Source: Bacteroidales bacterium
Lineage (GTDB): Bacteria > Bacteroidota > Bacteroidia > Bacteroidales > Marinilabiliaceae
Direction: 5' to 3'
DNA length: 64,000 nucleotides
NCBI GenBank assembly: GCA_024401365.1
Contig: JAKSLE010000006.1
Coordinates: 1 to 64,000, forward strand
Notes under the pieces: model-generated
The model's database searches: none
Seen by the model: the letters and a program-made list of their open reading frames with translations, nothing else
What the model was told of the DNA's origin: nothing
Translations under genes and position numbers: made by a program
Shown: positions 1 through 64,000 of the stretch, piece by piece
How the letters are laid out: the number at the start of each line of letters is the position of its first letter
How positions within the stretch are numbered: position 1 is the first letter of the stretch

Positions 1-49
1 CAACAGACTCTTAATCTGTGGGTCCAGGGTTCGATCCCCTGGCGGGTCA
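1..49 (+). tRNA. tRNA-Lys(CTT), 5' end cut by window edge
   Basis: The 3' part of a tRNA is visible. A five-pair anticodon stem (3-7 with 15-19) encloses the loop CTCTTAA, with anticodon CTT at 10-12, which reads lysine AAG codons. A five-base variable loop follows, then a T arm (CAGGG/CCCTG around TTCGATC), the 3' acceptor strand and discriminator A at 49. CCA is not encoded. The D arm and 5' acceptor strand lie outside the window. Confidence 0.93.
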
Positions 50-61
50 CGAAAGAACGAG

Positions 62-93
62 CAGCGGAACAATTTGATTGTTCTGCTGTTTTT
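62..93 (+). terminator. Intrinsic terminator after tRNA-Lys
   Basis: A 12-pair stem (62-73 with 77-88, one G-T pair) with a three-base loop is followed by a run of T. It lies 13 bases after the tRNA and fits a Rho-independent terminator. Confidence 0.8.
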
Positions 94-303
94 CATTTAT
101 ATAGAGAAATAGATAGAGACATTATGATTTGGGGCCATTTTGGGTAGTCTCTGTGTTATGTCTGGTTAGTTAGTGTCTATATAGAGCCTATATAGATTAT
201 AAGTTTATAAAGAAAAATATGATAGAGACGGAGGCAGAGACAAAATATTTGTAGTGGTCTTGAACAAGTATTAAATTTGCGGTGCAATAGAAATTGAAAA
301 ATT

Positions 304-855
304 ATGGAAAACAAAGAATACATAGACAAATACGAGAAGAATCTTGAGAAACTTCTATGGGACTACCTTCTGAGCAAAGAGAAAGTTGACGCGATGAAGC
401 CCGACGCTCCCGACATTGAAGAGAAATGGGAAGGCATCTGCAAGTCGTACATTCCCGACGGCATCAGAGAATTTGAGGGCTACCCTAGTGTATCATTAGG
501 GTGGATGTTTTTTGTAGGCATGGGAGTAGCTGCGCTCTGGGACAGGAACTGGGGGAAATACTCGAAAGTTGCCGACCTATATACGATGATGCGAGATGTG
601 CGAGGATACGACTGTATGGACGAGTACATCTGCGAGAGAGTATTGAAATTAGGCAAAAAGCAATCAGAATCCATTACCAAGTTGGCAGGAGACGTTGCAG
701 TCATGGCGCACAATGCACTTATGAGAGAAGGATTTGAGCCAAGTACAGCCGAAGCCTTTCATGGGTATGTAAGCACGCTACACCAGTTGTACTTAGCAGG
801 GGCAGCCGTTCAGCTCAAGAGAATGGGCTACCACATGACGAAGATAGAACTATAG
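304..855 (+). CDS. Conserved-looking hypothetical protein, 183 aa
   Basis: I do not recognise the family. The product is a 183-residue soluble-looking protein without signal peptide or clear membrane helix; a short hydrophobic stretch near residues 64-78 (LGWMFFVGMGVAALW) could be a buried helix. It starts with a charged, coiled-coil-like segment (residues 1-30). It stands alone: the tRNA-Lys terminator is upstream and the next gene converges on it. Its TAG stop overlaps the TAG stop of the opposing phosphatase gene inside the palindrome CTATAG. No function is assigned. Confidence 0.75.
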   Translation: MENKEYIDKYEKNLEKLLWDYLLSKEKVDAMKPDAPDIEEKWEGICKSYIPDGIREFEGYPSVSLGWMFFVGMGVAALWDRNWGKYSKVADLYTMMRDVRGYDCMDEYICERVLKLGKKQSESITKLAGDVAVMAHNALMREGFEPSTAEAFHGYVSTLHQLYLAGAAVQLKRMGYHMTKIEL

Positions 856-3102
856 CTTGATTCCGATAAAGAGCACGTCGTCGGTCTGAGGGTAATCGCC
901 CTTCCACTGAGTAAAGAGCTCCTGGATAGTAAGGCTCTGCTCATCGATATCATCATCGTGGATAGCGCGGAGGAAGCGTTTAACCTTAGAATTCTTCATC
1001 TTATCGCCCTCTGGACCACCAAACTGGTCGGAATAGCCATCAGAATACATATAAATAGTATCGCCGCGATGTAGCTGATAAGTCTCGTTGACGAAAGCAC
1101 GCTTACGGATCAGAGGCTCCACGTCGCCAATACTTCTCTTGGCGCCATTGATTTGGATAACATCCTGATCCTTCGTAAGATAGACCGGTCGGCGTGCGGC
1201 GCTAGCTATAACCTCCAGCGTATCTAGATTGATAGACACCATAGCTATATCCAGGCCATCCTTAGATGCGCCCGACTCGGTAGTATTGTGTGCCAGGTTC
1301 TCGATAATGCGAGCATCCAGAGCCTCTAGGATCTCGGCAGGAGTAACATCGTCGGCCGATTTTGTAACCACCTCATTTATAGTTGTAGAGGCGATCATGG
1401 ACATAAATGCGCCAGGGATACCGTGCCCGGTACAATCGGCACAAGCCACGAGCAAGTTACTACCCTTCTTGTCGAACCAATAGAAGTCGCCGCTCACCAC
1501 ATCCAGAGGCGAATTAAAGATAAACGAGCCGTCGATATCGTAATTATTGAGCGCCTCGGGAGTTGGCATTATAGAATGCTGGATACGTTCGGCGTAGACC
1601 ACGCTATCTGAGATACGCTGATTGACGCGTTGGAACATCTCCTTCTGCTGCTCGAGTGCCGATATTTTATCGGAAATCTCAGCCTCAAGACGGCGTTTTT
1701 CAACCTCGATACGCTGGGTAGTATTGCGAGTATTTCGGCGGATAGAATACAATATGCCACACGATATGATAAGCACCACGCTAGCGAAAATCATACGCTC
1801 TATGAAGAGCATGAAGGCCTGCGAATTGAGAGCCTCCTCCTGCTCATGCAATTTGGCGCGCAACTGCTCGTTGACGTCGTGGGCTATACGATTTTCGCGC
1901 TGATCGAACCTTGAAATCACGTTGGTCTGCACCGAATCACGGTAGAATTTACGCAAGCATTCGATATCGTAGACAGCCTTATAATTCTTCTGAGCCAGAT
2001 AGTATACCTGCTGAGAGCTCATGACGAGATCGCGTTCGAAATCGCGATTCTGGTTATCAATAGAATCGGCAAGCAAACTGTTGGCCAAGTCAAAATCTCC
2101 ACGGAAAGAAGCCAACTCACTATCCAACAGCACCTTATCCTTATTTATCTTAGCTCGGACTGAAGGATACACGTTTAGCAAGCTATCGACCTGACCATTA
2201 AGAGCAGCAGCCTCAGCTATTTGACCATCGCGGCAACGGACCAGAGCTTGGAGGACCAAGGCATTGATGCGGTATTTAACCTCGCCATTAGCCAAAGCCA
2301 TATCATTCAGGCGGCGAGAATACTTATCGGCCTGGAGATATTGAGACTGGATGTAATGTATACGGGCGCGGCGCTCGAGGTATAATAATTTATCGTCGAC
2401 GCTATTAGCGAAATCGAACCATCGGGCTGCGACAATAACGAAGTTGTTGCAACGGCGGAAATCGCCTACGAAGCAAGCCATATTAGCCGATTCGATGGTT
2501 ACGTAGAGCATCACACCTATATCAGACTGGCTAAGGCGGTCGACAAACACCGTATCTGTGATAGACTGTATACGGTCGAGCATACTCAGGCACTCGTCGA
2601 ATCGATTATCATCTCTATAAACCTCGGCTTTATACAGAGAAACTTCAAGAATTTTAGAAAGATCCTTATTTTGTTCCTCCAATTCGAGGCACAAATCGGC
2701 GAAATACAAAGACGAATCGGGCTGAGTATAGATATAATCGAACGCCAGAACAGAAGCCAAGCCCGACAACTCGCCAGGGAAACGATCGCGATACTTATTC
2801 ATCACGTTGAAAGCTCGGTATGCATAGACACGAGCGCTATCCTCATCGAGGTTATATGTATCTACCCACGAGCGGAGCAAATCGGCTCGAGCCTCTCGGA
2901 TTTCGGGGGTATCGCAAATACTATGGGAACGGATAGAATCGACATAAAGAGCCGCAAGGTCAATCTTACGCTCAGATAGTAGCTTAGTTGCCTTGTTCAA
3001 ATAGCTGTACGACTGTCCGCTAGCGTCCTCATTGTTATTACAGCAAGTCAGCAATAGTGCAGACAATATCGCAGTGATTATGACAGTCAGTCTTACGTAC
3101 AT
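850..3102 (-). CDS. SpoIIE/PP2C-family phosphatase lipoprotein with TPR-like N-terminus
   Basis: Probable serine/threonine phosphatase that relays a periplasmic signal to a cytoplasmic target. The start is placed at the ATG at 3102, 25 codons inside the longest frame, because that gives a clean signal (hydrophobic stretch ending LLLTCC, a loose lipobox) and sits 17 bases after a good -7 box. Residues about 30-420 form TPR-like helical repeats and should be periplasmic. One membrane helix lies near 430-452 and a coiled coil near 455-520. The C-terminal SpoIIE domain shows GDFYWFD (about 537), ADCTGHGIPGA (about 557), YSDGYSDQFGG (about 687) and a terminal TDDVLFIGIKL, the usual acidic metal ligands. 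Bacteroidota proteins of this layout usually act in partner-switching or stress control; the partner is not in the window. It is transcribed divergently from bamD. Confidence 0.88.
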   Translation of the reverse strand: MYVRLTVIITAILSALLLTCCNNNEDASGQSYSYLNKATKLLSERKIDLAALYVDSIRSHSICDTPEIREARADLLRSWVDTYNLDEDSARVYAYRAFNVMNKYRDRFPGELSGLASVLAFDYIYTQPDSSLYFADLCLELEEQNKDLSKILEVSLYKAEVYRDDNRFDECLSMLDRIQSITDTVFVDRLSQSDIGVMLYVTIESANMACFVGDFRRCNNFVIVAARWFDFANSVDDKLLYLERRARIHYIQSQYLQADKYSRRLNDMALANGEVKYRINALVLQALVRCRDGQIAEAAALNGQVDSLLNVYPSVRAKINKDKVLLDSELASFRGDFDLANSLLADSIDNQNRDFERDLVMSSQQVYYLAQKNYKAVYDIECLRKFYRDSVQTNVISRFDQRENRIAHDVNEQLRAKLHEQEEALNSQAFMLFIERMIFASVVLIISCGILYSIRRNTRNTTQRIEVEKRRLEAEISDKISALEQQKEMFQRVNQRISDSVVYAERIQHSIMPTPEALNNYDIDGSFIFNSPLDVVSGDFYWFDKKGSNLLVACADCTGHGIPGAFMSMIASTTINEVVTKSADDVTPAEILEALDARIIENLAHNTTESGASKDGLDIAMVSINLDTLEVIASAARRPVYLTKDQDVIQINGAKRSIGDVEPLIRKRAFVNETYQLHRGDTIYMYSDGYSDQFGGPEGDKMKNSKVKRFLRAIHDDDIDEQSLTIQELFTQWKGDYPQTDDVLFIGIKL

Positions 3103-3118
3103 AGCCGTGAAATTGGTG

Positions 3119-3152
3119 CAAAAGTACAAAAAATCGCATAAAGTAGCACAAC
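3119..3152 (-). promoter_or_regulatory. Promoter of the SpoIIE-type phosphatase
   Basis: On the minus strand a TACTTTTG box (3126-3119) matches the Bacteroidota -7 consensus TAnnTTTG. A TTG (3151-3149) 22 bases upstream can serve as the -33 element. It ends 16 bases before the chosen start codon. Confidence 0.5.
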
Positions 3153-3228
3153 GAAGTGGCATATTTATTACGAACAATCATCATAAGACATCGAAAACGC
3201 CTCAGAAGGAGACAGAAGTGACAAATAT

Positions 3229-3260
3229 TTTGCATAATTCACAGAAAAATATTAATTTCG
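3229..3260 (+). promoter_or_regulatory. Promoter of bamD-rpoZ
   Basis: TTTG at 3229-3232 and TAATTTCG at 3253-3260 (one mismatch to TAnnTTTG) are separated by 20 bases, the spacing expected for a Bacteroidota sigma-ABfr promoter. The bamD start lies 41 bases downstream. Confidence 0.55.
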
Positions 3261-3301
3261 CGTGTTGTATTAGTGGGTTGAGTACGCTCAAACCATTGAT
3301 T

Positions 3302-4264
3302 ATGCAATTACAGATGATGAATTTAGATACTATATATAAATATATTCGCTGCATTTCGTTAGCATTTGCAGGAATGTATGTCATTACGTCATGTGGAGAA
3401 TACCAGGCTATAGTAAAGACTGGTGACAATGATTACATGTACCGCTCAGCACTCAAGTATTACGAAGCAGGAGATTTCAACCATGCTTCGAGTCTGTTTG
3501 AGATAGTGATGCCGTCGTTTACGGGCACATCGAAATATGACACGATACTTGTATGCTATGCGAAATCGCTAGCGGAGATAGGTGATTACTATTCTGCGGC
3601 CAATTATTTTCAGAATTACGTCAAGACATTTCCATCGAGTGACTCTTGTGAGGTTTGTCAGTTCATGGCGGGCTACTGTTACTACATGCTCTCGCCAAAG
3701 ATTCAGTTGGATCAGTCAGATTCGCAGAGTGCCATTGATGAGTTGTCTACCTTTATAAATATGTATCCATATTCAAGCAGGGTACCATTGGCAGAAAAGA
3801 TGCTCAAGCGTATGCAGGACAAGTTGGCATACAAAGACTACATCAATGCCAAGCTCTACTTTGACCTTGGGGACTACATGGGCAACAATTACAACAGTGC
3901 TGTGATAACTGCGCAGAACTGCTTGAAGAAATATCCTGACACAAGGCACAGGGAAGAGTTGAGTTTTCTCATATTGAGAGCACGATTTATCCAAGCGGAG
4001 CGCAGTGTATTGCAAAAGCAGTCGCAGCGATATCGTGAGACGATAGATGAGTATTACTCATTTGTCAACGAATTCCCGGACAGCCAATTCCTCAAGAAAG
4101 CCAATTCGATACTTAAGGATTCGGAGAAAGGCCTAGCAGATGCAGAGAAATTGCTTCCACCTTCGGAAGACGACATGGAGTACTACAAGAACTTTGGTAC
4201 TCGTGAGTTGGAGAAGCAGAAAGAGGCTGAGCAGACTATTAAGGAGTTGCGCAATGCTTCGTAA
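3302..4264 (+). CDS. bamD: Outer membrane protein assembly factor BamD-like lipoprotein
   Basis: TPR-containing lipoprotein of the BAM complex, which folds beta-barrel proteins into the outer membrane. The ATG at 3302 is used; ATGs at 3314 and 3317 are equally possible. All give a hydrophobic signal ending VITSC (lipobox, Cys near residue 31). The longer frame upstream runs through the promoter region and is rejected. The mature part shows helix pairs typical of BamD (YRSALKYYEAGDFNHASSLF; SAANYFQNYVKTFPSSDSCE). The length of about 320 residues fits. It is followed after 59 bases by rpoZ, the same order as in other Bacteroidota, which supports both calls. Confidence 0.87.
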   Translation: MQLQMMNLDTIYKYIRCISLAFAGMYVITSCGEYQAIVKTGDNDYMYRSALKYYEAGDFNHASSLFEIVMPSFTGTSKYDTILVCYAKSLAEIGDYYSAANYFQNYVKTFPSSDSCEVCQFMAGYCYYMLSPKIQLDQSDSQSAIDELSTFINMYPYSSRVPLAEKMLKRMQDKLAYKDYINAKLYFDLGDYMGNNYNSAVITAQNCLKKYPDTRHREELSFLILRARFIQAERSVLQKQSQRYRETIDEYYSFVNEFPDSQFLKKANSILKDSEKGLADAEKLLPPSEDDMEYYKNFGTRELEKQKEAEQTIKELRNAS

Positions 4265-4323
4265 AGAATTGAAATTGATATAGAGAATTAAAAAAAATAG
4301 AAAACAATTATATTCAACATAAG

Positions 4324-4683
4324 ATGCCAGTAGATTTCAAAAAGACAACTGCCCCACTAAACACCCTTACTTGGGACACAGTAGCTCTCTCACAGAAGAC
4401 AGGTAACGTATACGAGATGGTAAACGTTATTGCAAAGCGTGCTAACCAGATTTCAGTTGAAATGAAGGATGAACTTGGCAAGAAGTTGGCCGAGTTTGCT
4501 TCATACAACGACAACCTTGAGGAGGTATTTGAGAACCGTGAGCAGATCGAGATTTCTCGTTTCTATGAGCGCCTTCCAAAGCCTGTATCGATTGCGACAC
4601 AAGAGTACTCTCAGGACAAGTTGTTCTTCCGTCGTCCAGAGGCTGACCAGCAATATGGTCACAACAACGACTTCGAGGATTAA
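4324..4683 (+). CDS. rpoZ: DNA-directed RNA polymerase omega-like subunit (Rpb6 type)
   Basis: Small RNA polymerase subunit that helps assembly and stability of the core enzyme. The 119 residues carry the Bacteroidota omega signature: KTGNVYEMVNVIAKRANQIS near residues 22-41, then KKLAEFASYNDNLEEVFENR and SRFYERLPKPVSIATQEY. The family is short and not very similar to proteobacterial omega, so it is often labelled Rpb6. It lies just after bamD, as in related genomes, and is followed by a strong terminator, so bamD-rpoZ form one transcription unit. Confidence 0.88.
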   Translation: MPVDFKKTTAPLNTLTWDTVALSQKTGNVYEMVNVIAKRANQISVEMKDELGKKLAEFASYNDNLEEVFENREQIEISRFYERLPKPVSIATQEYSQDKLFFRRPEADQQYGHNNDFED

Positions 4684-4711
4684 CGATTTTTCCTGAAGCG
4701 GAAAAAATATG

Positions 4712-4746
4712 AACCGCATAGCACCTAAGTGTTGTGCGGTTTCGAT
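4712..4746 (+). terminator. Intrinsic terminator after rpoZ
   Basis: A 13-pair stem (4712-4724 with 4729-4741, two G-T pairs) with the tetraloop CTAA follows the rpoZ stop by 28 bases. The T-tract after it is interrupted (TTCGATGTGTTTTTA), so termination may be partial. Confidence 0.7.
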
Positions 4747-4761
4747 GTGTTTTTATCTTTG
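4732..4761 (+). promoter_or_regulatory. Promoter of the acyl-CoA ligase gene
   Basis: TATCTTTG at 4754-4761 is a perfect -7 box; TTG at 4732-4734 is a possible -33 element. The latter lies inside the 3' arm of the rpoZ terminator hairpin, so promoter and terminator overlap. The start codon is 15 bases after the -7 box, giving a very short leader. Confidence 0.6.
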
Positions 4762-4776
4762 CGAATTATTTACTAG

Positions 4777-6432
4777 ATGGAACTAATAAAAGACACTCTT
4801 GCTGGTCTTCTTTCGCACTGGGCGGAGGTTACACCAGACAAAGAATTCATAGTCTATAACGACCGCAACCTGCGTTGGACCTATTCACAATTTAACGAAC
4901 GTGTCAACCAATTTGCCAAAGGTCTGATGGCTGCTGGCGTTCAGAAAAACTCTAAGGTTGGTATCTGGGCAAACAATGTACCAGACTGGCTTACAGTACT
5001 TTTTGCGTCATCGCGTATTGGTGCCTGGGCTGTAACAGTAAACACCAACTACAAGAATGCTGAGTTGGAGTATCTGATGAGCAATGCGGACATACATACT
5101 ATGTGTATGGTACCATCGTATCGTGATTCGGACTATGTTCAGATGATACGCGAGGTAGTTCCTGAGATTAATAGGCCACATACTATTGGCAACCTCCACT
5201 CGGGTCGCCTTCCTGAGCTCAGAAACGTTGTAGTTCTCTCAGACGAGCACTATGACGGTATGCTAAACACTCAGGATTTGTTCAACATTGGTATAAATGT
5301 TTCTGACAAAGAACTTTCAAGAGCAGCAGAAGCTGTAACCTGCCATGATATTGTAAACATGCAGTACACATCGGGAACAACAGGATTCCCTAAGGGTGTG
5401 ATGCTCTCGAGTTACAATATCGTGAACAATGGTTTGGCTACTGCCGATGCTATGAAATATACTTCGGACGACAAGTTGCTCGTCTGTGTACCATTCTTCC
5501 ACTGTTTTGGTATTGTATTGGCGCTTTGTGCTATTATTTCCAAGGGTGCTACGATGGTTATTGTGCAAGATTTCGATGTGCCATTGGTATTCAAGGGCAT
5601 TTCTGAAGAGAGATGTACCTCGCTTTACGGAGTACCAACGATGTATGTATCGGAACTTTCGCATGAATTATTCCCTAAGTACGACTTCTCATCGCTCCGT
5701 ACGGGTATCATGGCAGGTTCTGTATGTCCTATCGAGACCATGAAGCAAGTTATGGAGAAGATGTACATGAAAGACATCATTTCTGTTTACGGTCTCACTG
5801 AATCTTCGCCAGGCATGACATGCTCGAGAGTATATCACACACCTGAGCAGAGAGCGACTACAGTAGGCACGCCATTCCCATTTGTAGAGGTAACTATCCT
5901 TGACCCAGAGACTTATGAGCCTGTACCTGACGGCACACCTGGTGAGATATGCTGTAGAGGCTACAATGTGATGCAAGGATATTACAAGAACCCAGAAGCT
6001 ACGGCACAAGCCATAGACAAGGACGGCTGGCTTCACTCTGGAGACCTCGCCGTAAAGGACGAAGAAGGATTCTATCACATCACCGGTCGTATCAAAGATA
6101 TGATTATCCGTGGTGGTGAGAATATCTATCCTCGTGAGATTGAGAACTTTATCTACCAGATGAAGGGTGTGAACATGGTAGAGGTTGTAGGTATACCTGA
6201 CAAAAAGTACGGCGAGATAGTTGGCGCATTCATCATCCTCAAAGAAGGCGTTACAATGACACAAGAAGACGTACAAGAGTACTGCAAGGGACAGATTGCA
6301 CGTTACAAGATTCCAAAGCATGTATTCTTTGTAGATGACTACCCAAAGACCGGCAGTGGCAAGGTACAGAAGTACAAGCTCCGCGAAATGGCTAAAGAGT
6401 TGGTAGACAAGCTACAAGCAGACAACGCATAA
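4777..6432 (+). CDS. AMP-forming acyl-CoA synthetase (fatty acid-CoA ligase type)
   Basis: Activates a carboxylic acid, probably a fatty acid, to its acyl-CoA through an acyl-adenylate. The ANL-superfamily motifs are all present: the P-loop YTSGTTGFPKG (about residue 197), YGLTESSP (about 338), GWLHSGDLA with the ribose-binding Asp (about 417), the hinge GRIKDMIIRGGENIYP, and the catalytic C-terminal Lys in GSGKVQKYKLRE (about 525). The length of 551 fits medium- or long-chain ligases. No signal peptide is present, so it acts in the cytoplasm. The chain length cannot be read from the sequence. The M13 peptidase follows after 35 bases and may be co-transcribed. Confidence 0.88.
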   Translation: MELIKDTLAGLLSHWAEVTPDKEFIVYNDRNLRWTYSQFNERVNQFAKGLMAAGVQKNSKVGIWANNVPDWLTVLFASSRIGAWAVTVNTNYKNAELEYLMSNADIHTMCMVPSYRDSDYVQMIREVVPEINRPHTIGNLHSGRLPELRNVVVLSDEHYDGMLNTQDLFNIGINVSDKELSRAAEAVTCHDIVNMQYTSGTTGFPKGVMLSSYNIVNNGLATADAMKYTSDDKLLVCVPFFHCFGIVLALCAIISKGATMVIVQDFDVPLVFKGISEERCTSLYGVPTMYVSELSHELFPKYDFSSLRTGIMAGSVCPIETMKQVMEKMYMKDIISVYGLTESSPGMTCSRVYHTPEQRATTVGTPFPFVEVTILDPETYEPVPDGTPGEICCRGYNVMQGYYKNPEATAQAIDKDGWLHSGDLAVKDEEGFYHITGRIKDMIIRGGENIYPREIENFIYQMKGVNMVEVVGIPDKKYGEIVGAFIILKEGVTMTQEDVQEYCKGQIARYKIPKHVFFVDDYPKTGSGKVQKYKLREMAKELVDKLQADNA

Positions 6433-6467
6433 CAAGAAAAATAACAACTTATATTCACTCACTAAAA

Positions 6468-8489
6468 ATGAAAACAAACAATTACATGGCACTTTGCGCT
6501 ATAGCAGCGGCAATGTCGGTAGGCTGTACGCAGCAAGCTAATGACGGCTGCGCACATTTTGCCGAGAACGTTGACCCTTCGGTAGCTGTAGAGAACGACT
6601 TTTACACTCATGCCAATGGTCAGTGGCAGAAAAATCACCCACTACCTGACGACAAGTCTCGCTTGGGCACATTCGACCTTCTGTATGAGAACAGTCGTGA
6701 GCAGATTCGCGAGTTGGTAGAGGCTGCAACAAAAGGCAAAAACGAGTTTGGCTCTGCAAGTCAGAAGATTGGCGATCTCTACACACTTGGTATGGACTCT
6801 GTTCGCAGAGATGAGGATGGTGCAACCCCAATCCTCCCTATACTTTCGTTGATCGACGAGGTTAAAGACCAAACAACTCTCGCACAGACGATTGCGAAAC
6901 TTGAACCACTTGGCGTGTACACATTCTTTGCTGCAGGTGTTTCTCCAGATGCTGAGAACAGTACAATAAACATAGCTGAGTTGTGGCAGTATGGTATAGG
7001 TCTTCCTGACAGAGATTACTATTTCGACCAGTCGGACCGTAACGAAAAACTTCGTCAAGGCTATGTAAAGATGCTCGAAGGAGCATTCAAGTTGGCCGGT
7101 TTCGACGACGAATCAGCACGTGCACAGCGAGTTATGGCATTTGAGACCAAGTTGGCAGAAGTTATGAATACTCGCGTTGAGAACCGCAATCCTGTTGCAT
7201 TGAACAACAAGAGAGACTTCAACGGACTTAAGGCTACAGCTCCTGATTTCGATTGGGACGCATATACAAAAGAGCTCGGCATTGAGTTGAATGTTGTAAA
7301 TGTAAGTCAGCTTAAGTATTTCGGCAACCTCGGCTCAATCACTAAGTCAGCTGACACTGAGACACTTAAGGATTACATGCGAGCTGCTGTTATCCGTGCT
7401 TTTGCATCTGATTTGTCTTCAGACTTTATCGACAACCAGTTTGACTTCTACGGCAAGCAACTTGCAGGTACACCTGTAAACACACCTCTTTGGAAGCGAG
7501 TTCTAGGCACTACAGAGAGCTACCTTGGTGAGTTGATCGGTCAACTTTATGTTGAGAAATATTTCCCTGCATCTGCCAAGAAGCGCATCTCAGACCTTAT
7601 TGAGCAGTTGCGCATAGCATTTGGCGAGCGTATCAATCAGCTCTCTTGGATGAGTGACGACACAAAGGTTCAGGCAAAGGACAAACTTCAGGCTATTACA
7701 GTTAAGGTTGGTTATCCTGACAAATGGAAGGATTACTCAAAACTCACTATCGACCCATCTAAGTCGTACGTTGAGAACCTTATCGAGGCCAACAAGGTAG
7801 AATTTGCCAAGGAGATCGACAAATTGGGCAAGGAGGTCGACCGCACAGAGTGGCACATGACACCTCAAACGGTAAACGCTTACTACAACCCACAAGCTAA
7901 CGAGATTGTTTTCCCTGCAGCTATTCTCCAACCTCCATTCTTCTATGCCGAGGGTGATGATGCTGTCAACTACGGCGGTATCGGAGTTGTTATTGGTCAT
8001 GAGATGACTCACGGTTTCGACGACCAAGGTTCGCAGTTCGACAAGGAGGGCAACCTCAATAACTGGTGGACAGAAGAGGACAACGAGAAATTCAGAACCA
8101 TCACCTCTAAGTTGAGCGACCATTTCTCTACACTTACAGTAGTAGATACAGTAAAATGTAATGGCGACCTCACTTTGGGCGAGAATATTGCCGACAACGG
8201 TGGCCTCAACATAGCATACCAGGCTTTGCGTAATGCTGTAGGCAATAACGATCCAATGGTTGACGGCCAGACAATTGACGAGCGTTTCATCTTCTCGTAT
8301 GCACAGATCTGGGCATCGAACTGTCGTAAAGAGTATCTCTTCAACCAAGCATCTACCGACCCTCACTCCCCTACTCATTTGAGAGTCAACGGTCAGATGA
8401 TGTTGTTCGATCTCTTCTACAAGACATTCAACATTCCTGAGGGTTCACCAATGTACAAGGCTCCAGAAGAGCGTATCGTAGTTTGGTAA
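6468..8489 (+). CDS. M13-family zinc metallopeptidase (PepO/neprilysin-like) lipoprotein
   Basis: Secreted or periplasmic zinc endopeptidase acting on short peptides. The signal ends SVGC, a lipobox (Cys near residue 20). The N-terminal M13 domain starts at VAVENDFYTHANGQW. The catalytic HExxH is in VIGHEMTHGFDDQG (about residue 511) and the third zinc ligand in GENIADNGG (about 574). The family's NAYYNP motif, which binds substrate backbone, is present near 469. It ends IVVW; many members end CxxW, so the final disulfide Cys is replaced. At 673 residues it has normal family length. It ends at a strong terminator. Confidence 0.9.
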   Translation: MKTNNYMALCAIAAAMSVGCTQQANDGCAHFAENVDPSVAVENDFYTHANGQWQKNHPLPDDKSRLGTFDLLYENSREQIRELVEAATKGKNEFGSASQKIGDLYTLGMDSVRRDEDGATPILPILSLIDEVKDQTTLAQTIAKLEPLGVYTFFAAGVSPDAENSTINIAELWQYGIGLPDRDYYFDQSDRNEKLRQGYVKMLEGAFKLAGFDDESARAQRVMAFETKLAEVMNTRVENRNPVALNNKRDFNGLKATAPDFDWDAYTKELGIELNVVNVSQLKYFGNLGSITKSADTETLKDYMRAAVIRAFASDLSSDFIDNQFDFYGKQLAGTPVNTPLWKRVLGTTESYLGELIGQLYVEKYFPASAKKRISDLIEQLRIAFGERINQLSWMSDDTKVQAKDKLQAITVKVGYPDKWKDYSKLTIDPSKSYVENLIEANKVEFAKEIDKLGKEVDRTEWHMTPQTVNAYYNPQANEIVFPAAILQPPFFYAEGDDAVNYGGIGVVIGHEMTHGFDDQGSQFDKEGNLNNWWTEEDNEKFRTITSKLSDHFSTLTVVDTVKCNGDLTLGENIADNGGLNIAYQALRNAVGNNDPMVDGQTIDERFIFSYAQIWASNCRKEYLFNQASTDPHSPTHLRVNGQMMLFDLFYKTFNIPEGSPMYKAPEERIVVW

Positions 8490-8514
8490 TCGATTAAAAA
8501 ATCATAAATACAAG

Positions 8515-8550
8515 TACCCTCTTCCTGTTTTCAGGGAGAGGGTATTTTAT
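8515..8550 (+). terminator. Intrinsic terminator after the M13 peptidase
   Basis: A 13-pair stem (8515-8527 with 8532-8544, one G-T pair) has the loop TTTT and is followed by TTTTATTT. Confidence 0.85.
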
Positions 8551-8616
8551 TTGTCAATCATATTGTTTACATTTGCTCTACAACATTATTGTATAATACT
8601 AATAACAACACGTCTT

Positions 8617-8988
8617 ATGTCAATACTAGGTAATATTCTTTGGTTCATTTTAGGTGGATTTATCATCGGATTGATATACATCATCATGGGTATTCTCTAC
8701 TGCCTGACTATCATCGGCATTCCCTTTGGTTATCAGCTCATGAAGATTGGCGTCTTCACGTTCTTCCCCTTTGGTCGAACCCCCGACTTCCGCAACGGGC
8801 AACCCGACACAATACGCCTTGTACTCAATATTATATGGATAGTGCAGGGATGGTGGGTATTGGCTGTCATACACGCAGTCGTAGGCTTGCTATGCTGCAT
8901 CACCGTTGTCGGCATTCCATTCGGCGTTCAACACTTCAAAATCATTAGAATAGCACTCCTGCCATTTGGTTCTACAGGAAAAAAGTAA
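8617..8988 (+). CDS. yccF: YccF-like inner membrane protein
   Basis: Small inner-membrane protein made of two similar YccF units. The ATG at 8617 (MSILGNILWFILGGFI) is chosen over an upstream codon because it gives the usual length of about 123 residues and the standard family N-terminus. The pattern LTIIGIPFGYQLMKIGVFTF is repeated as ITVVGIPFGVQHFKIIRIAL, each followed by LPFG or FPFG, the internal duplication seen in the family. Its function is not established. It is monocistronic, between two terminators, with tRNA-Trp converging from the other side. Confidence 0.85.
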   Translation: MSILGNILWFILGGFIIGLIYIIMGILYCLTIIGIPFGYQLMKIGVFTFFPFGRTPDFRNGQPDTIRLVLNIIWIVQGWWVLAVIHAVVGLLCCITVVGIPFGVQHFKIIRIALLPFGSTGKK

Positions 8989-8997
8989 TAAAAAAAC

Positions 8998-9035
8998 TGA
9001 GGTTCTCCATTTCTGAAGAACCTCATTATTTTTTG
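8998..9035 (+). terminator. Intrinsic terminator after yccF
   Basis: A nine-pair stem (8998-9006 with 9017-9025) is followed by TTATTTTTTG, ten bases after the stop codon. Confidence 0.75.
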
Positions 9036-9044
9036 TGCATTAAG

Positions 9045-9117
9045 CACGGGAGGAGAGACTCGAACTCCCGACACCTGGTTTTGGAGACCAGTGCTCTACC
9101 AACTGAGCTACACCCGT
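9045..9117 (-). tRNA. tRNA-Trp(CCA)
   Basis: A 73-base cloverleaf reads on the minus strand. The anticodon arm is CTGGT-CTCCAAA-ACCAG with anticodon CCA. The D arm has AGCTCAGTTGGTAGAGC, the T loop is TTCGAGT and the discriminator is G. The acceptor stem has one T-T mismatch at its sixth pair. CCA is not encoded. Confidence 0.95.
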
Positions 9118-9213
9118 ATCCCTCATTTTGACGATGCAAAGGTATGACTCTTTTTTTACAATTCCAAGTCCAATTGCAAAATAATTTTACACCTCTAGCC
9201 TATTATTGACGGG

Positions 9214-11457
9214 CTATTCGCTAACTATCTCGCTTCCTATATATTGGGCTTTGACATTATATTTACCATACGACTCAATGACGACTGCAGAGGTACCTCC
9301 TACGGCTCGTATTTGCATATTTTTAACCTTTCCTTCGTCGGGAGACACTATATGCGCATCACCCGAAACAACCCACTCTACAATATCGTCACTCAATGTG
9401 ACCACTGTACCACGCGAGTCTACTATATCGGCATAATATATCTCAACATCCTTAACTTCTTCTGTCGTAGGCATCACCGGGCCATCTTCTAGACGCCTTA
9501 CCACTACCCCTGCCGCTTCTCCGGCACGATGTACTACATATCGCTTGTCGGTGCCATCAAAATTGTATACAATCTCAACTTTATCTTTAGACTTCTTCTC
9601 TATTCTATACGAATCAACATTCGTATATACCTGCAATCCTTTTACCGTAGAATCGGACAAATCATTAGCCACAAAGAAAACAGGCTTGAAATATCGTTCT
9701 TCCCTATCACCTCTTTGCGCCGCAAAATAATAATACGAATACTTGGGCAATCGGAAAATGTCGCAGATACCAGAGTACTCTAAATCGTAAGAATTACCTC
9801 TATTATAATCATACATCACCCAATATCCATCAGCTATCGCATGAGTATTATCCACATTGTCTTCGTGAGCTTCCTTGATATTGGCAACTTGCTGCAACTT
9901 CCTGCGCACACCGCTCTCTCTTGGTTGACGAGAATTTCGCTCTTCGTCATTAAGCCCCATCCATCCCTCTTGATTGATGCCAGCATCCTGAGAGTAATAC
10001 TCCCAGTCACCGTATTCCGAAACTATCAGCGGCCTTTGATAATCTACCTCTTTTCTGTTCTGACGCGATTCCAGATAAATATCATACCCATCCTTCATGC
10101 ACCCAGCGGTATATGTCCCAGGAGCTTCTCTATCACGCAATGGAGCAATGGCCGAAGTGAACGACTTTGGCATCTGTGCCTCGTCAATGGATAATTCCCA
10201 TGCCAAAATTGACGGATGGTTCCTGTCACGACGTATCATATCCTTGGCCGACTGCAGTGCATGGGCCTCAAATGCCTTGTCGCCAAAATACTGCATACCA
10301 AGTATAGCATCTAATACCATAATACCATAAGCATCACATGCCTCAAGAAAGGCTTCGGATGGTGGATAGTGCGCACATCTCACGTAATCCATACCCGCAG
10401 ACTTGATATTCCAGGCATCTCGCCACTGTGCTTTGTCCGAAATCGCATATCCTACGTACGGATATTCCTGGTATCTGTTGCACCCTCTTAGAAATGTCTG
10501 TTCTCCATTGATATACAGACCTTTATTGGTAATTTTCAATGTGCGAATACCTACCTTCTTTTCGTACCTATCTAGCAATTCGCCATCACTACTCAACGAT
10601 ACTCGCAACGTGTAGAGGTTGGGATTTGCAGGCGACCATAATTCAGGGAAATCAACCTCCAACTGCTTTTCAAAGGTTCCTCGCCCATTGGCTTCCAATG
10701 TATAGTATACCTGGTCTTGTGCTACTATAAAATTGTTATCATCCAGGATGTCAATGTCGACTACCACATCTTGCTCTGTATCAATAAGATTACGTATGTC
10801 AGTCTGAACCGATACTTCAGCATAGCTGGAATTGATATTCAATGTTCTGAACAGTACCCCTGCGTCAGAGTATCCTTCTGTACTGCGGGTTATCATCGCT
10901 TTCTTGTTTTTCTGTAGCCAAACATGACGATACAGACCTCCATAGGTATTAAAGTCGAGTATCGCCAATGGCTTAGGTCCCGTAGTGGCATTATCTCTGT
11001 TGTCCAGACAGACCACAACGGCATTAGCCCCCTCAGTCAATACGGGATTCAACACTACCTCGAATGGCAAATATCCGCCCAAATGTCTCTTGAGCCACTT
11101 CCCGTTGACCCAAACGTCGGCAATATTCATAGCGCCATCAAACCTTAGCACGAGCCTTTGGTCCATCTCTTCTTTGGCTACCTCAAATGTCTTGAAATAG
11201 AAACAGCTCCCTTGCCACTGGTCGTTTACCACCAATGGCTCAATACGTGGAGTATGTGGCAGCAATACGGCTTCTGCCCGACTTGGAATATTACCTTGAA
11301 TGTACGACAGCGAGTCGGATTCTGCCAACTCCCCATCTATACGGACAAAGTACCACCCGTCATCAAACAGCTCCTCTGTCGTAAATCTATCTTCTTGGAC
11401 ACATGCCGATAACGCAATTATCACACATAACGCCACTAAAATCTTCGTCATAACCAT
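9214..11457 (-). CDS. Glycoside hydrolase family 2 lipoprotein (beta-galactosidase-like)
   Basis: Probable exo-acting beta-glycosidase, most likely a beta-galactosidase trimming galactan fragments. The signal ends LSAC (lipobox). The GH2 sugar-binding domain (VWVNGKWLKRHLGGYLPFEV, about residues 110-130), the immunoglobulin-like domain and the TIM barrel follow in order, with extra domains at the C-terminus. The barrel shows FLRGCNRYQEYPYVGYA, the predicted nucleophile Glu in VSEYGDWEYY (about 480) and the predicted acid/base Glu in AWELSIDEAQMP (about 425). Here the residue before the acid/base is Asp, not the Asn usual in clan GH-A. Its ATG overlaps the GH53 stop (TAATG), so the two are translationally coupled. 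Confidence 0.86.
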   Translation of the reverse strand: MVMTKILVALCVIIALSACVQEDRFTTEELFDDGWYFVRIDGELAESDSLSYIQGNIPSRAEAVLLPHTPRIEPLVVNDQWQGSCFYFKTFEVAKEEMDQRLVLRFDGAMNIADVWVNGKWLKRHLGGYLPFEVVLNPVLTEGANAVVVCLDNRDNATTGPKPLAILDFNTYGGLYRHVWLQKNKKAMITRSTEGYSDAGVLFRTLNINSSYAEVSVQTDIRNLIDTEQDVVVDIDILDDNNFIVAQDQVYYTLEANGRGTFEKQLEVDFPELWSPANPNLYTLRVSLSSDGELLDRYEKKVGIRTLKITNKGLYINGEQTFLRGCNRYQEYPYVGYAISDKAQWRDAWNIKSAGMDYVRCAHYPPSEAFLEACDAYGIMVLDAILGMQYFGDKAFEAHALQSAKDMIRRDRNHPSILAWELSIDEAQMPKSFTSAIAPLRDREAPGTYTAGCMKDGYDIYLESRQNRKEVDYQRPLIVSEYGDWEYYSQDAGINQEGWMGLNDEERNSRQPRESGVRRKLQQVANIKEAHEDNVDNTHAIADGYWVMYDYNRGNSYDLEYSGICDIFRLPKYSYYYFAAQRGDREERYFKPVFFVANDLSDSTVKGLQVYTNVDSYRIEKKSKDKVEIVYNFDGTDKRYVVHRAGEAAGVVVRRLEDGPVMPTTEEVKDVEIYYADIVDSRGTVVTLSDDIVEWVVSGDAHIVSPDEGKVKNMQIRAVGGTSAVVIESYGKYNVKAQYIGSEIVSE

Positions 11458-12554
11458 TATTTGAATACGACACCTGGCTTACCGTCCTTGGTAAACAGAC
11501 CTAGTTGGTTGCCTGCCCAACCATTATACGATTGTGGTTCCCACATCATTATTCCTTCAAACGACTTTATCTTGGATGTCTGACTTATCAAATCGCTCAA
11601 GCATTGTTGCGCTTCAGCTAGTTTGTCGCTCTCATATCCAAATTCTACTATCATCACCTTCTTGCTTAACGACCTGACCCACATCTCCATATTCTTTACT
11701 ATGGCGTCGTTGCCGTCTTTCCAATTTTTGATCTTCAAATCAGCAGCATCTTTGTGCTTCAACATCTCTGTAGGATAGTACGAAAGACCTATAATGTCGT
11801 AAGCTTGCTTTGCCCCATTTTTATTGAGCTGACCTAATGTCCAGTCTGGCGTCCAGTATGCCCAACCGTTTTCTATATGCAATACCACCTTCGTCTTGGG
11901 GTATACGGTCTTGGCTGCTTTTGCTCCTGCCTTAAATATTGTGGCAAAGTTCTGCGGATAGGTATCACACTTGCCCTCTGGCCATAGCATACCGTTGGTG
12001 ACCTCATGTCCTACTTGAACCCACTCTACTTTAATGCCTGAATTTCTGAGTAATAGCAACACATCTCTGGTATGGGCTTCTACTGCTTGGGCCAACTGGT
12101 TGGCATTCTTCCCTTCCCACGCCTCGGGCGTAATCTGGTTAGTAGGTACCGTCCATGAGTTGGAATAGTGAAAATCTATCATTATGCGCAGCCCAGCTTC
12201 TTTGGCTCTGAGCGCCTTTGCCAAAACATCGTCCTTGTCACACAGTCCGGAATAGAGGTCTTGCGATGGGTCTACCAATACTCTCAGTCGCACAGCATTA
12301 CCTCCCATAACATTTATCAGGCTAAACATATCTGTTTGAGTACCTTCTAAATCATAAAAGCGTACCCCCATCTTTTCTTGCGCTGTTACCCAACTGATAT
12401 CAGCCCCGTATGCTACGCCCAGATCTACCTCTTCTTCTACTACTTCGTCTGGTATCGGCTCGGGATTGACCAGCGACTCTATATGCTTGTCATCTGAGCA
12501 ACCTATAACCGACAATAGGCTCACTGCCAATAATAATATATAATTCCTAATCAT
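11457..12554 (-). CDS. GH53 endo-beta-1,4-galactanase lipoprotein
   Basis: Endo-enzyme cutting beta-1,4-galactan side chains of pectin or arabinogalactan. The ATG at 12554 is chosen because the longer frame begins with GTG inside the -7 box; it gives a signal ending SVIGC (lipobox). GH53 motifs are GADISWVTAQEK, GGNAVRLRVLVDP, IMIDFHYSNSW and WVQVGHEVTNGMLWPEG, where the Glu near residue 183 is the predicted acid/base, and KVMIVEFGYES with the nucleophile Glu near 304. The residue before the acid/base is His instead of the Asn usual in clan GH-A. It is the first gene of a two-gene operon with a GH2 enzyme: the endo-cutter first, then the trimmer. Confidence 0.88.
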   Translation of the reverse strand: MIRNYILLLAVSLLSVIGCSDDKHIESLVNPEPIPDEVVEEEVDLGVAYGADISWVTAQEKMGVRFYDLEGTQTDMFSLINVMGGNAVRLRVLVDPSQDLYSGLCDKDDVLAKALRAKEAGLRIMIDFHYSNSWTVPTNQITPEAWEGKNANQLAQAVEAHTRDVLLLLRNSGIKVEWVQVGHEVTNGMLWPEGKCDTYPQNFATIFKAGAKAAKTVYPKTKVVLHIENGWAYWTPDWTLGQLNKNGAKQAYDIIGLSYYPTEMLKHKDAADLKIKNWKDGNDAIVKNMEMWVRSLSKKVMIVEFGYESDKLAEAQQCLSDLISQTSKIKSFEGIMMWEPQSYNGWAGNQLGLFTKDGKPGVVFK

Positions 12555-12574
12555 ACTATTCTTCTTATCTACCA

Positions 12575-12605
12575 CAAAAATACATTTTCACAACGACACT
12601 TCAAA
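12575..12605 (-). promoter_or_regulatory. Promoter of the GH53-GH2 operon
   Basis: On the minus strand TTTG (12605-12602) and TATTTTTG (12582-12575) are 19 bases apart, a textbook Bacteroidota promoter. It sits 20 bases before the GH53 ATG. It faces the promoter of the LtaS-like gene; no regulator gene is adjacent. Confidence 0.75.
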
Positions 12606-12626
12606 ACATATAAATCGCCTCCAGCC

Positions 12627-12656
12627 TTGTCCTCTCAATAAAAATCCGTACTTTTG
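12627..12656 (+). promoter_or_regulatory. Promoter of the LtaS-like gene
   Basis: TACTTTTG (12649-12656) matches TAnnTTTG, with TTG at 12627-12629 as the likely -33 element. The ATG is 21 bases downstream. Confidence 0.6.
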
Positions 12657-12677
12657 TACGTATAATTCACCTCACAA

Positions 12678-14555
12678 ATGAAGCAAGCTTTTCAGAATAT
12701 TTGGCAAGCCATTCGCTACGTCATAGCTACAGCAATTTTTTGGATTATCACTTTCAGTGCACACAGAGTAATCCTTATAGCCCTTAATAGCGACAAGGCT
12801 ATCGATACCCCCTTCGTCCTCATGGCCGAGGGTATGTTGCATGGCTTGATATTCGACTTGTCTCTGTGGGGATATATGAGCCTCCTCACCTTGGCTTTGG
12901 TGCTGATATTCGGACTCTTTACCCGCATCAGACCAGCTCTGGTAATATCTAATATCATAACTGGCATAATTTCCACCATCGTAGTAGTCCTTTTGCCTGC
13001 TAATGGCATAATCTACTCCTACTGGGGTCGCCATTACGAGGCTACCGACCTGGGGATGATAGCCGATAACCCTTCTCTGGCATTCGCTTCTGTCGACACC
13101 TCTTTGTTGATTATCTACATCATTATCGCCGTAGTCTTTGCTTTGTGCAACCTTATATTGCTTCGCCGCCTCACTCGCCCTGTTGTCTATATGGACAACA
13201 AAGCTTCTGAGTGGGTATGGCCAAGAATAGTCCAGTTCCTTGCTATCGCCATTATAGCCGGATCGCTTATCATCCCTGTTCGCGGTGGCGTAGGCTTGGC
13301 TCCTCTGAATACTGGTAGAGCTTATTTCTCTAATAATCTTTTCGCTAATCACGTGGCACTCAATCCAGTATGGAACTTTATCTATTCTATTAAGAGAGCT
13401 AAACAGACAAGCCAGACTTACCATTATATGGATGATAACGAGGCCCAAAAACGTTTCGAAAAACTTACCGATGGCGCCCACTCATCAGATTTCTTGCAGG
13501 TCTTGAAGACTGCACGACCCAATGTCGTAGTCATCCTCCTCGAGAGTTTCTCTGCCCACGGCATAGAGATGCTTGGTGGCGAAAACGTAACGCCTAACCT
13601 CAAGGCTATCGCTAAGGAGGGTATCTTCTTCAATAACATTTACTCCGCAGCCGACCGCTCTGGCAAGGGCTTGGTAGCAGCTATGTGTGGATACCCTGTC
13701 CTCCCTACTTATAGCATTATCCAATATCCTCAAAAGACTCAGTGCCTCCCATTCGTGGCTCAGCACATGAGAAAGGCTGGGTACGAAAGTCAGACTTTCA
13801 TCTATGGTGGCGACCTGGGTTTCAATAGCTTCAATTCTCTCGTTACCTTGGCTGGCTTCGATAATATAATTACCGAGGACGACTTCCCCGTATCTGCTAT
13901 GGGCGATAAATGGGGGGCCCACGATGAGTTTACGTTCGAGCGTCTCTTGAAGTGTATGGATGAACAGAAACAACCTTTCTTCGATTTCTTCTTCACCCTC
14001 TCTTCTCACGAGCCTTTCACTGTCCCAATGGAGAAGCATCACGATAATCCTTATCTCAACTCAATGTACTACACCGATAAGTGCTTGGGCGAATTCTTCG
14101 CCGAGGCTAAGAAAAAGTCGTGGTGGGACAATACTCTCTTCATCATGATGGCCGACCATGGTCACGATGGCCCAAATCGCGTGGGTAATGAGCATAAGAT
14201 GAAGTATAATATTCCTCTCGTCATGGCAGGTGGCGCCCTCGCCGTTACCGATACAGTATTTACTCGCATCGGTAGCCAGATCGACCTCGCCGCTACCCTA
14301 CTCCCTCAACTTGGTATATCGCCCGAGGAGTTTACTTTCAGCAAAAACCTCTTCTCTCCTCTCGCTCCTGAATATGCCTTCTACGATTTCAACGATGGCT
14401 ATGGCTACGTTACACCTAACGAGGTAGTGGTCTACGATAACAAGGGTCAGGTATACCTGCGCAATGAGTCCCTCTCAGGCGATTCTACCGATATCCAGAC
14501 CCCAAAGGCTATCCTCCAGGTCATGTCTGAGCATTGTAATAATCTGGGGAAATAA
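12678..14555 (+). CDS. LtaS/sulfatase-fold membrane phospho-transferase
   Basis: Polytopic inner-membrane enzyme with a large periplasmic alkaline-phosphatase-superfamily domain, the layout of lipoteichoic acid synthase and phosphoethanolamine/phosphoglycerol transferases. About five membrane helices lie in residues 1-230. The catalytic domain starts near 275 (RPNVVVILLESFSAHGIE, the first metal-binding Glu). The predicted nucleophile position lies in SAADRSGKGLVAAMCGYP (about 327), where Ser stands where LtaS has Thr. Other metal ligands are seen in FIYGGDLGF and MMADHGHD. A Gram-negative cell has no lipoteichoic acid, so the likely job is adding phosphoglycerol or phosphoethanolamine to a surface glycan or lipid. 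The substrate is inferred, not seen. Confidence 0.8.
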   Translation: MKQAFQNIWQAIRYVIATAIFWIITFSAHRVILIALNSDKAIDTPFVLMAEGMLHGLIFDLSLWGYMSLLTLALVLIFGLFTRIRPALVISNIITGIISTIVVVLLPANGIIYSYWGRHYEATDLGMIADNPSLAFASVDTSLLIIYIIIAVVFALCNLILLRRLTRPVVYMDNKASEWVWPRIVQFLAIAIIAGSLIIPVRGGVGLAPLNTGRAYFSNNLFANHVALNPVWNFIYSIKRAKQTSQTYHYMDDNEAQKRFEKLTDGAHSSDFLQVLKTARPNVVVILLESFSAHGIEMLGGENVTPNLKAIAKEGIFFNNIYSAADRSGKGLVAAMCGYPVLPTYSIIQYPQKTQCLPFVAQHMRKAGYESQTFIYGGDLGFNSFNSLVTLAGFDNIITEDDFPVSAMGDKWGAHDEFTFERLLKCMDEQKQPFFDFFFTLSSHEPFTVPMEKHHDNPYLNSMYYTDKCLGEFFAEAKKKSWWDNTLFIMMADHGHDGPNRVGNEHKMKYNIPLVMAGGALAVTDTVFTRIGSQIDLAATLLPQLGISPEEFTFSKNLFSPLAPEYAFYDFNDGYGYVTPNEVVVYDNKGQVYLRNESLSGDSTDIQTPKAILQVMSEHCNNLGK

Positions 14556-14703
14556 CCCAATTTCCCCTCCCCAAAAATCATAAAAATCTTTTCCCTCCTA
14601 CTTCTCTATACACTCTCTTAACACTCTAACTAACCAGGCTTAATACAGAGACTACTTTCCGACTTCCCCAAATACCACTATTTATTATGAAAATATTACT
14701 ATA

Positions 14704-15351
14704 TCAAAACATCCGCAACACCACTCCCAACGATAGCGCCGCATAGTCCTTAAACTTCATATACTTGGGATTCATAAATGCCTCTATCAGATAGCTTTCA
14801 TTGGCACTGAACTCATAAAAGACCCCTATGCTGCGACGCCTCTCTTGCATTTCTTTGCCCCTGAGATTGAATTCTACTCTTTGCCCCATACATATATTGA
14901 AATGCCAACGAGTGGGGAAAAGATAAAACTTGGATGGCGTACGTGGGTATCTGTCTGGCAATTTCGTCCAAAAATCATCGCCGGTTATCATATTCATATA
15001 CCCTCCCAACGTAATCGGATCCCAATGTACCTTCTCACATGGCTCTAAGTGTATGGGTACATAGTTCTGCTTGAAGGTCAACGTCATCTTTGCTTTGTCG
15101 GAGTCGTATTTGGGAACAAAGCCAACTAATACCGTACTCTCCAATTGCTCTCTCTTACCATACTTCCACCCCACACCTAATGACGCAAATCCCATATTTC
15201 CAGCAAATTGCAGCGTCGCCATCCTAGGCATAAGCTTTCCCCATAGTCTCTCATAGCTCACACCTGCCTGAAGGGTGTCTGCCGAGGCCGACTTACCGCT
15301 TATCGCCACACAGCATAATAGCATAACAACTATAGCCCATCTCCTCAACAT
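14704..15351 (-). CDS. Outer-membrane-barrel-like protein, cassette copy 2
   Basis: I do not recognise a named family. A signal peptide (MLRRWAIVVMLLCCVAISGKSAS) precedes about 190 residues of alternating beta strands, and the chain ends LGVVLRMF with a terminal Phe, as outer-membrane barrels do. It is plainly a paralogue of the protein at 16244-17023: PRMATLQFAGNMGFASLG.GWKYG, LVG.VPK.DS, FKQN.VP.HLEP and GVFYEFS.N match almost residue by residue. It lacks the 45-residue insert that copy has after the signal. It lies 15 bases after the lipoprotein phosphoesterase at 15367-16182 and is the last gene of the duplicated block. A surface protein working with that enzyme is an inference. Confidence 0.75.
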   Translation of the reverse strand: MLRRWAIVVMLLCCVAISGKSASADTLQAGVSYERLWGKLMPRMATLQFAGNMGFASLGVGWKYGKREQLESTVLVGFVPKYDSDKAKMTLTFKQNYVPIHLEPCEKVHWDPITLGGYMNMITGDDFWTKLPDRYPRTPSKFYLFPTRWHFNICMGQRVEFNLRGKEMQERRRSIGVFYEFSANESYLIEAFMNPKYMKFKDYAALSLGVVLRMF

Positions 15352-15366
15352 ATTCTCCCTTCTCCC

Positions 15367-16182
15367 TCAAAAAGTTATATATTCGTACTCGTATGTACCT
15401 CCCATAATGGTAATTAGCGTTATCGTCCTGTCATCCATACTGGTCGAACGATGGTAAACTATCCCATCCCCAAATATGTCCGTGGCAGACAGATAGTGGT
15501 CATGTGCCGCCGTACAGAAGAGTGTCTTTGGATACGAACGGACATATTCCTCAAACTGGTCCATGACTTTATTGTTAAATACCACAGTGGCAGGCTGTAC
15601 ATGCATACTTACCACGGTATATTGCCAGGTTGAATCTGACTTCGACTCATCCAACAGCTGCTGCATATAGTTAAGATCTGGAACATCCTCTGGAAACCCA
15701 AAGTCCATAGCATTGGTATTCAGACAGATAAACCTCACCTTCCCTGCCTTAAAGGTGAAATTTGTAGCCCCAAAAATCGCCTCGTAGGCTTGCTCTCCAG
15801 TTCCTAGACAGTCATGATTGCCTATTATAGTCACAAATGGACAGTTGAATCCCTGAAAGATATCGCGCTGCATCATGAATTCTTCTGTCATGCCGTAATC
15901 GCTGACGTCTCCTCCATGTACCACAAAGTCTATATCGCCTAGGGAGTTTACACATCGCACCATGTCGCAGGTCTCGTCATACCACGACTGCGTGTCTCCT
16001 GTCAATACAAATCTTATCGTATCCTTACTAGCACATAGTTCTTCTATCTGCTTGATATTCTGAGCATTGACGTTTCTAGCCCCAGTAATATGCACAGAAT
16101 GAGGATGCACATCGAGCATCTCACAGGATGTTGAGATTACAACCATCAACACTATGGCTATCCCATACAAAAATCTACTCAT
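15367..16182 (-). CDS. Calcineurin-like metallophosphoesterase lipoprotein, cassette copy 2
   Basis: Secreted, lipid-anchored phosphoesterase. The signal ends VISTSC (lipobox Cys near residue 20). Metallophosphoesterase motifs in order: FVLTGDTQSWYDE (first block, with Gln where many members have His), GGDVSDYG, IGNHDCLG, VVSMHVQPA and TAAHDHYL (HxH). The binuclear metal centre therefore looks complete. The substrate is unknown. It is about 70% similar by eye to the copy at 17039-17854 along its whole length, and each copy is followed by the same small outer-membrane-like gene, so a two-gene cassette was duplicated in tandem. Confidence 0.82.
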   Translation of the reverse strand: MSRFLYGIAIVLMVVISTSCEMLDVHPHSVHITGARNVNAQNIKQIEELCASKDTIRFVLTGDTQSWYDETCDMVRCVNSLGDIDFVVHGGDVSDYGMTEEFMMQRDIFQGFNCPFVTIIGNHDCLGTGEQAYEAIFGATNFTFKAGKVRFICLNTNAMDFGFPEDVPDLNYMQQLLDESKSDSTWQYTVVSMHVQPATVVFNNKVMDQFEEYVRSYPKTLFCTAAHDHYLSATDIFGDGIVYHRSTSMDDRTITLITIMGGTYEYEYITF

Positions 16183-16243
16183 ATTGTCTGAATATCAATC
16201 GGTACACTGAGGCTTAAAACTGCCCGTAAAGATAATTATTCGT

Positions 16244-17023
16244 CTAGAATAATTGCAAAGTAATACCTAACGACAGCGTGAGGTAGTCCTTCAACTTCAG
16301 ATGCCGTTGGTTCTTGATGGCCTCTATCATATAAAGGTCATTGATACTGAACTCATAAAACACCCCCACATTTCGATGAAAATTCTCAATACGACTGTCA
16401 TATATGTTGAACTCTATACGCTGACCCACACATAGATTGAATCGGAAACGTGTCGAAAACCAATAATATCCCGAAGGATAACGGTCGGGCTGATTGGTCC
16501 AGAACTCATCTCCAAATACCATATTCACATACCCGCCTAATGTAATAGGGACAAAATGGACCTTCTCATGTGGCTCTAGATGAAATGGTACAACATTCTG
16601 CTTGAACGTCATTGTCAATTTTGCTCGGTTGGAGTCGTGCTTAGGAACAATACCTACCAAAACACTACTCTCCATCTGATCTCTACGGCCATACTTCCAC
16701 CCAAGACCTAACGACGCGAAGCCCATATTACCGGCAAACTGTACCGTCGTCATGCGTGGAATCATCTTTGCCCACCAGTTAACATATCTTATTGTATGCC
16801 CCATCTGACGCGTTATGGTATCTGCAGATGTGGATTCAAGAATCGTCACAATACTTGCCGCATCCCTACGCAAGGCCGATTGCATAGACACTCTCATCGT
16901 ATCATAAACAACTACACGAATCGTATCATACACCGTGATGTGACATGTATCTATATTTACTGCTTTTGCTCCTATGAGTATACTACTCAAAAACAAAACA
17001 ATCGCAACTATACGTATCTTCAT
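16244..17023 (-). CDS. Outer-membrane-barrel-like protein, cassette copy 1
   Basis: Paralogue of the protein at 14704-15351. The ATG at 17023 is used because the longer frame begins with TTG. A signal (MKIRIVAIVLFLSSILIGAKA) is followed by a segment of about 45 residues absent from the other copy, containing the repeated pattern VYDTIRV / VYDTMRV, then the shared beta-rich region starting PRMTTVQFAGNMGFASLG. It ends LGITLQLF with a terminal Phe, consistent with outer-membrane insertion. It lies 15 bases after the phosphoesterase at 17039-17854. No function is known. Confidence 0.75.
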   Translation of the reverse strand: MKIRIVAIVLFLSSILIGAKAVNIDTCHITVYDTIRVVVYDTMRVSMQSALRRDAASIVTILESTSADTITRQMGHTIRYVNWWAKMIPRMTTVQFAGNMGFASLGLGWKYGRRDQMESSVLVGIVPKHDSNRAKLTMTFKQNVVPFHLEPHEKVHFVPITLGGYVNMVFGDEFWTNQPDRYPSGYYWFSTRFRFNLCVGQRIEFNIYDSRIENFHRNVGVFYEFSINDLYMIEAIKNQRHLKLKDYLTLSLGITLQLF

Positions 17024-17038
17024 AACCAATCCTCCCTC

Positions 17039-17854
17039 TCAGAATTTTATATACTCATACTTATACGTATCCCCCATGATAGTGATAAGCGTAAACATCC
17101 TGTCGTCCATACTAGTTGAACGATGGTATATTATTCCGTCATTAAAGAGATCATTGGCGCCTATATTATGATCATGTGCCGATGTACAGAATAATGTTGA
17201 CGGATAGGAACGTACATAATACTGGAAAAGATTCTTGACATTGTTGTTGAATACTTCTGTTCCCGGCTGAGCATGCATACTGACAACAGTGTACTTCCAT
17301 CTGGAATCTGTTTTGGCTGAATCTGACAACGATTTCATATATTCCAAATCTGGTATCGGACGGGAATAATCAAATTCCAAAGCATTAGTGTTCAGGCAGA
17401 TAAACCTGACCTTACCTGCCATGAATGTGAAATTTGGCTTTCCAAATATCTCTTCGTACGCTTGTCTGCCTGTTCCTATACAATCATGATTACCTAGTAA
17501 AGTTACAAACGGACATTCTAAATGCTGGAATATATCACGCTGCCAGATGAATTCTTCTGTCATGCCATAATCACTGATGTCTCCCCCATTAAGAACAAAA
17601 TCAATGTTTCCCAAGGCATTGATACTTCGAACCATATCGTATGTCTCGTCGTACCATGCCTGCGTATCGCCTGTCAACACAAAGCGTATCGTATCTTTGT
17701 TTGCACAACGTTCTTCTATCACTCGGATATTCAGAGCGTTGACATTTCGTGTACCTGTAATGTGAACCGAATAGGGATGTGTGTCCATCATCTCACAGGA
17801 TGATGAGAGTATAACCATAATCATTATGACTACTCCTTTCAAAAATCTTTTCAT
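17039..17854 (-). CDS. Calcineurin-like metallophosphoesterase lipoprotein, cassette copy 1
   Basis: Same architecture and length (271 residues) as the copy at 15367-16182. The signal ends ILSSSC (lipobox). Metal-binding motifs: FVLTGDTQAWYDE, NGGDISDYG, LGNHDCIG, VVSMHAQPG and TSAHDHNI. The catalytic residues are kept in both copies while surface segments differ (for example the region around residues 150-165), so both are probably active and have diverged in substrate contact. It is the first gene of the four-gene minus-strand block and lies 81 bases after the ABC-F gene. Confidence 0.82.
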   Translation of the reverse strand: MKRFLKGVVIMIMVILSSSCEMMDTHPYSVHITGTRNVNALNIRVIEERCANKDTIRFVLTGDTQAWYDETYDMVRSINALGNIDFVLNGGDISDYGMTEEFIWQRDIFQHLECPFVTLLGNHDCIGTGRQAYEEIFGKPNFTFMAGKVRFICLNTNALEFDYSRPIPDLEYMKSLSDSAKTDSRWKYTVVSMHAQPGTEVFNNNVKNLFQYYVRSYPSTLFCTSAHDHNIGANDLFNDGIIYHRSTSMDDRMFTLITIMGDTYKYEYIKF

Positions 17855-17935
17855 GGTCTGTCTATTGTTAGTGGTCCCGACCGTTGTCAGGAGACGTGTA
17901 TATATTGTTGTAGTATCTGTCGCTGAAATATACCT

Positions 17936-19891
17936 CTAGAGATCGGCCAACTGCTCCCCTACGTCTTCCCAGATCTTCATCTGCTTGTCAAGCTCTTCTT
18001 TCAACTGCATATATTGGGTCGTCATAGCTAATGCTTCCGATGATGTACAGTTCGACATCTTGTCTTCTAGCTCTGCTATCTGGGTCTCCAACTGCTCTAT
18101 CGACTCTTCTGCTTGCTTGAGCTGCTTCTCGAGCTTGTTCTTCTTGCGGGCCAACTCTTTCTGCTGCTCAAAAGACAACTTTGAGTCGGGCTTAACCTCT
18201 TCCTTGACTGCCTTGGCTGGCTCAGCCTTTTGCTGCTTTACTTGCTGCTTGGCTGGCTGTATGGCATTCAACTCATTGAGGTTCTCTATCCTCCTATCTT
18301 CCAGGAACTCATATATACCGCCAAGGTGCTCCTTTATCTTGCGATTACGGAACTCCAATACCCTGGTAGCCAACCCATCAAGAAATTCTCGGTCGTGCGA
18401 AACAATAATAGCTGTACCGTCAAAATCCTTAATGGCTTGCTTAAGTATCTCTTTCGTACGTATATCAAGGTGGTTGGTAGGCTCGTCGAGTATCAGCAGG
18501 TTGACAGGCGTCAACAATAGTCGCACCATCGCCAATCTGGTCTTCTCACCTCCCGAAAGTACCGATACTTTCTTGTCAATGTCTTCTCCGGAAAACATAA
18601 ACGCTCCTAATAAATCGCGTAGCTTGGTGCGTATGTCTCCTACAGCTACCCTGTCTACCGTATCAAAAACAGTATCGTTAGGATCTAGCAAATCGGCCTG
18701 ATTCTGTGCGAAATAGCCTATCTTGATATTGTGTCCTAGAGTAATCTCTCCTTTGTGCTCCAACTCCCTCATTATCATTCGGGCCATGGTGGTCTTGCCT
18801 TCTCCATTACGACCAACAAAGGCTACCTTCTCGCCTCTAGGTATCTCAAAATCAACATTCTCAAGTACCACAAGTTCCCCAAAGGCCTTGGTAACTGCCT
18901 TGCCTTTTACTGATATGGCACCCGAATGTGGAGCAGGAGGAAACTTAATATTGAGCGACGAGGTGTCAAAATCATCTACCTCTATGCGCTCCAACTTGTC
19001 TAGTTGCTTGATGCGACTTTGTACTTGTACAGATTTTGTGGCTTTGTACCTGAATCGCTCAATGAATTTCTCCGTATCATCTATCATCTTTTGCTGATTC
19101 TTATAGGCAGCCATCTGCTGCTCAAATCGCTCTTGCCTGAGTATCAGATACTTCGAATAATTGGCCTTGTAGTCGTAAATATGACCTAGCACAATCTCTA
19201 TAGTGCGATTCGTAACATTGTCCAAAAATGCCCTGTCGTGCGATATGACAACTACTGCTCCACTGTAACTCTTCAAAAAGTCTTCAAGCCACTGAATAGA
19301 CTCTATATCAAGGTGGTTGGTTGGCTCGTCCAAAAGAAATATGTCCGGACGCGATAGCAATATCTTGGCTAATTCTATACGCATACGCCAACCGCCAGAG
19401 AATTCTCCCGTATTGCGCTCAAAATCCTTGCGCTGAAATCCTAAGCCCATCAATGTCTTCTCTATCTCTGCCTGATAATTGCCAGCTCCCATCATGGAGA
19501 GCCTCTCTGTCTTGTCTGTCAGAGTCTGTAGAAAATCCATATATTCCTCACTCTCGTAATCCGTACGCTTAGCGAGTTCTTCATTCATCTCATCTACTTG
19601 AGCCTGAAGCTGTTTGAGCTCTTTCAACCCTTGCTCCGCCTCCTCAAATACCGTCCTGGTATTGGTGTGATTCATGTGCTGAGGCAGATATCCTATCTTG
19701 TAGTTCTTTGGCACAGCAACATTTCCAGACGATGGCTGCTGTATGCCTGCTATAATCTTGAGCATGGTCGACTTGCCTGCTCCATTTTTTCCAGCAAGGC
19801 CAAGTCGGTCTTTCTCATTTATATTGTATGTAATATTCTCAAAAAGGCGAAAACCGCCAAATTCAACTGTAAGTTGATTGATAGATATCAT
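17936..19891 (-). CDS. ABC-F family ATPase (translation factor type)
   Basis: Soluble twin-ATPase ABC-F protein without membrane domain; family members act on the ribosome (translation relief or antibiotic protection). First Walker A GKNGAGKST (about residue 35), signature FSGGWRMR (about 165), Walker B IFLLDEPTNHLD; second Walker A GRNGEGKTT (about 364), signature LSGGEKTR (about 447), Walker B LLILDEPTNHLD. The inter-domain linker is charged and helical, about 75 residues. A Lys/Glu-rich coiled coil (about 560-651) closes the protein, as in the Uup/YdiF group. The context is housekeeping, so a general role is more likely than drug resistance. Confidence 0.9.
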   Translation of the reverse strand: MISINQLTVEFGGFRLFENITYNINEKDRLGLAGKNGAGKSTMLKIIAGIQQPSSGNVAVPKNYKIGYLPQHMNHTNTRTVFEEAEQGLKELKQLQAQVDEMNEELAKRTDYESEEYMDFLQTLTDKTERLSMMGAGNYQAEIEKTLMGLGFQRKDFERNTGEFSGGWRMRIELAKILLSRPDIFLLDEPTNHLDIESIQWLEDFLKSYSGAVVVISHDRAFLDNVTNRTIEIVLGHIYDYKANYSKYLILRQERFEQQMAAYKNQQKMIDDTEKFIERFRYKATKSVQVQSRIKQLDKLERIEVDDFDTSSLNIKFPPAPHSGAISVKGKAVTKAFGELVVLENVDFEIPRGEKVAFVGRNGEGKTTMARMIMRELEHKGEITLGHNIKIGYFAQNQADLLDPNDTVFDTVDRVAVGDIRTKLRDLLGAFMFSGEDIDKKVSVLSGGEKTRLAMVRLLLTPVNLLILDEPTNHLDIRTKEILKQAIKDFDGTAIIVSHDREFLDGLATRVLEFRNRKIKEHLGGIYEFLEDRRIENLNELNAIQPAKQQVKQQKAEPAKAVKEEVKPDSKLSFEQQKELARKKNKLEKQLKQAEESIEQLETQIAELEDKMSNCTSSEALAMTTQYMQLKEELDKQMKIWEDVGEQLADL

Positions 19892-19913
19892 GAATTATCT
19901 TTTCTTGCTATAA

Positions 19914-22094
19914 TTATAGGTCTTTAACTACAATAGTTCCTTGTGGAGTAAAGTTTATCGTCTTGAAACCAACATTCACAGCTCCACCCCAGGCAGTTAC
20001 ATGCTTGAACTTGAAATTACTCTGAGTCAGATTGACCTTGTAATCGTTGATGCGTCTGAAGAAATTCGGACCGTATTGTACCCTGGCTCCCACAAATAGC
20101 GTCGCTAAGTCATATCCCCACAACGCATAGGTACTGTAGCCGGACTGACTGCGCGACTTATGGAAATATGGAGTGAACGCTACTGGCTCCGCAAAATAGT
20201 TCTTCCTGTAGTTCGAAAGTACTCGCAATGTGTTGACGTCTGAATAATCAAGCGCAAACGACGATATTACCAATGTGTTCAACTTATGATATACATCTAC
20301 ATCCACACTTTGGTAGGCCAACCACTCACTGGTACATATCATCTGCAACTTGGTGTCTTTCTTCTGATCCAAGATATTGGCTACTGCCGCAAGTATACTG
20401 CCTGCCTTGGCCTCGTCTGTACATGTCATAATGAGTACATTCTCTTTGTCTGGGGACAAAACCTCAAGGAACTTCTCTGGCGATCGCGTATTGAAGGTAA
20501 ACAATCTTGGCTCTATACCTTTCTTACGACACATCTCTTGTACCTTATGTAAACGGTATATATCACTCTTAGAGCGACTTATAGATGCCAATAGTATCAC
20601 ATTCTTGCCATCACACTGGTCTACCATGCAACGGGCAATCTCTGGTGTAGTAATAGTATCCACACGCAACGCCTGGAACATATATGGTATCTCATTGAGC
20701 AGACTGTCACTTTGTGCAAATGGCAAAACTACTGGAATATGGTTCTCTTGTGCATATACAGCTACGTCGTGTATCTCATCACTGTGCGCCGGACCAAAAA
20801 TCAAATCTGGCTTATTGCCCGATGCCTTGAGCTTCTGTATCTGATTCTGCGCATCCAACCTGTTATTGACGTCTATGACGGTCAACTTTGTATTCACTCC
20901 CTGAGCGGCTAATGTGTCAAGGGCCATCTTTACACCTTCATAAAACTCAATGCACCTGCGCGACCTGAAGTAATATGTCGACTTTTCGTAGTTATTACCG
21001 GTCTCATTTATCTGACGCATCTCTATATCAGCATCAAATGGCAACATGAGGGCTACGTTGATCGTAGGACGACTGACTGTTCTGTAGTCATATAGATTGG
21101 TCGAGTCTACCTTCGATGCAGTCTCTACTACATATTCTTCTGTAATAGGCTTGGCACCATAATTAGCCGAACGCTGCGGAATCCTGATCTTCATACCCTT
21201 CTTGAGGTCATTGAGATTCTGATCTGGATTGGCTGCCGCTAATTCATCATACGATACATTATATTTATGTGTGATAGAGTAAAGCGTCTCTTTCTTCTCT
21301 ACCTCATGAATAATGTCTTCTTTTTTCTCTACTTTCTTGTCTATAACCACAATCTGACCCACAGATAACGCCGAAGCATCTAAATCGGGATTACGAGCCT
21401 TTATCTTATCCAAAAGAATGTCATACTTCAGACAGAGCGAATACAATGTCTCGTCCTTGGCTATTCTGTGATAGATAAAATACTCATCCTCAGCAGGTAA
21501 CGCCGAAACAGGCACTCTGATCGTCGACCCTACAGGAATGGAGTTGACGTCTACGGCTTGATTGGCTGTCTGTATGTCTTGCGTCGTTACACCATATCTC
21601 TTGGCTATGCTGTATAATGTCTCTCCAAGTTGCATCTTATGCACTAAGTGCCCCGATGTCGTGGCTACCGTCGATGGTATCTTAACTACCTGTCCCTCAG
21701 ACAATCCCGACAGACATTCTGGATTCAATGCATAGAAATCTGAAATCTTTATCTCAAACTTACGGGAAATACTCGATACCGTCTCACCCTTCTGTACTGT
21801 ATATGTGCTGGTTACACCGCTCGCAGTGGAAGGAATATTCATACCGGCTACCTGCTTCATAGGAATGCGGATCTGCATCCCCTCCACTAGACCGGTCTCC
21901 CTGATCTGCGGATTGGCAGCCAATATCTCTTCCTGCGTAGTGCCGTTGTTTACACTTACCCTGTACAATCCCTCACTCTTCTGAACCGTATATAGCTTAT
22001 ACGCCTTACCACCCTCTGTCACAATCTCTTGGGCATAAATAGTTGTGCCCATAGCAAATAGCGCTACCAGAAATATATCTCGTAATATCCTCAT
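19914..22094 (-). CDS. Five-LysM protein with periplasmic-binding-protein-like domain
   Basis: Secreted cell-wall-binding protein. After a signal ending TIYAQ there are five LysM repeats in residues about 30-335 (YTVQKSEGLYRVSVNNGTT, YTVQKGETVSSISRKFEI, HKMQLGETLYSIAKRYGV, HRIAKDETLYSLCLKYDI, HEVEKKETLYSITHKYNV). The remaining 390 residues resemble a type-1 periplasmic binding fold (INVALMLPFDAD at the start, KPDLIFGPAHSDEIHDVA, NVILLASISRS). It lies 13 bases after a lytic transglycosylase gene, so a role in peptidoglycan sensing or remodelling is likely. The ligand of the binding domain is not known. Confidence 0.83.
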   Translation of the reverse strand: MRILRDIFLVALFAMGTTIYAQEIVTEGGKAYKLYTVQKSEGLYRVSVNNGTTQEEILAANPQIRETGLVEGMQIRIPMKQVAGMNIPSTASGVTSTYTVQKGETVSSISRKFEIKISDFYALNPECLSGLSEGQVVKIPSTVATTSGHLVHKMQLGETLYSIAKRYGVTTQDIQTANQAVDVNSIPVGSTIRVPVSALPAEDEYFIYHRIAKDETLYSLCLKYDILLDKIKARNPDLDASALSVGQIVVIDKKVEKKEDIIHEVEKKETLYSITHKYNVSYDELAAANPDQNLNDLKKGMKIRIPQRSANYGAKPITEEYVVETASKVDSTNLYDYRTVSRPTINVALMLPFDADIEMRQINETGNNYEKSTYYFRSRRCIEFYEGVKMALDTLAAQGVNTKLTVIDVNNRLDAQNQIQKLKASGNKPDLIFGPAHSDEIHDVAVYAQENHIPVVLPFAQSDSLLNEIPYMFQALRVDTITTPEIARCMVDQCDGKNVILLASISRSKSDIYRLHKVQEMCRKKGIEPRLFTFNTRSPEKFLEVLSPDKENVLIMTCTDEAKAGSILAAVANILDQKKDTKLQMICTSEWLAYQSVDVDVYHKLNTLVISSFALDYSDVNTLRVLSNYRKNYFAEPVAFTPYFHKSRSQSGYSTYALWGYDLATLFVGARVQYGPNFFRRINDYKVNLTQSNFKFKHVTAWGGAVNVGFKTINFTPQGTIVVKDL

Positions 22095-22107
22095 AATCGT
22101 CTCTCTT

Positions 22108-23028
22108 TTATTCGTTAGGAATCAATATTCTGTACGTTTTACGTCTAGCGTTGGTTATCTTATTTTGCCTTATCCAACGGTTCAACTCTTTGACTCTCTT
22201 ATATGTAGTACCTTTGTCTATCGCAAACTGCGCTAGGTCAGGTATCGTACTGTCTATCTCAACTGTCGTCGTCTTCCATGGCTCATACCACCCGTCCTTG
22301 TCAATATGGAAACCATACTTGTCAGGATCCGACATCAACGCCTTGAACGCCACAATGCGGAAAACATACCTCGCTGTCTCTTCTAGCCAAAGCATATCAT
22401 AATACGACGATTGCTTCTGAAGCGACATGGCCTTCTTGACACCGTTCATGCCTCCATTATAACTGGCAGCTACTAATGTCCAAGACCCAAACTCTGCGTA
22501 TGCCTTGCGTAAATACTTACAGGCTGCCCGCGTAGATTTCTCTATATTATAGCGCTCATCTATCTCTGAATTGATCTCTAACCCATACTCCTTACCTGTC
22601 GCTTCCATAAATTGCCATATTCCTATAGCCCCCACTGGAGAACGCGATATATCGTATAGATTACTCTCTGTCACAGCTAGATACTTGAAGTCTTCAGGTA
22701 TCCCCTCTTCCTTGAGTATATTCTCTATCATAGGGAAATACCTATGCATACGCTTAAGTATGAGCGATGTATTGGTATGCGCAAAGGTCGTTACAATCAT
22801 CTCTCTCTCAAGTGATTCAAAAACATCCCTCCTCTCCAATGGCACTACCTCCCCACAGAAATCTATCTTTTCTGGCACGTATGGCTGATGCGTATCGTGT
22901 GGCGCTTCTTCCCTTATCCTAGGTGCCTCACTCATCTCTGCCTTGCCACTCCCACTTATTATCACAGCTGTCATTACCCCACAAAAGACTAACGACAATG
23001 TGGTCAACAGTATACTTTTCCTCTTCAT
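22108..23028 (-). CDS. Lytic transglycosylase (GH23, MltD-like)
   Basis: Cuts peptidoglycan glycan strands to 1,6-anhydro ends in the periplasm. An N-terminal hydrophobic signal or anchor (TTLSLVFCGVMTAVIISG) is followed by a GH23 domain: catalytic Glu in LAVTESNLYDIS (about residue 118), then SPVGAIGIWQFM, Y-rich ERYNIEKSTRAACKYL and VAASYNGGMNGVKKA. There is no LysM domain in the protein itself; the next gene encodes five, so substrate binding may be supplied in trans. It lies in the minus-strand run between the tRNA nucleotidyltransferase and the LysM gene. Confidence 0.88.
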   Translation of the reverse strand: MKRKSILLTTLSLVFCGVMTAVIISGSGKAEMSEAPRIREEAPHDTHQPYVPEKIDFCGEVVPLERRDVFESLEREMIVTTFAHTNTSLILKRMHRYFPMIENILKEEGIPEDFKYLAVTESNLYDISRSPVGAIGIWQFMEATGKEYGLEINSEIDERYNIEKSTRAACKYLRKAYAEFGSWTLVAASYNGGMNGVKKAMSLQKQSSYYDMLWLEETARYVFRIVAFKALMSDPDKYGFHIDKDGWYEPWKTTTVEIDSTIPDLAQFAIDKGTTYKRVKELNRWIRQNKITNARRKTYRILIPNE

Positions 23029-23036
23029 ACTCGCTT

Positions 23037-24455
23037 CTAATGTTCTTCACAGGGTTGCATATCGTGCTTTCGGGCCAAATCTACCAGAAAATCTACAGCT
23101 TCCTGATAATCATTGTGTATTACCCCATCGAGCACAGCATCCTTCAGTGCATTTTTTAATATACCTACCATCGGAGATGGACTGAGACCAAACATCTTCA
23201 TAATCTCTTCTCCCGATACGGGTGGCTGGAAATTACGTATGTGGTCCTTCTCTTCTATCTCTTTCATTTTCCTGCGAACTATCTTGAAGTTCCTCAGAAA
23301 ACGCTGAACCTTATCTTCATTCTTCGATGTAATGTCACTCTCACACAATACCATGAGGTCTTCTACATCGTCCCCCGCCTCAAAAAGTAGTCGCCTTACA
23401 GCCGAATCTGTCACTTCGTCTTCACTCAGAACTATCGGACGCATGTGCAGCTCTACCAACTTCTGTACGTACTTCAACTCTCCGCCAAGGGGTAACTTTA
23501 GTCGCCTGAATACCTCAGGCACCATCTTCATGCCTACAAAGTTGTGATTGTGGAATGTCCAACCTTGCCTCTCTTCATATCGCTTCGTCTTTGGCTTGCC
23601 TATGTCATGAAGCAATGCCGCCCAACGTAACCATAGATTGTCACTCCTCATAGCTACCGAATCAAGTACCTGCAACGAGTGATAGAAATTGTCCTTGTGA
23701 CCTCGCTGGCCAACCTTGTCTACCCCCTTCAATGCCTGTATCTCAGGTAGTATGTATGGTAACAACCCCGATTTTTCGAGCAACTTGATGCCTATCGAGG
23801 GAACAGGCGCCAACATTATCTTGTTTAGCTCGTCTGCTATACGTTCTTTGCTGATAATCTCAATGCGCGACGCCATCCTCACTATGCCGTCAAAGGTCTC
23901 TGGCTCAATGTCAAAGCCCAACTGCGTCGCAAAACGTATTGCTCGCATCATCCTCAATGGATCGTCGGAGAATGTAATGCCTGGCTCTAATGGGGTTCGG
24001 ATAATAAGGTCGTCCAAATCATACAGCCCACCAAATGGATCTACCAATTCACCATAATTTTCCTTCTTGAGACTGATGGCTAATGCATTTATCGTGAAGT
24101 CTCGCCTGTTCTGGTCGTCTTCAAGCGTGCCGTCTTCTACAATGGGTTTGCGAGAGTCTCGTTGATACGATTCCCTCCTGGCTCCTACAAATTCTACCTC
24201 TACATCCCTCAACTTTACCATGGCAGTGCCAAATGATCGGAAAACGGACAACTTCGAGCCTCTGTATCTCTTGTGTACCGCCTCGGCTAACTCTATACCA
24301 CTGCCTACTACTACTATATCTATATCTTTCGACTTTCGCGCTAGCAGAATATCACGCACATAACCTCCTATGACGTAAGCTTCTTGCCCCGTCTCTTGAA
24401 TAATATCGCTGACCGTCTCAAAAACTTTGTGAGTCAGATATTGCTTCAAGTTCAT
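23037..24455 (-). CDS. CCA tRNA nucleotidyltransferase / poly(A) polymerase family with HD domain
   Basis: Adds or repairs the CCA end of tRNA; this matters because the two tRNAs in the window do not encode CCA. The start is moved from a TTG to the ATG at 24455 (MNLKQYLTHKVF). The class II nucleotidyltransferase head shows VIGGYVRD (about residue 28) and KDIDIVVVG (metal Asp-x-Asp, about 45), then RRDFTINAL and DPLRMMRAIRFA. A C-terminal HD domain has LLHDIGKP (about 282), as in the bacterial CCA enzymes with phosphohydrolase activity. It follows the GT2 gene by 35 bases. Confidence 0.88.
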   Translation of the reverse strand: MNLKQYLTHKVFETVSDIIQETGQEAYVIGGYVRDILLARKSKDIDIVVVGSGIELAEAVHKRYRGSKLSVFRSFGTAMVKLRDVEVEFVGARRESYQRDSRKPIVEDGTLEDDQNRRDFTINALAISLKKENYGELVDPFGGLYDLDDLIIRTPLEPGITFSDDPLRMMRAIRFATQLGFDIEPETFDGIVRMASRIEIISKERIADELNKIMLAPVPSIGIKLLEKSGLLPYILPEIQALKGVDKVGQRGHKDNFYHSLQVLDSVAMRSDNLWLRWAALLHDIGKPKTKRYEERQGWTFHNHNFVGMKMVPEVFRRLKLPLGGELKYVQKLVELHMRPIVLSEDEVTDSAVRRLLFEAGDDVEDLMVLCESDITSKNEDKVQRFLRNFKIVRRKMKEIEEKDHIRNFQPPVSGEEIMKMFGLSPSPMVGILKNALKDAVLDGVIHNDYQEAVDFLVDLARKHDMQPCEEH

Positions 24456-24490
24456 CGTCTGTGCCGAATATTCCTGAGTGTTATTGTCTG

Positions 24491-25441
24491 TCAAATCTCT
24501 TTCTTTATCAAATACTTATTTCTCTCAGGCGAATTGCGCGTTACCAACTCTGCCAAAAATCCCGCCAAAAACAACTGCGTACCTAGCAACATGCAGGTCA
24601 ATGATATATAGAAATGTGGAGTATCTGTCAGAAGTACCATGCTCCATCCATGATATACATACCACAACTTCTTTGCTCCAAGCCACAAAGCTGCCATAAA
24701 TCCAAAGGCAAACATAAGTGTACCCAACGCCCCAAACAAATGCATAGGCCGCTTGCCGAATTTCGCCATGAAACTTACCGACAAAAGGTCTAGAAATCCC
24801 TTTATCGTCCTCTCTATGCCAAACTTCGACACACCATACTTGCGCTCATAATGCGTTACCACCTTCTCTCCAATACGCTTGAACCCAGCTTCCTTGGCCA
24901 ATAGTGGTATGTACCTGTGCATCTCACCATACACCTCGATCGTCTTGATAACTTCCGACTTGTACGCCTTGAGTCCACAGTTGAAATCGTGCAACTTAAT
25001 GCCTGATATCTTGCGCGTAGTCGCATTAAATAGCTTGGATGGCAATGTCTTCGACAATGGGTCGTGCCTTACTTTCTTCCAGCCACTTACCACATCATAC
25101 TTGTCTTCACGTATCATGCGCACCAACTCTGGTATCTCATCTGGACTGTCTTGCATATCGGCATCCATCGTGATGACTACTTCGCCTTGCGCCCTCTGAA
25201 AGCCTACGTTCAGTGCCGCCGACTTGCCATAATTCCTGCGAAAACGTACACCCCTGACAATACCATTATAACGCTCCGCAAGAGATTCTATTACCTCCCA
25301 CGAACCGTCACTGCTGCCATCGTCTACTATTATCACCTCGTGTGTGAAGCCATGTGCCGTTACCACCCTCTCTATCCACTCTAGAAGCTGTGGCAACGAC
25401 TCTTCTTCATTGTACGAAGGAACTACTATAGATAGATCCAT
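24491..25441 (-). CDS. Membrane-anchored family 2 glycosyltransferase (DPM1/ArnC-like)
   Basis: Transfers a sugar from a nucleotide donor to a lipid carrier at the inner membrane. The ATG at 25441 is used; the preceding codon is TTG. GT-A motifs: SIVVPSYNEEESLPQLL at the N-terminus, VDDGSSDGSWEV (about residue 40) and the metal-binding DADMQDSP (about 94). Two membrane helices near 230-250 and 270-290 anchor it, as in polyisoprenyl-phosphate glycosyltransferases. It sits directly after the DUF4199 gene, an arrangement shared with other Bacteroidota. The sugar and acceptor are not predictable. Confidence 0.87.
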   Translation of the reverse strand: MDLSIVVPSYNEEESLPQLLEWIERVVTAHGFTHEVIIVDDGSSDGSWEVIESLAERYNGIVRGVRFRRNYGKSAALNVGFQRAQGEVVITMDADMQDSPDEIPELVRMIREDKYDVVSGWKKVRHDPLSKTLPSKLFNATTRKISGIKLHDFNCGLKAYKSEVIKTIEVYGEMHRYIPLLAKEAGFKRIGEKVVTHYERKYGVSKFGIERTIKGFLDLLSVSFMAKFGKRPMHLFGALGTLMFAFGFMAALWLGAKKLWYVYHGWSMVLLTDTPHFYISLTCMLLGTQLFLAGFLAELVTRNSPERNKYLIKKEI

Positions 25442-25458
25442 CAAATTTTTCTTATTCT

Positions 25459-25986
25459 TTACTGAATGCCCTGCATAGCACTGTTATAATCCTCTTTCTC
25501 CTTGAGGAATATCATTGCTATCAACGAGGCAAACAAAGCAAATACTATTGTATTAAAGAAACCACCAAACCCTTGTGTAATTGGCGATAGGCTTATCTGC
25601 ATGCTGTCCATCATCTGGTTCGCCATCTCTGGTGGAAGCTGCATCTGAGCCACTGCTTTCTTCAACTCTTCTGTCATGCGAGCTACAAGCTGATTGTCAA
25701 ACTGGAAGAGACAGAACTGCAATGCACCCATTATAATACCGTAAAACAAACCTATTACAAGGCCTACCTTGATACCTGCACCATATGTAAATGTACCCTC
25801 TCCCTTATAATTCTTCTTGTAATACCAGAGAGCACCAGCAAATGCAACAAGCTTAATAAGACCGAAAAGATAACTCAATGCTGTAGCCTGACCTCCAAAT
25901 GGATAAAGAATAATAAGTGTCAAAACTACATCCAACAAACCAACACACAACGCACATGTACTGGCACCTTGAAAATTTACCTTCAT
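25459..25986 (-). CDS. DUF4199 membrane protein
   Basis: Polytopic inner-membrane protein of the Bacteroidota DUF4199 family, about 175 residues from the ATG at 25986. Four hydrophobic segments are visible (ALCVGLLDVVLTLIILYPF, YLFGLIKLVAFAGALWYY, VGLVIGLFYGIIMGALQF and FNTIVFALFASLIAMIFL). The YKGEGTFTYGAGIKVG stretch between helices two and three and the PPEMANQMMDSM loop are typical. The function is unknown; it neighbours the lipid-linked GT2, which suggests a link to envelope glycan synthesis. Confidence 0.83.
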   Translation of the reverse strand: MKVNFQGASTCALCVGLLDVVLTLIILYPFGGQATALSYLFGLIKLVAFAGALWYYKKNYKGEGTFTYGAGIKVGLVIGLFYGIIMGALQFCLFQFDNQLVARMTEELKKAVAQMQLPPEMANQMMDSMQISLSPITQGFGGFFNTIVFALFASLIAMIFLKEKEDYNSAMQGIQ

Positions 25987-26047
25987 ATCAAAAATTAATT
26001 TTTGTTTCTCTCGCAAAGTTAATGAAGATATGCGAATATAACAATCT

Positions 26048-26869
26048 TTACTCTAGCGGCTCTTTACGAATTATGCCTACAGCAAATCCCCGGTTTTTCA
26101 ATACGTCAACTAGCTGATCCTTGAAATAATAGGCTATACTGCCTACAAAATTGACCTTCAACTTCTCAGCCCCCTCATATTGCATCAGATTCCTTACCAC
26201 AAATTCGTCAAACGACTGCATCACTATATCTCTTATCTCCTTGGCTTCTATGTTGTCTCGCATAAACTTCGTCAGACTGGCCAGGTATTTATTTCCACCT
26301 GGCTCTCGGTATATCTTGCCCATAACATCGGCATACTCAAGGCCAACATATTGCGATAGCTTGCCACTGATATCTTCTGATAATAATCCCTTAAACCAGT
26401 CGGCTACCAACTTCTTGCCTAGCACAGCTCCACTTCCTTCATCTCCTAATATATAGCCTAGCGGACGAACATTCTTCACTATCTGCTTGCCGTCCCATAA
26501 GCACGAGTTACTTCCCGTACCAAGTATACAGGCTATTCCCGCCTCTTCCCCACATAGCGCCTTGGCAGCAAGTACTAAGTCACTTTCCACCACTATATTC
26601 TCTTCCGAGACTCCAAACCGTTGCGATATCTTCCTCTTGAAAGCATCCCTCAACTCTCCCTTGATTCCTCCAGCGGCATATATCTCCATCGCCTCTATAT
26701 TGCTGTCACCACCAGCCTCACTTAGAGCCGTGCAAATCTGCTTTTCTATATGCTCCCAAGAATGTACCAACAGGTTTATACCATCAGTATAAACCTGTTG
26801 TACCTGTCTATTGTCGTCTATTACTTGCCAGTGCGCTTTAGTCGAACCGGCATCTACTATCAATCTCAT
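26048..26869 (-). CDS. BadF/GlcNAc-kinase-like sugar kinase
   Basis: ASKHA-fold kinase, probably phosphorylating an N-acetyl amino sugar recycled from peptidoglycan or glycans. Residues 1-12 hold the phosphate-1 motif (LIVDAGSTKAHW); phosphate-2 is in ACILGTGSNSCLWDG (about 115-129), and the linker GYILGDEGSGAVLG follows, typical of N-acetylglucosamine kinases. At 273 residues it is of normal length. It sits between the FadL-like gene and DUF4199 on the same strand. The exact sugar is an inference from the family. Confidence 0.82.
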   Translation of the reverse strand: MRLIVDAGSTKAHWQVIDDNRQVQQVYTDGINLLVHSWEHIEKQICTALSEAGGDSNIEAMEIYAAGGIKGELRDAFKRKISQRFGVSEENIVVESDLVLAAKALCGEEAGIACILGTGSNSCLWDGKQIVKNVRPLGYILGDEGSGAVLGKKLVADWFKGLLSEDISGKLSQYVGLEYADVMGKIYREPGGNKYLASLTKFMRDNIEAKEIRDIVMQSFDEFVVRNLMQYEGAEKLKVNFVGSIAYYFKDQLVDVLKNRGFAVGIIRKEPLE

Positions 26870-26878
26870 TCAGATAAA

Positions 26879-28441
26879 TTAGAATCTGTATCCTACACTG
26901 ACAGAGACATTGTGCGATGTCTTCTCTACACTCGATCCCATCTTTACATCTTCATAAATGTACGATCCCGAGTCTGGAAGCAACCACTGCTCGTCCTGCT
27001 GCTTGTTGTTGACATAGCTGAAGTCAACAAAGAAGTTGTTGAATCTCAAACCTACACCAGCTGTTATCGAACGATTCTGATAGTCGTACGAAAGAATGTG
27101 GTTCTTGTATGGTGTCGTTTGTGTGCTGTAACCTGCTCGCAACGCCAACATGCTGATTGGCTTAATCTCGGCACCGATACGCAACTTGTGTACATTCTTG
27201 AACGAATCCTTCAAACCGCTATTCAACTGGTCATAGAAATCATCCTCACCTGGCTCATCTGAGTTGCGGAACTTGGCAGATGAATAACCCATCAATTCGT
27301 AGTCTACCGACAATATGCCGAGTGTGCCAAATACACCTGCTGCACTCAATACCATTCTAGCTGGAGCAGTGAACTTGTATTCTACTTCCGAGAATGGCGA
27401 CCACTGTGTAGCTTCATTACCAGCTTGGAACGATGTCTCGTAATCCTCATTAATCTTGATAAATGTTGGCGAATGTACTGCAACACCAAGTCTCAACGCT
27501 GGCATTGGCAAGTAAATCACACCAGCACCAAAATTAATGCCTGTACCATCTTGCTTCAAGTTGGCTGTGTAGTGGAAGTTGTCTGGACACTCATACTCTG
27601 GTGTGCCGTTGTAAAACTCACTGTGTGTCATCTCTCTCTTGAACGAGTATGTCTCAACTCCCATGTTCACACCCCAATATACCTTGTTGGCAATGTTCTG
27701 TGAGTACGCAAATGATATCTGACCCTTGCTGCCCTTGTCCGTGAAATGTCTTCTTCCGTCAATCTTACCAGTATTGTCGCTGTTGACACGCATACCATTG
27801 TCAAAAAGAATCTCAGACAAATCATCTGATTCGTATGGATACTCCCAACCATTATGGTCTATCACTACCTCATACTCGTCTCCTGTCTCTGGATCTGTAT
27901 CGAAATAACTGCCAAAAAGCATCTCAGCATCCCATGCCAAATCTGCCTCATATGCATTCTGCGCTCTGTCATCACCAATGAAGAAATCCATGAGCGAATT
28001 CTTCATATTGCGGTTCCTGAGAGTAAACATCCTGTCATAGTCAGCTGTCTTTGTGTACGAGAGAGCAAACGAGTGTCCTGCAATGCCCGACTCCTGACGA
28101 ATCCTCTGCGACGAGAATACTACACCAAACTGATTGCCACTTACGTAGGTGCCTCTGTCTTCTCTAGGTCCTAGATCCCTTGGCGTCTTTGTCACTATAT
28201 TGTTAGTGTTCACACCAAGTGTCATGCCTATCTCCGATGCCCTGTATACACCTATACCTGCTGGATTTATCTGCGCCGATGTGAAATCTGCACCCAGTGC
28301 ACCAAATGCTCCAGCCATAGCCTGCGAACGAGCCGATCCGTATGATTCTATTCTGCTGAAGCGCTCAGCATCTGTGTAGTCTTGAGCAAGGGCAGCTACC
28401 GATGCAGCTGCCATCATTGCCAATATGTAATATCTTTTCAT
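26879..28441 (-). CDS. FadL/OmpP1-family outer membrane transporter
   Basis: Outer-membrane beta-barrel for hydrophobic compounds; Bacteroidota members are often labelled hemin receptor without proof. A signal peptide ends AALAQ. The N-terminal hatch-like segment ARSQAMAGAFGALGADFTSAQINPAGIGVY (residues about 36-66) is the family's plug region with the NPAG motif. The chain ends VSVGYRF with terminal Phe, the barrel insertion signal. The length is 520 residues. It is followed after 9 bases by the sugar kinase and preceded by the low-complexity lipoprotein gene, so these three may be one transcript. Confidence 0.86.
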   Translation of the reverse strand: MKRYYILAMMAAASVAALAQDYTDAERFSRIESYGSARSQAMAGAFGALGADFTSAQINPAGIGVYRASEIGMTLGVNTNNIVTKTPRDLGPREDRGTYVSGNQFGVVFSSQRIRQESGIAGHSFALSYTKTADYDRMFTLRNRNMKNSLMDFFIGDDRAQNAYEADLAWDAEMLFGSYFDTDPETGDEYEVVIDHNGWEYPYESDDLSEILFDNGMRVNSDNTGKIDGRRHFTDKGSKGQISFAYSQNIANKVYWGVNMGVETYSFKREMTHSEFYNGTPEYECPDNFHYTANLKQDGTGINFGAGVIYLPMPALRLGVAVHSPTFIKINEDYETSFQAGNEATQWSPFSEVEYKFTAPARMVLSAAGVFGTLGILSVDYELMGYSSAKFRNSDEPGEDDFYDQLNSGLKDSFKNVHKLRIGAEIKPISMLALRAGYSTQTTPYKNHILSYDYQNRSITAGVGLRFNNFFVDFSYVNNKQQDEQWLLPDSGSYIYEDVKMGSSVEKTSHNVSVSVGYRF

Positions 28442-28490
28442 TGTAGTCTTTTTTTGAATATCCTAACTTCTTTCAACTTTCAATTCTCTT

Positions 28491-29996
28491 TTAGCGTCTG
28501 CCACCTCCTGAGCGACCGCCACCAGATGAATGGCTGCTTCCACCGCCTGATGAACGACCACCACCCGATGAGTAGCTTCCACCACTAGATGAATGACTTC
28601 CGCTAGAGAAGCTTGAACCAGAATGGGAACTGCCACTTGAACGATAGCTGCTCGATGACGAACTTGAAGAACGCGATGGCGAGTAACTATGTGATGAGCT
28701 TGATGACGAAATCGAACCCGACTTGTTAGAGCCACTAGATGTGTATGAGCGTGACGACTGACGTGACGAACTCTCTGTGTATGTCGAACGGCTGCTGCCA
28801 CCATCACTTCTAGGTGCCGCTGTACGTGTCTGTGAATGCTGTACTGGTGCCGATGTTACTGTCGAACCCGACTTGTTGGTAGAAGCACTCTCTGTACGAA
28901 CTGAGCTAGAGCCTGTACGTGTGCCTGTTGTCTGACCGTTGCGTGCACCCGATGGACGTGTGTACTCTCTTCTGTACGAGTCACGTGCATTTGTTGTCTT
29001 GTTGGTCTGCGCTGGTGTAGCACCTGTAGCTGTATGTCCATTGCCAGTGCCAGCGTTAACGTGCTGACTGCCATTGCTAGAGCCACTTCTGCGTGGGTTG
29101 TTCACCTCTCTGCCACCACCACCAATAGTGCTGCTTGGTCTGTGCCCATATCTGTAGTTCTTGTTGTTGAGATAGTCATGATGATGACCATGACCAGAAC
29201 CACCAATGTACCCATAATTATATCCGTAGTGGTTGTGATGATACCAAGGATCATACCAGCCACAGTATCCATGATATCCAAATCTTTCATAATACCAAGG
29301 ATTATAATAACCATAGCCATAACCAAGGTATCCCCAATCCCAGTGCCATGACGAATGCAAGCCCCAGTGACGGTAACCATGCCAATTCCAGTCCCATCCC
29401 CATGGATCGTACGCCCAAGTGCTGAACCATCTTGGCGTTACATACGCATAGCCTGCACCATCTACATATATATTCCAATTGCCAGAATAACGTAGATTGT
29501 CATACAATGGCGAGTAGTAACCTACACTGATCGTTGGACCATGGAACTTGATCAAACGCTCTGCATAGCTCTGCTCATAGTCCGAACCTGAGTACCCTCC
29601 AAGCCAAAGACCATCAGCCGGCTCGTAATTGTTATAGTCAATGCCGAGCGAATCCGACATCTCTGCTATCTCCTCAAGGGATGTCCCTTTCTTGGATGCA
29701 TTCGAGTAGTACTCTTGCATAGCCGAGAAATCTCGTGTATCCGTACCGTCTGTCACACTGCCCGCAGGACGATAACCATTCACTCGCTGGTCATAAGCCG
29801 CTACATCAGCATCGGTAACGTAGCGGTTCGCCCCGTTAGAAGTGGCTTGTACTGCCGGTACCACATCGCGAACTGGAGAATAGTACAAATCATCACCAGC
29901 AATGTTGCGATCAACCACAACCAAGGTGCCACATGCACTGGTAATCCCCAGCAATGCCAATGCACCAAGCCCTGTATTTAATGTATAACGTCTCAT
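28491..29996 (-). CDS. Low-complexity lipoprotein rich in Trp/Tyr/His then Ser/Gly/Arg
   Basis: I do not recognise a characterised family. The signal ends ITSAC (lipobox). Residues about 30-170 form a folded-looking acidic domain. Residues about 190-285 are extraordinarily rich in Trp, Tyr, His and Gly (for example AYDPWGWDWNWHGYRHWG, YGYGYYNPWYYERFGYHG). From about 300 to the end the chain is Ser-, Thr-, Gly- and Arg-rich and almost certainly unfolded, ending SGGGRSGGGRR. Such a tail can bind wall polymers, nucleic acid or metal, but no function can be assigned. It lies 49 bases upstream of the FadL-like gene on the same strand. Confidence 0.78.
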   Translation of the reverse strand: MRRYTLNTGLGALALLGITSACGTLVVVDRNIAGDDLYYSPVRDVVPAVQATSNGANRYVTDADVAAYDQRVNGYRPAGSVTDGTDTRDFSAMQEYYSNASKKGTSLEEIAEMSDSLGIDYNNYEPADGLWLGGYSGSDYEQSYAERLIKFHGPTISVGYYSPLYDNLRYSGNWNIYVDGAGYAYVTPRWFSTWAYDPWGWDWNWHGYRHWGLHSSWHWDWGYLGYGYGYYNPWYYERFGYHGYCGWYDPWYHHNHYGYNYGYIGGSGHGHHHDYLNNKNYRYGHRPSSTIGGGGREVNNPRRSGSSNGSQHVNAGTGNGHTATGATPAQTNKTTNARDSYRREYTRPSGARNGQTTGTRTGSSSVRTESASTNKSGSTVTSAPVQHSQTRTAAPRSDGGSSRSTYTESSSRQSSRSYTSSGSNKSGSISSSSSSHSYSPSRSSSSSSSSYRSSGSSHSGSSFSSGSHSSSGGSYSSGGGRSSGGGSSHSSGGGRSGGGRR

Positions 29997-30067
29997 AACT
30001 TTAACTTTTTATGGTCTACGACCGTTTAGCTAAATATATGCAAATTCCGTGCCAAAAATTCAGTTTT

Positions 30068-30568
30068 TCACTCCCCTTTTAAGGAATCTGGAACAAAAGA
30101 TAACGGAACTAACTCACTAACTTTATTTACAAAAAACGTGCCATTCTTCCCTACCATTATAACTTTCATATCCTCGCCTTGAATATTTTCTTTTTCCAAG
30201 AGCACTTGCCTGCACGCAGCACAGGGCGTAATGGGATTGCCTACCGCCCCACCTCCTTCTGTCTCAGCATATATCAGCAGATGCGTTATGGCTACCCCAG
30301 GATAGTGCGCATTGGCATAGAAAACAGTGGTCCTCTCCGCACATAAACCCGATGGATAGGCAGCATTCTCTTGGTTGGACCCCGATACCATCTCTCCATT
30401 GGCTAATAGCGCTACAGCTCCCACATGAAACTTCGAATATGGTGCATACGATTGCTTAGCCATCTTCTGCGCCTCTTCTGTCATCTGATCAAGCCTGGCC
30501 TGATCTATCCCCATGTCGGATACTCGCGATTGCTCTATATTGGTCTGTACCTTCACATTGTATATCAT
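30068..30568 (-). CDS. cdd: Cytidine deaminase
   Basis: Zinc enzyme of pyrimidine salvage that converts cytidine and deoxycytidine to uridine forms in the cytoplasm. The zinc site is complete: SGLCAERTT (Cys plus the proton-shuttle Glu) and PCAACRQVLLE (CxxC). YAPYSKFHVGAVAL and SGSNQENAAYPSG are the family's substrate-binding motifs. The length of 166 residues from the ATG at 30568 includes a slightly longer N-terminus than usual; a later ATG (MGIDQARL) is possible. It starts seven bases after the epimerase stop, so the two genes form an operon. Confidence 0.92.
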   Translation of the reverse strand: MIYNVKVQTNIEQSRVSDMGIDQARLDQMTEEAQKMAKQSYAPYSKFHVGAVALLANGEMVSGSNQENAAYPSGLCAERTTVFYANAHYPGVAITHLLIYAETEGGGAVGNPITPCAACRQVLLEKENIQGEDMKVIMVGKNGTFFVNKVSELVPLSFVPDSLKGE

Positions 30569-30575
30569 GGCTCTG

Positions 30576-31445
30576 CTATTGTTTCGTAAAACATCTTTCC
30601 ATCAATTTGTCGATGTCTTGACACTCAAATTCATACCCAGCATCTACTAACCTCTGGGGCAATACCTTGCAATTTTGCTCCAACATCGATAACGCCTCCC
30701 CTAAAAACATCTTCAACATCCACTTGGGCAACTTTAGCTGGGGCATCTTCACATACTTGTGTATCGCCTCCATCATCTCATTCATGCTGGCCATTATAGG
30801 CATCGTCACATTAAACACGCCTTGTATGTCGTCTTCGGTCGCCAACTTCTCTATCACATTGATTAGGTCGTCTTCATGTACCATCGGCATGCACTGGTAT
30901 CCGTCATCTACTATACCTGCTACACCAAGCATAGTGGCATTCTTCAGAACTTTAAATGCTTTCGAATGCGCCGACATAACATAGCCGGTCCTCAAATGTA
31001 CTATACGCATGTCCGGCGCTACCCTGCCGCATTTTATTACCTCACGCATCTCCATCTCTGCTACTTCTGCCAGGAATCCGTCATCATATTGCGACGAGTA
31101 GTCGTCATGAACGTCATACTTGTCATATAACATGCAGTTGGAAAGATTCAATAACAATTGCGGCCTCGGCTCACAGTACCTTAACGATGTTACTATGGCT
31201 CGTATGGCAACCATCCTGTCTGCATACAACCCTATCTGGTACTTGCCAGTCCACTTGGCTAGATATGGTGTAGTGGTAATGTCTAATATCGCAGAAACGC
31301 CCGAGAGCCATTCGCCCAACTGAACAGGAGTAAGTTTTACCAGATGTTCCCTGTCAATCTCTCGCACTACCATGCCACGACTCTTGAGCCGCTGCACTAC
31401 CCCTCGCCCAAGCGATGACTTATATCCAACTACTGCAACATCCAT
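30576..31445 (-). CDS. TIGR01777-like NAD(P)-dependent epimerase/dehydratase family protein
   Basis: Atypical extended SDR protein. The N-terminus (MDVAVVGYKSSLGRGVVQRL) replaces the family's usual GxTGxxG with GYKSSLG, so cofactor binding may be altered. The middle follows the family (LRTGYVMSAHSKAFKVL, CMPMVHEDDLINVI). The C-terminal DUF1731-type segment LGEALSMLEQNCKVLPQRLVDAGYEFE supports the TIGR01777 group. No reaction is established for this group. It lies between cdaA and cdd on the minus strand. Confidence 0.78.
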   Translation of the reverse strand: MDVAVVGYKSSLGRGVVQRLKSRGMVVREIDREHLVKLTPVQLGEWLSGVSAILDITTTPYLAKWTGKYQIGLYADRMVAIRAIVTSLRYCEPRPQLLLNLSNCMLYDKYDVHDDYSSQYDDGFLAEVAEMEMREVIKCGRVAPDMRIVHLRTGYVMSAHSKAFKVLKNATMLGVAGIVDDGYQCMPMVHEDDLINVIEKLATEDDIQGVFNVTMPIMASMNEMMEAIHKYVKMPQLKLPKWMLKMFLGEALSMLEQNCKVLPQRLVDAGYEFECQDIDKLMERCFTKQ

Positions 31446-31468
31446 ATTCTACTCCCCCACTCTCTTTT

Positions 31469-32227
31469 CTATATCTTCTCTAGTATGCCTCCTAACTCCA
31501 TTGCAGAGTCTATATGAACATACGTTCCTGTATCAAATAGCGTAATGTTGCCTGTCTCTTCACTCACTACTATAGCTATAGCATCCGAGACTTCCGTAAT
31601 TCCAAGGGCCGAACGATGCCTGAGACCAAACGACTTAGGTATATCGGAACTGTGAGAAACTGGTAATATACACGCCGCAGCTAGTATCTTCTTCGTGTCT
31701 ACTATCATGGCACCATCGTGCAATGGCGTGTTCTTGAAAAATATGGTCTCTATCAATTGCTGATTGTACTCTGCATTCAACTCAGCGCCTGTCGTGATAT
31801 ACTCTTTCAGACCTACCCTCTTTTGCACCACTATCAGAGCTCCAGTCTTGGTCTTACTCATATTTTCACAGGCCTTGGTAATGGCATTTACAAAGACAAG
31901 TTCTTGCGAATCATTTATCTGCCCCACAAAACCAAACTTCCTCATAAAGTCATACCTGGTGGCCAACATGACAAGGAAGCGTCTTACTTCTGGCTGGAAA
32001 ATAATGATGAGGGCTAATAAACCTACACTCACAAAACTGTCCATAATAGCCGTAAGCAGACTCATCTTGAGTAGCCTTACTATAAGCCAAAGACAGATAA
32101 ATCCAATAATGGAGATTATTATGCTTACAGCTACAGTGCCACGGATAAGCTTATAGATAACATACATGATATATGCTACCATCAAAACGTCTACAACGTC
32201 TATAAATCTTATCTCAAAAAATGGCAT
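31469..32227 (-). CDS. cdaA: Diadenylate cyclase CdaA
   Basis: Makes the second messenger cyclic di-AMP from two ATP. Three N-terminal membrane helices (residues about 10-85) are followed by a DisA_N catalytic domain. Both catalytic motifs are present: PLHDGAMIV (DGA, about residue 171) and LRHRSALGITE (RHR, about 206), with IAVVVSEETGNI after them. It follows folP by 21 bases, the usual Bacteroidota pairing. No c-di-AMP phosphodiesterase or CdaR regulator lies in this window. Confidence 0.92.
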   Translation of the reverse strand: MPFFEIRFIDVVDVLMVAYIMYVIYKLIRGTVAVSIIISIIGFICLWLIVRLLKMSLLTAIMDSFVSVGLLALIIIFQPEVRRFLVMLATRYDFMRKFGFVGQINDSQELVFVNAITKACENMSKTKTGALIVVQKRVGLKEYITTGAELNAEYNQQLIETIFFKNTPLHDGAMIVDTKKILAAACILPVSHSSDIPKSFGLRHRSALGITEVSDAIAIVVSEETGNITLFDTGTYVHIDSAMELGGILEKI

Positions 32228-32248
32228 AGGAGTAAATATTTGTCCTTG

Positions 32249-33088
32249 TTAACGCAAAGATAACAAATAATGTATAATATTCACTGCCTCTACCGCCTCT
32301 TTGACCTCATGAACCCTCAAAATATTGGCTCCTTTCATCAATGATATGGCATTTAGTACGGTCGTGCCGTTTAACGTCTTGTCGGCTGTGGTCTCGAGCA
32401 ACCTATAGATCATCGACTTGTGCGATATGCCTACTAATATCGGAGCCCCAAATATCTTGAACTGCTCTAGGTCTCGCATTAGGGTATAATTGTCTTCTAC
32501 CGTCTTGCCAAAACCAAATCCAGGGTCAATTATCACATCATGTACACCCATCTTGCGTATCTTGTCCATCTTCACCGACAGATCTTTTATTACATCATGG
32601 GTCACATCGCCATACTCTGGCTTGTCTTGCATATTGGCTGGCGTGCCTTGCATGTGCATCAATACGTATGGCACATTCAACTCTGCTACAGTGGGCAGCA
32701 GATCGGCATCCATCTCTCCTGCCGAAATGTCGTTTATTATGCTGGCACCTCCTTCTAAAACCGACCGCCTGGCTACACTGGCCACATAGGTGTCTACTGA
32801 TACTATCGTATCGGGATAGTGCTTCTGTATTATCTCAAGTGCTACCGCTACCCTCTTCCACTCTTCTTCTTCACTGGGAGCTACCGATCCGGGCCTGGTG
32901 GAGCATCCGCCCACATCTATCATGCCTGCTCCTTGCTCTAACATCTCAGATACTCTCTTGTAAATGGCATCTTTGTCATTTATATACGCCCCACCATCAT
33001 AAAATGAGTCTGGCGTAACGTTGAGTATACCCATTACTATGGGCTTGCACGACAAATCGAGCAACTTGCCTTTGCAGTTTATATACAT
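32249..33088 (-). CDS. folP: Dihydropteroate synthase
   Basis: Folate-pathway enzyme joining p-aminobenzoate to dihydropterin pyrophosphate; the target of sulfonamides. The ATG at 33088 (MYINCKGKLLDLSCKP) is chosen over an upstream ATG at 33103 and a TTG because it matches the family start and leaves four bases after the rsmD stop. Motifs: IVMGILNVTPDSFYDGG, the Asp/Gly/Gly/Ser block MIDVGGCSTRPGS, SVDTY, INDIS, IIDPGFGFGKT and a C-terminal ILRVHEVKEA. Nothing suggests a resistance-type loop insertion. Confidence 0.93.
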   Translation of the reverse strand: MYINCKGKLLDLSCKPIVMGILNVTPDSFYDGGAYINDKDAIYKRVSEMLEQGAGMIDVGGCSTRPGSVAPSEEEEWKRVAVALEIIQKHYPDTIVSVDTYVASVARRSVLEGGASIINDISAGEMDADLLPTVAELNVPYVLMHMQGTPANMQDKPEYGDVTHDVIKDLSVKMDKIRKMGVHDVIIDPGFGFGKTVEDNYTLMRDLEQFKIFGAPILVGISHKSMIYRLLETTADKTLNGTTVLNAISLMKGANILRVHEVKEAVEAVNIIHYLLSLR

Positions 33089-33092
33089 GGGA

Positions 33093-33647
33093 CTATTCTC
33101 CATCGTCAACTTTTATCTTGAATAGCGAAAAGTTTACCTTGCCGTATCTCCTTACTTGCCACAAATGCGGATGCCCCTCAAAGCGCTTCTCTTCTGAGTG
33201 CTCTACTATAAGCAGACCGTCTTCTGTCAATAACTCTCGCTCAAAAACTATGTCTGGTATAGTGTCTACCCCCTCCAAATCATAGGGTGCATCAGCAAAA
33301 ATAAGGTCAAACTTGCGTCGTACCTCTTTCAAATACCTGAAAGCATCACTCCTCAGACTTTTTGCAACTTTCCCAATGCCAAATTGCTGTATCGTCTGCT
33401 GTATAAACCTCTGATGCTTGAAGTTGAGCTCTACACTGGTCACACTCTTGGCCCCTCGTGACGCAAATTCATATGTTATGCTGCCAGTCCCGGAAAAGAG
33501 ATCCAATACGTCCAACTCTTCATAGTCAACTATATTGTTCAATACATTGAATATGTTCTCCTTGGCAAAGTCTGTAGTCGGACGCGCATCAAATCCTTCT
33601 GGCGGATTGAATCGCCTGCCTCTTAATGTTCCACTTACTACTCGCAT
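33093..33647 (-). CDS. rsmD: 16S rRNA guanine-966 N2-methyltransferase RsmD-like
   Basis: SAM-dependent methyltransferase of the small ribosomal subunit. The start MRVVSGTLRGRRFNPP and the SAM motif VLDLFSGTGSITYEF (residues about 47-61) are characteristic. The catalytic motif IV reads FADAPYDL (about residue 119); the family usually has NPPY or DPPY, so one proline is Ala here. Its start overlaps the end of the DUF3822 gene by ten bases, and folP begins four bases after its stop, so it is part of a tight operon. Confidence 0.87.
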   Translation of the reverse strand: MRVVSGTLRGRRFNPPEGFDARPTTDFAKENIFNVLNNIVDYEELDVLDLFSGTGSITYEFASRGAKSVTSVELNFKHQRFIQQTIQQFGIGKVAKSLRSDAFRYLKEVRRKFDLIFADAPYDLEGVDTIPDIVFERELLTEDGLLIVEHSEEKRFEGHPHLWQVRRYGKVNFSLFKIKVDDGE

Positions 33648-34522
33648 GTCGGTATCCTGAAAAGTGTTGAATATCTGTACTCTTCCATAGGTCGCGGAAA
33701 ATCATACGTGTAGTACTGCGGCATAGCGTCCATCTCTATATTGGACACAAATCGCCTCAATAACACCATCTTCTGATCTTCTTCACTGAGTATCGCGCCA
33801 CCTACTTCTATCTTTACATCTTTCTCATTGAGCCCTGTCTGACTGATGAGATTGACTATATTGTATACAAAATCATTGGCCGAGGGCGACTTAAACCTGT
33901 TGGCAAGGTGCAACTTATTGTTCTTTACTAGTATCACGTCCATCCACCTGTTACCAACATTTACACGCAACTTCGACTCTCTGTCCCCAGATGTGTGCTT
34001 CAATAGCATGGCTCCTACTTCCGTCGTGAGCGCATGCCTGACCTCTAATTGCCTGAATTGACTCTTCAGGAAAAAATAGAGAAACTTAGGTAACGCATAT
34101 ACCACCACCGCACTGGCCAATTCTATCTCGTCACTCAATACTATCTCGTCTGCCGTAATACCAAATCCAACAAACTTCAACACATCCGTCATCTTTTGTG
34201 CGTCAAAGTACGACTTGGGTACTAGCGTCTTCTTGGGCGTGTCTACCACAACTATCACCTTCCTGTACTCCCTCGAAAAAACACCATTCCTCAATATATA
34301 CTCTTCTTGCTGCGCATAATGTATATCTTCTCCCTTCAATGGCATGAAACCATAGGCCACATAAGTATTCAATATCGGATCTAATACCGCATACCCAATA
34401 CTCATCGACCGCACTTGTACAACTAGATTGTACGATGCCGACAACTCTTCTTTGTATGTCGCACCCTTCACCTCTAGCGAACTCTCATTCCCAACACGAA
34501 TATATTCTGTATTCATCGCCAT
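33638..34522 (-). CDS. DUF3822 family protein
   Basis: Bacteroidota protein of the DUF3822 family, about 294 residues, distantly like ASKHA-type actin-fold proteins. The ATG at 34522 is used rather than a GTG nine bases upstream; the ATG at 34516 is also possible. Recognisable segments are SIGYAVLDPILNTYVAYGFMPL, VVVDTPKKTLVPKSYFD and NVGNRWMDVILVKNNKLHLANRF. It is nearly always next to rsmD, as here (ten-base overlap). The function is unknown. Confidence 0.82.
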   Translation of the reverse strand: MAMNTEYIRVGNESSLEVKGATYKEELSASYNLVVQVRSMSIGYAVLDPILNTYVAYGFMPLKGEDIHYAQQEEYILRNGVFSREYRKVIVVVDTPKKTLVPKSYFDAQKMTDVLKFVGFGITADEIVLSDEIELASAVVVYALPKFLYFFLKSQFRQLEVRHALTTEVGAMLLKHTSGDRESKLRVNVGNRWMDVILVKNNKLHLANRFKSPSANDFVYNIVNLISQTGLNEKDVKIEVGGAILSEEDQKMVLLRRFVSNIEMDAMPQYYTYDFPRPMEEYRYSTLFRIPTCE

Positions 34523-34847
34523 TTCAATCACAAAATTAGTAAAATTTCCCTACTCATATAACCTACCCCCCACCAAACAATGCCTAACATATTACTTTCA
34601 CACCCCGCCTCCAAGGCTGTTTCGTAAACACAACGACAATGCCGCAAATGCGAACCATTACACGAATATTTTCGTACAAGCGAATCTAGTCGAGTTGATT
34701 ATGTTAACCAAAATGACAAAAATTCATATCAGTTATGAATAGCAACAACCGTATAACTCTACTGAATCTTCTTACAATAAAAAAGAGAAAACATAGTCAA
34801 GCCCTATACCACACGTCTCCCTCAAAGCTATACCACTCTGCTACGGT
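34523..34847. other. Intergenic stretch at the left edge of the accessory island
   Basis: About 325 bases without a supportable gene. It becomes AT-rich towards the acyltransferase. I see no tRNA, terminator hairpin with T-tract, or inverted repeat marking an insertion site. Confidence 0.5.
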
Positions 34848-35891
34848 CTACTGTTCAATTTTTGCACTCTTTTTCTTGTTTACCGCATTATTCAACAACC
34901 TTTTTATCCATTCTACTGGCTTACCAATATTTGCAACAAACAATTTCAACAAATATGAAAACAAGAACGAAATTGCCAATACAATTATAAATTGAATATA
35001 CTTATTCAATTCCACATTCTCTTCTATTAAAATTCTCTCAAGTGTAAATATTATCCTATGATGTATCAGTATTACACCAAAAGTCAATTCACTCATCAGC
35101 ACAGTCGCTTTCTTAATGCCATCATTACACCTCAACAGCAACTTCTCCCCCAATATGACAAGTATTATATACAATCCAATGGTCTTAAAAAATACCGTCA
35201 TAAGAACTCCTGGCAATTGAAACAATTGACTCGAAATCAATAATGCCAATCCAACAAACAACGTATCCCAAGAATTCATATTGATATATCTCTTTATGAA
35301 ATATACACCTATCAGTAAAAATGGAGCCAAAACAAATGGATTCCATAAAAACGGAATACTCCACTCATAATTATTTACCATGTATATTTCTACAATAAAA
35401 GAGATAAATATCAAAGCCAATGGAAACTTATTCATTATTATATGAACAATCGGATATACAACATATATCATAATAATGAATCCCAAAAACCATTCTCCTA
35501 CCAAATAATACGTCGAGGTTAAGTACGAGAAAAAACCGTCCATACCTACAAAGGTCAGAAGAAATTTATATAGTGGCAGATCAAAAACAAATCTCCCTTG
35601 CAGTAATTCACAAACAAGAACAAATATATAAGTAACCCAAAACGGAATAAATATCTTCTTCAGTCGCTTAGCATAGAACGACCACGCATTGCCACTATAC
35701 GTGTACGTTATCATTGATCCCGAAATCAATATAAACAACCCAACGCCAACCGCACCTAGCTCTCCATCCCCAATTCCCAAAATATGAATAGGATTATCCT
35801 TCAATATACCATTCATATGATATACCAATATCATCAACAAACTAATTATTCTCGCAAGATCAAATCCATATAATCTGCTCTTCTTTGCCAT
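34848..35891 (-). CDS. Acyltransferase 3 family membrane protein
   Basis: Integral membrane O-acyltransferase (OafA/WecH type) that would acetylate or otherwise acylate a surface sugar. The ATG at 35891 (MAKKSRLYGFDLARIISLL) is used; the upstream codon is TTG. The family marker RIISLLMILVYHMNGIL near residues 15-30 holds the expected His. About ten membrane helices follow, with LTSTYYLVGEWFLGFIIMIYVVYP near the middle. The gene is clearly more AT-rich than its housekeeping neighbours and stands alone on its strand, suggesting recent acquisition. The acceptor is unknown. Confidence 0.85.
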   Translation of the reverse strand: MAKKSRLYGFDLARIISLLMILVYHMNGILKDNPIHILGIGDGELGAVGVGLFILISGSMITYTYSGNAWSFYAKRLKKIFIPFWVTYIFVLVCELLQGRFVFDLPLYKFLLTFVGMDGFFSYLTSTYYLVGEWFLGFIIMIYVVYPIVHIIMNKFPLALIFISFIVEIYMVNNYEWSIPFLWNPFVLAPFLLIGVYFIKRYINMNSWDTLFVGLALLISSQLFQLPGVLMTVFFKTIGLYIILVILGEKLLLRCNDGIKKATVLMSELTFGVILIHHRIIFTLERILIEENVELNKYIQFIIVLAISFLFSYLLKLFVANIGKPVEWIKRLLNNAVNKKKSAKIEQ

Positions 35892-36229
35892 CTTATCTAT
35901 TAATATCAATGTTCAACTATCAATAATCAATGCCACGTCAGAGCAAAGATACAAAAAACACCGTAACAAAAACCACACAACACACCCCCCAAAAAATCAA
36001 GACAACACAAAACATAACCCTCACAAAACAATAGCATTGTAACTTAACATTCACAAAAACGTAATATATATATATATTGTATTTCTTATACAATTGAAGC
36101 CAAAGCAAGAGAAACACAACTTTTTTCTCTATTAGGTAACATTTTGGCCTATACGCCTCTTACATTTGCAATTATCTCTCTTAGTCAATCTATGAGTGGT
36201 ATTGTTTTCATTTTTTATACATTGTAGTT
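35892..36229. other. AT-rich divergent intergenic region
   Basis: It separates the acyltransferase (minus) from the zinc-ribbon gene (plus). It holds a minus-strand TATCTTTG box (35952-35945) 53 bases before the acyltransferase start, an alternating TA tract near 36063-36079, and a plus-strand TACATTTG box at 36161-36168, 61 bases before the zinc-ribbon gene. The boxes match TAnnTTTG; the -33 elements are not clear. Confidence 0.5.
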
Positions 36230-37294
36230 ATGAATAAATTCGTTTGCGAAACATGCGGAAGTTCCAACTTGCTGAAGCAAGATGGATTATATATGTGCGA
36301 ATATTGCCGCACTAAATATACTGTCGAGGAGGTAAAGAAACTATTCGTTGAGGTTGCCATTAATCACGACGAAGAGGTAAAGGAACTGTACACCGCAGCT
36401 AGCAGGGAATTAGAAACCCGCAATTGGGAGGCTGCCCACGAAACATTCAAACATATTCTCTCTCTTTGCCCTAACGATTGGGAGGCTATATTTTACAGCG
36501 AAATAACAAAAACATTGAGGGATGGCAGAGAGTCTTTCCCCCACAATGTCGTTCCTTTATGTAAAGCTATCAACGAAGCTCTGCATATAATACAAAAAGA
36601 AACAGACGATAATGATCAAGATGACAATATAGCTACTATAACTAAGTTGGTTATAGACCTTAGCGATATATATTTCATCGATACAAAGAAAACCGAAAAG
36701 CTCCTTACATTCGATAGTGCAGATACTATACAATACCGTAACCTAATCTACACATCTTGTATGGATTTATGCTATTATTATGGAGATATCCTTCATGGCT
36801 ATTTTGGCGATAGATATAAGAATACTATTGTCCAGGCTTGGAAACAGGGTGTTACCATTCAGAATAACAGCAATATAAAAAAATGCCAATTTGGAACAGC
36901 TTCTGAATACGAGGCTAAGATACAGAAATATGAACCAAACTGGTCTTTTGAGGAAAATGGCAAGAAAGAGGTTAAGAAAAACGACAATGTGGCAACTATT
37001 TTGACAATTCTGGGCTCCATTGCTGTTATCTATTGTTTTAGCGAATTCCCTATTACATACGCTCTTGTAGCTACCGTGTTCATTTTAGTTATTTTGACCC
37101 TTGTTTTCAGTTATCTGTCAGCCATTATTAATGCCGTCGCCATTTTCGTTATACTTATATCTTTAATCAAACTTCCCTCTAGCACCTGTCTCCCAGTCAT
37201 TCTATTAACTTCTGTCACTTGGTACTTCATACACAAATACCTGAAGAAAAAAGAAAAAGAATGTGCAGTTGATATCGAACAACTCCAAAAATAA
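36230..37294 (+). CDS. Zinc-ribbon, TPR-like, membrane protein of unknown function
   Basis: I do not recognise a named family. The N-terminus is a zinc ribbon with two CxxC pairs (CETCGSSNLL and CEYCRTKYTV, residues 5-25). Residues about 30-240 are helical and contain a TPR-like unit (AASRELETRNWEAAHETFKHILSLCPNDWE). From about 255 to 340 there are three or four membrane helices, and the chain ends in a charged tail. Zinc ribbon plus helical repeats plus membrane anchor is a layout seen in poorly characterised accessory proteins. Its stop is only seven bases before an open phage fragment, and it sits in the accessory island, but nothing here proves a defence role. Confidence 0.72.
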   Translation: MNKFVCETCGSSNLLKQDGLYMCEYCRTKYTVEEVKKLFVEVAINHDEEVKELYTAASRELETRNWEAAHETFKHILSLCPNDWEAIFYSEITKTLRDGRESFPHNVVPLCKAINEALHIIQKETDDNDQDDNIATITKLVIDLSDIYFIDTKKTEKLLTFDSADTIQYRNLIYTSCMDLCYYYGDILHGYFGDRYKNTIVQAWKQGVTIQNNSNIKKCQFGTASEYEAKIQKYEPNWSFEENGKKEVKKNDNVATILTILGSIAVIYCFSEFPITYALVATVFILVILTLVFSYLSAIINAVAIFVILISLIKLPSSTCLPVILLTSVTWYFIHKYLKKKEKECAVDIEQLQK

Positions 37295-37301
37295 ACCCTG
37301 A

Positions 37302-38287
37302 CGTAGGAACCGAGCATGGCTACAGACCGAATACTCCACTGCCGTACGCCGCGCTCACGATGCCGCCGACTGGCAACAGTTCGAGGCAGAGAAGGACGTA
37401 TTGCCTAATCTTCGTTGGATGCCGTCTACTTCGGCAAAGCCAGGACAAGACCACATGGAGTTCTGGGGAACAGTATTGCCAGTAGATGATCCTTTCTGGA
37501 AGGAACACCGCCCAGGCGACCGATGGAACTGCAAGTGCTCACTCTCTTCTACCGACGACGAGCCCACCAGCAGACCCACCGCCAAAGAGAGCACCCCGCA
37601 ACCCGGACTGCGCACCAAGCCTGCCGATGCCGAACTCTTCTCCCAAGATCACCCATACTACGCCGACTCCTGCACCTCATGCCCATTCAAGGGGAGCAAA
37701 CTCATGGCACTCCTCCACGACCTCAGCGGAAAGAGGGACTGCAACAGCTGTGGTGGGGTGAACAAGAAGCTGGAGAACAAGGAGCTAATCCAAGAACGAG
37801 AGAAAATGTTCCGTAAACTTCAAAAGGACCCAAACTATAAATCCGTGGAATTTAATCATGAGAATGGAGGCTTGAAAGCATCCCATATAGAACATAACTT
37901 CAATTCTGATGGTGCGAAGTATGAAACTATGGCACAAAATGCGGGCTTCAACAGTGGGCATGCTGTAATTTTAGAAAAAGAAGTACACTCGGTCTATAAA
38001 AAAAGAAACTGCGAAGGCACATGGGATTCTTTGTCTTTTGAGGTTGCCGGCAAACTGACTGCCTCACAGAATAACATAAGAGAGGGCCTGAAGCATTGTG
38101 CAAAAAACCTAATTGTAAAGTTGCCGTTCTAGTCTTTCCCAATAACAATTTCGACTTGGAAACTTTCTACAAAGGTCTAGGTGCCTACAACGGTTTGAGA
38201 GATGATCCTAATCAGTGGGCACATTTCGACAAAATAATCTGTATTCAAAATGAGACTATTGTATATGAAAAAAGCCATCAATTATGA
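37302..38287 (+). pseudogene. 5'-truncated Mu gpF-like phage head protein with C-terminal nuclease-like toxin domain, split by a -1 frameshift
   Basis: The frame is open from 37302 after a TGA at 37299. The first part (AWLQTEYSTAVRRAHDAA, FWGTVLPVDDPFWKEHRPGD, WNCKCSL) is the end of a Mu gpF/SPP1 gp7-type minor head protein, lacking most of its N-terminal region. It continues into a domain that resembles BECR-fold/CdiA-CT tRNase toxins fused to phage head proteins: GGLKASHIEHNF, GHAVILEKEVHSVY, NCEGTWDSLSFEVAG, NNIREGLKHCA. The frame ends at 38132, but the -1 frame carries the missing end (KPNCKVAVLVFPNNNFD to IICIQNETIVYEKSHQL, stop at 38285-38287). The shift falls exactly on A AAA AAC at 38102-38108. 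Either one A was lost from a run of seven, or the site is a -1 slip signal. The toxin-family name is an inference. Confidence 0.75.
38102..38108 (+). other. A AAA AAC slippery heptamer at the frameshift
   Basis: In the zero frame the codons are GCA AAA AAC, so the heptamer A AAA AAC has the X XXY YYZ phase of a -1 slip site. A -1 shift here joins the two halves of the toxin domain with no missing residue. I see no strong hairpin 5-9 bases downstream, which weakens the programmed-shift reading. Confidence 0.6.
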
Positions 38288-38415
38288 TGGCCTGGAGCGA
38301 CACGCCCACGAAAACCGGTTGCACCTATCGCACCGCAAATATACAACTAAAAGCCTTAAATGCAATAGATATTTGCAAAAAACGTTGCTTATAAGGCAGA
38401 ATACAATAACAAAGA

Positions 38416-38449
38416 ACGGGCATTCTGTCATTTAACACCATATGCCCGT
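38416..38449 (-). terminator. Terminator hairpin after the AbiF gene
   Basis: An eight-pair perfect stem (38416-38423 with 38442-38449, ACGGGCAT/ATGCCCGT) lies eight bases beyond the abiF stop. A weak T-rich stretch (TTCTTTGTTATTG) follows on the minus strand. Confidence 0.55.
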
Positions 38450-38456
38450 CCTCTTA

Positions 38457-39362
38457 TTATAGTTTTTCTTCCAGCCAAGGAACATTATTCAAATAACCAA
38501 CAATATCCATTATGTCTTCTTTCCTGTGCTTATTCATAAGATGTTTTACTTCTTTAGAAAATTCCACTCCCTTGGCTCCTGACTGATAAAACAGAAAATA
38601 CTGAATTACCAGTAAAACTCCATTCATATTCGACCACAAGGTTCCCTGGTCTCCCTTTAATATTTTTTTAAACTTGCCTGCACGAAGAGACTTATAAAGC
38701 TTCAAGTCGAACAAAGGATGCCCATGTGCACAAATATTTCTTATCTGACGAATGATTTCAATATAGTTAGAGAAAGTTTGCTCGTCAGTCAATCCATAAA
38801 AGGCGTACAGTTCTTTCTTCGTCGTTGTGTCTTTCAGGTTGTCAATCAACCTAATCATGTCTCCAAATGATATATATTCCAAAGACTTCCATGATGGAGC
38901 GTATTGGTCTTCGGGGTGCTTTGCATGGTGCCTAGCTATCACATCATTGTGCTTGATTTCTTCATGATATTTCTTTTGGAATGAACTTATGAAAGGAGCC
39001 ATCACAATATCTCCATCCGCAAACCAAAAGGGATTGTCCTTGTGCTTGTTCGACACGTGGTAAATAACTTTTGTTCTCAGATTGACCTCGATGTCATGTA
39101 GGTAGGCTGACAACAAGTGTCTCAACTTTTTATCAAATTCATATAGTCTCACACACTTGTCAAACGAAGTTCCATCTTTGAATATGTGGTTTCTTTCGTC
39201 CTTCTTCGGATATGATTTCTCCAAAGGAAACCAATAGAATCCTAGTCTATAATAGCCCACATCCAACAAGATCTCTCTTGCACGTGTTTCATCACCTATA
39301 GACATCCCACGAGATTTCAATTTGTCGAGTTGTTCGTTTATATTTGTCGCCGTTTTCATCAT
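38457..39362 (-). CDS. AbiF/AbiD-like Abi_2 family HEPN protein
   Basis: Abortive-infection family protein (Abi_2), 301 residues. Diagnostic segments are LDVGYYRLGFYWFPLE (residues about 28-43), YEFDKKLRHLLSAYLHDIEVNLRTKVIYH, SWKSLEYISFGDMIRLIDNL and the HEPN RNase motif RNICAHGHPLFD (Arg-x4-His, about residue 207). HEPN domains of this group cut RNA, and the family is related to the ancestry of Cas13. In described abiF loci a structured RNA lies next to the gene and acts as antitoxin; here a promoter-hairpin-terminator unit lies just upstream on the same strand. That points to an RNA-protein toxin-antitoxin/phage-defence locus. It is in the island with HipBA and phage remnants. Confidence 0.87.
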   Translation of the reverse strand: MMKTATNINEQLDKLKSRGMSIGDETRAREILLDVGYYRLGFYWFPLEKSYPKKDERNHIFKDGTSFDKCVRLYEFDKKLRHLLSAYLHDIEVNLRTKVIYHVSNKHKDNPFWFADGDIVMAPFISSFQKKYHEEIKHNDVIARHHAKHPEDQYAPSWKSLEYISFGDMIRLIDNLKDTTTKKELYAFYGLTDEQTFSNYIEIIRQIRNICAHGHPLFDLKLYKSLRAGKFKKILKGDQGTLWSNMNGVLLVIQYFLFYQSGAKGVEFSKEVKHLMNKHRKEDIMDIVGYLNNVPWLEEKL

Positions 39363-39372
39363 TTTAATATAT

Positions 39373-39410
39373 AAAAACAGGAGGATACCACACGAGTACC
39401 CTCCCTTTTT
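39373..39410 (-). terminator. Terminator between the putative abiF RNA and abiF
   Basis: On the minus strand a nine-pair stem (39404-39396 with 39388-39380, one G-T pair) with loop TCGTGTG is preceded by a run of A and followed by TGTTTTTATA. It ends 11 bases before the abiF ATG, so abiF would be expressed only by read-through or by another start. Confidence 0.78.
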
Positions 39411-39465
39411 TCCGTTTTAAAGTGCCCATACGCCTTGGTTAAACGTACATGCACTAACTAAAGTC
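39373..39465 (-). ncRNA. Putative abiF-type structured RNA (about 90 nt)
   Basis: A transcript predicted from the promoter at 39501-39470 would start near 39465 and end at the terminator at 39373. It holds a 12-position stem, AGTGCATGTACG (39455-39444) with CGTATGGGCACT (39432-39421), with one A-G mismatch, two G-T pairs and an 11-base loop, then an A-rich linker and the terminator hairpin. There is no open frame of useful length. abiF RNA is a described structured RNA class beside abiF genes; I cannot match its consensus without a covariance search, so the family name is inferred from position and form. Confidence 0.6.
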
Positions 39466-39469
39466 AATG

Positions 39470-39501
39470 CAAATTTACACCTAAATATGCAACAATGCAA
39501 C
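39470..39501 (-). promoter_or_regulatory. Promoter of the putative abiF RNA
   Basis: On the minus strand TTG (39500-39498) and TAAATTTG (39477-39470) are 20 bases apart. The -7 box matches TAnnTTTG exactly. It points at the hairpin RNA and then abiF. Confidence 0.65.
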
Positions 39502-39560
39502 TCTTTTCGTTTTTTTTCTATAAAAATCGTTTTGCATCATACTCAACCACACACATAAAC

Positions 39561-39597
39561 ACGGCGACAGCCTCCACCCTCGGAGCCCTGTCGCCGT
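39561..39597. repeat. Strong GC-rich inverted repeat
   Basis: ACGGCGACAG (39561-39570) and CTGTCGCCGT (39588-39597) are a perfect ten-base inverted repeat; CTCC and GGAG inside it can extend the stem. It lies 35 bases past the stop of the minus-strand stub at 39633 and could be its old terminator, though it has no good T-tract. Confidence 0.6.
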
Positions 39598-39632
39598 TCT
39601 CATCTCTGTCCGACCGCTATCTGACCGCTGCC

Positions 39633-39779
39633 TTACGACAACTCCTTCCAGATGCGGGCAAACACATACCCTCGCAGAGTACTACACTTGCTCTGGTTCT
39701 TGAAGTCAGCCTCTAGAGCCTTATACTCCGCACCGTTCTTGTTGCGCATCAACTCCGCTACCCACCGCGTCACCAAAAC
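39633..39779 (-). pseudogene. C-terminal stub of a truncated, possibly phage-derived ORF
   Basis: An in-frame, clearly coding-like stretch of about 48 codons reads VTRWVAELMRNKNGAEYKAL, then DFKNQSKCSTLRGYVFARIW and KELS before a TAA at 39635-39633. Upstream the frame soon reaches a stop without an ATG, and the DNA turns abruptly AT-rich at about 39780, so the 5' part is missing. The GC content is like the Mu-like fragment at 37.3 kb, which suggests the same prophage. The family is not recognised. Confidence 0.5.
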
Positions 39780-39795
39780 ATTTTTAATTATGCTG

Positions 39796-39822
39796 TATTT
39801 TCAAACAAAAACAGTATATTTG
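39796..39822 (+). promoter_or_regulatory. Promoter of hipBA
   Basis: TATATTTG (39815-39822) is an exact TAnnTTTG box, with a T-rich TATTTTC (39796-39802) as a possible -33 region. The hipB ATG is 43 bases downstream, leaving room for an autoregulatory operator. The box lies just at the break between the gene stub and AT-rich DNA. Confidence 0.55.
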
Positions 39823-39865
39823 TAACTGACAACATTTTATCTATAACAACCAACATAGCGTATAT

Positions 39866-40195
39866 ATGAATAATATATTATCACTTTTAGACAACTATAC
39901 GCTTGATAATGCCGACGACATTGCCAAAGCTTTGGCACTCGACTTTCGTAAGCGTCGCATCGAAAAGAACCTGACTCGCGAACAAATTTCAGAAAGATCT
40001 GGCGTCGCCGTCGCTAATATCGTTAGATTCGAGCAGAAAGGTCTCATTTCTCTGAAAAACCTCATTGGCATTGCCATGTCTATGGAATACACTTCCGAGG
40101 TGAAAAATATTTTCGCAGAGCCAAAGTTCTCTACCTTGGAGGAACTGACTCAGATCCGAAAAAACACTGGTAAAACAAGAGCACATAAACAATGA
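39866..40195 (+). CDS. hipB: HipB-like helix-turn-helix antitoxin
   Basis: XRE-type DNA-binding protein, 109 residues. The helix-turn-helix lies at residues about 28-60 (LDFRKRRIEKNLTREQISER, SGVAVANIVRFEQKGLIS). In HipBA modules this protein represses its operon and neutralises the kinase. An extended N-terminus of about 25 residues and a basic C-terminal tail (RKNTGKTRAHKQ) flank the domain. The HipA gene follows after 26 bases, which identifies the pair. Confidence 0.85.
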   Translation: MNNILSLLDNYTLDNADDIAKALALDFRKRRIEKNLTREQISERSGVAVANIVRFEQKGLISLKNLIGIAMSMEYTSEVKNIFAEPKFSTLEELTQIRKNTGKTRAHKQ

Positions 40196-40221
40196 ACTAT
40201 TGCCTATAATTTTTCTCTATT

Positions 40222-41367
40222 ATGAACAAATTAGACACTCTCATAGTTAAATACCATGACATAGTCGTAGGTGTACTATCGCTGACTCCCGATGACAAAC
40301 AACTGGTTTTCGAGTATGATTCTCATTGGCTTGCTGAAGGATTCAGCATTTCACCATTGGAACTTCCGTTGAAAAATGGATTGTTCATCGCCAAGCCGAC
40401 TCCTTTATATGGCAACTTCGGTATATTCGAGGATAGCCTTCCCGACGGTTATGGTCGATATCTCCTTCACAAAGCCTTGATGCGTGAGGGAATTGACGAT
40501 AAGAATCTCTCTGTCATCGAGCGACTCAACTTTGTAGGCAACAACGGAATGGGTGCCCTGACATACGAACCTACAAACAAAATTACAACTAAATCTTTCA
40601 TATCTACAAATGATGTGATTACAGACTTCGATGTGCTCCAGGACAAAGCATTGGAAGTCCTCCAAGAACAACAGGATACCGATGCCGGACTTCTTCTATA
40701 TAATAGCGGAAATAGTGGCGGATGCCGACCAAAAGCTGTATTCTCTGATGCAGATGGACATTGGCTCGTAAAGTTCCGTCATACATACGACCCTAAAAAT
40801 ATGGGACAGCAGGAGTATCACTACAATGAAATTGCTCGTAAGTGTGGCATCGATGTACCCGATTTCAAACTGATTAATGGCAAATACTTTACTACCAAAC
40901 GATTTGATATTACCAATGACGGCGAACGAATACACACAGCAACAGCTGGCGGCTTGCTCTGCATTTCTCTGTCTCAGCCAGTGCTCGACTACAGCAACCT
41001 ACTAGCCCTGACTGGTTTCATTACTCAAAAAACTAAATATGTCGAGGAGATGTACCGACGCATGGTTTTCAATTACCTGACAGACAATAAGGACGACCAC
41101 TGCAAAAACTTCAGTTTCCTGGTCCGAAAAGATTCTAACGGCAAGTTCGTATGGCACCTCGCACCCGCTTACGACCTTACTTTCTGCTCAGAAGGCTACA
41201 ATGGACAGCACGCAACATCCGTCAATTCAACCGGCTACCCCACTCTTCGAGATTTCATAACTGTAGGAACCAATATAAAGATGAGCGAAAAACGCTGCAT
41301 CGAAATATTCGACGAAGTCTATCAAAATTGCGGAGACATTCTCCTCAACAATATTACAAACAAATAA
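40222..41367 (+). CDS. hipA: HipA-family serine/threonine kinase toxin
   Basis: Toxin of a type II toxin-antitoxin module; the best-known HipA phosphorylates glutamyl-tRNA synthetase and causes persistence. At 381 residues it is a single-chain form shorter than E. coli HipA. The N-terminal subdomain (GVLSLTPDDKQLVFEYD, LPLKNGLF) is followed by the Gly/Ser loop SGNSGGCRPKA (about residue 162, with candidate autophosphorylated Ser), the catalytic loop TDNKDDHCKNFSFL (Asp and Asn, about 287) and the metal-binding APAYDLTF (about 316). All kinase residues are kept, so it should be active. It ends at a hairpin shared with the gene facing it. Confidence 0.88.
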   Translation: MNKLDTLIVKYHDIVVGVLSLTPDDKQLVFEYDSHWLAEGFSISPLELPLKNGLFIAKPTPLYGNFGIFEDSLPDGYGRYLLHKALMREGIDDKNLSVIERLNFVGNNGMGALTYEPTNKITTKSFISTNDVITDFDVLQDKALEVLQEQQDTDAGLLLYNSGNSGGCRPKAVFSDADGHWLVKFRHTYDPKNMGQQEYHYNEIARKCGIDVPDFKLINGKYFTTKRFDITNDGERIHTATAGGLLCISLSQPVLDYSNLLALTGFITQKTKYVEEMYRRMVFNYLTDNKDDHCKNFSFLVRKDSNGKFVWHLAPAYDLTFCSEGYNGQHATSVNSTGYPTLRDFITVGTNIKMSEKRCIEIFDEVYQNCGDILLNNITNK

Positions 41368-41387
41368 TCCCCCCCACAAAACAAAAA

Positions 41388-41409
41388 AGGGCCCAGTACC
41401 CTGAGCCCT
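41388..41409. terminator. Bidirectional terminator hairpin after hipA
   Basis: AGGGC (41388-41392) pairs with GCCCT (41405-41409) and CAG with CTG inside, with one C-A mismatch and loop TACC. A-runs on the left and ACCTTAAAAT on the right let it work in both directions between two converging genes. Confidence 0.6.
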
Positions 41410-41437
41410 AAAATATCCCTATATCAAAAATATTCTA

Positions 41438-42844
41438 TTAGCGAACAACTACCTTCGTAGTCTTACTTCCCTTTACAATATATACTCCCTTACTCAACAT
41501 ACCATTGAGCGCAGTTACATCAGTACCCATAAGGTTGTATATACGTACATCTTCTGTAGCTATAATCTTGCGACCACTTACATATACTCTGCTGTCTGAT
41601 TCCAAGTCAGCAATGCCTGTATATGTTTCCTTTTTCCCATTGATAGAAACGGTAGTATTGCTGAGGTTAAGATACTTATATCCTAAACATGGGATATAGT
41701 TCTTGTCTTCCTCACCTTTGATATCTACCTTACCAGTGAAGTTGCAATTGCTGATCCTGTTATAGTCTCCCATTATCAATACGTATACATCATCATTTTC
41801 GCCTTCTTTTGTATCACAGCGTCCGTCAGAGATTGTGAGTGTGATATCAAAATTTTCAATAGTCAGATTCTTGACAGTCTGGTTATCGTAGCTAGAATCG
41901 TGATAATCACTCGCAAGAGGGTAATTGCCCTTGAAGTTTGATATTGTATGACCGTGACCATCTATGGTCACTCCTACATACTGAAAGAACGGCAGCAAAG
42001 CGTATGTTGGTGTCACGCCAGAATAATCTATATCGCTCTCAATGCTGATTATGTTGCTCTCCATATAATACGATTTAAAATCTTTCCACACTTTATCTAA
42101 GTCACTAACCTCAGTTATAACATACTTGTTACAATTCGGACAAAAACATGTACCTTCATAAAGTTTGTGGTCGAGAAGCTTGACGCGAAAATCATTTAAG
42201 TTGAACGAACTTACATAAGGGTCAAATGCATATTTCAAAAATTCATTTTCATCACAATCGCTTCTAGTCCATTCCCCATTTATATATTGCTCAATAATCC
42301 AACAGGGATACTCTGAGGTATATAAAGCGTCAAATCCATTGGTGAAGTCAAATTGATACTGTTCTTCCCCCTCTTCATTGACTACCTTTATGGTTGTCTT
42401 GCCAAGATATTCATATATTGCACCAAATCCTTTGATATCTGATGTATGACCAATAAGCTCTGGTGTGATTACGTCACTGGTTTTTGTTGTTGTTTTGTCT
42501 TGCCACTTCCCCGATACACATTCACGCCAAAGATACCAACCCTCTTCGTCATCTTCTCCGACAACTGCAGGTTCTACTCTTCTGTACTTTTCTGCGTCTG
42601 GTTCATTAAGTGAAAATTTGTCTAAGATATCCCTTACCGTTGTCTCACCATAAGTAACAGTGATTGTTTTTACACCTCTGTTAAAATCAGCATAAGTAAA
42701 CTCCTTGTCACCAACTTTCACTGCAACTAGAACATCACTATAGATAAGAAATCCATCACTAGTCGGAGCTTCTTCCGCGTGAGCCGTCACTGGAATGCAC
42801 ATAGATAGTACACCAATGATTACAAAAAATAAATGTTTAAGCAT
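41438..42844 (-). CDS. Secreted protein with type IX-like C-terminal sorting tail
   Basis: A signal peptide (cut after VTAHA) leads to a beta-rich secreted protein. The middle has a beta-helix-like series (ITVDGHGHTISNF-type strands: VTIDGHGHTISNFKGN, VKNLTIENFDITLTIS, NRISNCNFTGKVDI), common in surface proteins that bind glycans or matrix. A CFCPNC motif near residue 230 could hold a metal or disulfide. The last 75 residues match type A sorting-domain style: IYNLMGTDVTALNGMLSKGV, then YIVKGSKTTKVVVR. That tail usually directs type IX secretion, but gut Bacteroidales without that system also carry look-alikes, and no Por/Gld gene lies here. The binding target is unknown. Confidence 0.7.
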   Translation of the reverse strand: MLKHLFFVIIGVLSMCIPVTAHAEEAPTSDGFLIYSDVLVAVKVGDKEFTYADFNRGVKTITVTYGETTVRDILDKFSLNEPDAEKYRRVEPAVVGEDDEEGWYLWRECVSGKWQDKTTTKTSDVITPELIGHTSDIKGFGAIYEYLGKTTIKVVNEEGEEQYQFDFTNGFDALYTSEYPCWIIEQYINGEWTRSDCDENEFLKYAFDPYVSSFNLNDFRVKLLDHKLYEGTCFCPNCNKYVITEVSDLDKVWKDFKSYYMESNIISIESDIDYSGVTPTYALLPFFQYVGVTIDGHGHTISNFKGNYPLASDYHDSSYDNQTVKNLTIENFDITLTISDGRCDTKEGENDDVYVLIMGDYNRISNCNFTGKVDIKGEEDKNYIPCLGYKYLNLSNTTVSINGKKETYTGIADLESDSRVYVSGRKIIATEDVRIYNLMGTDVTALNGMLSKGVYIVKGSKTTKVVVR

Positions 42845-43005
42845 GTTATTGATTATTTGATATTGTCTGTTTATTTAAGAAATGCATGAATCAACTAGTA
42901 GTTTTTGTTTTGTTGCCAGTAGCTCATTTCTCGTGTAGTCTTTAATGTTCATTGTTCATTATTTCAACGACGCAAAGTTAACCACTATTCTGCCTCGTTG
43001 TTCAC

Positions 43006-43704
43006 TCAAGCAGAAAAAAATATCTCTTTTATGTGACGCCATCCGTCAGGTATCGTCCTCAAATGTGGTTTTTGCCCCTCGGGTCTGAAATCTCGCCTTA
43101 GCGTGATAGGTACCTGCCCTATGACGGTGTTCTTCTTCACTGCCTTGCCTATCATCTCTGTCGCAAATTCCATACCGTCTGCATCACATTCTTGACTTAT
43201 TGACGTCCAGGCCGACTTAGAGATAGCTCTCAGCCCACAGTGAAAATCTCTTACGTCTGTATTGTATCTGATTCTTCCTAACGCCGACAGTATGGGCACT
43301 CCTATATATCTGTGCGTCCAGGGCATGGCTCCCTTTTCTATTCTCCCCCCAAATCGGTCTCCTATTACCATCCCATACCCCTTCTCTTCTATCATTTTTA
43401 CCATCTCATCGGCCTCCCTGAAGTCATAACTCCCATCTGCATCTGCCATTACTATCACTTCTCCCTCGGCAGCCGACAGTCCCCCACGTAACGCCGCACC
43501 ATAGCCTTTATGCGCTACGTCTTCTACCCTGGCTCCATTCTTTTCTGCTGTCTCTCTGGAGCCGTCTCTGCTGCCATTGTCTGCTACTATTATCTCATAC
43601 TCTGTCCTGTCATATAGCTTACTGGCCATTTCATGGGCTTCTGAGATGACTCTGGGCAACGTGCTCGCTTCGTTTAGACAGGGTATGACAATGGTTAACT
43701 TCAT
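43006..43704 (-). CDS. Family 2 glycosyltransferase (polyprenyl-phosphate type)
   Basis: Cytoplasmic GT-A glycosyltransferase of 232 residues resembling dolichol-phosphate mannose synthases without membrane helices. Motifs: LTIVIPCLNEASTLPRVI, VADNGSRDGSRE (about residue 41), metal-binding MADADGSYDF (about 90) and DFHCGLRAIS (about 155). Its ATG overlaps the stop of the upstream membrane-protein gene (ATGA), so they are translationally coupled. A plausible joint job is to load a sugar on a lipid carrier and hand it to the membrane partner; this is an inference. Confidence 0.87.
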   Translation of the reverse strand: MKLTIVIPCLNEASTLPRVISEAHEMASKLYDRTEYEIIVADNGSRDGSRETAEKNGARVEDVAHKGYGAALRGGLSAAEGEVIVMADADGSYDFREADEMVKMIEEKGYGMVIGDRFGGRIEKGAMPWTHRYIGVPILSALGRIRYNTDVRDFHCGLRAISKSAWTSISQECDADGMEFATEMIGKAVKKNTVIGQVPITLRRDFRPEGQKPHLRTIPDGWRHIKEIFFSA

Positions 43705-45011
43705 CTCTTCTTATTCTTGTTCCGTGTCGTTACTGTAGCTTTGCTCCCCTTCTCCTTCGATGTCACAACGTAAATCATCGAAATAAGCGCAAATACCGTT
43801 ACAGCTAAAGCTCTGTACGTAAAGTATTCGTGTAGATACGAATGGTTGCTCAGTACAAAGAATCGGATAATAGGCATCGCTGCTAATATCGACATCATTG
43901 TCAGGAATGTCTTGTCTTCTCTTTTCTTAAGAATATATATCAATGCCACAACAATAGCCGCGATAATCAGAAAAACAAACACACCCTTCCACTCTACCGT
44001 CTCTTCTCCTCCCATCATGGTGGAGATATTCGCCGCAGGCGCCCTGAAGAATATCTCTAATGGCGTATAGTCTGAATTTGTCTCTCCGTTTATCCTGACC
44101 CCCGCTGCGGATATGGCAGCCGTAAACTTGTTTTCTCCTAATACCAGACTGGCTAATGTCCACTTGCTGAGGAAGGTAGCTAGATAGGCCATCCCCCATG
44201 CAAAGAATATCTTGGCCATTTGTATCATCTCTTGCTTCGCTTCTCTTATCTTCTTGTCTTGCTGTCGCATGACGTATACCATCCCTAGCGGTAGCGCTAT
44301 CGTAAGTAGCTCGCAGGTGAGTATGTCGAAAAATGCTATCAATACACCGCTCACTATCCAGATCCTCATGTCGGTCATCACTTTTTCGTGATTCTTGACG
44401 CAGTATATGGCGGTAATGAGCCCTACTAATACGGCTGGTATGAATTCAGCGGCTAATCTTATATTCCATATCTGTACACACCCTAGCGCTGCTATTGTCA
44501 TTATGGCTACAGCTCGCCTGCCGTCTCTGAATAGTATCCAGCATAGACATGCCAATAGCGCCATACATACCGACATCAATATGATTCTAATATTTACAAT
44601 GTTTGTGAAAACATGAAGCGCTCTTAGGTATATCACATCTCCATGCCAGTATCTCGTATAGTCGGTATTGGGCTCTACTCCTTTATTGACGTTGGCATGA
44701 AAACCGTAGTTTTCTCCATAATCCTTATCTGGCGTATTGCCATCGTAATATTTACTGTCTAATATGGCTTTGATGGGGTTCTCGTCTGTCATATTCCACA
44801 TTACCCCTAGCTCTATGACGTCTGCATAGTTGTCAGTCAGCGAGTTGAACTTATTGCCATTGGTAAATTCTTGTGGTTTTACCTTCTTGTATTCTAGTGT
44901 ACTCTTTATGACGTTCTCTCTTATCGCATCTTGGGGAATCAATGCCGATGCAAGGTACAGGACAACAAGCCCTGCTAATGTCAATATGAATGTTGTTATA
45001 TTTTTAATCAT
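43701..45011 (-). CDS. Polytopic membrane protein, possible GT-C-like partner of the GT2
   Basis: 436 residues with about ten membrane helices. The first extracytoplasmic loop (residues about 30-125) is long and holds DYTRYWHGDVIYLRALHVF, a motif resembling the YARYWHG stretch of a little-studied membrane-protein family also found in Firmicutes. A long first loop plus many helices and a coupled GT2 are typical of GT-C glycosyltransferases that use lipid-linked sugars, but I see no decisive catalytic Asp pair. The C-terminus is a basic cytoplasmic tail. The start is ATG at 45011. Confidence 0.7.
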   Translation of the reverse strand: MIKNITTFILTLAGLVVLYLASALIPQDAIRENVIKSTLEYKKVKPQEFTNGNKFNSLTDNYADVIELGVMWNMTDENPIKAILDSKYYDGNTPDKDYGENYGFHANVNKGVEPNTDYTRYWHGDVIYLRALHVFTNIVNIRIILMSVCMALLACLCWILFRDGRRAVAIMTIAALGCVQIWNIRLAAEFIPAVLVGLITAIYCVKNHEKVMTDMRIWIVSGVLIAFFDILTCELLTIALPLGMVYVMRQQDKKIREAKQEMIQMAKIFFAWGMAYLATFLSKWTLASLVLGENKFTAAISAAGVRINGETNSDYTPLEIFFRAPAANISTMMGGEETVEWKGVFVFLIIAAIVVALIYILKKREDKTFLTMMSILAAMPIIRFFVLSNHSYLHEYFTYRALAVTVFALISMIYVVTSKEKGSKATVTTRNKNKKR

Positions 45012-45033
45012 TCGCTGTCTGTCTTCTTGGGTG

Positions 45034-45041
45034 CAAAGATA
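45034..45041 (-). promoter_or_regulatory. -7 box upstream of the membrane protein-GT2 operon
   Basis: TATCTTTG on the minus strand, exactly TAnnTTTG, 22 bases before the ATG at 45011. The -33 element is unclear. Confidence 0.5.
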
Positions 45042-45071
45042 CCGCCTTAGCCGATAATCTCATAATATTTT

Positions 45072-45104
45072 TTTGACTCGTATTGTTGAAATATCCTAAA
45101 TTTG
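45072..45104 (+). promoter_or_regulatory. Promoter of the CPBP protease gene
   Basis: TTTG (45072-45075) and TAAATTTG (45097-45104) are 21 bases apart. The start codon is 17 bases downstream. Confidence 0.65.
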
Positions 45105-45121
45105 CCCACACATAGCATTAA

Positions 45122-45928
45122 ATGTCAGAAACCATGAAAAAAAACGTCATCACAGTCATCATCATTTTGATAGGCTTTTTGCTTCTTCAGATAGTCTGTA
45201 ATATCGGTCTGTTCGACGGCCCCAAGGGTAGCGGATATACTCTCGCTGCGTTAATCAGACCTGCTTTTTTTGAAGAGTACCCCGAATATAAACCTCTCTG
45301 GAGAGGTTTGATGGCTTTCATCATCATAGCTGCCACCATGGCTCTCATTTGCCCTGTCCGTAAGATTTGGAGCGAATTGGGCCTCGGAATGAAGGGTTTC
45401 CTTAAGGGGTGGGGCATCGGTATCGCTCTGTGTATCCCTATGTTTGTAACCAACGCTATAGCAGGTCAGTTCGTCTTCTCTTGGAAGACTCTTTTCTTCT
45501 CTGCTCTTTGGCCGGGTTTCTTCGAGGAGGTCACTTTCAGAGCTTTCCCTTTCGGACCGCTGTACCGTAGGTGTAAGTGGAATTTCTTCTTGGCTATTAT
45601 CGCCCCTACAATCGTATTCGCATCGGGTCATCTTTATCAGTCGCACGATTTCATTTCTGGGCTGCTCACCGTCGCAGTCACAGGTATCGGAGCCTTATTG
45701 TTCGCTTGGCTCTACGTGGAATGGGATTTCAACCTCTGGGTTCCTATCGCCCTCCACGCTATGATGGATGCCGCTTGGTCTCTCTTCCCTGTCGGCGACG
45801 AGTCTTATGGCGCTACGGGTAATACCATAACTAATGTAGGACGCGCCATTACCATCGTCCTTACCATCGCCCTCACCCTCTGGCACCGCCACAACAAGAA
45901 GAGGATTTTGCCAAAATCCAAGGCATAA
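45122..45928 (+). CDS. CPBP-family intramembrane metalloprotease-like protein
   Basis: Membrane protein of the CAAX protease/bacteriocin-processing (CPBP, Abi) family; members process prenylated or peptide substrates, or protect against bacteriocins. Eight or so helices are visible. The conserved motifs are present: FFEEVTFRAFPFG (Glu-Glu and Arg, about residue 135), ASGHLYQSHDF (His, about 169) and ALHAMMDAAW (His, about 212). The substrate is unknown. The last codons (PKSKA) are the first unit of a short DNA repeat that continues past the stop. Confidence 0.84.
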   Translation: MSETMKKNVITVIIILIGFLLLQIVCNIGLFDGPKGSGYTLAALIRPAFFEEYPEYKPLWRGLMAFIIIAATMALICPVRKIWSELGLGMKGFLKGWGIGIALCIPMFVTNAIAGQFVFSWKTLFFSALWPGFFEEVTFRAFPFGPLYRRCKWNFFLAIIAPTIVFASGHLYQSHDFISGLLTVAVTGIGALLFAWLYVEWDFNLWVPIALHAMMDAAWSLFPVGDESYGATGNTITNVGRAITIVLTIALTLWHRHNKKRILPKSKA

Positions 45929-46010
45929 ATATCGCATTTTGGTAAAAAATCCAAGGCAAAAACTAAAATCCAAGGCAAAAACATGGGGTTTCAGTCAAAA
46001 ATCCAAGGCA
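45913..46010. repeat. Four direct copies of AAAATCCAAGGCA
   Basis: The 13-base unit occurs at 45913-45925, 45946-45958, 45965-45977 and 45998-46010, with starts 33, 19 and 33 bases apart. The first copy encodes the end of the CPBP protein; the other three are non-coding. A reverse-oriented GCATTTTGG lies between copies one and two. Confidence 0.85.
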
Positions 46011-46031
46011 AAACCCCAAACACACACATCC

Positions 46032-46541
46032 TCACCCCGCCAATCTCATCGCAACTTCATAATATTCTTCAACTCCCCCAAACTTCCTATAGTAAAATGG
46101 CGATTCCTCATCCATCTCTTTCCATCTTTCTCTATTCCTTACTACCACAAGGTTCTTGCCTCTCTCTGCTTCAACCCCCATCTTCTCCATCCTGCTCTTC
46201 TCTAATGCATCGCGCAACTCTTCTCCTTTCTCTTTCAGCAACTTATAAAAGTACGACACGGCCATTCTGTGCGCCCCTTTTATCTTGTGCCGCTTGGCTA
46301 AACGCGACCAGTGCCTCTTCTTGTTCCATTGCGTCAATTCAAACGAAGCCAACTTCTGCGCATCTGCAAATATATCCCTACAGTTCCTCTGCTTCTTGCT
46401 CACTTCTACTCCTATTATCTTGTAGGCACCATAATATCGCTTTATAAAGACAGAGCGACCGCTACTGCGCGCATTGGAATCTCGTCGCGCAGCTTCTCTT
46501 GCTATCATTATACACTTGTGTTTTATCTCTACTTTGGCCAT
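46032..46541 (-). CDS. Basic hypothetical protein, 169 aa
   Basis: Not recognised. The ATG at 46541 starts a strongly basic, helix-rich protein without signal or membrane segment. Lys/Arg-rich stretches (REAARRDSNARSSGRSVFIK, TQWNKKRHWSRLAKRHKIKG) look suited to binding nucleic acid. The block RNCRDIFADAQKLASFELTQ followed by W and basic residues loosely resembles short structural proteins of Bacteroidota phages and mobile elements, but not closely enough to name. It converges on the CPBP gene with the 13-base repeats between them. Confidence 0.6.
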   Translation of the reverse strand: MAKVEIKHKCIMIAREAARRDSNARSSGRSVFIKRYYGAYKIIGVEVSKKQRNCRDIFADAQKLASFELTQWNKKRHWSRLAKRHKIKGAHRMAVSYFYKLLKEKGEELRDALEKSRMEKMGVEAERGKNLVVVRNRERWKEMDEESPFYYRKFGGVEEYYEVAMRLAG

Positions 46542-46680
46542 TTATCACTCTGTTTTTATTCTGTGCAAATATAATACACAAAATGTCTCGTTATACCCCA
46601 TTTTATAAAAAAACTGCGAGTAACAACTATGCTGCAACTACCTAGAAAGGGTCTACCAACTTACCTCAAACTGCCCTAAA

Positions 46681-46720
46681 ACATAAAAAATACCGCCTCC
46701 CAATAACTGGAAAGCGGTAT
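46681..46720 (-). terminator. Terminator after the SGNH hydrolase gene
   Basis: ATACCGC (46690-46696) pairs with GCGGTAT (46714-46720); on the minus strand it is followed by TTTTTTATG. It lies 25 bases beyond the stop codon. Confidence 0.7.
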
Positions 46721-46745
46721 CCATATATATTACTATACTATCCTT

Positions 46746-47402
46746 CTACTTTATCGCTTCTTGCAATTGCTCACTTATCGCTTGCATACCTTTTATCGAT
46801 GGGTGACCATTCTGCTTCTCTATATCACGAAGCTCTATAAGCTGAACATTATAGTGTGCACATATCTCGCGCGTCGACTCGTTTATCTCTTCTTTCAACT
46901 CGGAGTTGAGAATAGCATATACCTTGGCATCAGGATATGTACTCTGCAATTGCTCAAGTAGACTGGCTAAGGCTGGACGGTACGCCTTCAAATCGGCTTC
47001 TGTCCAATCAGCATACTTGTATTCTCCTATAGGCGAGTTGGCCCAGGCATCATTAGTACCTCCAAATAGAAAAATAATGTCTGGATTGCCCAACATCTTT
47101 ACGCGCGACAAAAACGACATCTTGGTCGCATCCATTCCTCCATAGCCTGTGTTGCATATCGTCGTTCCTCCCCACGAGTTGTTCTGCTCCATCTGGTATC
47201 CTTTGGCTTGTATATACAGACTCCACCATGTCTGCGATGCATCTACTACATCATTCTTGTCGTTAGGATAGAACGGTGCATACCCTTCTGGATTCTTCCC
47301 AGCAAATGTGGAGTACGAATCACCAAGTATCGATACCCTCTTCTGCGCACATACCATCAGTGTCATAACTAAGAGTATTGTTAAAACAAATGACCTTTTC
47401 AT
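46746..47402 (-). CDS. Secreted SGNH/GDSL hydrolase
   Basis: Secreted esterase, possibly removing acetyl groups from glycans. A signal peptide ends MVCAQ. The SGNH blocks are complete: RVSILGDSYSTF with the catalytic Ser (about residue 28), NNSWGGTTIC (block II Gly), FLFGGTNDAW (block III Asn) and GHPSIKGM with the catalytic His (block V). Length 218. It lies among other secreted hydrolases on the same strand (a CE1-like esterase and a nucleotidase), but terminators separate them, so each is its own unit. Confidence 0.85.
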   Translation of the reverse strand: MKRSFVLTILLVMTLMVCAQKRVSILGDSYSTFAGKNPEGYAPFYPNDKNDVVDASQTWWSLYIQAKGYQMEQNNSWGGTTICNTGYGGMDATKMSFLSRVKMLGNPDIIFLFGGTNDAWANSPIGEYKYADWTEADLKAYRPALASLLEQLQSTYPDAKVYAILNSELKEEINESTREICAHYNVQLIELRDIEKQNGHPSIKGMQAISEQLQEAIK

Positions 47403-47465
47403 TCTATAATCGTTTTGGTTTACTACCGCTAAATTAATATTTAATTTCTATACTACCCCATATAT

Positions 47466-47505
47466 CAACAAAAAAGGCAGGCCGTAGAATAACTGCACCT
47501 GCCTT
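47466..47505 (-). terminator. Terminator after the CE1-like esterase gene
   Basis: AAGGCAGG (47474-47481) pairs with CCTGCCTT (47498-47505); the minus strand continues TTTTTGTTG. Confidence 0.7.
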
Positions 47506-47533
47506 CATGTATGAAATAATCCGAAAAAAAGTC

Positions 47534-48724
<1,191 letters not shown>

Positions 48725-48805
48725 TTATATGATATCTCAAATACATAAAGTACATACCACCTTTTTTCACCGACAAGCGCCCTAACTCTATCGACATCCC
48801 CCCTT

Positions 48806-48847
48806 CAAAAAACAACTTCCCCATAAGGTTCACACCTTATGAGGAAG
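48806..48847 (-). terminator. Terminator after the nucleotidase gene
   Basis: A 14-position stem (48816-48829 with 48834-48847, one mismatch) with loop TCAC is followed on the minus strand by TTGTTTTTTG. Confidence 0.85.
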
Positions 48848-48878
48848 CAAACTATTATCGTACGTTATAAAGGTTCTT

Positions 48879-50585
48879 CTATTTCACACCCAACAGCTCC
48901 CTGTCTTTCTCTATGTATTGCTTTACTTCTGCCTCTGGAACAAACTTCCAGTTGTTATACTCTGGAATAACAATATCCCCTCCCATATCTATGATGTCTT
49001 GCATTATCAACCCTCTGAGGTCCGAAAGCACATTCTTTACACTCCTCTCCGCTATCTGCTCCTTGCTGAAACCTAACCCCTTGGTCAAGTGTCCACCACC
49101 TCCATTGTACCTGTAGCTGGATAGGGCTACCGTGTATAGTCTCGACTCGTCAAATGGTGTGCCGTCTTGCATCGATTTTATCTCTACCCTCTCCCCCTTC
49201 GTCTTGTATGGGTCTACCGTATATATAATGCCTACAGCCGAGTCAAAGTTGTATACTCTGTTTATTATGCGGCCTCGCTTGTTTACTTTTATCAAATGCC
49301 CCGTTACCGATGGATTGTCTATCCACTCGTCATAACTGTACTCAAGGTACTTCTTTAGTTCTGCTCCTGTCAACTTGATTACCGAGAGCATATTCTCAAA
49401 CTTGTATATGCTGAACATATTGCCTACCGTCACCTCTCCTACTGGAAGATTGGCATCTATAAGTAGCGGTGCAGCCACACTTATCTCTGCCCCTGAGTGC
49501 TTGAGCATAGTGGCATGTACCAAATTGGTAAACTTAGCACTGCCAAATAGACTCTCGCTCGAAATCAACTCTTCTTTCAATTGTCCTACAACTTTCTTCG
49601 AATATGCCTTCACAGCCAACATCTGTGGCAGGAACTCTTTGTTGTACTTCGACGACTCTTTCTGATTGGTCAGCGCCACTAACTTGGATGTAACCCTAGG
49701 TCGCGCCTCTCCTGCCACAAATTCTATAGTGACGTCTCCCACATACCTGGCTGCCGTACCAGCATCACATACTGGCACTTCTCTGCCCGATGGACTCTTT
49801 ACTACCTGATTGTATACCTTGTGGTCATGTCCTATCAGAATAACGTCAAATCCTTCAACTTGCTGTGCCACAAGTACTGAAGCATTTTCATTGCACTTGT
49901 CTTCTGCCGTCTGGAATGAATGAGTATAGTCATATCCTGAGTGAAATAGCCCTATCACTGCATCTGGCTTCTCGTTGTCTCTTACGTAGTTCATCCAGTA
50001 ATGAGCACTCTCTATCATATCCTCAAATTCTATACCGCTCCAGTAATATTCTGGCAACCAGTGTGGTACGTATGGAGTAGTGAGTCCTATGACGGCTATC
50101 TTCTTGCCTCCACGCTCTAGTATGGTGTATGGCTGGAAATATGGCTTGCCTGTCTCTTTGTTTACAGCATTGGCTCCTAATACTGGCATATTCATCTGCC
50201 GTACAAACTTGTCATACACGGCATGACCTGTCTCTATATCATGGTTACCTATACATACAGCATCGTACTTGAGACTGTTATATATCATAGGTATCACATT
50301 GCGTACAGAATCTACATGGTCATAATAGTACACGGCTGGCGTGCCTTGAAGCATATCTCCGGCATCAAGTAATATCACATTGTCCGACTCCTTACGCACA
50401 TCTTCTATATAGTGTACCGCTTGAGCCATACTGTGCTGGGCCTCTTCTCCTTTTACATAGTCGTATGGAAATATTGCCCCGTGAACATCTGTAGTGTAAA
50501 CTACCCTGACACTCTGTCCCTGTGCCATGGCACCGACCAATAAACCGGAAACGATAAATAACGTCCTAAAATAATGTCTTAACAT
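48879..50585 (-). CDS. UshA-like 5'-nucleotidase / metallophosphoesterase
   Basis: Secreted two-domain nucleotidase that releases phosphate from nucleotides or nucleotide sugars. A signal peptide ends AMAQG. The N-terminal metallophosphoesterase domain has VVYTTDVHGAIFPYD, ILLDAGDMLQGTPAVYY, VCIGNHDIETG (about residue 110), GLFHSGYDYTH and LIGHDHKVYN, so the two-metal site is complete. The C-terminal 5'-nucleotidase domain begins near 340 (ISVAAPLLIDANLPVGEVTVGN) and ends with SSYRYNGGGGHL. No close operon partner is seen; a terminator follows. Confidence 0.88.
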   Translation of the reverse strand: MLRHYFRTLFIVSGLLVGAMAQGQSVRVVYTTDVHGAIFPYDYVKGEEAQHSMAQAVHYIEDVRKESDNVILLDAGDMLQGTPAVYYYDHVDSVRNVIPMIYNSLKYDAVCIGNHDIETGHAVYDKFVRQMNMPVLGANAVNKETGKPYFQPYTILERGGKKIAVIGLTTPYVPHWLPEYYWSGIEFEDMIESAHYWMNYVRDNEKPDAVIGLFHSGYDYTHSFQTAEDKCNENASVLVAQQVEGFDVILIGHDHKVYNQVVKSPSGREVPVCDAGTAARYVGDVTIEFVAGEARPRVTSKLVALTNQKESSKYNKEFLPQMLAVKAYSKKVVGQLKEELISSESLFGSAKFTNLVHATMLKHSGAEISVAAPLLIDANLPVGEVTVGNMFSIYKFENMLSVIKLTGAELKKYLEYSYDEWIDNPSVTGHLIKVNKRGRIINRVYNFDSAVGIIYTVDPYKTKGERVEIKSMQDGTPFDESRLYTVALSSYRYNGGGGHLTKGLGFSKEQIAERSVKNVLSDLRGLIMQDIIDMGGDIVIPEYNNWKFVPEAEVKQYIEKDRELLGVK

Positions 50586-50667
50586 AGCTAGCTCTTTTAA
50601 TTTCTTAGTATCTCTTGTTACGTTTCAGGGTAACGTTTAGTTTCATACAACGTATCCATGAAAAACA

Positions 50668-50696
50668 ATTTTTTTCAACTAAAAATTGTATATTTG
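50668..50696 (+). promoter_or_regulatory. Promoter of the GH127 gene
   Basis: TATATTTG (50689-50696) is an exact TAnnTTTG box with a T-run (50669-50675) in the -33 position. It lies inside the longest open frame, which shows that the true start is the later ATG at 50733. Confidence 0.6.
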
Positions 50697-50732
50697 CAAC
50701 ATATAAATGTTAGGCTAATACACAACAATAAT

Positions 50733-53099
50733 ATGCTAAAGAAAAAATCATTAGGAATCAAGGCTTTAGGCCTGCTTATGCTTACTTGCGCTACTGGTGC
50801 CTTCGCCCAGAGTAAGCTTTATCCAAACGAATTCGACCTTAAGGATGTTAAACTTACCGACGGTCCTTTCCTTCACGCAAGGGATCTCAACATCAGGGTG
50901 CTGAAACAGTACGACGTCAATCGCCTTCTCGCTCCTTACCTCAAGACGGCTGGACTCCCAGCTGCCGAAAGCTTCGAGAACTGGATCGGATTGGATGGCC
51001 ACGTGGGTGGTCACTACTTGTCTGCTCTCGCTATCCACTACGCCGCTACTGGCGACGTGGAACTCCTCAATCGCATGAACCATATGATAGCCGAAATGAA
51101 AAAGGCTCAGGATGCCAACGGCGATGGCTATGTGGGTGGCGTCGATAAGGAGTGCTGGAGCGCTTTGCGTAATTGCGACGTCACTGGCGTGGAAAAACGT
51201 TGGGTGCCTTGGTATAATATGCACAAGGTGTATGCCGGTCTCCGCGACGCATATATATATGGTGGCTCTACCGAAGCCTTGGAAATGTTCTATAAATTGT
51301 GCGATTGGGGTATCGAGGCTATCAAGAACCTCGACGACGCAACCATGGAGCGTATGCTGGGTACCGAATTCGGAGGTATGGACGAGGTTTATGCCGACGC
51401 ATACGATCTCTCTGGCAAAAAGAAATATCTCGACGCAGCTATCCGTTTCTCTCACCACTGGCTCCTCGATCCAATGGCTAAGGGCGAGGATATGCTCGAT
51501 AACCGCCACGCTAATACTCAGGTGCCTAAAGTGGTGGGCTACCAACGTATAGCCGAACTTTGCGAGCGCGCCGGTCGCCCCGAGGAGGCTAAGCTCTATA
51601 AAAAGGCTGCCGATTTCTTCTGGGATACCGTCGTTAATACCCGTAGCTTGGCTATCGGCGGTAATAGCCGCCGCGAACATTTCGCTTCTGCTAGCGACTG
51701 CATAAGCTATGTCGAGGATCGCGAGGGACCAGAGTCTTGCAATACCAATAATATGCTTAAGCTCACCGAGGGCCTCTTCCGTATGTCGCCTTCTTTGCAA
51801 CTGGCGGATTTCTTCGAGCGTGCTACTTTCAACCATATCCTCTCTACTCAGCACCCTGAACATGGAGGTTATGTGTACTTTACTTCTGCTCGCCCTGCTC
51901 ACTACCGCGTATATTCCCAGCCTAACGAGGGTATGTGGTGCTGCGTAGGTACAGGTATGGAGAACCATGGTAAATACAACCAGTTTATCTATACCCACAA
52001 TGGCAAGAAGGAGCTGAATGTCAACCTCTTCATCGCATCCGAACTTACCTGGGGTAAGCAGATCATCAAGCAGGAGACTAAATTCCCTTACGAGGAGTCT
52101 TCTCGTATTACTATAGCTGGTAAGGGCTCTAAGTCTTATACCCTTAATATACGTAAACCTAAATGGGCAGACAACTTCGTGGTAAAGGTCAACAACCAAC
52201 CTGTAGCTGCTTTTGTCAATTCTTACGGATATATATCTATCTCTCGTAAGTGGAAGGCTGGCGATATCGTAGATATCTCTATGCCAATGCCTGTACGCCT
52301 CGAGGAACTCCCTAATGTCCCTGAGTACGTGGCTATCATGCGCGGCCCTATCGTCCTAGGCAAACGTATGGGTACCAATGACTTGGCTGGCCTTATAGCA
52401 GACGACGGCCGCTGGAGCCATATCGCTAGCGGTAGCCTCGTCCCTGTGACCGAGACTCCTTCTCTCATAGGCGAAAAGAGCGCTATCCTCGACGAACTTA
52501 AGCGTATGCAGCCTATCGCTGGTAAGCCTATGCACTTCCAATACAAGGATATGGAGCTCGAACCTTTCTTCGAAATCCACGACGCTCGATATATGATGTA
52601 CTGGCTTACCATGACCCCTAAACAGTGGGATGAACGCCAGGCTGAAATCAAACGCCGCGAGGCTGAACAACTCCACCTCGACGCTATCACAGTGGATGCT
52701 GTCAACTTCGGCGAACAACAGCCTGAGGTCGACCACCAGCTGGAACAGGCTAATTCAGAGCGCGGCCTCTATCAGGGCCAGTCTTACCGCCATGCTAATA
52801 ACGGCTGGTTCAGCGTCATCCTCGATACTAAGGGTAAGACCAACCTCACCCTCCGTTGCCGCTACTGGGGTAACGAGGACGGTAACCGTACCTTCGATAT
52901 CGTAGTGGATAGCCATATTATAGCTACTTGCAACAACGCTCATATCAATAGCAAGAGCGAGTTCGTAGAGCAGGAGTACAAAATCGACCCTTCTATCCTC
53001 GAGGGTAAGGAGCGCATAACTGTCAAGTTCCAGGCTCATGAGGGTCACTACGCAGGCGGCGTATACCACTTGCGCCTCTTCGAACCAGATAACAAGTAA
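50733..53099 (+). CDS. GH127 beta-L-arabinofuranosidase-like protein
   Basis: Secreted glycosidase of family 127 (DUF1680), which removes beta-L-arabinofuranose from plant or glycoprotein glycans. The ATG at 50733 gives a signal peptide ending AFAQ. The (alpha/alpha)6 barrel shows the metal/catalytic residues: Glu in GGNSRREHF (about residue 314), Cys in GPESCNTNNML (about 335) and the Cys pair in GMWCCVGTGMENHGK (about 403), one of which is the unusual Cys nucleophile. Beta-sandwich domains follow, and an extra C-terminal binding-like module occupies the last 150 residues. At 788 residues it is longer than the minimal enzyme. No transporter or regulator is adjacent. Confidence 0.88.
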   Translation: MLKKKSLGIKALGLLMLTCATGAFAQSKLYPNEFDLKDVKLTDGPFLHARDLNIRVLKQYDVNRLLAPYLKTAGLPAAESFENWIGLDGHVGGHYLSALAIHYAATGDVELLNRMNHMIAEMKKAQDANGDGYVGGVDKECWSALRNCDVTGVEKRWVPWYNMHKVYAGLRDAYIYGGSTEALEMFYKLCDWGIEAIKNLDDATMERMLGTEFGGMDEVYADAYDLSGKKKYLDAAIRFSHHWLLDPMAKGEDMLDNRHANTQVPKVVGYQRIAELCERAGRPEEAKLYKKAADFFWDTVVNTRSLAIGGNSRREHFASASDCISYVEDREGPESCNTNNMLKLTEGLFRMSPSLQLADFFERATFNHILSTQHPEHGGYVYFTSARPAHYRVYSQPNEGMWCCVGTGMENHGKYNQFIYTHNGKKELNVNLFIASELTWGKQIIKQETKFPYEESSRITIAGKGSKSYTLNIRKPKWADNFVVKVNNQPVAAFVNSYGYISISRKWKAGDIVDISMPMPVRLEELPNVPEYVAIMRGPIVLGKRMGTNDLAGLIADDGRWSHIASGSLVPVTETPSLIGEKSAILDELKRMQPIAGKPMHFQYKDMELEPFFEIHDARYMMYWLTMTPKQWDERQAEIKRREAEQLHLDAITVDAVNFGEQQPEVDHQLEQANSERGLYQGQSYRHANNGWFSVILDTKGKTNLTLRCRYWGNEDGNRTFDIVVDSHIIATCNNAHINSKSEFVEQEYKIDPSILEGKERITVKFQAHEGHYAGGVYHLRLFEPDNK

Positions 53100-53129
53100 T
53101 AGTACCTATACTATATTTTTCCTATAGAG

Positions 53130-53163
53130 CGACCTCGACTGCTTTCCTTAGCCGTCGAGGTCG
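53130..53163 (+). terminator. Hairpin after the GH127 gene
   Basis: CGACCTCGAC (53130-53139) and GTCGAGGTCG (53154-53163) form a perfect ten-pair stem 30 bases after the stop. The T-run lies before rather than after it, so it may act mainly in mRNA stability. Confidence 0.55.
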
Positions 53164-53317
53164 TACCTATATTATATAGGTATCTTCTCTACTCCTCCTT
53201 CCGCAACATAGGATGAAAAATATATATAACCTACTGAAACATTTCAACTATCCTCTCGTAGAACCCAAAAATCTTTTAGGGTTACAAGACAATCACACTA
53301 ATTAATTATATCAAACA

Positions 53318-54082
53318 ATGAAAATAAAGACAGCTATCGTCACAGGAGCTACATCAGGAATTGGTCGTGCAACAGCACTTATGCTCGCTAGACGAGGTTA
53401 CAACATAGCTATCACAGGTCGCCGACTCCCACTCCTCCAAGACCTCTGCAACGAAATCGAAAAAACTTCCGGCGTAGAATCTTTTATACTCAATTTTGAT
53501 ATCCGAGATAAGCACGAGGTATTCGACGCCTACGATATCATGCCCGATTCATGGAAAAAACACCTCAAGATATTGGTAAATAACGCAGGCCTCGCCCTGG
53601 GCGACGACTCGTTCGAACTTTGCGACGACAACGACTGGGATACAATGATCGATACCAATGTCAAAGGTCTGCTATATATGTCACAGCTGGTGGCTCAGAC
53701 TATGAAGGAGAACGAAGAGGGCCATATCATCAATATCTCTAGCGTGGCAGGTAAGCATGTCTACTACGGCGGAAACGTATACTGCGCTACCAAGCACGCC
53801 GTAGATGCTATTACTCAGGGTATGCGTATCGACTTGCTCAAGTACGGTATCAAGGTCTCTTCTATCGCTCCTGGTATGGTCAATACCGACTTCTCTACTG
53901 TCCGCTACCATGGCGACGTCGAACGAGCTAATAGGGTTTACCAAGGCGTAAAACCTCTCTCAGCCGACGATATCGCATCTGCTATCGAGTTTATCATCTC
54001 CCGCCCAGACCATGTCTGCATCAATGATATGCTCATCATGCCTACCCAACAGGCTATGCCTTATTACGTCGATAGACACTAA
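53318..54082 (+). CDS. SDR-family NAD(P)-dependent oxidoreductase (YdfG-like)
   Basis: Classical short-chain dehydrogenase, 254 residues, cytoplasmic. It has the cofactor motif TGATSGIG (residues 8-15), VNNAG (about 87) and the catalytic set INISSVAG with Ser (about 140) and YCATKHAVDA with Tyr and Lys (about 153-157). The overall pattern fits the YdfG group that oxidises 3-hydroxy acids or L-allo-threonine. The substrate cannot be fixed. The YjjG-like gene follows after nine bases, so they form an operon. Confidence 0.88.
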   Translation: MKIKTAIVTGATSGIGRATALMLARRGYNIAITGRRLPLLQDLCNEIEKTSGVESFILNFDIRDKHEVFDAYDIMPDSWKKHLKILVNNAGLALGDDSFELCDDNDWDTMIDTNVKGLLYMSQLVAQTMKENEEGHIINISSVAGKHVYYGGNVYCATKHAVDAITQGMRIDLLKYGIKVSSIAPGMVNTDFSTVRYHGDVERANRVYQGVKPLSADDIASAIEFIISRPDHVCINDMLIMPTQQAMPYYVDRH

Positions 54083-54091
54083 TCCTTCCGC

Positions 54092-54793
54092 GTGAAAGAT
54101 AATATTCGTCATATTCTTTGGGATCTCGACCACACTCTATGGGACTTCACTGCTAATAGTGATGCTACTATGCGTGTGGTCTGGGAAAAGTACGCTCTAT
54201 ACGAACTTTTCTGCTCTTACGAGGATTTTATCAGAATATACGATATGCACAATTCCATACTGTGGAATCAGTACGGAATAGGTATGATATCTAAAGAGCA
54301 ACTCAAGGTGGCTCGCTTCTGGCGACCCCTCGAGGGAGCCGGCGTCAACGACTGGAAACTCTCTAAGGAGATTTCTGATTTCTACCTCGACGACACCACA
54401 ACCCGCCTCAATAAAACCCTCCCAGGCGCCCTGGAAACATTGGCTGAACTCCAAAACCGCGGATACCACCAACATATAGTGACCAACGGCTTCAAGGAGG
54501 TCCAGTACAAAAAGACCCATAATTCTGGCATCGGTAAGTATATCGAAAATATCTTCATCTCCGAGGAGGTCGGCGCCATGAAGCCTCGCAAGGCTTTCTT
54601 CGATGCCGTAATGTCTAAAATCAATGCCCACCCTTCCGAGTGCGCCATCGTCGGCGATAGCCCCGATAACGATATCGTCGGAGCCCAGGAGTACGGAATA
54701 CGCACTTTTTTCTACAATTCTCGCAACTGCCTCGCAGAGGGTATGAACACCGAAACCATTGATTCTCTCGGCGATTTGCTGAATGTTTTGTAA
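54092..54793 (+). CDS. YjjG-family HAD nucleotidase
   Basis: HAD phosphatase that cleans up non-canonical pyrimidine nucleotides (house-cleaning). The start is GTG at 54092; no ATG precedes the first motif. HAD motif I is LWDLDHTLWDF (residues 9-19, both Asp kept), motif II is HIVTNGFKEVQ (about 128), motif III Lys is in VGAMKPRKAFF (about 163) and motif IV is IVGDSPDNDIVGA (about 187). Length 233. It is coupled to the SDR gene upstream. The GTG start suggests lower translation than its neighbours. Confidence 0.87.
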   Translation: MKDNIRHILWDLDHTLWDFTANSDATMRVVWEKYALYELFCSYEDFIRIYDMHNSILWNQYGIGMISKEQLKVARFWRPLEGAGVNDWKLSKEISDFYLDDTTTRLNKTLPGALETLAELQNRGYHQHIVTNGFKEVQYKKTHNSGIGKYIENIFISEEVGAMKPRKAFFDAVMSKINAHPSECAIVGDSPDNDIVGAQEYGIRTFFYNSRNCLAEGMNTETIDSLGDLLNVL

Positions 54794-54852
54794 CATTCAC
54801 TATGTAGTTTGCGTAACTATAGAAAAATTAATTTTAAGACAACCGTTACACT

Positions 54853-55323
54853 ATGGGACTATTTGACGCTTTAAAGACAGTAGCAGGCTCTATGATGGGC
54901 CAGCAGAAAAAAGAACCAGTTAAGGAGCCTAGCATCCTCGACACTTTGGCATCTCTCGCTTCAGCAGCTTCAGGCAACAACGCTCAGCAGAGCAGTGGTG
55001 GTGGTCTCCTCGAGAGCATCCAGAATATCCAGAATACTGCTAACACAATCTCAGCTGTAAAGAATATCCTTGATGGCAAAATCGACCTCAAGTCTATCTC
55101 TACCCTCTTGATGACTTACTTCTCTTCTCAGGGTACCGCAAAGAAAGATGCTCAGACTCAGTCTAAAAGCATCGCAGATAGCATCGCTAGCGCTGTCAAC
55201 CTCAACTCAGTTAGCAGCATCACAGATCTCGTTGGTAAACTCAACGCAAGCGACAAGGCTGGTACAACAGATATGGCAACAATCCTTACTTCTGCTGTAA
55301 CACAACTCATCGCAAAGAAGTAA
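54853..55323 (+). CDS. Hypothetical protein, 156 aa, Ser/Ala-rich
   Basis: Not recognised. It is a small soluble-looking protein without signal peptide: an N-terminal amphipathic helix (MGLFDALKTVAGSMMGQQKK), a Ser/Gly/Gln-rich linker (residues about 40-55), then predicted amphipathic helices (LLESIQNIQNTANTISAVKN, KSISTLLMTYFSSQ). The DNA has even codon use like the genes around it, and a strong terminator follows at once, so it is a real gene. A short form of a phage or secretion effector is possible but not supported. Confidence 0.7.
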   Translation: MGLFDALKTVAGSMMGQQKKEPVKEPSILDTLASLASAASGNNAQQSSGGGLLESIQNIQNTANTISAVKNILDGKIDLKSISTLLMTYFSSQGTAKKDAQTQSKSIADSIASAVNLNSVSSITDLVGKLNASDKAGTTDMATILTSAVTQLIAKK

Positions 55324-55350
55324 TTTTTAGGTTACCTCAATATATTTCAG

Positions 55351-55382
55351 GGGTGTATCACTGTAGATACACCCTTATTTTT
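55351..55382 (+). terminator. Terminator after the 156-aa gene
   Basis: GGGTGTATC (55351-55359) pairs perfectly with GATACACCC (55366-55374), loop ACTGTA, followed by TTATTTTTT. Confidence 0.85.
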
Positions 55383-55401
55383 TCTCTATAGCTAAAATTT
55401 T

Positions 55402-56187
55402 CTACCCTACCCGTACTACATCCACTACGTGACTGCCCGCACCTACCACTTCCGGCCGGGACGCCATCTGCATCTGATATTTGATGAACAACTCAAAATT
55501 CTCGTCTGTCATCTGGTTCAACTGGGTCCTCATAAAGTCCGCAGCCCCTTCTGGCGAAAATATCATCTCTCTCTTCAACCCTACCTTGCCGTTCAACCTG
55601 TCTATATCTTCTAGCCTCACATAGTCATATAACTCCCCCTCTGGAGTACGTACATGAAATTCCTCATCCACAAAACCGCTCTTCATCAAATCTGCCATCC
55701 TGTTCTCCGCAAAACAGTACGTAAGCATACTGTAGTCGTTCATCAGATAGGCTACCATTATTATACCCCCATCTTTCGTAACCCTCTTGGCTTCTTCCAA
55801 CGCCTTTACCTTGTCTTCTTCTAGCGGCAAATGGTATAGTGGACCAAAAAGTATTACCAAATCATAGCTCTTGTCTTCTATAAAGGGCATCTCCCTGGCA
55901 TCTCCTCGCCTTACCTTTATCTCTGGGTCATTTTTCTTCATGACGTCAATATTGTGCTGAACTAGCTCTACAGCCTCAGCACTATACCCCTCATTCTTAA
56001 GCGCTATGGTATACCTGCCGGTCCCAGCACCTACATCTAGAATCTTCACCTCTCTCTTTTCCCCTAACGTCTCTAGATATTTATGTATATAATGCATCGA
56101 GACAGCATACTCTACCATCCCATGTCGTCTCTGTAGACGCAAATCTTCTTTGTGCTTGTTGTAATGCTTTTCTATCAGGGTGAGCAT
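55402..56187 (-). CDS. Class I SAM-dependent methyltransferase
   Basis: Small-molecule methyltransferase of 261 residues. The SAM-binding motif I is ILDVGAGTGRYTIAL (residues about 49-63), followed by acidic AVELVQHN (motif II), RRGDAREMPF (motif III) and DLVILFGPLYHL (motif IV, about 110). The C-terminal part is variable and gives no substrate hint. It is transcribed divergently from the amidase operon with facing -7 boxes 23 bases apart. Confidence 0.83.
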   Translation of the reverse strand: MLTLIEKHYNKHKEDLRLQRRHGMVEYAVSMHYIHKYLETLGEKREVKILDVGAGTGRYTIALKNEGYSAEAVELVQHNIDVMKKNDPEIKVRRGDAREMPFIEDKSYDLVILFGPLYHLPLEEDKVKALEEAKRVTKDGGIIMVAYLMNDYSMLTYCFAENRMADLMKSGFVDEEFHVRTPEGELYDYVRLEDIDRLNGKVGLKREMIFSPEGAADFMRTQLNQMTDENFELFIKYQMQMASRPEVVGAGSHVVDVVRVG

Positions 56188-56212
56188 AGCTATAATTCCT
56201 TATTTTGTAGGG

Positions 56213-56251
56213 CAAAGTTATGCATTTAACACCAAAAAGGTATTATCTTTG
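56213..56251. promoter_or_regulatory. Facing promoters of the methyltransferase and the amidase operon
   Basis: A minus-strand TAACTTTG (56220-56213) serves the methyltransferase and a plus-strand TATCTTTG (56244-56251) serves the amidase. They are only 23 bases apart, so the two -33 regions overlap and polymerase binding at one should hinder the other. Confidence 0.65.
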
Positions 56252-56276
56252 CTATTCAAATAGATTATATTCACAA

Positions 56277-57374
56277 ATGAAAGGTTCTTATATCAAGATA
56301 TTTTTAAGCACTATTATCTTCTCGTTGCTCTTCTCGCCTGTCTCTTCGGCTCAAAGCAAACATTCTCTTACTAAGGTGGTTATCGATGCAGGCCACGGAG
56401 GTAAAGACCCTGGCGCAGTGGGACTTAAAGCTCAGGAGAAAAATATCGTGCTCGACGTGGCTCTGCGCCTCGGAAAACTTATCAACGATAGCCTCCCCGA
56501 TGTTACTACTATCTATACACGCGACAAGGATGTCTTTGTCCCTCTGAATGAGCGCGCTACTATAGCTAATAAAAGTGGAGCAGATCTCTTTATCTCTATC
56601 CACGCCAACGCTTCTGTAGATAAGAAAATATTCGGAGCCGAGTCCTACGTCTTGGGTCTCCACCGCTCTAAGGATAACCTCGAAGTAGCCCAGAAGGAGA
56701 ACGCCGTAATCGTAATGGAGGATGACTATACCAGCAAATACGAGGGCTTCGACCCTAATTCGCCTGAGTCATATATCATTTTCGAATTGATGCAGAACCG
56801 ATACCTCGACCAGAGTATCATGATGGCTATCAATACCCAAAAGTATTTTACCTCTTCTAACCGCGAAGATAGAGGCGTCAAACAGGCTGGCTTCTTGGTA
56901 CTTCGACAGACTTCCATGCCTAGCGTCTTGGTGGAATTGGGCTTCATCAGCAACGCTCAGGAGGAATTATATTTAAATTCTGAAGAAGGAAAGGCAGAAT
57001 TGGCACTATCTTTGTATAATTCTTTCAAGAGCTATAAAGAGCAATACGACGGCTCAAACAACATATCAGTCATTCAGGATGAGGAAGTTAAGCCTAATGC
57101 CAAGAGCGATATCGGTCTCTGCTATCGCATACAGGTGGCTACAGTTTCCGACCCCTCAAAGGTTAATGTGTCTGATGAGTTCGGCCCTGTAAAGGTCATT
57201 ACCGAGGATGGTAAACACAAGGTCCTCATAGGCCGTGAACCGTCTTACGATAACGCCCAGAGGTTGCTCAAACAAATTCAAACTAAGTACGCCGATGCTT
57301 TCATCAGCGCTTTCTTCGATGGCGAAAAGATAAGCGTACGACAGGCTAAAAAGAAAGAATCAACTAAAAAATGA
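56277..57374 (+). CDS. N-acetylmuramoyl-L-alanine amidase with SPOR-like tail
   Basis: Zinc amidase that cuts the peptide from peptidoglycan during cell separation. The ATG at 56277 gives a signal peptide ending VSSAQ. The Amidase_3 domain has VVIDAGHGGKDPGA (zinc His, about residue 37), AQEKNIVLDVALRL (zinc Glu, about 54), LFISIHANAS (zinc His, about 107) and SVLVELGFISN (catalytic Glu, about 220). From about 285 the sequence YRIQVATVSDPSK and GREPSYDNAQRLLKQIQTKY resembles a SPOR domain, which targets septal glycan. Its stop overlaps the MCE gene start (ATGA). Confidence 0.9.
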   Translation: MKGSYIKIFLSTIIFSLLFSPVSSAQSKHSLTKVVIDAGHGGKDPGAVGLKAQEKNIVLDVALRLGKLINDSLPDVTTIYTRDKDVFVPLNERATIANKSGADLFISIHANASVDKKIFGAESYVLGLHRSKDNLEVAQKENAVIVMEDDYTSKYEGFDPNSPESYIIFELMQNRYLDQSIMMAINTQKYFTSSNREDRGVKQAGFLVLRQTSMPSVLVELGFISNAQEELYLNSEEGKAELALSLYNSFKSYKEQYDGSNNISVIQDEEVKPNAKSDIGLCYRIQVATVSDPSKVNVSDEFGPVKVITEDGKHKVLIGREPSYDNAQRLLKQIQTKYADAFISAFFDGEKISVRQAKKKESTKK

Positions 57375-58315
57375 ATACCAACAGATACATTCGCATAGGC
57401 ATCTTCGCCTTGGCTAGCATTCTAATCGTCGCTTTCGGTATCAATTACCTCAAGGGCGAGGATCTCCTCTATCGTGGTAAAAAACTCTACGGCCTCTACG
57501 AAAACGTAGATGGTCTCTCCGAGGCTTGCCCTGTTATGTATTCTGGCTTCAAAATCGGTAGCGTCCGCGGTATCGATCTCATCAAAAACCCTAAGGGTAA
57601 GGGCAACGTCTTCTGCGTTACCTTGGCTATCGAGTCTAATATCGATATCCCCGCCGATTCCCGCGCGTTGGTTTGTAGTACCGATATCCTGGGGGGCAAG
57701 GGCGTGGAACTGCATCTGGGTACTTCTGATAAGATAACTTCTTCTGGCGATACCATAAATGTGGGTATCCTTAGCGGCCTCACCGACCAACTTATGCCTC
57801 TCAAGGATAAGGCTGAGTCCCTCATGGGCCATACCGACGAGGCTGTCAACCGACTCCTTAATGGCGATAATGGCAAAAAACTCGACGAGGCTATCAACTC
57901 CTTGAACGCTACAATGCGCAATTTCGAGACCGTTAGCCAAAACCTGGCACAGTTGTCTGGCGCTAATGGCAATATGGGGGGCTTGTTCAAGGACCTCAAC
58001 GCGCTTTCTACTACCCTCAAACGCCAAAATGAACGCATAGATAGCATAATGTGCAATTTCAACAAGTTGTCTAGTACATTGGCAAACTCGGACTTGGAGA
58101 CTACATTGGCCAACTTGAAGTCTATCTCTAACTCGCTCAACGAAACCATGGCTCAAATCAACTCTACCGATGGCTCTCTGGGTAAAGTCATCAACGACAA
58201 GGAGTTGTACGATAATATCGACCAGACCATAAATAGCTTGAACGACCTCTTGATAGATATCAAGCAGAATCCTTCTCGCTACATAAATGTCTCTGTATTC
58301 GGCAAAAAACAGTAA
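57371..58315 (+). CDS. MCE/MlaD-domain lipid-transport protein
   Basis: Inner-membrane-anchored periplasmic MCE protein, the substrate-binding part of Mla-type lipid transporters. One helix (IGIFALASILIVAFGINYL, residues about 8-26) is followed by an MCE domain (VDGLSEACPVMYSGFKIGSV to GGKGVELHLG, about 45-115) and a long helical/coiled tail with Asn/Ser-rich repeats. It overlaps the amidase gene by four bases, a pairing kept in Bacteroidota. The MlaE permease and MlaF ATPase are not nearby. Confidence 0.88.
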   Translation: MNTNRYIRIGIFALASILIVAFGINYLKGEDLLYRGKKLYGLYENVDGLSEACPVMYSGFKIGSVRGIDLIKNPKGKGNVFCVTLAIESNIDIPADSRALVCSTDILGGKGVELHLGTSDKITSSGDTINVGILSGLTDQLMPLKDKAESLMGHTDEAVNRLLNGDNGKKLDEAINSLNATMRNFETVSQNLAQLSGANGNMGGLFKDLNALSTTLKRQNERIDSIMCNFNKLSSTLANSDLETTLANLKSISNSLNETMAQINSTDGSLGKVINDKELYDNIDQTINSLNDLLIDIKQNPSRYINVSVFGKKQ

Positions 58316-58342
58316 AATTGTACTGCATATAATACCTACGTC

Positions 58343-59359
58343 ATGAAATCGTATACTACCATACTGGTCGCATGCTTGTGCACCGTGTTCGCTGCCTCGT
58401 CTTGTAGAACTCACCAGATTTTCGAGGTGCTGGCACCAGCAACATATACTTTGCCCTCTTCTATCGATACTATGCTTATCGTATGTTGCGACGAACCCCA
58501 AGTATGGACCGATACTAATACAATAGCAGATCCTGCCGTGAGAACCCGTATAGCTAATAGCGAACGCCGACTCCCTAGTATAATCTGCTCTGTACTTTAC
58601 GCTCAGATGAATAGCGACGGATATATCCCCGTCAAATTCTATAATAAGGTGGTACCTTTCGAACAACTGCCTTACTTGGCCAACCGCTTGTGCCGCGAGA
58701 CTAATACTAATTGTATCTTGGCTCAGAAGAATGTCAACTATACCAGGTCTATCGAGGTCATTAACGCAGGAATAGCCGTCTTCATCGGCCAGACAGTGGT
58801 TAAAGGTTCTTCTGGTTTCTCTTTCATGACCCCAGATGGTAATTATATGGACTTCGCACCTGTCGAATACAACGATACAGTCTTCACCGAAGCTTATAGC
58901 GTTAAGGCAGCAGCTGGTAAATCGCCTAGTAGCGATGAGTCTATTTTTAATTTCGGTATGGAGGTGGCCGACCAACTGGCGTCTATGCTGACCCCTGGTT
59001 GGCGACAGGAGCATAGATGGCTGTTCGCTTTGCCTAGCTATAGATTTGCTTCGATAGCCGACTTGATAGAGAAGTCTCAATATGATGAGGCTCGCGAATT
59101 GCTATACAATGTCTATGATAATGGTCGCCGCAGAAACCGCCTTCGCGCAGCTTTGGATATCTCCTTGACCTACGAAATGGAGGGTAATATCGATATGGCT
59201 GCTATATGGTGCTCTAAAGCTATGGATATCATAAACAACGATAAGGAGTTCGAAAACGTTGTTTGCAGAGAAGATAATTACGTCAATAACCTCTTCGCCA
59301 TCTTGCAAAAACGTAAAACTGAAATACTACTCCTCGACCGCCAAATGAAAAAGGAGTAA
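58343..59359 (+). CDS. DUF6340-like lipoprotein
   Basis: Bacteroidota lipoprotein of 338 residues with a signal ending AASSC (lipobox Cys near residue 21). After the signal a beta-rich domain (ATYTLPSSIDTMLIVCCDEP, VLYAQMNSDGYIPVKFY) leads to a helical, TPR-like C-terminal part (SQYDEARELLYNVYDNGRRR, AALDISLTYEMEGNIDMAAI). This fits DUF6340. Its function is unknown; it sits between the MCE gene and a sodium symporter, whose ATG lies two bases after its stop, so all four genes from the amidase on are one operon. Confidence 0.75.
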   Translation: MKSYTTILVACLCTVFAASSCRTHQIFEVLAPATYTLPSSIDTMLIVCCDEPQVWTDTNTIADPAVRTRIANSERRLPSIICSVLYAQMNSDGYIPVKFYNKVVPFEQLPYLANRLCRETNTNCILAQKNVNYTRSIEVINAGIAVFIGQTVVKGSSGFSFMTPDGNYMDFAPVEYNDTVFTEAYSVKAAAGKSPSSDESIFNFGMEVADQLASMLTPGWRQEHRWLFALPSYRFASIADLIEKSQYDEARELLYNVYDNGRRRNRLRAALDISLTYEMEGNIDMAAIWCSKAMDIINNDKEFENVVCREDNYVNNLFAILQKRKTEILLLDRQMKKE

Positions 59360-59361
59360 TC

Positions 59362-60783
59362 ATGCTTGTAGCTCTCGTAGCATATATACTATTGGTATTC
59401 TTTGTGGCTTGGCTCACTACTCGTAGCGCTAAGTCGGGGGCTTTCTTTACAGGCGACCACTCGTCTCCTTGGTCAGTAGTGGCTTTCGGTATGATCGGCG
59501 CTTCTATTTCTGGCGTTACTTTCGTATCTGTCCCTGGCGAGGTGGCTACCAATTCTTGGCACTATTTGCAGTTTGTCTTGGGCAACTTGGTGGGCTACCA
59601 GGTCATTGCTTTTGTCTTAATCCCTCTGTATTACCGACTTAAGTTGGTCAGCATCTATTCTTACCTGGGCGAGCGCTTCGGCGATACGTCCCATACTACA
59701 GGTGCCGTATTTTTCCTTTGCTCACAACTCTTGGGCGCTGGATTGCGATTCTACTTGGCTCTCAGCGTATTACAGGTGGTAATCTTCAACGAAATGGGCG
59801 TCCCTCTTTGGGCAGAGGCTATAGTGGCTATATTTATCGTCTGGCTCTATATCCGCAAGGTGGGTATCAAGGCTGTCGTATGGACCGATACTCTCCAGAC
59901 TCTCTGCCTCCTATTGGCTGTGGTGGCTACTATATGGAGCATTTCCGAGGCTATAAATGTCAACGCACTTTCCTTGCCGACTTTCATCGCCGAGCACCAT
60001 ACCTTCAATTTGTTCGATACCGACTGGCGCTCAGCGTCTTTCTTGCCTAAACATTTTCTCTCTGGCGTGGCTATCGTAATCGTCATGAATGGACTCGACC
60101 AAAATATCATGCAGAAGAGTCTTACTTGTCGCAATCGCCGCGATGCCCAGAAAAACTTAGTGGTCTTCTCCATAGCTTTCGTCTTGTGTACCATGCTTTT
60201 CTTGGCTCTGGGTACCCTCTTGGTGGCTTATTCCGAACAACTCGGATTGCCAATACCAGCCATGACCGATACCCTCTACCCTATCCTGGCTCAGCACCAT
60301 CTGCCTCCTTTTATAGGTATATGCTTCGTGTTGGGCGTAGTGGCTGCTGCTTTGTCAAGTACCGACTCGTCTCTCACAGCTCTCACTACCGTATGGTGCG
60401 TGGATATCTTACGCCATAATGTCGAACAGAATACCACTCATACAGAGCGACTTAAACGTATCACTACCATCGTCTTCGCCATAGCCCTGGTAGCCGTAGT
60501 CTTGATAGCGGATGCCATCAACGACCGCTCTATAGTCAGCGCCATATTTACCTTGGCTGGGTATACCTACGGCCCTCTGCTGGGCCTCTTTACCTTCGGA
60601 ATGACAATGAAACACAGGGTCCACGAACGCCTTGTACCTTATATATGTATAGCAGGCCCTCTGCTCTCTTATGGGGCAAACTGCCTCTCGCCTATCTTGC
60701 TGGGGGGATATACCATGGGCTTCGAACTTATTATCCTCAACGCCGCTATCGTCTTCGCTGGCTTGTTGCTCATAAAAAGGTAA
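59362..60783 (+). CDS. Sodium:solute symporter (SSF) family protein
   Basis: Inner-membrane sodium-coupled importer of a sugar, vitamin or organic acid, 473 residues with about 12-13 helices. Family features are the early SPWSVVAFGMIGASISGVTF (residues about 34-53), LRFYLALSVLQVVIF and the conserved GLDQNIMQKSLTCRNRRDA (about 236), which is characteristic of SSF members; AALSSTDSSLTALTTVW holds candidate sodium-binding Ser residues. An AAGGAG lies seven bases before the ATG, an unusually good Shine-Dalgarno-like match, although it is also the end of the DUF6340 coding sequence. The substrate is unknown. Confidence 0.88.
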   Translation: MLVALVAYILLVFFVAWLTTRSAKSGAFFTGDHSSPWSVVAFGMIGASISGVTFVSVPGEVATNSWHYLQFVLGNLVGYQVIAFVLIPLYYRLKLVSIYSYLGERFGDTSHTTGAVFFLCSQLLGAGLRFYLALSVLQVVIFNEMGVPLWAEAIVAIFIVWLYIRKVGIKAVVWTDTLQTLCLLLAVVATIWSISEAINVNALSLPTFIAEHHTFNLFDTDWRSASFLPKHFLSGVAIVIVMNGLDQNIMQKSLTCRNRRDAQKNLVVFSIAFVLCTMLFLALGTLLVAYSEQLGLPIPAMTDTLYPILAQHHLPPFIGICFVLGVVAAALSSTDSSLTALTTVWCVDILRHNVEQNTTHTERLKRITTIVFAIALVAVVLIADAINDRSIVSAIFTLAGYTYGPLLGLFTFGMTMKHRVHERLVPYICIAGPLLSYGANCLSPILLGGYTMGFELIILNAAIVFAGLLLIKR

Positions 60784-60827
60784 CCGTCACTTTTTGCGCT
60801 GAATTTCCAATTTTCCATTTTTTTTAC

Positions 60828-60835
60828 TATCTTCG
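60828..60835 (+). promoter_or_regulatory. -7 box upstream of the alpha/beta hydrolase
   Basis: TATCTTCG, one mismatch to TAnnTTTG, 24 bases before the start codon and preceded by a T-rich stretch. Confidence 0.45.
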
Positions 60836-60859
60836 TGTTACCTAATAACGCGATTATTT

Positions 60860-61663
60860 ATGAAAAGTATCTTCTTGACCCTCATTGCTGTGTTCTTCTC
60901 TTTGCAGTGGGCTTCGGCACAGTATAAGCGTGTCGATAATATTTCTTACTCTTCTTCTTCCGACGCCTACGCCCAGGAACGTTGTAAGCTCGATGTATAC
61001 TACCCAGAAAATGTCAAGGACGCCCCAGTAGTAGTCTGGTTCCATGGCGGTGGACTCGAGGGCGGTAATAAATATATCCCTTCCGAACTTGAAAATGCTG
61101 GCCTCGTAGTGGTGACGGTCAACTACCGCCTCCTCCCTAAGGCTACTATCGATGAGTGTATCGACGATGCTGCTGCCGCCGTAGCCTGGACCTTCAAACA
61201 CGCCCGCGAATACAATGGCAGCGAAAAGAAAATCTACCTCAGCGGTCACTCTGCTGGCGGATACCTCATAGATATGATCGGCCTCGATAAGTCTTGGCTG
61301 GCTAAATATAATGTCAACGCCGATGACGTAGCCGCACTCCTCCCTTTCAGCGGTCAGGTGGTTACTCACTATAATATACGTAAACAACAGGGCATCGGCC
61401 CCCTCCAGGCTACCATAGATAAGTACGCCCCCCTCTCTTTTATCCGCAACGACGCCCCTCCTGTAGTGGTCATTTCTGGCGACCGCGAACTGGAACTCTT
61501 CGGACGATACGAGGAACAGGCCTACTTCTGGCGTATGCTTAAACTCACCGGCCACAAAAATGTACTCCTCTACGAAATGCAGGGATTCGACCACGGCGAA
61601 ATGCCTCACCCGGCTTTCCATATCCTCAAGGAGTTCATCGCCGGAAAAATCAAGTTACAATAG
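60860..61663 (+). CDS. Secreted HSL-type alpha/beta hydrolase (esterase/lipase)
   Basis: Secreted carboxylesterase. A signal peptide ends WASAQ. The hormone-sensitive-lipase layout is clear: oxyanion motif VWFHGGGLEGGN (about residue 61), nucleophile Ser in YLSGHSAGGYL (about 130), an Asp in VISGDRELELF (about 210) and the His in QGFDHGEMPHP (about 245). Length 267. Possible substrates are acetylated sugars or small esters. It is its own transcription unit, ended by a strong hairpin. Confidence 0.85.
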   Translation: MKSIFLTLIAVFFSLQWASAQYKRVDNISYSSSSDAYAQERCKLDVYYPENVKDAPVVVWFHGGGLEGGNKYIPSELENAGLVVVTVNYRLLPKATIDECIDDAAAAVAWTFKHAREYNGSEKKIYLSGHSAGGYLIDMIGLDKSWLAKYNVNADDVAALLPFSGQVVTHYNIRKQQGIGPLQATIDKYAPLSFIRNDAPPVVVISGDRELELFGRYEEQAYFWRMLKLTGHKNVLLYEMQGFDHGEMPHPAFHILKEFIAGKIKLQ

Positions 61664-61690
61664 TTTTTTCATGCATACAACTCTCCTAAA

Positions 61691-61728
61691 AAAGGTGTGT
61701 CTTTTCCTCTAAGACACACTTTTTTTTG
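61691..61728 (+). terminator. Terminator after the alpha/beta hydrolase
   Basis: GTGTGTCTT (61695-61703) pairs with AAGACACAC (61711-61719), extended by A/T pairs, followed by eight T. Confidence 0.88.
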
Positions 61729-61759
61729 TCATACGAAAATAGAGTGCGTACCTCTAACT

Positions 61760-61767
61760 TACATTTG
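61760..61767 (+). promoter_or_regulatory. -7 box of the 291-aa gene
   Basis: TACATTTG, an exact TAnnTTTG, 88 bases before the ATG. The untranslated leader would be about 80 bases; no clear -33 element is seen. Confidence 0.45.
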
Positions 61768-61855
61768 CATCGTAAAATATTTATAACCCATCAGCTGACA
61801 CTGAAGTATAAACCAAATAATTCAAGGTATATTAACCATAAACATATATACTACA

Positions 61856-62731
61856 ATGAAAAGCGTATTTTTGACAAACGAGGCTGGTATCACTTCTACT
61901 AGCGCCAATTATCTCGCAAACCTCGCACAGGAGGTTATACAGGAGAAAAAACTCGAACTCGAGAACACCTCGTTCGTCGATTCCCGAATCGTCACCCCTC
62001 TTTGCCCCGATGGCCTCGACTATGAGAAGGCAAACTTCGACTTGAATAATATCAGCAACAAAATTCGCGAAATCGCTCGATACAATACTTTCTGCGCCTG
62101 GATGCGCGAAGCTATCAAGGCAAAAGAAAACGCCCTAGAGGATATAAACAACGATAGCTTCGATGAATGGCTCGAACGTAACAATAAAATCGTCGACGAC
62201 CGAAGAAAACTCGAACTTAAAGAGGAGCAGGATTTTATCAACGAATTGTCTGTGGGCGAGCGTTATACAATGCTTATGACCGAGGCTGTCGCTGCTTCTT
62301 TCGGTAAACTTATCCACCAGGATTCTCCCGTAAGCAACGCCCGCAAACAGTTGCAGTACAGAAAGTTGCACCCTACCGACGTCCAGGGTACCGGCGCCGA
62401 ACTTACTTTGACCCGTTATTCTATTGCCGTCGATAGCAACGATGTCGAAAATATGTTCCTCTCCCTCCAAAACGAACAGCGCGAGGCTGAGAAACAGCTC
62501 AATTCTATCAAGTCTCGCATCAAAAGCAATACCGACGAATATAATATCAACGCCCGAAAGGTCTACGCCGATATCCTTAAGGAGAGGTCCGATCGAGAAA
62601 AATTGCTCCGCAACGAGTTCGAAAAGGATAAAACCGAACGTCGCGCAGCTCTCAACAAGATGAAAATATTAGTGCCCGATGCCCTCAAGGATATCTACGA
62701 GCACCTCAATTCTCTTGGCAAAAAGAGCTAG
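61856..62731 (+). CDS. Hypothetical coiled-coil protein, 291 aa
   Basis: Not recognised. It has no signal peptide or membrane helix and is highly charged and helical. A motif-like start (MKSVFLTNEAGITSTSANYL) precedes helices. The middle contains YTMLMTEAVAASFGKLIHQD, and residues about 205-270 form a coiled coil (NEQREAEKQLNSIKSRIKSN, KERSDREKLLRNEFEKDKTE). It is monocistronic behind its own promoter. The shape suggests a structural or scaffold protein; nothing more is supported. Confidence 0.72.
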   Translation: MKSVFLTNEAGITSTSANYLANLAQEVIQEKKLELENTSFVDSRIVTPLCPDGLDYEKANFDLNNISNKIREIARYNTFCAWMREAIKAKENALEDINNDSFDEWLERNNKIVDDRRKLELKEEQDFINELSVGERYTMLMTEAVAASFGKLIHQDSPVSNARKQLQYRKLHPTDVQGTGAELTLTRYSIAVDSNDVENMFLSLQNEQREAEKQLNSIKSRIKSNTDEYNINARKVYADILKERSDREKLLRNEFEKDKTERRAALNKMKILVPDALKDIYEHLNSLGKKS

Positions 62732-63198
62732 CTCACCACCACATACAACGTCCGTCCCCAAGGCATCGCAATCACGAAACATTGGTTTCTAAAGCCGATT
62801 CGCCGGAATAGTGGTCAGCCTCATTGTATAAGGTATTTTCCAAATACCTCTCTGCTTGTTCTTCAAGCAACCAAAAACAAGAGTAAGATCTATGTCATCG
62901 CCGCAAAAAAACAATCCGCCCTTCACGGGTTCCTTGCCTTCACGCGGCCGATGGCCTTCTTCTTCTTCTTCGCCTTCGCCTGAATGCTGACTTCCTATCC
63001 CAGACTTGGGGATGCGACGTTTCTTATCCAATAAATACTTATCAAAATCATCCCCCCTACGCTCTTACTATACTCTCTTAACACTCACATAACACTCTCT
63101 TAATACAGACACCCTGAATCAATGCAAATCAACCATAATCTATCTTCTCTTTTTCTTAAGCCTATATTTTTTCAACACAAAAAATGCAATTACTATCC

Positions 63199-63232
63199 AA
63201 AAGGGCTGGCCATCAGGTCAGCCCTTTATTCA
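63199..63232. terminator. Terminator-like hairpin in the long gap
   Basis: AAAGGGCTG pairs with CAGCCCTTT (about 63200-63208 with 63219-63227), with two further GG/CC pairs inside, followed by ATTCATC on the plus strand and TTTTGG on the minus strand. It could end transcription from either side. Confidence 0.5.
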
Positions 63233-63290
63233 TCTCCACCCAATACTATTACATTATATTTACCCCATCCACAAAAAATATATTTTTCCC

Positions 63291-63321
63291 TTCGCTAAAC
63301 CCAAGAGATACATTATCTTTG
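63291..63321 (+). promoter_or_regulatory. Promoter of the last, partial gene
   Basis: TTCG (63291-63294) and TATCTTTG (63314-63321) are 19 bases apart; the -7 box is an exact match. The ATG is 60 bases downstream. Confidence 0.6.
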
Positions 63322-63381
63322 CACCGGCATATTGAATATGTCACCTATGATTTTGAACAAACAGTTTTTCAACAATACTAT

Positions 63382-64000
63382 ATGAACAAATTTTTCAACT
63401 TTTTCGTCGCCTTAATTCTGATGGCGATGACTATGGCCCCAAAAGCCATGTCGCAAATGGTCCAACCTTTTCCAGGATCCTTATTCCCAAGCACAGAGAA
63501 CCTCCCAATTGGCAACGCCTCCGACGATGCTGCCCTAGTAGCTTTAATCGGTAACGACGTCTACGGCAACTTCCAACATGGTGCATTGTTCTACGTAGCC
63601 GACGGTAAACTAACTTATCAACAGATCGGTGGCGAAACTTTTGTACTTTCCGGTAGCGCCACTCTCTACAAGGACGACAACTTGTACGTATACAAGTATG
63701 AAAATGAAGGCGTAGCCTTCAAAACCCAGAACGGAGCTATCAAAGAGGTTGTTTTCAAAAAGTCAAATTACTCTCCATACGCTTATAAGCATATAGAGTT
63801 CAATGAGTCTGACCTCGCAGCCATGATGGGCGAAAAGGTATATGTATCCGAGGACGAAGAGAATTTCCCAGCAACCATATCTGTAGTAAACAACAAGGTA
63901 TGCATGATAGCCGAAAATCAGACCATCGAGCTGAGCACCGTATGCAGTAAAATGTATAAGGAGGGTGATGTCTTTGTAATGGCAGATGAATCAGAGTATT
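63382..64000 (+). CDS. Partial secreted protein, cut by the window end
   Basis: An ATG at 63382 opens a frame that stays open to the end of the window (206 codons visible). It begins with a signal peptide (MNKFFNFFVALILMAMTMAP, then KAMSQ). The mature part is beta-rich and repetitive in feel (GNDVYGNFQHGALFYVADGK, LSGSATLYKDDNLYVYKYEN, ATISVVNNKVCMIAENQTIE). No family is recognised and the C-terminus, where a sorting domain might be, is not visible. Confidence 0.72.
   Translation, partial: MNKFFNFFVALILMAMTMAPKAMSQMVQPFPGSLFPSTENLPIGNASDDAALVALIGNDVYGNFQHGALFYVADGKLTYQQIGGETFVLSGSATLYKDDNLYVYKYENEGVAFKTQNGAIKEVVFKKSNYSPYAYKHIEFNESDLAAMMGEKVYVSEDEENFPATISVVNNKVCMIAENQTIELSTVCSKMYKEGDVFVMADESEY

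Follow-up and report, generated by a model that had tools for sequence, protein, structure and literature searches.

On the minus strand of the window, as we call the whole stretch of 64,000 nucleotides analysed here, a promoter of the Bacteroidota type precedes a hairpin RNA, which is followed by an intrinsic terminator and then by an Abi_2 gene, all between positions 39501 and 38457 (Table 1). By sequence comparison, this RNA is a class separate from the abiF RNA of Rfam (RF03085), and the system is best read as a variant of the AbiF toxin-antitoxin kind with a new RNA class. The locus very probably encodes a two-part system in which an RNA antitoxin would act in trans on a HEPN RNase toxin. 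Comparison supports a conserved RNA, its fold and covariation, the layout of box and terminator, linkage to one AbiF subfamily, two placements relative to the gene, and an RNA that outlasts its toxin; binding, inhibition, toxicity, RNA excess and a phage trigger are carried over from homologous published systems and would hold here by analogy.

The locus in the window

Table 1. Parts of the abiF locus in the window, and viral records carrying the RNA and no toxin
Feature	Position	Strand	Remarks
RNA promoter, Bacteroidota type	39470..39501	-	-7 box TAAATTTG at 39477-39470; TTG in -33 region
Predicted small RNA, ~90 nt	39373..39465	-	ends placed from promoter and terminator
Core of new RNA class	39411..39460	-	outer helix 39455-39451/39425-39421; inner helix 39448-39441/39435-39428; single-stranded tail
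Intrinsic terminator between RNA and gene	39373..39405	-	stem 39405-39395/39389-39379; T-run to 39373
abiF-like toxin gene, 301 aa, Abi_2/HEPN	38457..39362	-	PF07751; PADLOC; 8vz6 match
HEPN motif R208-N-I-C-A-H213	38724..38741	-	aligned to PbAbiF
Toxin-less viral records G847/G848			R2 50.5 and 26.3 bits
Toxin-less viral record G850 (L209)			R2 40.4 bits
Toxin-less viral record G851 (L212)			R2 38.0 bits
Toxin-less viral records G852/G853 (L188/L191)			R2 38.3 bits
Toxin-less viral record G854 (L186)			R2 31.4 bits

The initial annotation, made from the letters alone, had described these parts, and they were recovered in place: the -7 box stands where it was claimed; the hairpin keeps the proposed register (39455 with 39421), with a stem three pairs longer; the terminator is followed, 10 bases past its T-run, by the abiF ATG (48 nt from the end of the RNA core); and the protein carries RNICAH and matches PF07751 (Abi_2) with 152.6 bits against a gathering cut-off of 25.6. 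Two TTG triplets lie ~15-20 bases 5' of the TAAATTTG box, the -33 element being judged by eye only. The outer and inner helices of the core are separated by a 2x2 internal loop. The predicted small RNA is kept in the group A relatives L023, L050, L053 and L066, and three pairs of the terminator change on both sides within group A. A 96-nt segment, which includes the terminator, folds with -32.5 kcal/mol, against a mean of -20.4 for shuffled sequences (z -3.8; none of 200 shuffles as good); the RNA core alone gives -14.5 kcal/mol. Model R1, which has the window among its 69 training sequences, scores the core at 35.4 bits, and this is the single R1 match in the window genome, where 150 of 1025 candidates were scored.

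The protein is labeled AbiD by PADLOC, and the only solved structure matched at E<=0.001 is PbAbiF (PDB 8vz6; E 1.6e-26 over 211 residues). R208 and H213 fall, in the R-x4-H register, on R210 and H215 of PbAbiF, which the available part of PMC12373285 gives as its catalytic residues; R208, N209 and H213 are invariant in 21 of 21 aligned proteins. The window genome, 87% complete, holds one Abi_2 match. Divergent from abiF, an HTH gene and then a HipA-like gene (HipA_C 3.9e-40) occupy positions 39866-41367 (+), a second toxin-antitoxin-like pair beside it. On the other side, an ORF at 37401-38132 (+) matches the end of a Phage_Mu_F domain with a score below cut-off and has a C-terminal part without a family; it is perhaps a prophage remnant.

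Fold of the RNA and its relation to RF03085

Single-protein scans of genome contigs and viral contigs confirmed no relative, and profile A2 was needed to find them. The best 80 of 302 in genome contigs, 12 in IMG/VR and 11 places from further genomes made up, with the window, 104 loci, copies included. The same hairpin lies upstream of relatives of the window gene at 42-74% identity, and a pattern search over the loci then showed that sister clades have it too, on the downstream side of the gene. After 10 duplicates were dropped, 69 distinct cores were modelled, and in unconstrained folding all 69 form an outer helix AGUGC/GCACU with 4 or more of its 5 pairs, which encloses an inner helix of at least 2 pairs. 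The outer helix is nearly invariant, in part because the training set was picked by a pattern that contains it.

The covarying pairs that the annotation expected in homologues are borne out. In a plain MAFFT alignment of the 69 cores, the covariation score is 0.234 versus 0.120 for shuffled alignments (0/500 as high) and at most 0.107 for slid versions; 81.1% of cells are paired versus 72.5 shuffled, and 85 cells are changed on both sides versus 36.7 (0/500). The number of pairs changed on both sides, 7 versus 6.3 shuffled (204/500), is uninformative in this alignment. An 85-row model alignment, which leans to the model, gives a covariation of 0.253 versus 0.128 (0/500) and 9 pairs changed on both sides (3/500). 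Within the window's own group, only five sequences with the terminator included, 95.8% of cells pair, covariation is 0.317 versus 0.250 (9/500), 5 pairs are changed on both sides versus 2.5 (32/500), and further pair types number 15 versus 15.1 shuffled (373/500). RNAalifold on the MAFFT alignment A3 returned only 4 outer pairs and no change on both sides, because the inner helix is misaligned across subtypes in A3; single-sequence folds and counts on a named structure were used instead.

The covariance-model check that the annotation had proposed for membership in the Rfam abiF RNA was negative: cmscan at the gathering score found no RF03085 in the window, nor did a search of positions 39340-39620 (281 bases) at E<=10, and the window RNA thus stays below the covariance-model score of at least 37 bits that defines the family. 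The search itself works, since 5 of 40 related loci score (L007, L008, L012, L017, L049). RF03085 had no match at E<=10 on five R1-bearing loci, R1 had none at E<=1 on the five RF03085 loci, and 20 further loci, all with the new RNA, had no Rfam match at the gathering score. GibS and four other sub-threshold Rfam matches at the locus were at chance level and were set aside.

The protein tree divides along the same line. The 8vz6 sequence is closest (50-55%) to those of L049, L017, L007 and L012, all with RF03085; a fifth near locus, L014, outside the RF03085 scan, is 59% identical over two shorter pieces. With six outgroup proteins included in the tree (four of them from loci matching RF03085; L032 and L033 assigned by eye), the window subfamily is separate with a support of 100. 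The new RNA shares with RF03085 the neighbor gene family and, in the window, the layout, and an ordinary member of that family would look so; but RF03085 is absent from the window and from the part of the R1-bearing loci that was scanned, and its matches sit on a different AbiF branch from the window's, which makes ordinary membership highly improbable. By eye, eight loci (L032, L033, L035, L038, L041, L043, L005 and L046) have RF03085-like hairpins, CGCTTCCC...AACAGCGC or alike, near the abiF start and below the Rfam gathering score; the Rfam abiF RNA family may be too narrow.

Placement beside abiF and proposed working

At E<=1, model R1 had 51 matches in 86 sources and 45 in 51 sources, and 95 of the 96 adjoin the gene (the exception is L140:1857, E 0.52). 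Among the 104 loci the RNA is upstream in 26, downstream in 68, overlaps the gene end in one (L069) and is without a match in nine, and all 94 upstream and downstream matches are on the gene's strand. Three of the nine (L030, L134, L139) are cut by contig ends, and six relatives are uncut on the relevant side. By eye, five of these (L003, L105, L109, L117, L137) have a divergent downstream hairpin after a TTTG box, which folds weakly in the two tried; the sixth, L138, agrees with L137 in gene coordinates and identity. R1 also had no match at G106:C16, a partial relative of 45% identity. Of 93 copies, 79 have a terminator-like sequence past the core, a count made without a control.

In 81 of 82 distinct copies (20/21 upstream-type and 61/61 downstream-type), AGTGC is preceded at a distance of 5-20 nt by TAnnTTTG, versus 76 of 4100 random places. 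A -7 box of the gene's own within 60 nt of its start, on the other hand, was found in none of 23 upstream-type loci versus 48 of 69 downstream-type loci. Therefore, the upstream-type toxin seems to depend on read-through, and the downstream-type gene and RNA are separate units. In a quick tree of 100 proteins, the upstream type forms one side of a branch (SH-aLRT 94), with one change in all; this tree leaves out L023, L066, L141 and identical rows, and has an unresolved base and some long rows. Two loci on contigs titled Clostridium and Eubacterium MAG (L067, L097) have their genes among Bacteroidales ones in the tree, and possibly are misassigned contigs.

In the working that we propose for the window, a housekeeping-type promoter would yield a short hairpin RNA that ends at the terminator before abiF, and toxin mRNA would arise from read-through only, so that RNA would exceed toxin. 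The folded RNA would bind the AbiF dimer and keep its RNase site shut. A phage that shuts off or degrades host transcripts would cause loss of the RNA, upon which AbiF would cut RNA and growth would stop. The annotation's suggestion that the terminator sets the RNA excess fits the upstream layout, but does not extend to most of the relatives found, in which the RNA comes after the gene with its own -7 box.

Both the AbiF of C. difficile and PbAbiF have published noncoding RNA antitoxins, and by this analogy, together with the comparison above, the RNA-antitoxin reading offered by the annotation is supported. In the available part of PMC12373285, the RCd22/AbiF locus of C. difficile phi027 is described as a promoter, an ~100-nt RNA, a terminator and abiF, with transcripts mostly terminated, toxin made by read-through, a toxic AbiF, and an RCd22 that protects in cis and in trans by direct binding. 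The window locus has the same order of parts; however, RCd22 has two RF03085 motifs, whereas the window RNA is one hairpin of another class, which follows the gene in most relatives found. Because the RNA of C. difficile belongs to another class, inhibition of AbiF by the window RNA would hold by analogy. PbAbiF, from Prevotellaceae, is bound to its RNA AbiFr in PDB 8VZ6 (Zilberzwige-Tal et al. 2025, as cited in the available parts of PMC12373285 and PMC12737573). It shares with the window protein the AbiF HEPN dimer family, the catalytic R/H pair and a noncoding RNA partner, but is on another AbiF branch, and the contrast in RNA is drawn from the RF03085 of the loci with proteins closest to 8VZ6, not from the sequence of AbiFr. 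The RF03085 RNAs, likewise small hairpins beside abiF, differ from the window class in sequence and internal loops. A literature search turned up neither a description of this RNA class nor one of AbiF decoys in phages; the primary papers on AbiFr and RF03085 may hold an earlier description.

Two other readings can be weighed against an RNA antitoxin. The hairpin and terminator could be a cis leader, an attenuator or translation switch of abiF in which the RNA has no role of its own. The RNA does precede the gene in 26 loci, with no -7 box within 60 nt of the start in any of the 23 counted, and the available part of PMC12373285 tells of control by the 5' UTR of AbiD1 in L. lactis and describes cis termination, in part, for RCd22 of C. 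difficile. But the same RNA follows the gene in 68 loci with its own -7 box, and it persists without the gene (see below); the downstream copies form transcription units of their own, which a role as cis leader alone cannot explain, and we regard this reading as unlikely. Much less likely still is a guide that directs AbiF to a target RNA as a forerunner of the Cas13 crRNA. AbiF is published as a Cas13 ancestor, and its antitoxin RNA as a crRNA forerunner (PMC12737573, available part); yet no spacer-like variable segment was seen in the new RNA, its variable part being a covarying paired helix, and among the 7 sequences of the one clade compared the internal-loop letters do not vary. An antitoxin of a second RNA class, on another AbiF branch and on either side of the gene, would make the RNA a separate, movable part that differs between clades.

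Copies without the toxin

In two loci, and possibly in a third, the toxin gene is degraded or missing and the RNA is kept. L023 has lost about the first 158 codons of the gene and keeps RNA and terminator; L066 has the gene in two frames beside an intact RNA, where an assembly error is possible; and the prophage L212 has the RNA and no abiF. L212 is 81-92% identical in pieces to L130/L210, and its sequence past the RNA terminator is that past the gene in L130/L210, the stretch 5' of the RNA also differing. Among the loci, no clear case of an intact gene without the RNA was seen, six being judged by eye and the partial gene G106:C16 having no R1 match. Such an asymmetry, RNA kept and toxin lost, is what a toxin-antitoxin pair predicts.

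Genomes were also scanned irrespective of abiF. Among 393 from the order, R1 had 13 matches, 10 of them beside abiF (one gene truncated, one cut by a contig end); one further match (L152) lies 102 bases from a contig start, and the two lowest-scoring, L153 and L154 (31.6 and 27.4 bits), without a window-like abiF, were judged chance from sequence. The 10 abiF-linked matches were training rows or copies (e.g. G399) and 15 candidates per genome were scored, so that the scan shows copies away from abiF to be rare, and does not show the model reaching far. Among the same number of genomes (393) of the order, 56 had an AbiF match of some kind; therefore, most AbiF branches are without this RNA as detected by R1. 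In 395 genomes of the phylum, 10 matches were found, 5 beside abiF (the window, G393, and three outside the training set: the new L160 at 34.1, L162 at 30.2 and L163 at 29.3 bits) and 5 without a window-like abiF (L161, L164-L167; 25.6-32.5 bits), judged chance from sequence. In 71 genomes of the family, 8 matches comprised the window, G011 (with abiF), an orphan RNA (L227) and five likewise without a window-like abiF (L229-L233; 27.0-33.3 bits), judged chance from sequence. L161 and L229, judged chance, outscore the abiF-linked L162 and L163. The orphan L227, in a same-genus genome without an AbiF match, scores 43.1 bits and has a -7 box and a terminator.

Three pattern scans of IMG/VR gave 43 stretches, of which 5 had abiF, 7 were judged toxin-less RNAs, 8 were uncertain (L155, L178, L180, L193, L196, L200, L205, L208) and 23 were dropped by eye as chance. 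Seven viral records of five lineages, prophage L212 included, carry the RNA, and none has an Abi_2 match at E<=1 on its record (Table 1); paired records are identical where compared. These records were found by RNA search and may be fragments, and L212 may be a mere leftover. Nine stretches searched with the subfamily profile gave no abiF remnant (best E 0.93). All toxin-less records are classed as viral in IMG/VR, and two of them have recognized hallmark genes: G847 encodes a portal protein (3.8e-128), and G850 a tape-measure protein. A megablast search of a phage collection with L156 had no match.

Some of the viral RNAs resemble those of particular clades. Only a 101-base RNA cassette (96%) is common to L209 and the abiF locus L207. 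In G847, two RNAs lie 8.2 kb from each other and resemble those of L082 (83% over 65 bases) and L118 (86% over 56), respectively; the AbiF proteins of L082 and L118 are on different tree branches. The RNAs of L188 and L172 keep the CUUG, CAUAC and AAAAG common to five bacterial RNAs of the L118/L126 clade on a rebuilt inner stem, which bears UUCG in L188; in L172 one A-U pair is replaced by U-A. L188 has a TATAAT-like box in place of TTTG and no clear terminator.

Type III toxin-antitoxin systems, such as ToxIN, carry their antitoxin in tandem repeats, and the ToxIN toxin family is not known to be related to AbiF. The window RNA, with a single R1 match at the locus and in the genome, has no tandem repeats, unlike ToxIN; by sequence, RNA gene, terminator and toxin stand under one promoter as in ToxIN, but not in the downstream-type relatives. 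An RNA antitoxin and a phage-borne RNA mimic of it would be points of likeness, since phage pseudo-ToxI is described as a phage-borne mimic of the ToxIN antitoxin (PMC3475682, available part). It is quite possible, if somewhat short of probable, that the AbiF antitoxin is likewise mobile in an arms race, and that phage promoter-RNA cassettes without toxin disarm host AbiF, one with RNAs like those of two clades and another with clade loop letters on a UUCG-capped stem. Decoy use by phages is a reading, not a result. The phage-borne copies offer material for asking if phages counter AbiF by RNA mimicry, and, with the natural pair swaps and toxin-less copies, test material for the letters that inhibit the HEPN protein.

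Few neighbors of orphan RNAs were named by PHROGs, Pfam or NCBIfam. In L209, the orphan RNA has HicA/HicB-like toxin-antitoxin genes (HicA 7.1e-19) ~250 bases away, at 7982-8703 (-). Near the RNA in L212 (2707-3243), and just before the orphan RNA in L227 (1070-1456), a small protein is encoded that probably has a membrane segment (by eye); the two are 46% identical over 59 residues and had no family above cut-off (L227: Pfam only). In IMG/VR, L196 and L205, on records lacking Abi_2, have a hairpin with AGTGC/GCACTATAAAA ends and no internal loop (35.5 bits), with a TATATTTG box and a terminator-like sequence. On the viral record G861, where abiF is accompanied by its own RNA, a second, weaker R2 match lies at 57043-57092 (24.5 bits).
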